From: a virus
DNA: 31,663 bases
IMG/VR virus record: IMGVR_UViG_3300037882_002606
Span: 1 to 31,663 of that record
Reading direction: 5' to 3' (one strand)
Shown: positions 1 to 31,663 of the stretch, in pieces
How positions within the stretch are numbered: the first letter of the stretch is position 1
Layout: the number at the start of each line of letters is the position of its first letter
Program-made: the position numbers and the translations under genes
Notes under the pieces: model-generated
Told to the model about the DNA's origin: nothing
The model's database searches: none
What the model saw: the letters and a program-made list of their open reading frames with translations, nothing else

Positions 1-99
1 AAAAATATAAACATTGTCCGCAACAGGTCTTGCTAATGGATATGTTTTTAGCAATTCAAGATGTTGAACGCTATCTCAAACACGAATATGCACAATTAC
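1..99. repeat. Terminal direct repeat, left copy (circular closure)
   Basis: These 99 bases are identical to 31565-31663. An exact overlap of this size at contig ends is what an assembler gives for a circular or circularly permuted molecule. A gene also reads continuously across the junction, which supports real closure rather than a biological terminal repeat. The unique length is then 31564 bases. Confidence 0.95.
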
Positions 100-135
100 A
101 TTCGTTCAGTCAGAAAGTTTTGTTTTTGATGTCAT
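1..135 (-). CDS. Hypothetical 47-aa early protein, N-terminal part (crosses the circle junction)
   Basis: Starts with ATG at 135 on the minus strand (MTSKTKLSDG) and continues through position 1 into 31564-31556, where it stops at TAA. The complete product is 47 aa and contains two UGA-encoded glycines. It is the first gene after early promoter P1 and its structured leader, so it should be among the earliest products. No family was recognised. The sequence has a short basic N-terminus and a hydrophobic C-terminus (VYIFIC). Being first in the early operon suggests a host-interaction or regulatory role, but nothing in the sequence shows which. Confidence 0.6.
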
Positions 136-223
136 TTTGCTGAGTAAAGTAAAAAACAACAGTGCTTAGTGACTATTCTCCCAATCTCTACATCTATGAC
201 GTGGTTTGGTGTCTCTCTTGCAT
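136..223 (-). ncRNA. Structured 5' leader L1 of the P1 early transcript
   Basis: The region between the P1 -10 box and the first early ATG is homologous to leader L2 (27312-27400). CTTAGTGACTATTC (plus strand, 165-178 versus 27342-27355) and TGGTGTCTCTCTTG (207-220 versus 27384-27397) are conserved at exactly the same 42-base spacing. The sequence between them differs but keeps pairing: CCAA/TTGG encloses a small CAT/ATG hairpin here, and CCA/TGG encloses CTCA/TGAG in L2. Conserved flanks around a variable paired core suggest a functional RNA element such as an attenuator, protein-binding site or translation control element. Its function is unknown. Confidence 0.55.
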
Positions 224-229
224 GGTGTC

Positions 230-257
230 TTTATATTGATATGCAATAGAATTGCAA
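230..257 (-). promoter_or_regulatory. Early promoter P1 (leftward)
   Basis: On the minus strand, TTGCAA (257-252) is followed by 16 bases and then TATAAA (235-230). The -35 box lies inside ATTGCAAT, an 8-base palindrome, and a second ATTGCA copy lies in the spacer. The same 23-base block occurs at P2. The palindrome over the -35 box could be an operator. It drives the small early genes and the replication operon across the circle junction. Confidence 0.75.
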
Positions 258-441
258 TAGAAAATAAAAGATTTTTTTAACAAAACATCAACAATCAAAC
301 ACAAACAAGATTAAAACATGATAGTGGTTTTGTATATAATTTGTGTCAGAATATATTGTTTTTTACCTCTATATGTGTACATATTCAATATCAAAAAAGC
401 CTAGTCGGTACAACCGACGATCGTTTATGTTTAAAACAACA
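258..441. promoter_or_regulatory. Divergent control region between early and late modules
   Basis: No gene is visible. A rightward -10-like TATAAT sits at 335-340 with a weak TTAAAA about 18 bases upstream (311-316), a candidate late promoter. A perfect hairpin, GTCGGT-ACA-ACCGAC, lies at 404-418; read leftward it is followed by a short spacer and six T's, so it may also stop leftward transcription. Assignments here are tentative. Confidence 0.35.
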
Positions 442-977
442 ATGAACAAAACAACGCTCGACATATTCAAAAGCTGGTTTGGTGATTGAAAATATGAAGA
501 CAACATAGGACTATATGTATCAGAAAAATACAATATCTATATGCAAGAAGGGGATATCAAAAAACACAAAAACAAAAAAGGAAGTTGTAGGCGCATTGGA
601 CAATGAAACAAAAAAACATACACTGAAAGAAATCCGACAAAAGGCGGCAAATAACAAAAAAATCTGAATAAAGTTTGTTGAAACAAAAATAATGCAAGAC
701 CAAGTCATACGAAATTATGAGAAAACTTGAGAAAAAACACTTCCTGTAATCGGCTATATCGCATAATGCGTAGAAAGCGAAATATGACAAAATACATTAG
801 ATGTAATACAGAAAATAGAGCAATATATTCAATCGGAGTTTTTGATATGATATAATAAAAAGAAACAATCGAATAAAACCAAAGATAAACGATATGATAT
901 ATTTCCATTACAACCATAATAGCGTTGAGGATGTTGAGGGCGTTTTAGGGAGATACAAAAAACAGAAAATTGCCTAA
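442..977 (+). pseudogene. Broken gene of unknown function (frameshifts and in-frame TAA)
   Basis: Protein-like sequence runs through three frames. Frame 442-654 starts at an ATG (MNKTTLDIFKSWFGDG). The protein-like signal then moves to frame 515-766, with the switch most likely at the A-run 574-579. That frame carries on past a TAA at 764-766 as CVESEIGQNTLDVIQKIEQY until TAA at 917. A third piece (894-977) ends in SVEDVEGVLGRYKKQKIA. Several UGA-glycines are present in the good stretches. The simplest reading is one charged, helical protein that has taken one or two frameshifts and a nonsense mutation. Homopolymer sequencing error, or separate overlapping small genes, are the alternatives. 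No family was recognised. Confidence 0.4.
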
Positions 978-1107
978 TTAGTTTTTTTTGTTACAGTTGT
1001 TTACTAAATTTGTTTTTCCTCTTGTTTTTTTTGTTTTTTTGTGTAATCTCTCTTTATAGAGATTGTTATTATTATAACATATTGTTTTATTACAAAATTT
1101 GTTATTT
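978..1107 (+). promoter_or_regulatory. T-rich intergenic region with hairpin upstream of late operon
   Basis: The region is very T-rich and holds a 7-bp hairpin, AATCTCT-CTTTAT-AGAGATT, at 1045-1064. A TATAAC-like box follows near 1073. It may combine termination of the broken gene with a start site for the packaging/structural operon that begins at 1108. Confidence 0.3.
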
Positions 1108-1524
1108 ATGAAAGACAAAACAAAAATAAAACCAAGAAACGTTGGGAAAGTCGCAGAGTTAAAGTTGATAGATCCAAATATAACAAGAAGGGAGATACAA
1201 GCGAAGACTTGACTTCATCCTTTGACCATACAGAAAGCAAACATAGAGCTGAACCAGAACGGAACCAAAGACACTACCATAGCCTATATTGTGTGATCAA
1301 GCAAGGAAAGATTGGTTAGAATACAGGGTGTATTGAACAGGTTTATTGACGAAGCGGAAAGAAAAGAGGAATTATCGAGATGAGACACGGCACTTATAAA
1401 GGAGATAGCGAAGGACGATATGACGAGGATTAATATTTTTGGCGGTAACGTAACAGACGATAGTTGATGATTTAATATTGAAACAATGAGTAGAGAAGAG
1501 TTGCTAAGGTTGGCGACACAATAG
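1108..1524 (+). CDS. Putative terminase small subunit
   Basis: A 138-aa protein starting MKDKTKIKPRNVGKV and ending with TAG. Its N-terminal third contains a helix-turn-helix-like stretch (ITRREIQAKTGLHPLTIQKA, residues about 25-44), followed by a charged helical region and a C-terminal SREELLRLATQ tail. Size, the DNA-binding-like N-terminus and the position at the head of the structural operon fit a small terminase, which recognises phage DNA for packaging. The large subunit lies 10 kb downstream, not adjacent as is common, so the call rests on architecture rather than neighbourhood. Six glycines are UGA-encoded. A transcriptional regulator is the main alternative. Confidence 0.5.
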
Positions 1525-1609
1525 TGTATTTATTTTTAGAGACGACTCCTGAAGAATTTGATTCTTTTATGTGAAGGTAGCTTGTTTTATATTCTTAGTT
1601 TCATATAGT

Positions 1610-1930
1610 ATGCTTTTAGTACAGGATTGGTTTAATCCTATTGAAGATTCTATTAATAAAACAATAGACTATATTGAAATGAATTATTGACGACAAAAGA
1701 AAAACACAAAATTATTAGAAAAAAACAAAGAGCTTGATGAGGAAACAATAAAAATAAAAAAAGAACTTGCAAAACTAAGAGAAAAAAACGAAGAACTTTG
1801 AAGTATTGCAAGTACAAAAATAGAAAACATGACAACAGAAGAGTATGATTTATTTATTAACAACACAAATAATGGGAAAAACAAACTTGTTAAACGATTT
1901 GATTTCTTGAAATGATGTTTTCATTCTTAG
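1610..1930 (+). CDS. Coiled-coil protein, possibly membrane-anchored
   Basis: A 106-aa protein from ATG 1610. It has a short N-terminal region (MLLVQDWFNPIEDSI) and then a long Lys/Glu-rich coiled coil at about residues 28-70. The frame is open upstream, and a GTG at 1571 would add VKVACFIFLVSYS, making an N-terminal membrane segment. The start is therefore uncertain. If the longer form is real, this would be a small membrane protein with a coiled-coil body, of the shape seen in spanins; otherwise it may be an assembly factor. It overlaps the next gene by 59 bases. Not recognised by family. Confidence 0.5.
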
Positions 1931-2069
1931 ACTTGAGAGTTATTTAAATTTAAAAGAATTAAATATAGATTTGGAGATGCAAATAAAACAAAAGAAAATT
2001 CAAATACTAAATATGAAAAAACAACTAGAAGAAGAAAAAAAGAGTAATATGTTGTTGATGTCGATTTAA
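1872..2069 (+). CDS. Small coiled-coil protein, 65 aa
   Basis: Starts at ATG 1872 (MGKTNLLNDLISGNDVF) inside the end of the previous gene, in another frame, and stops with TAA. The single UGA falls at a natural glycine position (LISGND). The middle and C-terminal parts form a Gln/Lys/Glu-rich amphipathic helix (KQKKIQILNMKKQLEEEKK). No family was recognised. The strong helix suggests self-association or an assembly partner, but the role is unknown. Confidence 0.55.
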
Positions 2070-2083
2070 TTTATTGTACATAA

Positions 2084-2521
2084 ATGATAAAAAAGTATTT
2101 AAAAATCAAGGAACCTGATGTAATCAAGATTGAAGCTTGAGATGAACCATGAGAGTTTTATTGTGATTTTCTTGTTATGTGAGAAGAAATAAAACTCAGA
2201 CTAGACGAGAAATGATTTTTTCGCAACCAACAGAGCCAAGCCGACAATCTCGCCGATACAATAAAGATACAAGAAGAAAGGAATAGGAGACGACCAAACC
2301 TTACAGACGAGAATTGAGAGAAAGTAGATATAAATAAAGAAGAGCTTTATGATTTCAAAATCTTTCAAAAAGAATTGAGAAAAAAAACAACAAAAAGAAT
2401 AGATTATATTGTAGTTTGACTTGATGCAAACAATATGTATAACAGCATTGTACAACAAAACTTATCTTGATTCTCTGATGAGGTTTGTGATGTTGTTGAT
2501 GATGTTATTAAAGATAAGTAA
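2084..2521 (+). CDS. Hypothetical late protein, 145 aa
   Basis: Begins MIKKYLKIKEPDVIKIEAGD and stops with TAA. The N-terminal half is mixed beta-like sequence with UGA-glycines (PGEFYCDFLVMGEEIKL). The C-terminal half is charged and helical and ends in an acidic DEVCDVVDDVIKDK. It lies 23 bases ahead of the probable head-tail adaptor, so a structural or connector role is plausible. No family was recognised. Confidence 0.65.
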
Positions 2522-2544
2522 TAATTTATTTTTGTTTTCTATAT

Positions 2545-3138
2545 ATGTCATCTCTCGCAACACTTATATCAAAAACAAGATCAAATGTTATAAAAATAGA
2601 TCCGCAAGCAAGAATGTTTTCAGACAATGATCTTGCGGTTTTTTTGAATAATGCACAGAAAAGAATAGAGACAGATTTGTATGACGACATACCAGAGCAA
2701 CAAAAAAGAGCGACACGGAATATATCTACGTGAACACAGGAATATAGTCTTTCTGTTGTGCTACCTTGATATAAGAAAATAAACAACATAGCTCTAAACC
2801 AATGCGGTATGGGTGGCGTATCAGACAATACGTGAATTGTTTCTGCGTATTGTATATATTGAACTTCTATATACACAAACACAATACCATCATCGAGTCA
2901 GTCAGTCAAGGTATTGTGTTCTGCATCGTTGCCTGATATAACGACCTATATAGATTGTGTGCTACCTGAATCGTATGATTTACCTCTTGCGTATTATGCT
3001 TGATACCTTGCGTTGATAAGTGTTGAGAAAAACGACAAAGCAATTACGTGTTTACAAACGTATGGTCAGACAATTTCTGATATAATAACAACAAACAACA
3101 AGAGGCAAGAGTACAACTTTATTAACTACAACAACTAG
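2545..3138 (+). CDS. Probable head-tail adaptor (gp6/gp4-type connector)
   Basis: A 197-aa protein starting MSSLATLISKTRSNVIKI. The region FSDNDLAVFLNNAQKRIETD at residues 25-44 resembles the helical start of podoviral connector proteins, which join the portal ring to the tail. A beta-rich middle (TQEYSLSVVLPGYKKI) and a helical C-terminus (PLAYYAGYLALISVEKNDKA) follow, a typical adaptor order. It ends two bases before the next gene, which looks like a tail stopper protein, and this supports the assignment. Family membership was judged from pattern and context only. Confidence 0.55.
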
Positions 3139-3140
3139 GC

Positions 3141-4694
3141 ATGTGAAAAACAGAGATCAAGATTAATAATTTTGAAGGAGGTGTTAGTACAATACAATCT
3201 TGATCGATGAGTGACAATCAACTGCTGGTTGCTAAAAACATGTATTACAACAAAGATAGACAACTAATAACAAGAATGGGATATAAAGAGTATTTGCCAA
3301 AAATATCGACAAACCCTATCACGTCGTATTTCTTTCATCAGAGGGATGATTGACAAGGTAAGTTTGTTCTTGCTGTATGTGGTGATGTAATGTATTCGTA
3401 CAACGAGGGATTAAATGCACGAACAAGTATCAAGACATGAATTGCAGAGTTTGAAACAAATCCTTTATTTAATTGAGCAAGAACCCGTCGAGATTTTGCG
3501 GTATACAACAACATTGTTTATATGTGTAACGGTGTAGACAACTATGCAAGCCGAAACGGTACAACATATACGGAGTACTCTGGACAACCAAAATGTCGTT
3601 ATATCCAATACTTGTGAGATAGAATATATTGAGCATGAGAAGACGCAAACCCTATTACTCTATACTACACGTGAGCAGTACCAACCAATGCCAACACACT
3701 AAACGCAAATTTTGTCAAAGTGGGAGGCGACGAGACATGAGCTATAAACTGATTGTCTGAAATATGAAACCTTATTATTGCGACAAAGGATGCAAAAATA
3801 TATGTAGTAAATCCTGTGTCATGAACCGCAACGCCTATAGATGCTCAAGGTGGATGATTTTGTAATAGATCTTTAAAAAATGTGTGAAACGCACTTGTTT
3901 TTTTCAACGAAAAGGGTATAGATACACTGAAACAAAGGCAAGGAGTAACGTGATCTACATGACTAGAAACAAGTAGTATATCAGAAGACGTAATCACAAT
4001 ATTCAACAAGGTGCAACGCAAAAACTACAACTTTCAGTGTTCTATGTATAATCGTATAGATTGAAAGTATTATGTTTGTATAGATAGTAACAACGACACC
4101 GTCCCAGATACTATGCTTGTGTTTTCGTCTGTTACATGAAGTTGGACATCGTATGATATGCCTAGTATGTTTGATATGTGAATATATATAGACAACAATC
4201 AAAATACACACTATTTGTTTGCATGAACAGATTGACAGATGTATGAGTTTGAGGCGTGAGGTGTTGATTATTGAAACAGTATATCGTACGAGGCACAAAC
4301 AAAAAAACGAGATGCTGGCGAACCATGAAGACTAAAAACATATTCTTATATAGACATAATATGATATAAGTCGGCGTGAACAGCAATAGATGTGTGAGTA
4401 TATAGCGAGGACATATTCCAAACGTGAGGGTCTATTACTGATGCAAACATAGACTATAGTGTATCTTACAAAACAATATGATCTGCTTCTGTGTGATCGT
4501 TGCCACTATGATGAGAACAACAAGGAGACGAAACAAAAATATACCTATATTCTGTTCGTATAGCGTGTTACATAACATGACAAAACATATCGTTGAAGCT
4601 ATCGTCTGAATGATGAACACGAACAATCGATAGAGTGAGGATAGGAATAGAGTGACAACCAATAGATGTATTTTATACCAATCAATATTTATAA
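3141..4694 (+). CDS. Large tail/stopper-type structural protein (517 aa)
   Basis: Starts MGKTEIKINNFEGGVSTIQS. The INNF-GG opening is common in podoviral tail tube or DNA-stabilisation proteins (P22 gp10-like). The rest is rich in short beta-strand blocks separated by glycines, consistent with a propeller-like fold: for example YNNIVYMCNGVDNYA, IGNLIIATKDAKIYVVNP, ALVFFNEKGIDTLKQ. Most glycines are UGA, so under the standard code the gene would be split into about forty fragments. It sits between the adaptor and the 715-aa tail protein. The expected role is closing the portal channel and linking it to the tail. Confidence 0.6.
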
Positions 4695-4706
4695 CATATA
4701 TAAAAC

Positions 4707-6854
4707 ATGGCAAACATCGATCTATATCCACTACAAGACTGATACGAAAGCAAATTGTCTCAACCATACGATGGTACTTGATCTACATTGTATGTTGATA
4801 GTGTTCCGTTGTGAACATTGCCTTCTTGATATAAGATATTGGTTACCATAAATCCGTGAACAACATACGCACAAGCCGTAGAGGTTAGTGGTTGGAGTTC
4901 TTGACAGCTCAACGTGTCGTCTACTACAATAGAGAAAGCAAACGGAGTAAATTATCAAACCAGGTCTCATGGTGCAAAAAGTCCAATAGTTATTTCCGAT
5001 AATTTTTGATATCGGAAGGAGATTACAAGTGCTGTAAACACAAAAGCCGACACAAACAGTTCTGTTTTTATTTGAAAATACCAAAACGCCACAGCAAGAG
5101 ACGCAGCAATAGTGAGTCCAGTAAATGGTGTATATAGCGTGTACCTTACAGATGAGTGATATTGGACTGATTATGTGTGAGGGGTTTGGGTGTCTCGTGC
5201 TACATGAGCAACACCTAACGCAAGCGAAACTGTAGCTTGAAAATTAGAAGTAGCGACACAATCGCAATATGATTCATCTACAACTACATGAGAGACTTGA
5301 GCACCATTGGTGCCGACGATAGCACAAATCAAATCAAATATAGCCACAAGTGTAGAACCATTGGCTTCACCATCCGCAATATACGAAAAAGACACATACA
5401 TAGCATGAGAGGATTTACTGGCTAACGATTGTTTGTTTGTTGAAAGCTGACCGCTATACTCTGCAAGCCTATCAATATTGAGAATATGAGATACAACAAA
5501 CAATAGTAGACAAGCTTTTGTTGTGTTTTGATCTGGTGTTTCCTGATCTACAATTAAGCTATGACTTATCAAATATGGAGCAGCACACACCAATTGACTT
5601 ACTGTAAGGATAGAGACTATTGATTGATCAAACAATCCAACTGGAACATTATTCCATGCAAACGCAACTGTTACTATACCTGCATCTAGTATAACAACAT
5701 CTTTGGTAGACACAACTGTTACGTTCCCTTGATCTTTTACAATACCTATAGGAAATAGGGTTGTTGTTGTGTTAACACAAGATGTTGTAAGCTCAACTAA
5801 CCATTATTGATTTTGATGTGTGTGATACAATACAACAACAAGACTAATTAAAACATATAACTGATCCGCATGGGGTGTTGCAAACATTGTTTTAATAAAT
5901 GATGTGTTTGCTTCTTCTATGGGAACAGGTATATCTGGCGAAACAACAACTTGAGCATTAATTGAGGTAAAATATGATTTAACAATAAACACAATAACAA
6001 AATCAAGCGTATGTAATGCCACGCAGGTCAGACTAACAAAAACCGACAATACAACAACAACATATAGTTTTTCATGAAACACAGCATCTACTTCTTTTGT
6101 TTGTAAAAAATGAGAATTTGTTCGTATTGAGTGTTTGTCGTATTCAAGTTATGCAACAAAAAACCCACAAACTTTCCCAATAAATTTACAAAATGTAAAC
6201 GTTGTTGCTTGAATGTCTAATTGAGGAACAAGTAGTTCTATACTTTATAATATCGTGGACATTACAACAACAAAAAATTTTGTTTTCCCATACGTTTCTT
6301 CAACATTATTGTTAAACAACTTGCTATGCAAAACATCTGCTACATACGACTACAAAACACCAATAATGTCGAGGTTTGCTAAATCAGCATACACAAGGTG
6401 ACTTTTGGTAACATCAACGCTACTGTGACAAATTGTTATAACATGAGTGGTTAAAAATGGTTTATATTTTATTTCCAACACTCCTTGACTAGTGTCTACT
6501 GTAGAGTGAGATAATTCGCAAGTTGTATGATTTTGATCTGAAGAAAATATATTATACATAGATACAAACAAAAAAATTCAAAGACAACCGCTAACTCTTT
6601 CTACAAACACCTCATACAAAGCAAAAACAGATATGTATTTGATGCTTTCTGCTAATTGAGTATCAAACAACATATACCAGTCAAACATATCTATATGACC
6701 AATGATACAATCTATTGTTTCTGCGACAATCTGGAGCAACACTTATTGACCAAATCCGCTTTCTATTCAGGCTTTTGTGAGAAAATGAGAGTTTTTCTCT
6801 CTAAACATATCTTGAGCTAACACATTGGTAGTATCTAAATGATATTATATTTAA
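4707..6854 (+). CDS. Tail fibre / receptor-interaction protein (715 aa)
   Basis: Begins MANIDLYPLQDGYESKLSQP and ends with TAA. The N-terminal part has SHGAKSPIVISDNFGYRKEI followed by TSAVNTKADTNSS, similar to the attachment region of podoviral tail proteins. The long remainder is Thr/Ser/Asn/Gly-rich with low-complexity beta character, typical of trimeric fibres or spikes. A block near GKLEVATQSQYDSSTTTGET resembles the repeats near the ends of fibre genes (GLVELATNAE-type). Most glycines are UGA. Likely role: adsorption to the host surface. No enzymatic motif was seen. Confidence 0.65.
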
Positions 6855-6868
6855 TTTAAAAAAACAAC

Positions 6869-7318
6869 ATGATAGTATCAAAAATAGACTGACAATATAA
6901 TTATTGAGTAGACCTCTCAGATAGATGAGCGGAAGTATTCTATATAACAATGGAAGAGTTTCAGAAAATACAATCGTTACAAGCGGAAATACAAGGTACT
7001 ACCGTTGTAAATATACAAATCCCAACAATAGAAGTTGTTGAGACGGAGGAACAAGCACAAGAGAGAATTGACAACATAAATATAGTAATAAAAATACCGC
7101 TTTATTGTGTAAACACACCGTTGCTGCAAGATAAAGTAAGTCAAATGATTTTCCTTTTTTCTGGATTACAAAGGGAGGTCGATGGTGAGTATTTTGTTTT
7201 ATCCAATATAAAAGTAAAGCACCTAAAAAGATTTTTAACACAAGATGAGTTTAAAGTGTTTGATAGTAGGTGAGTTGAGTTTGATGAAACAACAAGGTCT
7301 TTATATCTAAAACAATAA
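6869..7318 (+). CDS. Hypothetical late protein, 149 aa
   Basis: Starts at ATG 6869 (MIVSKIDGQYNYGVDLSDRG), 14 bases after the tail protein; the later ATG at 6950 would drop a convincing N-terminus containing three UGA-glycines. The C-terminal part (FLFSGLQREVDGEYFVLSNI, then KHLKRFLTQDEFKVFDSRG) looks like a compact alpha/beta domain. It lies between fibre and internal-virion genes, so a virion or assembly role is likely. No family was recognised. Confidence 0.65.
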
Positions 7319-7319
7319 A

Positions 7320-9299
7320 ATGAATCCATTCGAAAGACGAAAATTAGAAAAATCAAAAAAACCAGTAGTAAACAACGATATTCCAAAAACATCTTTGACA
7401 GATGTAGTGAGCAAGGTTGGTGGTTTTGTGTCTTGATTTGTAAACCCACAAGAAAAAACCTTAAATTCAAAACAATTGCCTTATGAGCAAAATGTTGTTT
7501 TTGGTAGTTCCCCAAAACTAGCAACACGTGAAAATCCTGTAATTTCTGTGTCTACAAAACCACAAATGGTAGACATAAACACAGCTGACCAAAACACACT
7601 ATTGAGAGAGCAGGACGCAATCAATTATAAGATTGCAACTTGATCTTTTTCTCAAGATGATTTTGTAAGGGGACGTGAAATATCAAGAAAACTTGCAGAA
7701 AGTATGTATAAAGTGCCTGAAGCCACAACAAACCCAATTATATCACAACTAGAACAACAAGCCCAATCAATACAATCAAGAGACGGCAAACCAATGATTG
7801 ATGTAAGAAAAGCACAGCTACAAGCTAATTTTGATACAAAAAGAATGCAACTAGAAGAAAACGCAAGAAGAGCAAGAGAAAGCACAATAGGTAACATAGC
7901 AATGGCTGGCGGAGGTCGTTCTAGTGTTGCACAACAAGCCGAGCTAGATATACAAAAACAACTACAAAACCAACTAAATGCGGAGCAGGCAGCTATGAAT
8001 TTAGAGATTATGGCGTACGAAAGAGAGTTGGCTGGTGCAGACAGTCAAGAACTTTCTAACATAAATGAAAGCATAAATGCGTTGCGTCAACAATCCGCTA
8101 TGTGACAACAAGAGTTACAACAAAAGGCACAAGCAAAAATACAGGAAGCGACAGCTTATTTTGACAACAATTTACAAAATCTTGCGAGGAAACAAGGAAT
8201 ACAACTAGACGTGAACGATGAAAAAACGCTAGAACAAATAATCTCCATAGCAAGAAACCCTGACTGAACAGTAAATCAAGCATTCTTGAAAACAATAGAT
8301 CCAGCGTATCAAGAATTATTGAAGTCATGAGTTTTTGCGTGAATATGAGTTCCTAAAGAAGAACCGAAGCCACAATTTGCACCAAAAATAGAGAGATTGT
8401 GAGGCACAACAAAAAATCCAATATATTGATACCGAGACCCAAACAAATCAGAATTTGTGACTACTAATTCTATAGGAACACCAACGTGAGGCGTAAGAAC
8501 ATGAGGATGATGATATGTTGGTGGGGCAACACAATCGTGAGGTGTACAAACAGAAGTGGCACAAACAGAAAACAAGATATGGGATGATGGTGAGACGTCT
8601 TTGTATGTGTCGTTCATGGAAAAATGATCTATGCCGAGTAAGTGGGTCGTGCAATCTGCATGAGGTGCGGACGCATTTAGGCAAAAAGCAAACGCATATT
8701 ACCAAGATTTTCTAAATAGTAAAATATGATCGGCTTGATGACAAATTACCAATATGCAATTGGCGAAAGAAGCGTTTAAAACTAAAGGTTCTAATTGACT
8801 AAACGCAGACATGAAGAAAATAAACAGTGTCTTACAAGTATTAAACCAATATGAACAGGATATTGTGGATTGATGATTGTCGTGAAAATTGGGCGTTACA
8901 ATATGAAACCAAACAATATGAACAGATGCTAGTAAAAAAATAAAACAATCAGAGTCTTCGTTGCTTACTAAACTAAAAGAGCTTGAAAACTTATGAGTGT
9001 TGAATTGACCAGATGTTGGGATTTTACAAAAAGCAATATGATGATGAACACTTACAACACCAGAACAGATGGTAAATGGTGCACAAAACCTAAGAAATTC
9101 TTTGTATAACCAACTAAATGCACAAAACAAAGTAAATTGAATTGTGTTTAATAACCCTTGAAACACCTACACCCCTAAAAAAGAAGAACAACAAACAACA
9201 AAAGAAACACAGCCCGTAACAAAAGAAAAACAAAAACCAACAGAAACAAACAAACAAGCTAAAACTAAAGAAATATATTCTTTATTTTGAATAAACTAA
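7320..9299 (+). CDS. Probable internal virion / DNA-ejection protein (659 aa)
   Basis: Starts one base after the preceding stop (MNPFERRKLEKSKKPVVNND). Residues about 125-290 form long Gln/Ala/Glu-rich helices (AQLQANFDTKRMQLEENARR). A Gly-rich linker follows (VRTGGGGYVGGATQSGG), then a compact helical domain, then a Lys/Thr/Gln tail. This helical, Ala/Gln-rich, low-complexity make-up is typical of podoviral ejection proteins. Position between tail genes and the second large protein fits. No lytic transglycosylase motif could be identified. Confidence 0.5.
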
Positions 9300-9300
9300 T

Positions 9301-11415
9301 ATGCCACCAATTGTCAATCCATTAAACAAAACAATAAACAAAAAAGATGGTTTGGGTGTTTTTAGTGTTATTCCGTGACCTTTAAACAACGATCCACTTG
9401 CACAATTTAAAGTGTGAACAAAAGCAAAAAACACAAATAACATTGTTTTTGATGGAACAAAACCACAACAGCAACAAACAATAAAAAAACAGTTAGATGA
9501 AACAAAAAACAACGCAAAAAAACAAATAGCTGATAGTATATTAAACAAAACAAGCATAGACGCAAACACTCTAAAGTACGCAATAGAGCGATTGTCTAAC
9601 GACAAAAAAAAGCAAATAGCGGACGCTATTGTAGAATCTTGAATAGAAGTTGTTTGACTTAAAACATATCAAACTAAAAAAAGCACGCCAACACAGAACG
9701 AATGATCTATTAAATGACAACTTATATGACAATGACAAAACAGGTTTTTTAAACCAATTATGTCTACTGTTCCTGGCGAACCATACAATCCACTAAAAAC
9801 TGTTGTTAACACATTGCCTAGTGCGGGGAATGTTTTGGTTGATATATGATGATTAGCTAAAAACATAATCACTGACCCCATAGACACAGTATGAAATATA
9901 TTGTCTGTTCCGGTGTGACTATGATTGCAGGCTAGTAAATATATATGGGGAAAGTGAGCCGAAGCGTTGTGATACGATACGTCAAGTGTAAATACAAAGA
10001 CACAACAAGAAAGAAACGCAAATATACCTCAAGTTATAGCAGAATACATGAACAAAAGCGAAGCAAACGCAAACGCTGTAGTTGAATATGTAAAATGATA
10101 TTGAAACACACAAGAACTAAAGCGTAGACTAGAAGAAGACCCTGTTTCTGTTTTGTCTGATATAACCACACTTGTGTCGTGAGGAGCGTCGATTTCTGGC
10201 AAGCTATGAAGGATTGGTGCTTTGTGAGAAGCTGGGAAGACGGCAGAGTTTGCAAGCAAGGTTTCTAAAATATGAAAAGCGGCAAACAAAGTAGATCCAT
10301 TTAGTTTTATTCCCAAGTATACATATAAATGAATATCAAAAGCAACTTGATTAACAAAAGATGTTTGAGTTGGCGTGTTAGGTAAGACAACATGAACGAG
10401 TGCAGATACAATAAAGCAAGTATACGAGTCAGCAAAAAAAGGTAGTAGGTCTGCTGTTGAATGACTACGTGGTAATATAGATGATGTAGATGTTCTAAAA
10501 AACGTTGAAAAATGAATAGAGGATATAAAGACTGATAGAAGGGCTTTATACTGATCATCGTACGAGAAGTTAAAATCGAATAAAACGCCAATAGATATAA
10601 ACAATATATGACTTTCTACATTACAGAGTATGTACGATGATCTTTGAGTAAGAGTTAGCAAAGATTGAGTTTTGGACTTCTCACAATCAAAAATAACATC
10701 AGCACCAGCACAAAAGAACCTACAATCTATAATAGACGATATGTCAAATTGGGAAGATAAAACACCAGCATGACTTGACATATTAAAACAAAGAGTGCAA
10801 GACTACTTTAGATGAACGCCAGAGTTCGCAAAATCAGATAGGTTTTCTACAAAGGTTGCAAACAGCATAAAAGATGCTATAACAGAGCAAGTGCCAGAAT
10901 ATGCAGAGATGACAAGAAAGTATGCAGAGACATCGAAACTATTGGATGATATAAGATCAGCGATATCTGTTTGAGGTAAAGCATGAACCAGTACAGCAAT
11001 CACAAAACTAAAATCAGCACTAAGAGACAACCAAGAATTTAGAAAAGAAATGGTAAAAAGAATAGAAGAGTATTCATGAAAAGATATATTATGACAGATA
11101 GCGGGTTTGCAGATGTCGCCACTAGTACCTAAGTGATTGGCTGGTGTGTGAGTGTGATTGTGAGTGTGAGGAGGTTATCTTGCATCTATGCTTGACCCTA
11201 CTTTTATATGATCGTTATTGTTGACAAGTCCTAGATTGGTGTGAGAAGTTGCTAATGCTTTAGGTGTATGAGTGTGGGAATTGAATAGGTTTGTAGATAA
11301 AGTAAAATCATTTATTCCAAAAGCAAAAAATGTATGAAATAATAGTGCTAATAGTAGTAATAAATTGAATATATTGTCTAATTGATGAAATAAAAAAGTA
11401 AAACAAATTTTCTAA
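9301..11415 (+). CDS. Large virion protein, ejection/polyvalent-protein type (704 aa)
   Basis: Starts MPPIVNPLNKTINKKDGLGV. The N-terminal third is disordered and Lys/Gln-rich. A hydrophobic Gly/Ala-rich stretch lies around residues 180-205. A conserved-looking segment, PEYAEMTRKYAETSKLLDDI, precedes DALRDNQEFRKEM-like helices. The C-terminus contains a Gly-rich hydrophobic segment (GLAGVGVGLGVGGGYLASML) that could insert into membrane. The P-YA-M-+Y-x-S-LL motif recurs in large internal proteins of phages. Together with the previous gene it probably forms the ejectosome. No clear tape-measure protein is present elsewhere. Confidence 0.5.
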
Positions 11416-11428
11416 TACTAAAAACCAA

Positions 11429-12877
11429 ATGACCACAAAAGAACTAGCACGCAAAGAATTAGCAATACAGAAACTCGAAGAGATCTACTCAAAAGAGAGA
11501 AGTAGTTTTGAGTGTTTTTTTAGGACAATGCGAAAAGAAGAATATGTAGATCCTCTTATACGAAATCGGCATATGGAAGAGATGTGTTATAGATTACAAA
11601 AGGTAGCAGAAGGTAAGACGCAAAGACTAATTATAAATATATGTCCTAGGTCGTGAAAAACAGAAATGATATTGAAACTATTTGCATTGCGAATGATGGG
11701 AAGGAACAATAGTAAGATAATGAGTCTCTCCGCATCTCTATGATTGGTGCAAAGATCGTCACAATGAGCGAGAGACTTATTCAACAGCAAAGCATACAAG
11801 ATGATATTCCCTAGAGTGTGAGGGATAAAAAAAGATCAAGATACAAAGACGTATTGGAAAATAGATGCAGGTGCGGAATACTATAGTGCGTGATTTGATG
11901 GAACTATAACATGAATTGGTGCAAACTTGATACTAATTGATGATCCTATGAAAGCACAAGATTTATCAAGTCCAGTGATCCTTAACAAAACTATAAATAT
12001 TTACAATCAAACAATTAGATCAAGATTAAACAAAAATAAGCAAGGTGCCATAGTCATAATTATGCAGAGATTACACGAAAGAGACCTTATTGGACACATA
12101 TTAGAGCAAGAAAAAAAAGGCATTGAAGACACACGAGAGAAGCTCATTATACCTGCCATTGTTGATTGAGAAAACGGACAAGAGAGTTTCTTTCCTGAAA
12201 TGTTCCCTCTTGACAAACTTATGAAAGAAAAAACAATAGATCCTGCCAACTTTGCTTGCCAATATTTGCAGTCTCCATCTAGTGAAACAAGATCTGAATT
12301 TAAACGTGATTGGTTTAAGTATTACAAAACGTTTCCAGTAGGTATGAGGGTATTTATAACAATAGATCCAGCGTTTACAAAGAATGTACATAGCGACCAA
12401 ACAAGCATTATGGTATGATGATTTGTTGGCGACAATCACTATATATTAGAATATAGGGCGTGAAAACGAGACATAAACGAACTTATGCAAGAGGCAGTAG
12501 GAATGATTGGGAAACACAAACCAGAAAAGGTATGAATAGAGACTGTTGGTGGGCAGTTAGTATTGAAAACAACATTAGAAGATCTATTGCAAAAAAACAA
12601 GATATACACTATAGTAGAGTGAATAAACACAAAAAGCAACAAAGAAACAAAAATAAGGTCGTTACTTGTAAAATATGCAAATTGACTTATACGGCATAGG
12701 GTGGAGCATTTGGAACTAGAGAAGCAGCTGTTGGAATTCCCAAAGTGAGCACATGATGATATTGTAGACTCTCTTGCTATGCAATATGAAATACATAGAC
12801 CAACAGAAGAAACAAACAACATAGGCATGTGATTACAAACAAGTACTGACTATTATTGAAACACTATTTATCACTAA
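11429..12877 (+). CDS. terL: Terminase large subunit
   Basis: A 482-aa ATPase/nuclease that pumps DNA into the prohead. The Walker A motif is CPRSGKTE at residues 72-79, and its glycine (G76) is a TGA codon. Walker B is LILIDD at 167-172, preceded by FDGTITGIGA (two more UGA-glycines nearby). The nuclease domain shows the expected acidic residues: FITIDPAF at about 310, GIETVGGQ, and GAHDDIVDSLA near the C-terminus. Length matches the family. It starts 13 bases after the ejection protein and precedes the portal gene by 9 bases. The motifs make sense only with UGA as glycine, so this gene also serves as evidence for the code. Confidence 0.95.
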
Positions 12878-12886
12878 ATATATATA

Positions 12887-14758
12887 ATGAAAGTAACACT
12901 CAATCACAAACAACAAGAAAAAATTATAGCACACGTTGTAAACACACACCAACAATACGAAGTGTTGATGAAATCATATCTTGCTGATAAGGCGGAAGAG
13001 TATGAGGAATACACAACGTTCAAATTGTCTAAAAAAAACGCTTGGGATACCGACGTAAAGGTAAACAAAGCTTTTGAGGCCATAGAAAAGCGAGCTGGCA
13101 AATTGACTAGTAAAGAACCTACTTGGATAACTAGTGTGAGACCAGATATAGAATACACACTATATTCTTGAGACGGTGAATGATTACAAAATGAGGTTGA
13201 CAACATAAAAAAAACATCCCAAATAACAGAAGGCATTTTAAGAGATACCTGGAAAAGGGGTGATGTTGTAGAAGCAAGTGATAGAATGGCAAAGGATTTT
13301 GCTTCTTTGGGCGTTGCTATCTGAAAGGCATCATATAAATATAAGGCTATGTTTAAAGAAGAAGAAACAACAGACGTACAAGTAGATGAAAACTGAGAAG
13401 AAGTTGTATCCAAATCAAGAAGCAACGTATGATTTGTAAAAAAGATACCAACAGTTGATAATGTGTCCATAGATAGGGTATTTTACGATATAAACTACAA
13501 AGATTTTGATGATTTGCCTTGTGTTGTTGAAATAGTAGATGGGATAAGGGCATCTCATATTTTGAGAGACAAAAAGTATATAAACCTTTATAAACTAGAA
13601 GAAATTATAAGGGCGTGAAATGGCAACAGCCAATCTGATCTTGTAAATAACATACTAAATATAACATGAGTAAGAACAATATCGCCAATGGATATAGACA
13701 AAGAGAGTCTTGTTATAAAAGAGTATTATGGGTATTTTAATCTTACTGACGATCCAAAAAAGGAAAAACTGTATCAGTTTTGTGTTGTAAACAATGCTTT
13801 AGTAATACAAGCAAGAGAAATAAAGTCTATACCGTACTGTATGGTAAGATTGTTTGAGGATACGCTATCGTTGAGAGCAAATTGAATAGTAAGACCAGTG
13901 ATAGGGTTGCAAAAAGATTTTAACTTTAAAAGATCTGCAAGGTCGCAAGCAATCAAACAGTCAATAAACAAAAAGTATATTATGTGACCAAATGCATGAA
14001 TATCTCCAAGAGATTTGGCGAAACCCGATTGAATAATTATATCAAGCAAAGATATGGCAACGTTCCAAAATAACTTTATGGAAATAAGGCAATCAGATAT
14101 AAGTCCTAATGTTTTTAATGATGGTATGGATGACCAAAGAGAAATACAAGCTATGATGTTCTCGCAAGACACAACACAACCGTCCGCTTCTTGATCTACT
14201 ATAGATACAGCCACGGGTGCAAAAATAGAGTTTTATGAAAACAACATAGTCATAAATAAAGCAAGGGTAAAGTATGAGAGGTTTTTGGCTAAGTTATGAG
14301 AAAAAGTTCTATACGCTATGGTTGAGAATATGGGAGAACTAGACAATTATTATACAAAAGTAGAAGATAAAGTGTTTGCAGTTCATAAAGAAAAAATAGA
14401 AAAAGCCTTAAACGATATGACTATTTCTATAGAAATATGATCGACAAACTATGAAAAAGAAAAACAAAGAAGAGATGAATTGATAGCAATACAAAATATA
14501 TTAGAAAAAGCAAAAGCACAAGGCTCTAACGTTAATACCGACAAGAATCTAAAGAACCTACTGGAAACGTTTAATATAAAAGATATTGATTCTTATTTCT
14601 TGCCAAACATGCAAGCTTTATGATTGTGACGAGAAACACAAAGTATTGCTTGACAAACACAACAAAAAACCATATCAAATAGTGTAAACACTACATGAAA
14701 CCAAACTATGGATATGACAAACAGTATCGCTGGAACGTCTATCAATTTACCAGTATAA
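12887..14758 (+). CDS. Portal protein (podoviral type)
   Basis: A 623-aa protein from ATG 12887 (MKVTLNHKQQEKIIAHVVNT). The N-terminal helices and the segment EPTWITSVRPDIEYTLYSGD, followed by the wing/clip-like middle (VSIDRVFYDINYKDFDD), resemble portals of the P22-like group. The C-terminus has a Gln-rich helix and a disordered tail. Length (about 620) and position directly after the terminase and ahead of scaffold and capsid agree with a portal. It forms the dodecameric DNA channel at the capsid vertex. Confidence 0.8.
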
Positions 14759-14765
14759 TACATAT

Positions 14766-15047
14766 ATGATTCCAAAGCTTTTGGACTACAAATCGTCAAA
14801 AAAGTATGAAGATTGAATGGATGAAGCACACGATGTTTTTATGTCACAGGCGTCTTCTATTCAAAGCATACGTGGCGAGTTGTGATATAAGGCTATAAAG
14901 TCATATTTTATGTCACAGGTAGATATAGCAAGAGAGAGGCTAAAAACTATGAGTACAATGGATGATCTCGTAAGAGTACAAACAACACTCAAAGATGCGG
15001 AGGATTTCTTGAATTATTTGGCACAAATGGAAAGTATTACAAAGTAG
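14766..15047 (+). CDS. Small helical late protein, 93 aa
   Basis: Starts MIPKLLDYKSSKKYEDGMDE and ends with TAG. It is almost entirely predicted helix (AIKSYFMSQVDIARERLKTM), with two or three UGA-glycines. It lies between portal and scaffold, where small head-assembly factors often sit. No family was recognised. Confidence 0.65.
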
Positions 15048-15069
15048 TTTTATATTATAATGCACTCAA

Positions 15070-15654
15070 ATGGAAAACAATAACCCTAATGGGACTGGAG
15101 ACATTGAACAAGCAACACCAGAAGAAATTGATGCTTTAAGAGCGAAAGCTAAAGAAGCCGACGATGTGTCAAAAAAATACAAAGAACTTCAAGCTGAATT
15201 TACAAGAAGAAACCAAACAAAATCTCGATGAGAAGAACCACAACAAAACAAACAAGACGACGGCATTGCATGAGCTAATGAGTATCTCAAAACCCATGGA
15301 TCTAAAGTTTTGAAGGAGGAATTGGGGTTTGTATCAAAAGACGATTTTGAAAACTTATTAGAAGAAAGATTAAACAAAATTAGAGAAGTAGAAAAATTGG
15401 AAAGATTTCCACAACTAGCACATCAAAAAGATGCTATACTACAACTATCAAGACATGATGGGTTATCTATAGAAGAAACTATAAAAAAGTATAAATTCCT
15501 AAACGACGACACTATGGCTGAATTTAATAATCCCACTGTTGGAGTCAGAAAGAAGACTCCTTGAACAATAAACCTAGATAATCCGACAGCGGAAGATTTG
15601 GCTATGATTAAAAACATGTCATCAGAAGAATATGCAAAGTTTATGCGTAGATAG
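15070..15654 (+). CDS. Scaffolding protein
   Basis: A 194-aa acidic, helix-rich protein (MENNNPNGTGDIEQATPEEI) directly before the major capsid gene. It has an Ala/Lys/Glu coiled-coil at residues 20-50, a charged middle (DDFENLLEERLNKIREVEKL), and an ending EEYAKFMRR. Small size, high charge, coiled coils and location are all typical of scaffold proteins, which guide prohead assembly and then leave. A second small ORF starting at 15061 (6 codons) overlaps the start and was ignored. Confidence 0.75.
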
Positions 15655-15706
15655 CATTATGTTGTTATGGTTGTAATGAATTTTTATTATTGTATTATTT
15701 ATTACC

Positions 15707-16903
15707 ATGGCAATGTCTGATCTATTTAGTACGATTTACGACAAATCGTTTCAAGAAAGTTTTATGAAAAAAAATGTTGGTATAGAAATCGCCAACTTCC
15801 ACAAATCCGCAGAAATCAATTCTGTATGAGACACGCGGAAAAGGCCTCTCAATATTGACGTCCCTACTGCTAGAGCCCTAACCGCTGGTGCTGACCATGT
15901 AATAGACGAACCAAGCCCAAGCACAGAGTCTATGACAATAGATCAACTTTGGGAAGCGTCTTTTAGAGTAAAAGACACAGACATTAAACAATCGTCTGTA
16001 AAAACAATTGCAAATGATTTCTGAGAAAAATATGCAAGATCTTTGTCTAACAAAGTAGATGCTGATATTTTGTATCAAGCTACAAACGCAACGTCTCTTG
16101 TTGATGATGGTTCGTTGGGCGGTACTGCAACAAACGGTATTGCTATGACAACATCTAATATTGTCAAGATCTCCACAAAATCTACAGAGAAACTACAATT
16201 GCTTGATGTTGATACAGAGAATATGGTTGCCGTAGTCCCTGCACAATACATGACGTTATTAACTGAAAATATCGCAGCAAGAAACACAGGCATGGGTGAT
16301 GAGGTTATGAAAAATGGTTTTGCTGGTACTTACAACACTATCAAGCATTATATTTCTAATAATCTTACTGGTCAAGTAAATGTATCATGGGGCACCAATC
16401 CGTCAAACGGACAAACTGTAGTAATCAATGGTGTTACGTTTACATTTGTTTCATCTATTGGAACAAATACTGGTAATGTATTGATTGGAGCTTCTTCTGC
16501 GGCTACTGCCGCTAATCTAAATACATTGTTGAACGCTCCTAGTGTAACTACCGCTACAGGCGTTGCTTTGACTAATGCTAATCTTTACAAGATACAGTCG
16601 GCTATTGTTTCCACAAACAATGCCTGAACTTTAACTATTAGATTTAAGGGCAAAAACAAAGCTATTGTTGAAGCGTGAACTTCATCTCCAACGTTTGCTA
16701 AATATATTACAAATGTTCTTGTCGCTAAAAAGGGTCATCCAACATGCGTAATGCAAATGTGATTTGGTACATACGAAGCACACCAAGAACCTAAACAAAT
16801 CGGTACAGTAAACCACTTAAGAAAAATTCTCTATGGCGTAAAAGCGTTCAAAGAAGATAGAGATGCAATGGTAAATGTTTTGATTGATTCGTCTAGTTTT
16901 TAG
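15707..16903 (+). CDS. Major capsid protein with insertion domain
   Basis: A 398-aa protein (MAMSDLFSTIYDKSFQESFM). The N-terminal part (WEASFRVKDTDIKQSSVKTI, then KYARSLSNKVDADIL) and the C-terminal half follow the layout of podoviral HK97-fold coat proteins. Residues about 222-345 look like an inserted beta domain (NGQTVVINGVTFTFVSSIG, then NVLIGASSAATAANLNTLLN), a motif widely found in phage capsids. By my count only 5 of 28 glycines are UGA, far fewer than in neighbouring genes, as expected if a very highly expressed gene avoids the recoded codon. It is followed by a terminator-like hairpin. Confidence 0.85.
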
Positions 16904-16916
16904 TATGAATATGTGG

Positions 16917-16936
16917 TATAGGGGCTTGCTCCTATA
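16917..16936 (+). terminator. Hairpin after the capsid gene
   Basis: TATAGGGGC and GCTCCTATA form a nine-base-pair stem (one G-T pair) with a two-base apex, followed by the weakly T-rich ATCTTATTATTT. It is probably a partial terminator or mRNA-stabilising hairpin that raises capsid mRNA relative to downstream genes. Confidence 0.5.
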
Positions 16937-16966
16937 TCTTATTATTTATATTGTAACTATACTACT

Positions 16967-17260
16967 ATGAAATACATAGACAAACATGGTAATATTCAAG
17001 AATTTAGTGGGACAGAACAACAAAAAGATCTGTTTGTTGGGACGTTGGAATATATAGGTGGGACATATTTTGAGCCTAAAGAATTGCTTGAGGTAGAAAC
17101 AAAAGAAGAGAAAGAAGAAAAAGAAATAGAATTGGAGTTGGGAAACGACGAACTTTCAAAATACAAAAAACTACTAAAAGAAGCTGGTATAAAATGATGG
17201 CATCTTATACAAGACCTGGAAAGAGCTAGGACAAAGTGTGAAGAAAACAACTTGCTTTAG
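16967..17260 (+). CDS. Small acidic late protein, 97 aa
   Basis: Starts MKYIDKHGNIQEFSGTEQQK. A beta-like N-terminus is followed by a very acidic Lys/Glu helix (residues 43-60) and a C-terminal helix that continues through a UGA-glycine (KEAGIKGWHLIQDLERA) to TAG at 17258. The standard-code stop would cut it at 76 aa. Similar small acidic proteins after capsid genes can be head-completion or chaperone proteins, but no family was recognised. Confidence 0.6.
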
Positions 17261-17285
17261 TTTGTAAATAAAGAAAATAGCGTCT

Positions 17286-18383
17286 GTGGAAGAATTGGAA
17301 GATATAATCGATCTCATGAGATGAGAAGACGGGACATCTATCGTAGATGTTTTTGTAAATAAAAAAGAAATAAAAAAATACCAAGAACTGGTAAATGAGT
17401 TACATCTTGTAGTAGAAACAGATGATTGAGAGTTTATAGATGCGTGAAAAGTTGTATGAGAGAAAGGGGAAGACTGAAAGGATGGGAAAGACTGAAAAGA
17501 TGGCAAAGATTGAAGAGATTGAGTAGCTGGTAAAGACGGGAAAGACGGCAAAGATGGTGTTGATTGAGTAGATGGGAAAGACTGAAAAGATGGCAAAGAT
17601 GCTTCTGATGTGTCTTGAGATATAATTGTTGAAAAAATCAACAAGTGAGACAAAAGAATACACAGATCAAAACTAGACCTTCCAACTTATTGAGTGCCAA
17701 GTTTTAGCCACATTACATGAATAGACACCAATAATGAAAAAGATGGTGACTTTTTAGTGTATAAAAAAAGTCGTTGAGAGCGAGAAAATAAAGCAATTGT
17801 GTGAGTAGAATGATGATTTGCACCACTAAACTCATCACTAAAAATACCATCTACATATTTGCCATCGTATGTTGATGATATACTAGAAGTACAGTCTTTG
17901 CCATTAGCTTGAGAGACTGGTAAAATATATATAATTACATCTTGAATAAATATCAATAAGTCTTATAGATGGTCTTGATCTCAATGGGTAGATTTAAATT
18001 TTTATGGGAAATGGTGATTTATAACATGAAACGTGTTAGATCAGCCAGATATACATTGAATGTATATAAATATTGCTGAGTTAAATTGAATAACCCAATC
18101 AACACAAACAACAGTTGGTAATCACGAAAACACACTATCTTTGCAACAAAACGAAATAAATAAACTAAAGAGCGTTGTAACAAAAACAGACAGTAGTGTT
18201 ATTTACTGAACAGATTTTAGACTATCAAGAACTCCACTAAAGAGAGGTGTATATTGAGTTTTTGTTGAATGACTAAGGTATTCAGAATGATGGAAATTAA
18301 TATGAAAAAACATTGTATTTAAACAAAAATTAAAAACAAATAGTTGAACAAGTGTTTCTGTAGTATACCCTTGTGTAGTATAA
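17286..18383 (+). CDS. Collagen-like tail fibre protein
   Basis: A 365-aa protein probably starting at GTG 17286 (VEELEDIIDLMRGEDG); the frame opens at 17268 and no nearby ATG is better placed. Residues about 58-105 are 16 perfect Gly-X-Y triplets, mainly GKD/GVD/GRD. Seven of the 16 glycines are TGA, so reading TGA as tryptophan would destroy the repeat. The repeat is followed by a helical linker (IIVEKINKGDKRI) and a beta-rich C-terminal region (YIITSGINI, WSGSQWVDLNFYGKWGF) ending in TAA. Collagen-like stretches are common in phage fibres, where they form trimeric shafts. The C-terminal region may bind receptor. Confidence 0.8.
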
Positions 18384-18431
18384 ACACAATACAAACAATA
18401 GAATCTTTTACTCATTAAATTACAAAAAAAC

Positions 18432-18869
18432 ATGCCAATGCACAGCCATATAGCAAGAGCTATGAAGGATCCCGAACTTTTGCTTGCTTGCAAAACAGTA
18501 TTGTCTATATATGTTACAACTGTTGTTATGCCGCAGTGAGTGTTTGTAAATCCAAGCTCTAACTCTTGAAATTGAACAAATGTTTATGAGAAAAGACAAG
18601 AGTTTGCTCGCATGGTTATGCAAGATCCAGAACCATATATTGAGGCTATGGCTTGACAAGTTGCTCTTATAGATCCAGATTACGACAGAAATGCGTTGAG
18701 CAACTGACAACCGCTATATAATTATTTGTTGTGAAATTGAAATCCTATTTGAATCAGCATATTAGAAGTACAACCTATGCACGCAAGCCGAAACACGCCG
18801 TGAAATCAATCGTGACTTACGTTGTTTGACATGTTGGCTTGAATTGATGATTCAGATAGAATAGCTTAA
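18432..18869 (+). CDS. Hypothetical fibre-module protein, 145 aa
   Basis: Starts MPMHSHIARAMKDPELLLAC and ends with TAA. It is helix-rich at the start, with a hydrophobic strand-like block (SIYVTTVVMPQGVFVNPSS) and a Pro/Asn/Gly-rich second half containing several UGA-glycines. The segment EFARMVMQDPEPYIEAMAGQ forms an amphipathic helix. It sits between two fibre genes, so it may be a connector, fibre chaperone or minor virion protein. No family was recognised. Confidence 0.6.
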
Positions 18870-18889
18870 ACTTTGTTTTAAAACATAGT
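18870..18889 (+). terminator. Intergenic hairpin
   Basis: ACTTTGTTTT is followed directly by AAAACATAGT, giving an imperfect 10-bp stem. The T-rich downstream sequence is short, so termination is doubtful; it may only be an mRNA processing or stability element. Confidence 0.3.
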
Positions 18890-18911
18890 GTTATTTATAA
18901 AACTACCAACA

Positions 18912-19220
18912 ATGCACCCAAATCCAATTGTTTGATCTTTGCAAATAAAAAAAACAAGAAAAACAAAGCACCAAGATTTGTATTTTGTTTTTAAAAACGA
19001 CGAGCTTGTGCCAATCAAGTCTTTAGAAACAAACTGGTGAGACATAGTTTGAAACATAAACGATCAGGTAGATTTGAGTAACGCCATTAAAAACAGAAAA
19101 CCAATTATAACAACAAAACAAGTTCCGTTGTGAAAAATGGTGGAAATAGATTATACAAAATATAATGAAATAATTGTATGAGACTCTATAATACACGCCC
19201 CTTATGTAACTTTTATTTAA
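18912..19220 (+). CDS. Hypothetical fibre-module protein, 102 aa
   Basis: Starts MHPNPIVGSLQIKKTRKTKH and stops with TAA. It looks beta-rich (DLYFVFKNDELVPIKSLETN, then GKMVEIDYTKYNEIIVGDSI), with four or more UGA-glycines. Such small beta proteins between fibre genes may be baseplate or fibre-attachment proteins. No family was recognised. Confidence 0.6.
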
Positions 19221-19233
19221 TAAACATTAAAAC

Positions 19234-20043
19234 ATGCCGGCAAATTTTGAGTTTTGAAATGTTGAAACGTTTGTAGATCCTATGTCTACAGAAGAGTATA
19301 GAAAAAAACTACAAGACGAATGATATCAAACGTATAGGTGACTTGATGGTTTGTACCACAGAGTTCTAAACGAAAAAGATCAATCGCAAACAAACACACA
19401 GATATCACAAATTTACTCTTCGATGTCTAGCAGCGTTACAAGCTTGCAGCAACAAACAGAAAGCAACAAGTGAACAATAGAACATGTTGAAAAAAGACTT
19501 TCTGTTGTAGAAGACGCAAAGAACACTTTTGAAAAAAAAGTAGATTCTGAATTTGTTACAGTAAGGGAAGAAATAACTTTAAAAACAAAAGACGCAATAG
19601 ATGCTTCTAAAGCGTATGCTGACACAATAGTTGAGGCTAAGACAACAGATATTATATCTAAGGTTTCTTCTGTAGATAATAAGGTTATAGAAAACATCAA
19701 AACGTTGGCAGACTATATGACAGAAGACAACGCAGAAGGAGCACAGGCTGTTGTAGATATAGCAGAAAACAAAAACAAAATATTAGAGGTAGATGGTAAA
19801 ATTGATTATGCTGTAAACAGCATTAACTCAAATTTAGACCACATGAGACAAACTCAAGAAGAATTTACACGCCAAACAGTTCTTCAAGCAACATATAACT
19901 CTTTGAGGGGTTGAGATGTAGTGCGTGGTGCGTTTGACTGAGAGCCAACTGGAATTTTGTTTTTAAACGACGACGGAACACCAAAGTTTACAAACAAAGA
20001 GGGTAAACCGCTTTATATTATGACCGCTACGCTTATGGCGTAA
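19234..20043 (+). CDS. Coiled-coil fibre protein (269 aa)
   Basis: Starts MPANFEFGNVETFVDPMSTE. Residues about 55-215 are long heptad-like helices (SVTSLQQQTESNKGTIEHVE, then EEITLKTKDAIDASKAYADT), consistent with a trimeric coiled-coil shaft. The C-terminal 50 residues form a compact Gly/Asp-rich end (GEPTGILFLNDDGTPKFTNK). Together with the collagen-like protein it suggests two kinds of fibre or a jointed fibre. UGA is rare in the coiled coil and frequent in the globular ends, following glycine content. Confidence 0.65.
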
Positions 20044-20080
20044 TACATGGGGGCGTGTATTATAGGTTTTATATTTTTTA
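20041..20080 (+). terminator. Terminator-like hairpin after the fibre genes
   Basis: TAATACA (20041-20047) pairs with TGTATTA (20056-20062) across an 8-base G-rich loop. AGG and the T-rich TTTTATATTTTTT follow. The stem overlaps the stop codon of the fibre gene. It probably separates structural from lysis genes. Confidence 0.5.
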
Positions 20081-20085
20081 TTTAT

Positions 20086-20355
20086 ATGCACAAAAAACAC
20101 TGATGTTGACCAGCTGGCATAAGCCTAGACCAAGGCTTTTATTTGTCTTGTGTTGCTCATGATTTAGATTATGAGAAATGAGACAAAACAAGGCGAGAAG
20201 CCGATAAGGATTTTTTAATAAGTATGATTAGCGAAAGCACAAAACGACGACACCCAATAAAAGCTGTATTTTACTATACACTTGTTGCTTTGTTTTGATA
20301 TGTTTTTTACAACAAAAAACAAAACACAAATACACCAATAAAGGAACAAAGTTAG
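20086..20355 (+). CDS. Phospholipase A2-like protein (putative lysis or entry enzyme)
   Basis: An 89-aa protein starting MHKKHGCGPAGISLDQGF. It has the hallmark PLA2-type arrangement: a CGP-G calcium-loop-like segment at residues 7-11, the catalytic-pair motif HD at 25-26 inside AHDLDY, and a later AD (39-40) in the place of the third active-site Asp. The UGA-glycine at residue 8 is in the loop. A hydrophobic C-terminal segment (VFYYTLVALFGYVFY) could anchor it in membrane. Known PLA2-like domains in viruses hydrolyse phospholipids. Immediately upstream of holin and peptidase genes, a role in lysis is the likeliest, but it could act during entry. No signal peptide was seen. Confidence 0.6.
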
Positions 20356-20391
20356 TTTATATGTGGTTTTATTGTTTTTTTTGTTGTGTTT

Positions 20392-20622
20392 ATGGATAAA
20401 GGGATATGGTACTATACCATTATTGTTGTTGCTGTGTGTATGCTTTTTATGTCTTTAGTTGGCGATATAGAAATTTCCCCATGATACATTAGGGGCGGAT
20501 CTAGTAGGTACTGTTATGTTATTTGACATGTTCCCAAAACACTAAAAAACTACACTACATATAGAAACCTAAAAGAGTGTGAAAAAAGTATTTTATCTGA
20601 AATTGAAAGAAATGATTGATAA
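20392..20622 (+). CDS. Small membrane protein in the lysis module (76 aa)
   Basis: Starts at ATG 20392 (MDKGIWYYTIIVVAVCMLFM) with one N-terminal membrane segment, then a short domain with two cysteines, followed by a charged helix (RNLKECEKSILSEIERNDG). It overlaps the start of the holin gene by 11 bases. One membrane helix followed by a soluble helical tail, placed next to a holin, resembles an inner-membrane spanin or antiholin. Neither can be shown from sequence alone. Confidence 0.55.
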
Positions 20623-21112
20623 AATTAAGTTTACTATAATAACTAGCATACCGCTAATGTTACAATATATAGGAATAAACTATGGTATGTTTTACCTTTT
20701 TGGGTTTCTTGTTATACTTGATATTGTAACATGAGTTGCTAAGTCTGCTATAGTATACAAAAACACAAATTCTAATGCTGGCATTAGATGAATAGCGGTA
20801 AAAACATTTATGATGATACTGATGCTTGCGTTGGGTGTTTTTGGTACAATGGCAACAAAGGTTTGATCTGTTGATATAGATGTTGCAAAGTTTACTGATA
20901 TAGCTATATTGCTTATGTCTTGATGGGAGGTATACTCTATAATCCAAAACATAACATGTATAGCAAAAAACGAAAGCGTTAATGAATTTGAGGCTTTTGT
21001 GTCTGTTTTGGATACATTATCGTGACTAATAAAATCTATTCTTGATAAAATTAAGGATGTTTTATATACTATTATATGAAAAAATGATAAACAATGAACA
21101 AATGGTTGATAG
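20612..21112 (+). CDS. Holin (phage holin family 4-like)
   Basis: A 166-aa protein with several hydrophobic segments: residues 7-20, 24-41, and about 64-80, plus a further one near 100. The segment LVILDIVTGVAKSAIVYK followed by NAGIRGIAVKTFMMILML matches the D-TG-xK...S-G-RG-xxK pattern of the toxin-secretion/phage-lysis holin family. Its Gly codons include several UGAs, among them the G of DIVTG. The reading frame runs past standard stops to TAG at 21110. It would form the membrane lesion that releases or activates the lytic enzymes. Confidence 0.75.
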
Positions 21113-21869
21113 TAGTGTTGAAGAATACGATGAACAAGATTATTTATTGTCTGACGCAACAACTCTTGCTGAACATATAGAAGCATCAGCAGCTCAAGAC
21201 GACGTTGTTTTCTCGTATCCTCAATACAAACACATAGAAACAAAGTCTGCGTGCACATTGTTTTGACCATTGGCTACGATAACTAGTTTATATAACATAC
21301 AAGCAACCGACGAAGATATTCTTGATTTGCGAAACTATGCGGTCAAAAACTTTTGATACACACAATGAGTTTGAAACACTTTCCAAAGATGAACAAAGTG
21401 CGTTGTCCAATGGCGAAATAACAAATATCAAACAAAACAGTGTGTTTTTTTTCGTGGTTCTATTGGCGACGACGATATGTATAAACTACTAAATAAAAAA
21501 TACGGGCTTATTGTGTGATATAGAGGGAATAGTAATTACCGAGTAGATAGTAACGACGGGGTCCTTGATGGTATTAGTTTCCAGCCTACAACATACTGAC
21601 ACTGTACGTCGTTATTCCTTTTAAACAACAAACAAACAATAGTAGATAGTTCGTCAACACACAATAGATATACGGTCCCAGACATAACAAAAGTAAAAAA
21701 TTTCTTTGCTAACTATTATGTTATACTTCCTGACAAAAAAATAGAAGGCATTGATTATATCCAATCTATGATGGGTAATAATAGTAAAGAGCGAAAAAAA
21801 ACGTGATCTAGGAAATATAAAAATCTACTGCACACTATAAACAATTTATGTAGAGAATATATTGAATAA
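21084..21869 (+). CDS. C39-like cysteine peptidase, likely lysis enzyme
   Basis: A 261-aa protein whose start, ATG 21084, overlaps the holin end; a further ATG lies six codons in. Residues 50-65 read HIETKSACTLFGPLATIT, with Cys57 as the probable nucleophile. YGHCTSL places His173, and IVDSS places Asp188, in the order and spacing of papain-fold C39-type peptidases; GVGNTF and LIVGYRGN are also typical. Placement as last gene of the holin operon argues for cell-wall cleavage, although C39 enzymes usually cut peptides, so a peptide or protein target is possible. A Lys/Arg-rich C-terminus (SKERKKTGSRKYKN) may bind the envelope. Confidence 0.6.
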
Positions 21870-21873
21870 ACAC

Positions 21874-21897
21874 AACTCCCAAATAAGGGAGTTTTTT
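21874..21897 (+). terminator. Late-operon intrinsic terminator
   Basis: AACTCCC, loop AAATAA, GGGAGTT, then six T's: a classic intrinsic terminator five bases after the last late gene. It lies where rightward late and leftward early transcription converge. Confidence 0.9.
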
Positions 21898-22147
21898 AAA
21901 ACCAAATTTAAAAGAAAAAAACCACAACGACGCGTTATGTGTTTCCATACCTACAATAGTATAAATTTGTGTTTGTTTTTGTGTTTTTTTGTGTCTCCAA
22001 CGTGTATTTGCACCCCACGCCGCTAAAAACACACAAAACGAGATTTTTGTCACGGTGAGAACTGGTTTTTCGTTGATTTGTGGTTTTTATATATGTTTCA
22101 TACAACTTCGCAGTCTATTGGTGGGTCAAAAAACGCTCGCCAATTGT
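21898..22147. other. Convergent intergenic region without a convincing gene
   Basis: About 250 bases between the two modules. A leftward reading frame is open from a GTG at 22053 to 21835 (start VTKISFCVFLAAWGAN), but it runs through the late terminator into the peptidase gene and has no UGA-glycine. It is not called. No other structure was clear. Confidence 0.4.
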
Positions 22148-22357
22148 TTACTTTTGTAAAAACTCTTCAAACTTTCTAATTATAAGTTGTGTTATACCAA
22201 GCTTCTCATTTTTTATAATAACCATTACCTCCAAACCCTCTTCTTTGGTGATAGTAAAATCTACCTCAGAAAATATGGCTTTTGTTATCTCTTCTACTCT
22301 AATAGATTTGCCGTGTAAATATAGCGTGTTTGCTATCATGTCCTTGATTTGTTTCAT
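22148..22357 (-). CDS. Small early protein, 69 aa, winged-helix-like
   Basis: Starts MKQIKDMIANTLYLHGKSIR and ends with TAA. The pattern helix, HGKSIRVEEITKAIFSEVDF, then strand (GLEVMVIIKNEKLGIT) resembles a small winged-helix or helix-hairpin fold. It is the last gene of the leftward module. No family was recognised; a DNA-binding role is possible. Confidence 0.55.
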   Translation of the reverse strand: MKQIKDMIANTLYLHGKSIRVEEITKAIFSEVDFTITKEEGLEVMVIIKNEKLGITQLIIRKFEEFLQK

Positions 22358-22419
22358 TCTTGTATAGGGTTGTTGTCAATACCTATGATTATAAAGCCTT
22401 TTGAGTTTTTTGTTTTCAT
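22333..22419 (-). CDS. Very small early ORF, 28 aa
   Basis: MKTKNSKGFIIIGIDNNPIQ followed by a UGA-glycine and a short tail, ending with TAG. It overlaps the next gene by 25 bases in another frame. The regular pattern and placement make it plausible, but length alone cannot prove it is expressed. Confidence 0.35.
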
Positions 22420-22440
22420 GTATAATATGTAAAATAAAAA

Positions 22441-22917
22441 CTATTTTAATTGTATTGTATCTACTGGTGCATCAGTGATATATACTTTGTTGTTTTTAAC
22501 AATGATGGTTGCGTTGCCGCATGCTAATATAACACTAACAATCCAGTCTATTTGTTCTTGTGTATATCGTGATATGTCTATACCTCCACTAGGTTCTACT
22601 CATAGATCCATGCCTATAATATGCCAATGATCACGGTCTACTATAGACCTCTCTGATACTCTATGTCTGACGCAAGTGTGTCACGTATCAGACATATATT
22701 TTAATTCAATTGGAGACAGTTTGTGGCCATCTTTTATCCACAATATGTCCTGCATAGATCATCTATTAGAATGTGGATATAGGTTTTTTGATCTATATGC
22801 GTTGCCGATTTCCTCTGTAACAAGATTGTTTTCTTTCATATAATTATAAGAGGTTTTATGCATTTTTTCTTCAATGTTTATTGATTTATACGATTTGTCG
22901 GCAAGAGGATCTCTCAT
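22441..22917 (-). CDS. Hypothetical early protein, 158 aa
   Basis: Starts MRDPLADKSYKSINIEEKMH and stops with TAG. It has a His/Arg-rich centre (SDTGHTCVRHRVSERSIVDR, then DHWHIIGMDLG) and a beta-like C-terminus (NATIIVKNNKVYITDAPVDT). The clustered histidines and the DHWH motif suggest metal binding, with a faint resemblance to M15-type peptidases, but the order of ligands does not match clearly. It begins 7 bases after the nucleotidyltransferase and is probably co-transcribed with it. Function unknown. Confidence 0.6.
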
Positions 22918-22924
22918 TGTGTTT

Positions 22925-23605
22925 TTATTGATTTAAAACGTTTTTGTTGTATTTTGCGTTGTTTCTATACAGATCAAATATTTGTTTAATAGTGTTTGTT
23001 GTACTTCTATTGTATTTGCTTCTAACTTCGTCTTCTAATAGATATTTTTGTGTGTCTCAATAATTTATAACCAAACACTTACTATCTGAATTGTTTGCCT
23101 TTAATCTTCTACATATTCACAAATAATCAGTGAAGCTGTTTAAATGTTCTTGATGTCACACTAAAATACTAGGATCAAGATATTTTACTATTCACGCAGG
23201 GCGTTCTTCATTCTCCATCTCTCACATTACACCTTCAAACTCAACAAATGCATGATCTACTGCTTTTATGTTTCAAAAAGAATAAACCCTTTCGCCTTCT
23301 TTGTTTACGTTTTCTTTTTTTTTCCTTTGCATAGTACGGCTGTCTGCCTCTACTCACACAATGAGTTTAATGTTTTTGTCGTCAAGTTTCAATCTTTGTT
23401 GCAACTTTGCCCTGATAGTATTCATGTACTGGATATGTGACGAGTGCATAAGATCTCATGATAAGTGTACAAGTGCCACTGTATGACCTTCTCTTTTTCG
23501 TTTCTCTATAAGGTCTTTAGTGTCGAGCAATTGCTCTAGCAAAGCATCAGATATATCATCTCCCATAGATGGTGCAAGTATCGGGTTGTCTCTTAGTGTG
23601 TTCAT
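22925..23605 (-). CDS. Nucleotidyltransferase-like protein (cytidylyl-/adenylyltransferase fold)
   Basis: A 226-aa protein. HTVALVHLSGDLMHSSHIQY at residues 41-60 corresponds to the nucleotide-binding loop of the HxGH superfamily (G-FD-LH-GH in glycerol-phosphate cytidylyltransferases), with the conserved Gly replaced by Ser (H54-S-S-H57). LIVGVEADSRTMQRKKK at about 81-97 followed by GERVYSFGNIKAVDHAFVEF matches the family's VGV-SD...K...ER...VD pattern. Such enzymes join a nucleotide to a small phosphate compound, as in NAD, CoA or CDP-precursor synthesis. In an early module a role in NAD metabolism or surface-polymer change is possible; the substrate cannot be told from sequence. Confidence 0.7.
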
Positions 23606-23822
23606 GTATATTGTTAATATAAAACATTTCGTTATTTATATGGTTTTTGCGTGGTATATATATAAATATAAAATTATTTTGATATGGTTTACCTAAACAA
23701 ACTTTATGTTTTAGTGTTATTGTAACAGACACAGTTATATTCATAAGTAACGCACCTCTTACCTGAAGATTGTATACATGAGAAATCAGAAACATTTCAT
23801 CCAGAATATCATGCTCATTCAC
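23517..23822 (-). CDS. Uncertain early ORF, up to 101 aa
   Basis: Open from GTG 23822 (VNEHDILDEMFLISHVYNLQ) to TAA 23517, overlapping the start of the nucleotidyltransferase by 89 bases. The first 60 residues look protein-like (MNITVSVTITLKHKVCLGKP), while the part over the AT-rich stretch 23610-23690 does not. That stretch could instead hold a leftward promoter for the nucleotidyltransferase. The remaining bases to 23969 show no gene. Confidence 0.25.
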
Positions 23823-23969
23823 AATAACTATTTATTTCTCTTTCATTGATGTAGTATCTTGTATTACATCAACTCAACATAACAGTCAAACAAACTAGTC
23901 AGACAATTATTATTGTTTTCGCACAATGATAATAAATAAAGTTGTGAAACAAAACATAAATATAGTTTC

Positions 23970-24149
23970 TTATTTGTTTGGTGTGTTCAACAACTCTATC
24001 AAAAAAGAACCTGTGCCGTTGCATATATCACAATTTGGATCTTGTGGTTTCATACATTTGTAACAAAACTTCTTATATTCGTTTTGCAATGACTGAAGTG
24101 ATGATGTAATGGTGTTGTCTATTCGTAGTGTTTCTTGTAGTTTGTTCAT
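23970..24149 (-). CDS. Zinc-ribbon-type small protein, 59 aa
   Basis: Starts MNKLQETLRIDNTITSSLQS; an in-frame TTG at 24185 would add 12 residues. A helical N-terminus is followed by CYKCMKPQDPNCDICNGTGS, a four-cysteine (CxxC, CxxC) zinc-binding knuckle with the DnaJ-like C-x-x-C-x-G-x-G end. Such small zinc proteins often regulate or bind nucleic acids or chaperone partners. Co-transcribed with the lysozyme gene upstream. Confidence 0.65.
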   Translation of the reverse strand: MNKLQETLRIDNTITSSLQSLQNEYKKFCYKCMKPQDPNCDICNGTGSFLIELLNTPNK

Positions 24150-24178
24150 TATAATATTAAGAAATAAATAATGTTGCT

Positions 24179-24598
24179 TTAACAAGTGGTATATAAAAGT
24201 CGTTCTTTGTTTCTTCTTTTAACCAATCATCATTGTTTTTTTCATGATGCGTATATATACGATTTTCGTCTACTTTCAGTAATTTTGTTTCTTATATGTT
24301 CATAACAAGACGGACAATTCCAGTATAAAGAAATCAATGCTCACTGTTTGCATGTAGACAATCATGGATTTTCATAAACTATTTTGTCGTGCCTGCCTTG
24401 TAACGCCTTTTTATACCTTATAAAAACTTCTTCTTTTGTTATTGTTTCTCATTTATAACTTTTTGTACCAAACCCTATTGATCGTTGTTTGTGGTCAAAA
24501 TATGCAACTTCCCTATATCACTCTAAATTTTTTATGATATGATATGCGTACTCGTACGCAGACAGCCTAGCCTCCACTTTACTATTACCTATCTCCAT
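24179..24598 (-). CDS. GH24-type phage lysozyme (endolysin)
   Basis: A 139-aa protein. IIKNLEGYREVAYFDHKQRS followed by IGFGT at residues 21-45 matches the T4-lysozyme family pattern in which Glu (E26) is catalytic and the D and T/S residues follow (D35, S40). GETITKEEVFIRY and CKQGALISLYWNCPSC correspond to the conserved second half (Q-AL-S-x-N). The glycine after the catalytic Glu is UGA. It cleaves peptidoglycan glycan strands. It sits in the leftward early module, away from the holin, which is unusual. There is no signal peptide; the C-terminus is Lys/Arg-rich. Confidence 0.8.
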
Positions 24599-24618
24599 AG
24601 GTTTTAATACAGTTTTGG

Positions 24619-24966
24619 CTATTGAAAAACAAAATTAGATCCGCTTAGATTTTTTTCATAAAATTCTTTTGTTGCTTTTTTTATTTCGTTTCTTGATTTT
24701 TCTGCTATTTGATTTTCTAATTTTGTTTTTGATTTTAGAAACTCTCTTTCAGACTCAATTGTATTATAGTTTTTTTTTGCTTGTTTTATTATTTCTCAAC
24801 ATGCGTTTATTTTTGTTTCAAAACTATGTCATGTTCAATAACATTTTTCTTCGTATGTTTGTTCTTGGTTTTTTTGCTTATATCAAACACCAAATAAAAC
24901 AAAAACAAAGATAACAAACAAAACAAAGAGTGACGCTTTTCGTTTATATCAGATTACGTATATCAT
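24619..24966 (-). CDS. Membrane-anchored coiled-coil protein, 115 aa
   Basis: MIYVIGYKRK is followed by one strong membrane segment (ASLFVLFVIFVFVLFGVG), then a two-cysteine stretch and a long Lys/Glu coiled coil (KSKTKLENQIAEKSRNEIKK). It lies immediately upstream of the lysozyme in the same operon. This topology is that of an inner-membrane spanin (Rz-like) or a membrane-tethered regulator of lysis, which would make this gene pair a second lysis unit. Family not established. Confidence 0.6.
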
Positions 24967-24979
24967 TTTGTAAAAAAAA

Positions 24980-25312
24980 CTAAAAAATCTCATCTTCAAT
25001 AAAAATTTTGTTTTCATCTTTGTTTCATCAAGACGTTTTGTCTAACTTTCGACAATTAATTGATTGGTAGTGTTTTCATGTTTTTGAAGAAAAATTTGAT
25101 TTAAAATTTAAGTGTGCCGATACCATATCTCACAAACACAAACCATTTGCCATTTCGATCTTTTCTTTAAATAAATCAAACTGTATTGTGTTTGGGTATT
25201 GGCTTCAAGAAACCTCTTTTATAGCAATTGTTTTTTTTTCAAGTCAATTGCTGCCAATTGTTTCTGTTTGTCAAATATAAACAACCTCTCATTCAAAATC
25301 TGTACTAAACAT
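24980..25312 (-). CDS. DUF3127-like OB-fold protein (possible ssDNA-binding), copy A
   Basis: A 110-aa protein starting MFSTDFEGEVVYIGQTETIG. The pattern GEVVYIGQTETIG-x-NG-x-KK, then SQYPNTIQFDLFKEKIEMAN, then GDMVSAHLNFKSNFSSKTGK follows the DUF3127 family, small OB-fold proteins frequent near phage recombination genes and suspected to bind single-stranded DNA. The C-terminus is acidic (NKIFIEDEIF), as in SSB-type proteins. It is the first gene after promoter P3. A paralogue lies at 25680-25955. Confidence 0.7.
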
Positions 25313-25409
25313 TATTAAACAATAGTAAATAAAAAACGCTACATAGATATACTCCTGCGACCAACCTTTCGATTGAAGAATACACCTATGTAGTGTGGTG
25401 ATTGGTCGC
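25313..25409 (-). ncRNA. Structured leader L3 with an H-type pseudoknot
   Basis: Two perfect 8-base pairings interlock. Plus-strand CTACATAG (25339-25346) pairs with CTATGTAG (25386-25393), and GCGACCAA (25357-25364) pairs with TTGGTCGC (25402-25409). The order A-B-A'-B' defines an H-type pseudoknot. AGATAT/ATATCT (25345-25350 with 25419-25424) could extend it. It lies between P3 and the start of the DUF3127-like gene. Compact pseudoknots in 5' leaders often act as riboswitches, protein-binding sites or exonuclease blocks; ligand unknown. Confidence 0.65.
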
Positions 25410-25415
25410 ATTGAT

Positions 25416-25443
25416 AATATATCTATATTACAATAAATTGCAA
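25416..25443 (-). promoter_or_regulatory. Early promoter P3 (leftward)
   Basis: TTGCAA (25443-25438), 16 bases, TATATT (25421-25416). The -35 box is again within the palindrome ATTGCAAT, and an imperfect second copy (ATTGTAAT) lies in the spacer. Drives the DUF3127-like, coiled-coil, lysozyme and downstream genes. Confidence 0.75.
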
Positions 25444-25452
25444 TAGAAAATA

Positions 25453-25659
25453 CTAAATATTGTTTTTTTGTTTTTTTTTGGACACAATACTTTTTAGCCT
25501 ATTACAGTATCATCATTGTGTTGGCATAGGAAAACCCATTGCGTGTTTTAGTCAGTAATTTGATACTCTGTATACAAATGTTCTATAAGAAATTTTTCAA
25601 AAGAAGCTGTTTCTCCATACCTCAGCAAGGTTTACTAATGGTTTTTTTTTGTTTTCCAT
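25453..25659 (-). CDS. Small basic early protein, 68 aa
   Basis: MENKKKPLVNLAEVWRNSFF, ending in a Lys/Gln tail and TAG only ten bases before P3. It contains three or four UGA-glycines and a Pro/aromatic middle (HAMGFPMPTQGGYCNRLKSI). Basic composition suggests nucleic-acid contact. No family was recognised. Confidence 0.6.
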
Positions 25660-25679
25660 GTTTTAAATAAGTTAAAACT

Positions 25680-25955
25680 TTAAATGTTTTGTGGATCGAT
25701 TTTTGATGATGTTATTGTAGTATAGTATTTTTGTGTTTTAGTATAACGCATTTTTTTAAAAACAAGTTGTACAGAAACAAGGTCTCAAACTCAATGGTTA
25801 CAAATAAGTTGCATTTTGTCTTCAAACAAATCAACACATATTGATTGTTTTTTTGTTTCGTTTTCTAAGACAAAAGATATTTTTTGCAATAGGTTTTCTT
25901 TATTTTCAATGGTTTCTATTGGTCAAATATAGGTAATTTTTCAATCATAATTCAT
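25680..25955 (-). CDS. DUF3127-like OB-fold protein, copy B
   Basis: A 91-aa protein (MNYDGKITYIGPIETIENKE). It parallels copy A: ITYIGPIETI versus VVYIGQTETI, ICVDLFEDKMQLIC versus IQFDLFKEKIEMAN, GDLVSVQLVF versus GDMVSAHLNF, and KTQKYYTTI versus KTGKHYQSI. The acidic C-terminal tail of copy A is missing. Two diverged copies in separate promoter units, one with ERF and Gp157, suggest specialised ssDNA-binding roles, perhaps a heteromer. Confidence 0.6.
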
Positions 25956-25988
25956 AAATTTTGAATTGTTTTATAAACTAAAAGAAAG

Positions 25989-26465
25989 CTATTTTATTTG
26001 TAAATTTTGTTTTGTCTCAATTCTTGCTCACTCTATATACTGTCAGTTTTTTATAGCTTCTTTGATTGCCGCCTTGTCTGCCTCTTTTATTATTTTTGTT
26101 CTCATGTATTCATCTGCTATTGCAGCACTATAATCTACAACAACACTTTCTGATTTTCTGTATGATAATTTAGCAATACTTGTTTGTATTGTTGTCTGTT
26201 TTGTTGATTGCATATATCTATCTACTATCTTCTCAAGGATTTCTATGTGTTTTTCGTATTTTTTTCTTTGATCTGCAAGCCTTTTTTCTTCCAACTTGTA
26301 ACTAGAAATTGTTGCTTCGCAATTACGAATTGACTTTATAACATCTTCTAGCGAATCTTCTGCTAAAATATTGTATCATTCTAGCATTTCATTTGTTGTT
26401 TCTTCATCATAACCCATAGAAAGGATTTCTTGCATGTGATTTGATATTGTGTACAAACTTACCAT
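25989..26465 (-). CDS. Gp157-family protein (siphovirus Gp157-like)
   Basis: A 158-aa protein (MVSLYTISNHMQEILSMGYD). Layout matches the Gp157 family: an N-terminal helix, SLEDVIKSIRNCEATISSYK, RLADQRKKYEKHIEILEKIV, then QTSIAKLSYRKSESVVVDYS, and a C-terminal DKAAIKEAIKNGQYIEGARI. The UGA-glycines in KNG and EGA fall at family-conserved positions. Members accompany phage recombination genes, and Streptococcus thermophilus Gp157 has been linked to phage resistance. Its start overlaps the previous stop by one base (TAATG), indicating coupled translation. Confidence 0.85.
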
Positions 26466-26746
26466 TATAATTGTTGTGAAAAAACAAAATCAACTTTTGC
26501 CTCTGGAAGATCATAATAACTTATTTGTTCATATTTTCGCCAATCACTGTAGTATAACCTCCCCCAGTATTCTGCAATAAAATATATTACATTATTCAGA
26601 TACCCATACCGTTCATCGTGTGACATATTAGATGTTGTATTTTTTTTATATCAAACCTTGAACATTTTGTGCAATCAATCTTTGTTAAATCATAGTCGAT
26701 CAGCAGTTATAGATATTATAGCTCGATAGTATTTACGCATTTTCAT
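26465..26746 (-). CDS. NinB/recombination-associated small protein, 93 aa
   Basis: MKMRKYYRAIISITADRLGF, then KDGLHKMFKVGYKKNTTSNM and RYGYLNNVIYFIAEYWG. The layout KYY-x-I-x-I...G-x-KD-x-LH-x-x-K resembles small phage proteins found beside ERF/Erf recombinases, related to NinB-type orf proteins that help load recombinase onto SSB-coated DNA. The start overlaps the end of ERF by 14 bases. Family assignment is by pattern only. Confidence 0.5.
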
Positions 26747-27311
26747 ACAATCACTTGATTGTTTTTTTTGCTTTATCATCTATGATGTACCTAACAGATA
26801 AATAGTCCATTATGCTGTCAAATGTTGGATATGACTTTTTTGTATTAAATATGTTTAACTTGATGGTGTCTATAACGTCATTTGACATATGTTTTTTTGT
26901 TTCTTGTTTTTTTTCTGTATTTATGTCTTTACTTGCTTGTTTTCCATCATCATCTTCTACCTCAAGATCAAACAAAGCTATTAGATTATACCTTCTGTAA
27001 TATGTGATAGCCGATCCTTTGTCTTGTGCTTTGTTAGAATCTCACATAGGTATAGACGAGGATATGTAGTCGTTTTCTATATCAAGATTTACTATCTTTG
27101 TTACCAACATATTGTTTTCTATGTAGTGAGTAATTAGCACATTGTGGTATTCAAGCAATGGATTTATTTTTTCTTGTATTTGGTCAAGAGCGGCGTATTT
27201 ATAATTAAATCCCTTTGTGTCTCTTGTAAGAGTAATGCGATTTTTTTTGATTTCAAACATTTTTTTATAGATGTTTTTGTTTTTTGTTGTTTGTTGTTCG
27301 GTCAAATCCAT
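26733..27311 (-). CDS. erf: ERF-family single-strand annealing recombinase
   Basis: A 192-aa protein starting MDLTEQQTTKNKNIYKKMFE. NYKYAALDQIQEKINPLLEY, HNVLITHYIENNMLVTKIVN and GSAITYYRRYNLIALFDLEV followed by EDDDGKQ are the core conserved blocks of the ERF family: YKYA-LD, then GSA-TYARRY-L, then the acidic D/E patch. These proteins anneal complementary single strands and can circularise or repair phage DNA. First gene after P2 and leader L2. The C-terminal region, about 60 residues, is a separate helical domain. The UGA-glycines are in PMGDS and KGLYE. Confidence 0.85.
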
Positions 27312-27400
27312 ACTTATACTTTTATGATATAAAACATACAACTTAGTGACTATTCCCCATAGAGTCTCATAATGAGTTGGCTGTGGTGTCTCTCTTGTGT
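27312..27400 (-). ncRNA. Structured leader L2 of the ERF operon
   Basis: Homologous to L1 (136-223). The conserved blocks at 27342-27355 and 27384-27397 flank a variable paired core, here CCA/TGG around CTCA-TTA-TGAG. The leader precedes an ERF start, whereas L1 precedes an unrelated small gene, so the RNA rather than the protein is what is conserved. Confidence 0.55.
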
Positions 27401-27406
27401 GATGTA

Positions 27407-27434
27407 TATATATGAATATGCAATAGAATTGCAA
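27407..27434 (-). promoter_or_regulatory. Early promoter P2 (leftward)
   Basis: TTGCAA (27434-27429), 16 bases, TATATA (27412-27407). A 23-base block around the -35 region is identical to P1. It starts 10 bases after the stop of the 118-aa gene and drives erf and the genes following it. Confidence 0.75.
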
Positions 27435-27443
27435 TAGATTTTT

Positions 27444-27800
27444 TTATAATTTGGCTGCATTTTCTGGTAACTTAGCGTTATCGATAAAGTATTTTATTTT
27501 CCCTTCGTCTGTCATAGTAGACATAGCAATATAGTGTCGGTTTGGTAACGCTAATACATGATCTTCCCGTCCCACAAATTCCATAATTCAACTATCTATG
27601 CTGAACAAATCATGATAAGAGAAATACTTATCGTAAAACTGTTCTTTTTGTGTGTTTTTCTGTGATGGGATAAACACAATATCGTATTGCGAGCATACAC
27701 ACCTGTCAAAAACAATAACAACGTTGCTATTCCGTCACAGAAAAGGTTTTCGTCACATCTTTAGACATTCATTTAGAATGTCTTGTAGTTTTTCGTTCAT
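27444..27800 (-). CDS. Hypothetical early protein, 118 aa
   Basis: MNEKLQDILNECLKMGRKPF and ends with TAA. It is an alpha/beta protein with a hydrophobic strand (NVVIVFDRCVCSQYDIVFIP), a Gln/Lys linker and a C-terminal DEGKIKYFIDNAKLPENAAK. Three UGA-glycines are in sensible positions. It closes the transcription unit that ends at P2. No family was recognised. Confidence 0.65.
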
Positions 27801-28047
27801 TATTTTTTAACAAAATAAAAGTATGTATATAGCTATGTAATATGAGTCATAATGTTCCTGTAGCTGCACATTTATAAACATTATCTATCGGTGTTATCTA
27901 CTCATAGGCGAATCGATTGTAGCGGTTGCAACCTGTCACTTCTCTATCTTTATTTTTCTCTAGTACGATACAGCTTTCACGGCTCCTAGATACGTTCCTA
28001 TTATATTACACGGCTATGTATACACCAAACCTATAACAGCTTGTGAG
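27801..28047 (-). other. Non-coding stretch with several palindromes
   Basis: No open frame of useful length exists on either strand with TGA as sense. It has local symmetry: GGTTGCAACC (10-base palindrome, near 27929), and GTGAGTTACTCAC near 28043. Tetra- to hexamer pairings are scattered. Possibilities are a structured RNA or the 3' region of a decaying gene. No tRNA fold was found. Confidence 0.35.
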
Positions 28048-28386
28048 TTACTCACGGTAGTATGATTTTATAGACTCAAAGTAATTTTTGTCAAATTCCC
28101 TTTATTTGTCATCTAATCTTTTTAGTTTTGTTATGATATTCTTATTTTAGTAGTCTCATTGTTTGTATCAAAATTTTACAAAGAATTGTTTTGCTGGCAA
28201 CCATACATGCCCGTAATTCGCTTTGTGGAAAGCAATTCTATTTCAGCAATATTTAAATTCTTTTTTACCATAATCTGCTAATATCCAAATTCTCTTTCAT
28301 TGGTTCATATTTCATGTGTTCCACCAAGCTATATCTCTGTCGAACTCCATTCGTTTTTCTTTAGTTCGTTTGTAATATAATTTCAT
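28048..28386 (-). pseudogene. Early gene interrupted by two in-frame TAA codons
   Basis: The intact N-terminal ORF, 28386-28147 (79 aa), starts MKLYYKRTKEKRMEFDRDIA and has five UGA-glycines, a Trp/Tyr-rich middle (HKANYGHVWLPAKQFFVKFG) and stops at TAA. The same frame continues as NKNIITKLKRLDDK, a second TAA (28104-28102), then REFDKNYFESIKSYYRE and a final TAA at 28050-28048. Protein-like continuation beyond two stops suggests an ancestral 112-aa gene. The 79-aa part may still be expressed. Readthrough is less likely because TAA ends most other genes here. No family was recognised. Confidence 0.45.
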
Positions 28387-28520
28387 ATTTTTTTATAAGA
28401 TAAGTATAATGCTCCAATAGATCTCCTATAGAGTTTGTTGTACTCCTAATTATAGTAGAGTAAGATTTTGTTATTATCAAAAAGACAATAAGAAAAACAC
28501 AAATCGCTACAAAGCAATTA

Positions 28521-28583
28521 CTATACTACAATAGGAATACAACGAACAACTAGATCTTTGGTTGTTTTTTCGATAAGTTTCAT
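28521..28583 (-). pseudogene. Short ORF/relic after leader L4
   Basis: MKLIEKTTKDLVVRCIPIVV, then TAG. A hydrophobic stretch continues in a neighbouring frame (SIVIAL, stop, RFVFFLLSFG), as if a small membrane protein had been disrupted. It is the first ATG after P4. The bases 28387-28520 hold no other clear gene. Confidence 0.3.
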
Positions 28584-28796
28584 GCTCATAATGAGTCTCC
28601 TACTTTCGTCCGTCCATAGCGTATCTACCAGCTAGCTATGAGTGCTTAACCTACACCGCTTTGGATCACCAATTTTTCTGTAAACAGAAAGCTCTATTAG
28701 TGTTATCAGGCGTTCAAATACATCAGAACCAGCAAAACTAGTAATGAAATATAACTGATAACACTAATAGAGCTATTGGTTATGATGTACTTGAAC
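28584..28796 (-). ncRNA. Long structured leader / candidate small RNA L4
   Basis: About 210 bases lie between P4 and the first ATG, with almost no coding content. From 5' to 3' it holds the perfect 20-base inverted repeat (28774-28690), a TTTCTG/CAGAAA hairpin (28690-28675), a CATAGC/GCTATG hairpin and a CTCATTATGAG dyad. The density of stems suggests a structured RNA that may act on its own. No known RNA family was recognised. Confidence 0.5.
28690..28774. repeat. Perfect 20-base inverted repeat with 45-base loop
   Basis: Bases 28690-28709 (AGCTCTATTAGTGTTATCAG) are the exact reverse complement of 28755-28774. A perfect 20-base stem is very unlikely by chance. It starts about 20 bases after the predicted P4 start site, so it would form at the 5' end of the transcript. 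Confidence 0.9.
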
Positions 28797-28802
28797 CTAA
28801 TC

Positions 28803-28831
28803 AATATACACAAAACAACAACCTATTGCAA
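28803..28831 (-). promoter_or_regulatory. Early promoter P4 (leftward)
   Basis: TTGCAA (28831-28826), 17 bases, TATATT (28808-28803). It shares the TTGCAATA context of the other three promoters but lacks the second palindrome. Just upstream is a run of eight C's (28844-28851). Confidence 0.65.
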
Positions 28832-28857
28832 GAGATTTTTAGACCCCCCCCAAATTA

Positions 28858-29256
28858 TTATGATTTCTTTTTTTTATTATCTCTTTTTCTCTTCTCGTTT
28901 TCAAAATAATCTATCCGCTCTCATTTGTACTTTACAAGTCGCAATAATGTATAATAAGACTTTACATATAAAAGCATTTTTCTTTTTAACTTTGCTTCAG
29001 GGGTCGCCATCCCCTTTATGTCTACAACATGTATTGTACCATCTGTATATATGACTTCAAAGTCTGCAACATACTCTATAGCTCTTATGTTTTTACCATC
29101 TTTGGTGGTAAATTTTGGCTGTAATATATAGGATGGTTGTATGTTGATATACATTATATCATTTCTTGACTTTAGGTAAGTATAGTATTCGGCTTCTGCC
29201 TTGCTGTCAAATACATGTCAGTCGACTGTTACTTTTTTATTTCTGTATTTGTTCAT
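28858..29256 (-). CDS. DUF1064-family nuclease-like protein
   Basis: A 132-aa protein: MNKYRNKKVTVDGHVFDSKA, EAEYYTYLK, then LQPKFTTKDGKNIRAIEYVA, DFEVIYTDGTIHVVDIKGM and a C-terminal KRKMLLYVKSYYTLLRLVKY. These are the ordered blocks of DUF1064, a PD-(D/E)xK-type fold: the E of SKAEAEYY, the D of ADFEV, and VDIKG holding D-x-K. Members are common in phage replication modules and may process branched DNA. The start overlaps the NinG-like gene by 28 bases. Confidence 0.8.
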
Positions 29257-29702
29257 ATTATACTAAATATATAACTAAAATCTTTCCCCTCATCGAGCAA
29301 TTGTTGTATAACTCTTTTGTTTCATATACATATGCTATCTATAGCTTTGTGACATATAGGGCCGCACACAATTGCTATGTTCTCTGTATGTAGTCTATAA
29401 GTAGGATACAGGCCTTTAGCAAGTAGATGAGCAAAGCATCGTGCCTGCGGTTCATATATGTATTTTCTACATATACAACAAATCGGCTTGCTGGTGTTCC
29501 GTATTTGCTCAAAAACATCTTTTTCTCATGTATGACTATGCTTTTTACGTATTGTTGTGTGTTTTTTGCGTTTTGGTGGTTTTGTGTTCGATGTAATGCG
29601 GCGTTTCTCTTTGTTTTTTAAAATATATTTTTCTTTTTTTTCGATTTCTTTTTGTTTATTTTTTTCTTCTTTGTGTTTTTTATTTGTTTCTAGTGATTCC
29701 AT
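29229..29702 (-). CDS. NinG/HNH-like zinc protein, 157 aa
   Basis: MESLETNKKHKEEKNKQKEI opens a Lys-rich helix of about 60 residues, followed by KPICCICRKYIYEPQARCFA, HLLAKGLYPTYRLHTENIAI and VCGPICHKAID. The C-x2-C...AH...R...EN...C-x3-CH pattern is that of NinG-like and HNH-type phage proteins. NinG in lambda acts in recombination. The basic N-terminus suggests DNA binding. Overlap with DUF1064 indicates coupled expression. Confidence 0.65.
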
Positions 29703-29725
29703 TGTTCTAACTATATAAAATTTAT

Positions 29726-29968
29726 CTAAAAAATACGGAAAAAAAATCTTCACGGCATATAGTGTGCTTCTGGTTCTATTAAAATGCTTTTGCCTTCCAA
29801 ACAACAGTCTTTTGATATTTCTGCAAGCTCGCCCCAACAAAAAGAACTTGGCAATCTGTTTTTAAATCTAAAATATCCAACAAGATCGTGTCAATTGTCT
29901 AATACTATCCAGCTTCTGTATTCTTTTACTTTTTTACATCAGTTTTCAATCATTTCTTTTACAGTCAT
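29726..29968 (-). CDS. Small early protein, 80 aa
   Basis: MTVKEMIENGCKKVKEYRSW, then a strand pattern (WIVLDNGHDLVGYFRFKNRL) and CWGELAEISKDCCLEGKSIL; ends with TAG. Three cysteines near the C-terminal half and three UGA-glycines. Lies between the helicase loader and the NinG-like gene. No family was recognised. Confidence 0.6.
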
Positions 29969-30017
29969 GTTTTACAATCAAATAAATAAAACAATACGGT
30001 TGTTTGAGTTTGTGGTT

Positions 30018-30050
30018 TAGTGTTTATGTGTTATGTTCTATATAAACACT
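30018..30050. repeat. Inverted repeat after the helicase-loader gene
   Basis: AGTGTTTAT and ATAAACACT form a 9-bp stem with a loop of about 14 bases, downstream of the dnaC-like gene on the leftward transcript. T-rich sequence follows some 30 bases later, so it may attenuate transcription between replication and recombination genes. Confidence 0.5.
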
Positions 30051-30059
30051 GGTCTGTTG

Positions 30060-30581
30060 TTATATGCTGTAAATTTTTGTATTTTTTAGCCTCATATCTT
30101 CTCAAGAAAAGATTATTATGTCAGAGTTTAATAACATTCTACTAACAATTCTGTCGTTTAGTTTTTCTGATAGTTCGTTTTTAGATAAATTTGTTGTAAA
30201 AATTGTTATTAGTTTTTTGTTAATTCTTTCGTCCAAAATAAACGTCAAATCCCTTATATAAGCATCACTAGCATCGCTTACTCATATATCGTCGTATAAA
30301 AACATTTTGTATCTCACCATCATTTCAAGGGGATAGTACGCAATATCTGTTTGGTATTCATCTGGTTTTCTTAAAACAAGTTGGTTTGACTTCACCAGTT
30401 GTTTAAACCTTCAGTCGGTTATAGATCAAAAATCAAACTTTGTAGAGTTTCACTCTTTTTTTTGTTTTTCAGAAAATTTTTCAAGTATTTTGTTTGCTGT
30501 GTGTGTTTTTCATGTTCCAGTAGGTCAACAAAAAACAAGTCACTTTGTGTAGTCATACAAACTAAAGTCAAATTTTTCCAT
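30060..30581 (-). CDS. DnaC/IstB-type helicase loader ATPase
   Basis: A 173-aa AAA+ protein. Walker A is FCGPTGTGKTHTA at residues 18-30, in which G19 and G24 are UGA and only G22 is GGA. Walker B is MFLYDDIG, sensor 1 is LITIFTTNLS, and the Arg-finger region is LNDRIVSRML. Order and size match phage DnaC-like loaders, which place the host replicative helicase at the origin. It lies seven bases after the initiator gene, the usual pairing. A standard-code host would stop after 13 residues. Confidence 0.85.
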
Positions 30582-30588
30582 GTCAAAA

Positions 30589-31224
30589 TTACATAAAAGT
30601 AAAATTTTGTCTTGACTCGCTTTTTTCATATTGCATTTTTTCTTTTCAATTGCGAAAATTTTTATTGTTCGATGTTTCTCTGTTTTCTCGTGTTCTAACG
30701 CAAGCTTTCCAGTCCTTCATTTTGTTTTTTCAAACCATCCGTCCATTGCTTTCATAAAAATCAAGAAATTTTTCTGGCAAAACATTGTTTTTTCTTTCTA
30801 AACAGTAATTTTTTAATTCTTCTAATTTTGGTTTTATAAATTTTTTAGAGAGCCCCCTATCTATATTATTTGTATTATTATTTATATATGTATTATTATG
30901 TACACCTTTTGGTGGGTAGCCCTCCACACCTTTTGGTGGGTAGGTATCCACCTTTTGGTGTATAGCTATAAACCTTTTGTTTCAATTTTCTTTTTCTATT
31001 CTCGATGTCACAAATCAATTAGCTACAAGCTCACTAATCCATATTGTTACTTGTTTTTCTGAAACAGAGTATAGTTGGGCAAAATAATTATTACTTGCGT
31101 AGCACTCTCATGTTCTATTGGCGAGTGCTGTTATTTCTCAATACAATAATTTTGAATTTGCTTTTATTTTCGAATATCTAACGTCTGCAGGTATAATGGC
31201 ATAGTAGTTTGGCTGATCTTTCAT
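30589..31224 (-). CDS. Replication initiator (winged-helix, lambda O/DnaD-like)
   Basis: A 211-aa protein. MKDQPNYYAIIPADVRYSKI, LLYGEITALANRTGECYASN, NYFAQLYSVSEKQVTIWISE and LVANGFVTSRI form the common N-terminal HTH_36-like domain of phage initiators. A linker with duplicated YPPKGV follows, encoded by repeats that look like iterons. The C-terminal domain (KPKLEELKNYCLERKNNVLP, FLDFYESNGRMVGKNKMKDW) resembles the loader-interacting region. It would bind the origin inside its own gene and recruit the DnaC-like protein. Confidence 0.8.
30850..30965. repeat. Candidate replication origin: three iterons beside an AT-rich tract
   Basis: ACACCTTTTGGTGGGTAG occurs at 30902-30919 and 30926-30943, and a variant (CCACCTTTTGGTGTATAG) at 30948-30965. 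Each contains the dyad CACC-TTTT-GGTG. The starts are 24 and 22 bases apart, about two helical turns. The adjoining 30850-30899 is almost pure A/T, suitable for unwinding. Iterons within the initiator gene next to an AT-rich element are the lambda-type origin plan. Confidence 0.6.
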
Positions 31225-31239
31225 GTACGTATTTTGAGA

Positions 31240-31284
31240 AAATAAAAAGCCCTAGACAATCCGACCAAGGAAACTAGAGCTTTT
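31240..31284 (-). terminator. Terminator between small early genes and the initiator gene
   Basis: On the minus strand AGCTCTAG pairs with CTAGGGCT (8 bp, one G-T) around an 18-base loop, followed by TTTTTATTTT. The stem overlaps the stop of the 39-aa gene. It probably reduces read-through from P1 into the replication genes, or acts as a site of antitermination. Confidence 0.65.
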
Positions 31285-31393
31285 GTGTTTTGTCTTTATG
31301 CCTTAACACAAAGATTTCATCAGGACTTCCCCAATTTTCAAACTCAAAACATTTGGTCGAATTGTTTTTGATTGCTACTAAATATATACGCAA
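31274..31393 (-). CDS. Small early protein, 39 aa
   Basis: Probable TTG start at 31393 (MRIYLVAIKNNSTKCFEFEN), ending with HKDKTQKL and TAG in the terminator stem. The strand-like start followed by FENWGSPDEIFVLRHKD looks like a compact fold. The frame is open upstream, so the true start could be further back. No family was recognised. Confidence 0.4.
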   Translation of the reverse strand: MRIYLVAIKNNSTKCFEFENWGSPDEIFVLRHKDKTQKL

Positions 31394-31458
31394 ATTACAT
31401 ACCAAAATCAACAGATTATTCACAACATCAACAACAATCACAATATTTGTTTTCTCAA
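31378..31458 (-). CDS. Small membrane protein, 26 aa
   Basis: TTG start at 31458, preceded by a good ribosome-binding site (AGAGGAG, 6 bases spacing). The product, MRKQILGLLLMLGIICGFWY plus VICVYI, is a basic start and a single membrane helix, with three UGA-glycines. It overlaps both neighbours in other frames. The strong RBS favours expression; the small size leaves doubt. Confidence 0.45.
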
Positions 31459-31547
31459 TTTTTCTCCTCTATTTCTTTAAATCTCTTTTCTATAATCTTT
31501 GTCCGTTCCTTTTTTTCTTCATCTGTCATATCAACAAATTGTTTCAT
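31416..31547 (-). CDS. Small early protein with a cysteine cluster, 43 aa
   Basis: MKQFVDMTDEEKKERTKIIE, then a charged helix and, after a UGA-glycine, the tail GENKYCDCCGCCE. If UGA is read through, the five cysteines could bind metal. The tail overlaps the start of the 26-aa membrane ORF, and its base composition may reflect that gene instead. The N-terminal helix is credible; the Cys tail is less certain. Confidence 0.45.
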
Positions 31548-31555
31548 TATAAAAG

Positions 31556-31663
31556 TTAGCAAATAAAAATATAAACATTGTCCGCAACAGGTCTTGCTAA
31601 TGGATATGTTTTTAGCAATTCAAGATGTTGAACGCTATCTCAAACACGAATATGCACAATTAC
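31556..31663 (-). CDS. Hypothetical 47-aa early protein, C-terminal part (same gene as 1-135)
   Basis: This is the end of the gene that starts at 135; bases 31565-31663 duplicate 1-99. It stops with TAA at 31558-31556, nine bases before the ATG of the next small gene (31547). Only bases 31556-31564 are additional to the copy at the left edge. Confidence 0.6.
31565..31663. repeat. Terminal direct repeat, right copy
   Basis: Exact duplicate of bases 1-99. It should be removed once when the genome is circularised. The minus-strand 47-aa gene that begins at 135 runs through this repeat and ends at 31556. Confidence 0.95.

Follow-up and report, generated by a model that had tools for sequence, protein, structure and literature searches.

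Predicted leftward promoters with a shared operator motif and two kinds of leader in a phage genome using genetic code 25

The window analyzed here is the whole 31,663-nt stretch of the viral record IMGVR_UViG_3300037882_002606. An exact 99-nt repeat at its two ends (1-99 and 31565-31663) leaves a unit of 31,564 bp and indicates that the genome is circular or terminally redundant; it looks complete. Read with the standard code it contains few long ORFs, whereas with table 25 (TGA = Gly) genes fill the genome, and most large genes contain 15–48 in-frame TGA codons; the phage thus uses genetic code 25, with TGA as glycine throughout. Absconditabacteria and Gracilibacteria use this code, as do the majority of phages predicted for Absconditabacteria hosts (PMC10746230). 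A phage collection searched with the genome at the DNA level gave no match. The rightward half carries terminase and virion genes. The leftward half (∼22,400 to 31,560, continuing to 135) encodes a replication initiator, a DnaC-like loader, a DUF1064 resolvase, an ERF annealing protein, a Gp157/Gam-like protein, two SSB-like proteins and an endolysin. Sequence between genes accounts for 12% of the genome length, and for 22% in the leftward half. Gene starts (n = 25) are without Shine-Dalgarno (SD) sequences; they are T-rich from −23 to −16 and A-rich from −8 to −2, with G nearly absent. Four predicted leftward promoters (P1–P4), the leaders that follow them (L1–L4) and the associated features are listed in Table 1. 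The first gene past L1 crosses the end-repeat junction.

Table 1. Coordinates of the promoters, operators, leader elements and adjacent genes in the window.
Feature	Position	Strand	Description
Promoter P1	230..257	-	TTGCAA (−35) N16 TATAAA (−10)
Promoter P2	27407..27434	-	TTGCAA N16 TATATA; 5' of ERF annealing-protein gene
Promoter P3	25416..25443	-	TTGCAA N16 TATATT; 5' of SSB-like gene
Promoter P4	28803..28831	-	TTGCAA N17 TATATT; one TTGCAAT operator, no tandem copy
P1 operator	239..261	-	Tandem TCTATTGCAAT / TCTATTGCATA, 11 bp apart; covers −35 and spacer
P2 operator	27416..27438	-	Tandem repeat identical to that of P1
P3 operator	25425..25447	-	TCTATTGCAAT / TTATTGTAAT, 10 bp apart
Predicted transcript starts	L1 223; L2 27400; L3 25409-25411; L4 28796-28798	-	
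L1 block A	207..220	-	CAAGAGAGACACCA; about +4 to +17 of predicted transcript
L1 core	179..206	-	28 nt; not conserved; no pairing in register with L2
L1 block B	165..178	-	GAATAGTCACTAAG; includes 9-nt dyad TAGTCACTA; 29 nt 5' of ATG at 135
L2 block A	27384..27397	-	Identical to L1 block A
L2 core	27356..27383	-	28 nt; holds CTCATTATGAG at 27366-27376
L2 block B	27342..27355	-	30 nt 5' of ERF ATG at 27311
L3 strand A	25400..25409	-	GCGACCAATC; begins at predicted +1
L3 strand B	25376..25393	-	8 Watson-Crick pairs, 18 including G-U
L3 strand A'	25357..25366	-	GGTTGGTCGC; partner of A
L3 strand B'	25339..25356	-	Partner of B; then U6 at 25331-25336, AU-rich to ATG
L4 strand A	28783..28796	-	GTTCAAGTACATCA; about +2 of predicted transcript
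L4 strand B	28755..28774	-	20 nt
L4 strand A'	28712..28725	-	14 bp with A, one G-U
L4 strand B'	28690..28709	-	Perfect 20-bp complement of B
Palindrome in L4	28585..28595	-	CTCATTATGAG, also in L2 core; 12 nt common = ACTCATTATGAG
SSB-like gene	24980..25312	-	phrog_4932 (E 1e-12), Pfam DUF3127 (E 1e-7)
ERF ssDNA-annealing protein gene	26733..27311	-	Code 25

Several other features of the genome were recorded. Among the HTH proteins of the phage is the one encoded at 30589-31224. The SSB-like gene behind P3 has a DUF3127 paralogue in the adjacent operon (25680-25955, minus strand; 35% identical), and only the former has its own TTGCAA promoter. A gene at 22925-23605 (-) encodes a nucleotidyltransferase-like protein with an HSSHIQY motif and a weak match to the heptose adenylyltransferase family, and one at 17286-18383 (+) a probable tail protein with collagen-like GKDGKDG repeats. 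Between two small genes, ∼340 nt (27801-28140, -) are devoid of a long ORF in every frame; this stretch has no Rfam match and its folding energy is not unusual. Inside the replication-initiator gene, a 22–24-nt repeat (ACACCTTTTGGTGGGTAG) occurs three times in tandem (30902-30971), with a strong folding z on both strands, and is possibly an iteron-like origin. A 22-codon ORF (MSMKLIEKTTKDLVVRCIPIVV) lies within L4 at 28521-28589 (-) with a textbook AGGAG 7 nt 5' of its ATG, the sole such site seen in a phage otherwise without SD sequences.

The original prediction of four leftward promoters of the form TTGCAA-N16/17-TATAWW was confirmed on the minus strand. The genome contains the pattern five times, whereas dinucleotide shuffles give an expectation of 0.36 (maximum 2; none of 100 shuffles reached five); the fifth site is on the plus strand inside a gene. 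P1–P4 are all intergenic, and the genes downstream are unrelated, serving leftward replication, recombination and single-strand binding. Sigma-70-like matches in general are no commoner in this region than chance predicts (46 vs. 52), so it is the recurrence of the motif, together with its position, that carries the case for promoter activity; the hexamers and spacing of P1–P4 (16–18 nt range) fit the sigma-70 type. A palindrome, ATTGCAAT, had been placed over the −35 box of each promoter, and is found at three of the four, with P4 reading CTTGCAAT instead. As an 8-mer ATTGCAAT is not in excess, and its three exact genome copies are all at these promoters. Alignment revealed a fuller operator, a TCTATTGCAAT-TCTATTGCAT tandem repeat in P1 and P2, of which P3 is a 10-bp version. 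P1 and P2 carry TCTATTGCAATTCTATTGCATAT, i.e., TCTATTGCA(A)T twice, 11 bp apart; in P3 the second C is also replaced by T, and P4 has the first copy only, with one change. The consensus of the tandem operator is TATTGCA(A)T, spaced 11, 11, and 10 bp in P1–P3. Because at three promoters this tandem operator spans the −35 box and spacer, one common regulator is probable for them.

Aligned from their predicted starts, L1 and L2 are gap-free over 59 nt and contain two identical 14-mers, CAAGAGAGACACCA and GAATAGTCACTAAG, with 28 nt between them, so that the two conserved blocks at fixed spacing described earlier are real. The core between the blocks had been called variable but paired. It is variable, with 8 of 28 positions identical, like unrelated sequence, and every test of pairing that was run came out negative: the two leaders fold no better than their shuffles (MFE z 0.02 for L1 and 1.10 for L2), RNAalifold on the pair returns zero pairs, there is no in-register common stem of at least 4 pairs (shuffled cores reach this in ∼10% of trials), and no compensatory pair occurs between L1 and L2. 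Local hairpins exist in each (CTCAT-T-ATGAG in L2, ACGTC-ATA-GATGT in L1), not in register with each other, and evidently gave rise to the pairing claim. Since there is no consensus fold, the covariance model proposed as a check was built as sequence only, and it finds L1 and L2 and nothing more; the blocks have no further copies in the window or in six related loci. A leaderless peptide in L1 was dropped as a candidate because it is absent from L2.

The claim that each promoter is followed by a structured leader holds for L3 (z −3.4) and L4 (z −7.0), and fails for L1 and L2. Among 632 windows of 100 nt on the minus strand, L4 ranks first (z −5.2) and L3 third (z −4.6), against a genome background with mean −0.3 and sd 1.2. 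L3 and L4 each contain two long interleaved helices in the order A-B-A'-B', which in L3 are GCGACCAATC/GGTTGGTCGC (10 bp) and CTACATAG/CTATGTAG (8 bp, 18 with G-U pairs); the G-U pairs of the long stem are possible in the leftward transcript only. In a scan for interleaved helices at the 5' end of 10,522 windows from both strands, L4 scored best and L3 was in the top dozen. The L3 match is that of the window starting at 25408; a start three bases earlier scores zero, one B' base being then drawn into the A stem. The −10 box predicts a +1 that is no more than 2–3 nt from the first base of strand A in both leaders, and this links the fold to the promoter. Stepwise folding forms A/A' first (−20.3 kcal/mol in L3, −30.6 in L4) and B/B' later (−27.1 and −43.3 kcal/mol, respectively). 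An H-type pseudoknot of L3 with the 8-bp B stem would have linkers of 6, 19, and 10 nt and appears sterically reasonable in this model; the MFE structure is B/B' alone. In L4 the full stems of 14 and 20 bp, with linkers of 8 and 2 nt, cannot coexist as a pseudoknot, so L4 would be a refolding switch. On sequence inspection, an HDV-like ribozyme was rejected (no P4, no catalytic C position), and a group I/II intron was likewise dropped.

That two of the four leaders are structured could reflect chance together with a single terminator-like hairpin; from the folding models, RNA control at L3 and L4 is plausible. Apart from a palindrome common to the L2 core and L4, L3 and L4 have no sequence in common with L1 and L2, and one common signal for all four leaders is not supported. 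The regulon that had been proposed is supported at the promoter and operator level (four promoters, three sharing the tandem operator), where its sequences make a shared-promoter regulon likely, and finds no support at the leader level, where L1 and L2 share sequence but no structure, and L3 and L4 topology only. In short, the original prediction holds for the promoters and operators; for the leaders it holds in L3 and L4 only, and these do not make one family with L1/L2.

Viral scans revealed no relative carrying the operator, blocks or leaders. The exact 14-mer of block B has 75 chance matches in viral_contigs, in no case with a block A correctly spaced from it, and the combination of block A, gap and block B was not found in the viral scan. 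The operator matched three copies of one coding sequence in viral_contigs, dissimilar to the window, and a single site in genome_contigs, in a Chitinophaga MAG, which was judged a chance match. The nearest protein relatives (TerL 37%, ERF 58–62%, SSB 34%, DUF1064 up to 49%) are remote, and the relatives retrieved by TerL, ERF, portal, SSB and DUF1064 are distant phages only, without operator or blocks; near-operator and 1-mismatch matches are chance ones. In the ERF relatives L082 and L083, the sequence upstream of ERF is a coding gene rather than a leader. No Rfam family matched at or above the gathering threshold.

The best explanation as a whole, to which we would give about an even chance, is a leftward half with four promoters, timed through operators and equipped with two leader devices. 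The replication and recombination genes would be transcribed from four sigma-70-type promoters, of which P1–P3 are probably timed together by one DNA-binding regulator of phage or host origin; P4 has the −35 variant and lacks the tandem operator. Past the shared promoter, the leaders would be two different devices. In L1 (replication genes) and L2 (ERF), the two blocks, both within the first 60 bases transcribed, may form an element recognized by its sequence, a site on DNA or RNA to which a protein binds, rather than by a conserved fold. In L3 (SSB) and L4 (a small gene), the two long interleaved helices from +1 may allow the 5' hairpin A/A' to form first and B/B' to compete later in transcription, yielding a pseudoknot or a refolding switch. 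The likeliest use of L3 would be feedback on SSB translation, with SSB binding the folded 5' end and spreading over the AU-rich start as T4 gp32 does.

The palindrome CTCATTATGAG bears on a different account, in which it and block B, with its dyad TAGTCACTA, are downstream DNA sites for a repressor that also binds the −35 repeats, the RNA folds being incidental. The genome has two copies of CTCATTATGAG, one in the L2 core and one in L4; in L2 it is the exact hairpin CTCAT-T-ATGAG. The longer match ACTCATTATGAG is exact and likewise confined to these two places, and only 4 of 5000 shuffled cores had 12 nt in common with a leader. This sharing is explained by a DNA operator no less well than by an RNA hairpin, and the account also suits the 42-bp distance between the centers of blocks A and B (four helical turns) and the lack of RNA structure in L1 and L2. 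It leaves unexplained the L3 and L4 helices that begin at +1 and their G-U pairs, and L1 and L3 are without the palindrome. We consider it a real possibility, though less likely than not.

Rather less can be said for a plain promoter family, in which TTGCAA/TATAWW is simply the strong early promoter of the phage, ATTGCAAT is −35 context for the host sigma factor, and the L1/L2 blocks are remains of a duplication, with no dedicated regulator involved. The sigma-70-like hexamers and spacing are as this account would have them, and L1 and L2 align ungapped over ∼95 bp in all, as after duplication. However, P1 and P2 are identical at 23 of 23 operator positions, beyond what a promoter needs, and a remnant of duplication would not combine a random 28-nt core with two perfect flanking 14-mers. 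We regard this account as somewhat unlikely.

Attenuation at L3, in which the B/B' hairpin and U6 form a terminator that A/A' pairing prevents, seems distinctly improbable. The 18-pair B/B' stem does end 2 nt 5' of UUUUUU, and A/A' does form first in the stepwise folds, but the terminator scan did not call the site, its loop being too long; all genes of this phage carry a T-rich element at the position of the U tract (−25 to −19), and the A and B sequences do not overlap.

The literature found on code-25 phages concerns coding, and the text of PMC10746230 makes no mention of promoters. Gene control in code-25 phages gains a first handle from this predicted promoter class, whose operator is defined and whose phage is without SD sequences.

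Three known systems invite comparison. The put sites of HK022 are ∼70-nt conserved RNAs with a common sequence and two stem-loops (PMC9378689). Like them, the leaders open early phage transcripts, directly after the promoter, and recur before unrelated genes, as at putL (PMC9378689), but put-like antitermination, by which the leaders would make RNA polymerase pass terminators in the long leftward operons, is very improbable here, as L1 and L2 have no stems and thus no two-stem fold, L3 and L4 share no sequence, and Rfam gave no match. The operators resemble the direct repeats of lambda CII sites (TTGC-N6-TTGC), P3 reading TTGC-N6-TTGT and P1/P2 TTGC-N7-TTGC. In CII sites the repeats lie on both sides of the −35 box, whereas here the first repeat includes the −35 box and the second sits in the spacer.

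The closest parallel for L3 is the gene 32 operator of T4 and RB69. T4 gp32 nucleates on a 5' pseudoknot, spreads over the unstructured AU-rich start and represses its own mRNA (PMC3014915, PMC535899). In L3 the parts come in a similar order: a predicted fold at the start of an SSB leader (+1 to about +73) that may form a pseudoknot, then a stretch of 26 nt, nearly all A/U and apparently unstructured, up to the ATG. This AU stretch is not special to L3, since AU-rich, SD-less starts are found at all genes of the phage, and it contains a single UUAA, in GUUUAAUAAUG, with no UUAAA/UAAA repeats after the fold. The L3 SSB belongs to DUF3127, a family other than that of gp32, and L3 differs further in its longer stems (10 and 8–18 bp), in a fold that starts at +1, and in having no SD. 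The DUF3127 SSB genes of the other phages lack a leader altogether, and a literature search for autoregulation by a DUF3127 SSB found nothing. At best, then, L3 would work like gene 32, and we do not class it as a member. It is conceivable, if unlikely, that L3 is an independently evolved autoregulatory pseudoknot of a DUF3127 SSB, in a phage whose hosts use code 25, with L4 of the same design and both under the operator-controlled promoter class of the ERF and replication operons. The SSB leader L3 is the most useful lead of this analysis.

Follow-up and report, generated by a model that had tools for sequence, protein, structure and literature searches.

A tailed-phage genome predicted to use the genetic code of Absconditabacteria, with UGA as glycine and CGA and CGG as tryptophan

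The stretch of DNA analysed (hereafter the window) is 31,663 bases long and corresponds to a single virus record of IMG/VR. A strong match to the terminase large subunit (TerL) and a portal recognised through phrog_332, with the Pfam portal model below its cut-off, place it within the Caudoviricetes. The main genes and features are the following, where CGR stands for CGA or CGG and paired scores are given for CGR read as Arg and as Trp, respectively.

3141-4694 (+): virion structural or amidase-like protein; 4 of its 5 CGA codons lie opposite TGG in recoded relatives.
4707-6854 (+): large virion-module protein with 45 TGA; CGG codon 103 lies opposite TGG in 3 of 3 relatives.
11429-12877 (+): TerL, with 16 TGA, 5 CGA and 2 CGG; Walker A Gly76 is TGA, and the predicted Trp47, Trp88 and Trp236 are CGR.
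12887-14758 (+): portal or head-tail adaptor (phrog_332, 1e-11; P22_portal, 22.7 bits, below the cut-off).
17286-18383 (+): tail-fibre gene, 365 aa, 31 in-frame TGA, start codon uncertain (PF01391, 34.3 bits; phrog_15439).
17457-17600 (+): collagen-like (Gly-X-Y)16 stalk, its glycines written as 7 TGA and 9 GGN.
17820-17999 (+): non-collagen fibre module, APLN..IPSTYLPSYVDD..GETGKIY..YRWSGSQWVDL, with TGA codons 209 and 231.
24179-24598 (-): endolysin-like protein, 7 TGA and 3 CGA (phrog_7, 37.6 and 44.9 bits).
24980-25411 (-): ssDNA-binding protein, 8 TGA and 2 CGA (phrog_4932, 47.9 and 53.9 bits).
26733-27434 (-): ERF-family ssDNA annealing protein, by family match.
28858-29256 (-): DUF1064 Holliday junction resolvase, 2 TGA, 1 CGA and 1 CGG (phrog_190, 143.9 and 152.9 bits).
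30060-30785 (-): DnaC-like helicase loader, Walker A GPTGTGKT, in which the first and the pre-Lys Gly are TGA.
30589-31224 (-): replication initiator, 6 TGA, 1 CGA and 1 CGG (phrog_15768, 70.3 and 86.3 bits).

The tail-fibre gene matches many phage tail-fibre families. When TGA is translated as glycine, the 48 codons at 17457-17600 (+) read GEK GED GKD GKD GKD GKD GRD GVA GKD GKD GKD GVD GVD GKD GKD GKD, the glycine codons being, in order, TGA GGG TGA GGG TGA GGC TGA TGA GGT GGG GGC GGT TGA GGG TGA GGC. The initial annotation had described here 16 Gly-X-Y triplets with seven TGA glycines, and both the count and the coordinates were exact, with no TGA out of phase; the remaining 32 codons of the block include 0 TGA and 0 GGN. 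The hypergeometric probability that all seven TGA codons fall in the glycine phase is 1.6e-4, and the longest run found in 20,000 codon shuffles of the gene was 7 triplets, compared to the 16 observed. The curated cut-off of the Pfam Collagen model (PF01391, 27.2 bits) was exceeded only with TGA as Gly (34.3 bits), the scores being 17.4 bits with Cys and 11.6 with X, and the match being lost with Trp or Arg. On these sequence grounds, the Gly-X-Y block is a predicted collagen-like stalk of the tail-fibre protein, in which the changed meaning of UGA is directly visible. Known collagen-like phage tail fibres (PF01391; phrog_1806, phrog_8745) likewise carry a Gly-X-Y stalk inside the fibre protein, but the repeat in the window differs from them in having 44% of its glycines written as UGA.

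The module located 3' of the stalk is also present in Cellulophaga, Flavobacterium, Chryseobacterium, Synechococcus and Rhodococcus phages, in a crAss-like phage and in others. Its TGA codons 209 and 231 both lie opposite Gly in all seven of the standard-code phages compared, and the TGG adjacent to one of these codons aligns with Trp. As these sites lie in the fibre module, they provide a test of UGA that is independent of the collagen repeat.

The reading of UGA as glycine also held across the genome. The comparison of coding density that had been proposed as a check gave an increase from 0.61 to 0.91 once TGA was taken as sense, with the mean ORF rising from 91 to 210 aa. It had also been noted that no gene ends on TGA, which is true, but this follows by construction once TGA is sense and is not evidence by itself, whereas the gain in coding density is. 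In the codon usage of 32 genes, TGA accounts for 4.3%, GGN for 2.8% and TGG for 0.46%, so that TGA as Gly yields 7.1% Gly and TGA as Trp yields 4.8% Trp. Glycines of the P-loop are written as TGA both in DnaC (xPTGTxKT) and in TerL (RSxKTE). In the alignment with homologues, also proposed earlier, the TGA columns of TerL were 36% Gly and 4% Trp over 92 homologs; positions 76, 155, 162 and 440 were strongly Gly (80/92 in column 76 and 90/92 in column 162). When all 20 residues were tried at the TGA codons against a TerL profile built from 85 homologs, Gly scored best (364.3 bits), followed by Ser (349.7), and Trp was the worst (328.5). The homology data thus show TGA to be glycine, a meaning common to NCBI table 25 and to the Absconditabacteria code.

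For CGA (38 codons in the window) and CGG (10 codons), both codons were masked in the query for an alignment test prompted by a published survey (PMC8629427). Among 17 CGR columns aligned with recoded relatives, the partner was TGG in 10 and an Arg codon in none; counted by cells, CGR faced Arg in 0/90, compared to 36% for ordinary Arg codons (P ~6e-18 if cells are independent). The TerL profile scored 388.7 bits with both codons as Trp and 362.6 with both as Arg, a preference of 26 bits for Trp; with CGA alone, the values were 383.9 vs. 362.1, and with CGG alone, of which TerL has two codons, 369.1 vs. 364.7. Among 60 TerL codons tested, only TGA, CGA and CGG departed from table 11, a departure being called when the best residue was >3 bits ahead of the next. 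Reading CGR as Trp also raised the PHROG scores of six independent proteins (TerL, the virion protein, resolvase, endolysin, SSB and replication initiator), and lowered those of phrog_5107 (-4.8), phrog_270 (-2.8) and phrog_6098 (-0.4) as well as two C-terminal terminase Pfam models. By homology, CGA thus reads as Trp, and so does CGG, the latter on the thinner basis of 10 codons. Both meanings are those of the Absconditabacteria code, and both differ from the arginine that table 25 requires.

The reading of TGA was put to a predictive test by searching IMG/VR for DNA encoding the TerL P-loop in which TGA stands at the glycine. Of the 8 contigs returned, 7 were TerL relatives (37-39% identity) and 7/7 of these were TGA-recoded. 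Between the window and these relatives, TGA and GGN exchange freely, while TGG remains Trp. A second predictive test, with a pattern in which CGR was required at the conserved TerL Trp236, gave 19 contigs. The four best TerL relatives (L156, L159, L160 and L165; 38-40% identity, E 1e-105 to 1e-117) were all TGA-recoded, and in 4/4 the profile favoured Trp for the CGR codons, with a margin of 14 to 26 bits; as L156 and L160 are near-identical, they count as about three independent phages. The other 15 contigs were more distant, mostly GC-rich and without clear signs of recoding. The pattern combining TGA at TerL Gly76 with CGR at Trp88 gave 23 contigs, 0 of them TerL relatives; a nucleotide search of phages in which 25 kb of the window served as query found nothing, and protein queries with portal, DnaC and endolysin against viral contigs found no relatives.

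Several other readings of these codons were considered. Code 4, with TGA as Trp as in Mycoplasma-type phages, is the one that metagenome gene callers limited to codes 4, 11 and 15 would assign. Coding density does not distinguish Gly from Trp, and one TerL codon speaks for the latter, namely codon 330, a TGA whose column is Trp in 31/89 homologs; in the nuclease domain, TGA as Trp even scored ~1.8 bits higher with one Pfam model and 0.4 higher with another. Against this stand the last place of Trp among 20 residues at the TerL TGA codons, the Trp content of 4.8% that would result and the loss of the collagen match; homology already refutes code 4, the least credible of all the readings. Almost as hard to believe is C-to-U RNA editing, in which the DNA would retain CGA and CGG as codons for Arg, with CGG becoming UGG in the transcript. 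A single transition does separate CGG from TGG, and in plant mitochondria such editing was once mistaken for recoding; however, CGA is ~4x commoner than CGG in the window, and its edited form, UGA, would be Gly and not Trp. Very unlikely, if less so than either, is plain code 25, in which TGA would be Gly but CGA and CGG would keep the meaning Arg, as in a phage of Gracilibacteria. The related phages L127, L129 and L131 do combine TGA as Gly with CGA as Arg, but the same comparison separates them from the window: 16 CGR columns of L129 had TGG in 0 and Arg in 9, against 10 and 0 in the 17 of the window (Fisher 1.1e-5), and the 26-bit preference of TerL agrees with this. Of the code 25 assigned by the initial annotation, TGA as Gly thus stands, whereas CGA/CGG as Arg gives way to Trp by both the TerL profile and the aligned columns.

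The reading that we favour is that the window, very probably, represents most of a tailed-phage genome in which all genes follow the Absconditabacteria code, with UGA as Gly, CGA and CGG as Trp and UAA and UAG as stops. The phage would most likely live permanently in a host with this same code and would use its tRNAs, i.e. a Gly-tRNA with anticodon UCA and Trp-type tRNAs reading CGA and CGG. A cell using the standard code would be unable to translate its genes and could not produce the tail fibre, whose gene has 31 UGA codons. A code-switching phage of a standard-code host, in which UGA would be suppressed late to time the lytic genes, has precedents among phages that do so with stop codons (discussed in PMC10746230). 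In the window, unlike in these stop-suppressing phages, which change code late, replication and virion genes make equal use of the recoded codons: TGA makes up 62% of Gly codons in the replication genes (- strand) and 61% in the virion genes (+ strand), and CGR 0.61 and 0.52 of Trp, respectively. No release factor or tRNA synthetase appeared among the family matches of the window, a record that may be incomplete, and no tRNA genes, suppressor tRNAs included, were detected in it or in its relatives. As tRNA genes were not detected and the recoded codons are equal in early and late genes, we infer use of host tRNAs without a switch; code switching, which has no room for CGR as Trp, is even more improbable than plain code 25.

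Concerning the host, the combination of UGA as Gly with CGA and CGG as Trp is the code described for Absconditabacteria/Absconditabacterales (Shulgina and Eddy, 2021, PMC8629427; PMC13092985) and not for Gracilibacteria generally, some members of which may read CGG, the only codon reported, as Trp (PMC8629427). The earlier proposal of an Absconditabacteria or Gracilibacteria host is therefore supported as to type, and of the two the code favours Absconditabacteria over Gracilibacteria, an inference from the code alone. Hosts were also screened through TGA codons inside rpoB in 380 Patescibacteria genomes, 368 of which had rpoB, drawn from the phylum to which a Paceibacterota MAG with a prophage belongs; low-scoring rpoB suspects were re-inspected, and EF-Tu was used where rpoB was lacking. 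Among the matches listed for these two genes, none had systematic TGA recoding, and the host was not seen.

A phage with TGA as Gly is of a known kind. Phages with code 25 are known from both Absconditabacteria and Gracilibacteria (Liu et al., 2023, PMC10746230), as is RSA-ATP1, a phage of Strigamonas with UGA as Gly (mBio 2026, PMC13059738); these are also tailed dsDNA phages whose genes are broken under code 11. RSA-ATP1 differs in carrying tRNA-Gly(TCA) and other tRNAs. Both reports used table 25, from which the window departs at CGA/CGG; the text of PMC10746230 makes no mention of CGA/CGG, and that of PMC13059738 none of CGA or tryptophan. The new part is CGA/CGG as Trp in a phage, for which no report was found in the open-access papers searched. 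The Absconditabacteria code itself was described for bacteria, not for their phages, and CGA is commoner in the window (~46 per 10,000 codons) than in the bacteria of the PMC8629427 survey (<37). Two phages in which AGG is Met offer a precedent for sense recoding (PMC8629427): they likewise follow a reassignment by the host without a matching tRNA gene, although codon, amino acid and host (Bacilli) are different.

Descriptions of recoded phages usually name a single reassigned stop codon, and the proteins are translated with a ready-made table. In the window, table 25 would misprint as Arg every Trp encoded by CGA/CGG, about half of all Trp. CGR as Trp could also serve as a host marker, separating phages of Absconditabacteria from relatives with CGA as Arg without a spacer. 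A virus that tracks a sense-codon change bears, in addition, on the idea that altered codes shield bacteria from phage.

When a tree of TerL was computed after masking each of the recoded codons, every TGA-recoded phage fell in a single clade (100/100), which also contained L002, a phage without TGA recoding. The five phages with CGR as Trp formed a subgroup (92/90), the window having a long terminal branch; L129, like L127 and L131, which are nearly identical to it, combines TGA as Gly with CGA as Arg, and in L126, L130, L132 and L133 CGA and CGG are nearly absent. As its members include phages with CGR as Arg, with CGR almost purged and with CGR as Trp, this one lineage may have crossed host code boundaries and may preserve a path of codon loss followed by capture, a proposal that we hold as evenly balanced. 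Codon capture predicts absence and then a new meaning, and the tree leaves the direction of change unfixed. In any case, three CGR states within one TerL clade would offer a natural series for studying codon capture.

Three relatives deserve separate mention. L002 (IMGVR_UViG_3300025151_000132), adjoining L129 within the clade, shows almost no gain in coding density with TGA as sense, and some of its ORFs end on TGA; this phage may have reverted, may have changed host or may be compatible with either code. The TerL of L126 (IKK[CGG]TPEK) has a lone CGG opposite the TGG-encoded Trp of L130, L132 and L133, and CGG may already be Trp in this phage otherwise without CGR. Outside the recoded clade, a prophage-like TerL relative in a Candidatus Paceibacterota MAG (L047), from another Patescibacteria lineage, uses the standard code.

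Three further observations concern the gene map. A second ssDNA-binding-protein gene of the same family (phrog_4932) lies at 25680-25955 (-), near that at 24980-25411 (-). A 499-aa open frame at 9282-10781 (-), antisense to a 704-aa gene at 9301-11415, is probably a side effect of codon bias that appears when TGA is taken as sense. Finally, a 22-bp repeat, CACCTTTTGGTGGGTAGCTATC, occurs in about 3.4 copies at 30903-30979 within the replication-initiator gene; as its period is not divisible by 3, it resembles origin iterons placed within an initiator gene, as in lambda O.

Follow-up and report, generated by a model that had tools for sequence, protein, structure and literature searches.

Two long, interleaved RNA helices lie at the 5′ end of the predicted early transcript of a DUF3127 gene in a 31,663-base virus record, the whole of which was analyzed and is called the window here. 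Both helices, their interleaving, the bias of the fold toward the coding strand, its association with a promoter and its recurrence were all computed, and together the leader looks like a genuine but uncharacterized RNA control element and not a chance fold. We tentatively favor the hypothesis that it is a cis-acting leader that folds co-transcriptionally and sets read-through or initiation into the downstream gene, SSB1, which it may well be. The leaders of phage early genes, among them nut, put and the gp32 operator, have been a rich source of antitermination and translational-control mechanisms.

The interleaved helices of the SSB1 leader

The element sits in the gap of 140 nt that separates a 68-aa gene (25659-25453) from the 110-aa DUF3127 gene (25312-24980), both on the minus strand. 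A preliminary description of this DNA had reported two perfect 8-base pairings in interleaved order, and all four 8-mers are exact at the claimed positions:

25339-25346: 8-mer A, CTACATAG, exact
25357-25364: 8-mer B, GCGACCAA, exact
25386-25393: 8-mer A′, CTATGTAG, exact
25402-25409: 8-mer B′, TTGGTCGC, exact

By themselves the 8-mers are weak evidence, because shuffled sequences also yield such sites and a second exact 8+8 site in the window (22735-22796) falls within a coding gene. Shuffling predicts 0.165 exact GC-containing 8+8 bp interleaved stems per window, counted over spans of up to 80 nt, and 2 were found; 13.5% of shuffled windows hold exact 8+8 interleaving. The original observation was nevertheless an understatement: the 8-mers are the cores of longer interleaved helices in the minus-strand RNA, G-U pairs allowed, with 11 bp in S1 and 17-18 bp in S2. 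In the order of transcription, the features of this leader, which we call P4 after its promoter, are as follows:

25438-25443, minus strand: -35 box of promoter P4, TTGCAA, within the repeated context TCTATTGCAAT; the motif recurs in three other minus-strand places
25416-25421, minus strand: -10 box of P4, TATATT, with a 16-nt spacer; predicted +1 at ~25409, inferred from spacing
25400-25410, minus strand: S1 5′ strand, UGCGACCAAUC, holding B′
25394-25399, minus strand: L1, ACCACA, 6 nt
25377-25393, minus strand: S2 5′ strand, CUACAUAGGUGUAUUCU, holding A′; extendable to 18 bp at 25376
25367-25376, minus strand: L2, UCAAUCGAAA, about 10 nt
25356-25366, minus strand: S1 3′ strand, GGUUGGUCGCA, holding B and pairing with UGCGACCAAUC
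25339-25355, minus strand: S2 3′ strand, GGAGUAUAUCUAUGUAG, holding A and pairing with CUACAUAGGUGUAUUCU; it abuts the S1 3′ strand (L3 = 0)
25313-25338, minus strand: AU-rich unstructured tail, CGUUUUUUAUUUACUAUUGUUUAAUA, with U6 at 25336-25331 and a TTTATT initiation-region motif at -21
24980-25312, minus strand: SSB1, DUF3127 protein of 110 aa (TGA read as Gly), with a Pfam DUF3127 match, a PHROG SSB match and a predicted OB fold

Within the 140-nt gap, the strongest pair of interleaved stems has a stacking sum of -46.1 kcal/mol, a value that 0 of 10,000 dinucleotide shuffles reached (mean -20.7, sd 2.6), and the S2 5′-strand segment has a specific complement in the 3′ arm (z -7.2, 0/5,000). 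S2 ends 2 nt ahead of the U6 tract and 5 nt ahead of the AU-rich initiation motif. The label of H-type pseudoknot given in the preliminary description captures the two interleaved helices, but a plain pseudoknot of two 8-bp stems is too simple for extended stems with an L3 of 0-2 nt. Its suggestion of a riboswitch found no evidence: a search of the window against Rfam 15 returned 0 matches at the gathering score and only chance-level matches at a low threshold. Two further candidates were rejected. The AGGAG that opens the S2 3′ strand lies ~40 nt from the SSB1 start codon, and a Shine-Dalgarno-like sequence is not evident before most of the genes listed, which argues against sequestration of a ribosome-binding site in the P4 leader. 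A ToxI-like type III antitoxin was ruled out on reading the sequence, which has neither tandem repeats nor a toxin downstream.

Early promoters and recurrence of the design

The position of the element directly behind a promoter, also part of the preliminary description, holds on one ground only. Generic sigma-70 matches in the region are no more frequent than chance (46 against 52.9 expected), and we accept the P4 promoter because its TTGCAA type recurs. The pattern TTGCAA-N16/17-TATAWW with TCTMT ahead of it is found in four minus-strand places, P1 (257), P2 (28831), P3 (27434) and P4 (25443); three long minus-strand gaps carry it as TTGCAA-N16/17-TATAT, and the left-end copy differs slightly, with TATAAA. 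S1 of the P4 leader begins at the +1 that spacing predicts.

The -35 regions of P1, P2, P3 and P4, all on the minus strand, also carry a TTGC-N6/7-TTGY direct repeat. The lambda CII site is TTGC-N6-TTGC, and the repeat resembles an activator site, which would make the four promoters a candidate early regulon. P1 (257) and P3 (27434) and the leaders behind them are homologous (AAGAGAGACACCA...GAATAGTCACTAAG; alignment score of the leaders 125 against a shuffle maximum of 55) and may be copies of a single early leader, an arrangement that recalls nut or put sites, which come in pairs.

A scan of both strands of the whole window for two interleaved helices of -15 kcal/mol or better each yielded the P2 and P4 leaders only, the single plus-strand match being the P4 site itself, and 12 shuffled windows yielded none. 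The second element lies behind P2:

28831 (TTGCAA) and 28808-28803 (TATATT), minus strand: promoter P2; predicted +1 at ~28796, from spacing
28690-28796, minus strand: P2 leader, second interleaved element, 107 nt
28796-28783 with 28725-28712, minus strand: S1, 14 bp, with an L1 of 8
28774-28755 with 28709-28690, minus strand: S2, 20 bp, with an L3 of 2

The predicted P2 start coincides with the first base of this element, so both elements start where transcription from a TTGCAA-type promoter is predicted to begin. No U tract follows S2 of the P2 element, and the next ORF is ~300 nt away. The 471-nt noncoding gap behind P2 (28387-28857, minus strand) holds further structure besides the 14+20 bp element, including a second long hairpin at 28430-28570 with a folding z of -7.2; the gap looks like a noncoding RNA of ~400 nt, one without an Rfam match.

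Similar elements occur in other phages. Among ~1.8 Mb of phage records scanned, overlaps included, from a limited, terminase-selected set, only four elements have a stacking sum of -46 or lower: P4, P2 and one each in the phages G039 and G033. The enrichment of this class is descriptive and not a formal test, because the thresholds were set after the first two members had been seen. The G039 element (L133, minus strand, 921-835; sum -66.3) lies inside an operon, between SSB-like and primase genes and 7 nt before an ATG, with no TTGCAA-type promoter in front. The G033 element (L132, plus strand, 2307-2406; sum -53.3) occupies a divergent gap, where it follows TTGCAAAGTTATTGTAAATG with an ATG 5 nt further on, and an extra 8-bp pairing, GAGAAAAC:GTTTTCTC, seen on reading the sequence, reduces its L3 to 2 nt. 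In both phages the ATG, 5-7 nt on, comes after a T run. In G039/L133 and G033/L132 the S2 3′ strand contains, immediately ahead of the ATG, the Shine-Dalgarno-like sequences AAGGAGG and AAGGGG, and these two members could possibly act by sequestering the ribosome-binding site.

All four members share a geometry, with S1 of 11-20 bp, L1 of 5-8 nt, S2 of 17-22 bp and L3 of 0-2 nt (in G033 by the hand extension), and in 4/4 the sense strand folds more strongly than the antisense strand, by 11-28 kcal/mol. There is no sequence conservation between them, and the P2, G033 and G039 elements precede genes other than SSBs. Since G033 and G039 use the standard code, the design is not confined to one phage lineage. 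No such element stands at the equivalent position in a phage whose terminase is 62% identical to that of G033. In G014 (L102, 1260-1365, plus strand), a TGA-recoded relative, a weaker interleaved leader (-39.9, 0/200 shuffles) precedes the portal gene, and reading the sequence revealed a terminator-like hairpin and T6 directly before the portal ATG; this arrangement would be attenuator-like. Rfam searches of L059, L132 and L102 gave 0 matches.

It is possible, if rather doubtful, that these elements form an undescribed class of phage leader RNA, found in a virus of TGA-recoded hosts and in unrelated phages, in which long interleaved helices of the dimensions given above stand where early transcripts begin or immediately ahead of start codons and fold co-transcriptionally into a compact two-helix bundle acting on RNA polymerase or the ribosome. 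If true, the recurring interleaved-helix leader would be a compact, testable RNA device. A structural search rule of long interleaved stems with an L3 of 0-2 catches what searches by sequence or nested structure miss.

Folding of the leader and its possible modes of action

The geometry of the P4 leader constrains how its helices can coexist. Because the S1 3′ strand abuts the S2 3′ strand, a coaxial stack of full S1 and full S2 is not feasible; by a rough geometric estimate, end-to-end stacking of the full helices needs ~79 Å, and the 6-nt L1 reaches ~42 Å. The conflict would be resolved if S2 were shortened to <=12 bp, if the helices were bent and lay side by side in a bundle, or if S1 and S2 formed alternately, all of which are possible. 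Nested folding from the +1 gives -27.1 for S2 alone and -20.1 for S1 alone, and the pseudoknot is estimated, from stacking sums plus a literature penalty, at about -21 to -24. S2 alone is thus predicted to be more stable than either S1 alone or the pseudoknot, and S1 alone is predicted to be able to form while S2 is still incomplete in the nascent RNA. The two helices share no bases, and by our estimate any mutual exclusion would be steric only.

Based on these predictions we propose the following sequence of events, in which the order of folding, the regulatory effect and any trigger are inferred. The ~72-nt 5′-terminal part of the SSB1 transcript would emerge from the early promoter P4, and S1, with its 11 bp, would close first and keep the 5′ half of S2 in a loop. 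The 3′ half of S2 would emerge next and pair back, producing the interleaved two-helix structure. In the alternative outcome, S1 would open and a single long S2 hairpin would stand ahead of U6 and the initiation motif. The balance between the two states would determine the amount of transcription or translation that reaches SSB1, a cis control of the attenuator type. In bacterial and phage operons, attenuator and terminator leaders likewise have alternative helices and a U run ahead of the gene; the difference is that S1 and S2 share no bases, so that exclusion here would be steric and not a competition for strands. As an intrinsic terminator, S2 has a 2-nt gap to U6, is AU-rich, contains a long inner loop or bulge and was not listed by a pattern scan, and it would be weak by Escherichia coli standards. 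A nested long hairpin, H1 (-34.9), was considered as a better structure and rejected, since its outer arm overlaps the -10 box and is not significant alone (157/2000); H1 could form in read-through RNA from upstream transcripts.

The preliminary description had drawn a parallel with T4 gene 32 and suggested autoregulation by a probable ssDNA-binding protein. Its reading of the downstream gene was correct: the SSB1 structure model, of modest confidence (pLDDT 68), matches the OB folds of PriB and SSB. In an operator of the gene 32 type, the DUF3127 protein would bind the folded leader and then its own AU-rich start region, repressing translation. The T4 operator combines a 5′ pseudoknot with an unstructured tail containing UUAAA/UAAA repeats (PMC535899). 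The likeness lies in the 5′ leader with interleaved pairing, the unstructured AU-rich start region that follows the folded element, as in T4 (PMC535899), and the OB-fold, SSB-type product. The tail CGUUUUUUAUUUACUAUUGUUUAAUA, however, contains no UUAAA/UAAA repeats and its AU-richness is general in this genome, the stems here are 11 and 17 bp within 72 nt compared with about 28 nt in T4, and any protein binding is hypothetical. Furthermore, none of 23 other phage DUF3127 genes (20 IMG/VR loci and 3 annotated phages, all distant) has a structured leader: in 22 of the 23 the distance to the preceding ORF is -11 to +17 nt, the remaining one has no detected ORF ahead of it, and the fold z upstream ranges from -2.5 to +2.0. 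Within the window, the second DUF3127 copy, with an upstream gap of 33 nt, has no comparable leader, and the long leader occurs only at 24980-25312. Because these 23 genes lack the leader and the other elements have non-SSB neighbors, an operator specific to DUF3127 is disfavored, and we consider gene 32-like control unlikely. The comparison is with distant genes, however, and T4-like phages themselves vary in whether the SSB gene has such a leader.

Slightly less probable is a role in mRNA stability or processing, in which a helix at the very 5′ end would protect against 5′-end-dependent decay, or RNase III would cut the S2 duplex of 17-20 bp to give differential expression. The start of S1 at the predicted +1 and the length of S2 agree with such a role and hold for the P2 leader as well, but it leaves the interleaving and the abutting 3′ strands unexplained, and the G039 element lies within an operon, where no promoter of this kind precedes it.

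The leader could also be imagined as a nascent RNA of the put kind, which would bind RNA polymerase and let it pass later terminators of the early region; we think this improbable. Antitermination by HK022 put acts through the zinc-binding domain of the RNA polymerase β′ subunit. The P4 leader, ~72 nt long and placed where an early transcript begins, and its one counterpart in the genome behind P2, a promoter of the same type, resemble putL and putR, promoter-proximal structured RNAs of ~70 nt at early transcript starts with more than one copy per genome. HK022 putL is ~70 nt and lies just downstream of PL, and put consists of two sequential stem-loops (PMC9378689), whereas the stems here are interleaved, the G033 and G039 members lie right at start codons, the members have no sequence conservation, and antitermination is hypothetical here.

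STAXI RNA (RF01728) is another pseudoknot-type RNA, often found near SSB and other DNA-handling genes, consisting mainly of a pseudoknot repeated two or three times (PMC2864571). Its covariance model had no match at E <= 10 anywhere in the window. Gene 32, put and STAXI are functional or topological neighbors of the leader, but defining features of theirs were looked for here and not found.

A DNA-level element, such as an operator, a cruciform or part of an origin, is very unlikely: the nested hairpin's outer arm shares bases with the -10 box, DNA repeats occur at the promoter and the DNA folding z is -4.2, but that arm is not significant, the swapped order of the arms is unlike normal operator symmetry, and the better sense-strand folding of all four members arises through G-U pairs. 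Chance, or a non-functional relic of a rearrangement, could produce the exact 8-mers, as shuffling and the coding-gene site indicate, but it is scarcely credible for full stems that no shuffle matched and that recur in an identical place behind a second promoter of that type.

Genome setting and relatives

In the window TGA is read as glycine, and long open frames appear under table 25 only; in-frame TGA is also present in other phages with a related terminase. Code 25 is used by Gracilibacteria and Absconditabacteria (PMC10746230), and the window belongs to a virus of TGA-recoded bacteria of this type. Gene control in code-25 bacteria has been little studied, and the leader would offer a first look at how such phages regulate their genes. 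Structural genes occupy the plus strand and early genes the minus strand. A further minus-strand gap of 346 nt (27801-28146) has a predicted fold of -62 kcal/mol, without a convincing ORF or Rfam match.

No close homologue for covariation was found in searches of IMG/VR, genome_contigs and INPHARED. Searches of IMG/VR with the SSB1 protein and the exact DNA, and of INPHARED at the DNA and protein levels, returned nothing usable for covariation; portal and capsid searches and genome_contigs gave no usable homologue, nor did a search for DUF3127 in 44 records reached via terminase and ERF relatives, in which the control recovered both of the window's own copies. L006/L007 have the ERF gene in common with the window and lack DUF3127. 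The second copy in the window (25680-25955, minus strand) is a tandem paralogue of SSB1, 35% identical, with the 68-aa ORF between them.

A TTTATT initiation-region motif lies within 35 nt upstream of 17/31 genes, compared with 2/149 internal ATGs. Across the whole window, the packed structural operon included, Shine-Dalgarno sequences are not evident and TTTATT/TATTTA stands mostly at -19 to -25, possibly as an alternative initiation signal of the phage or its host.
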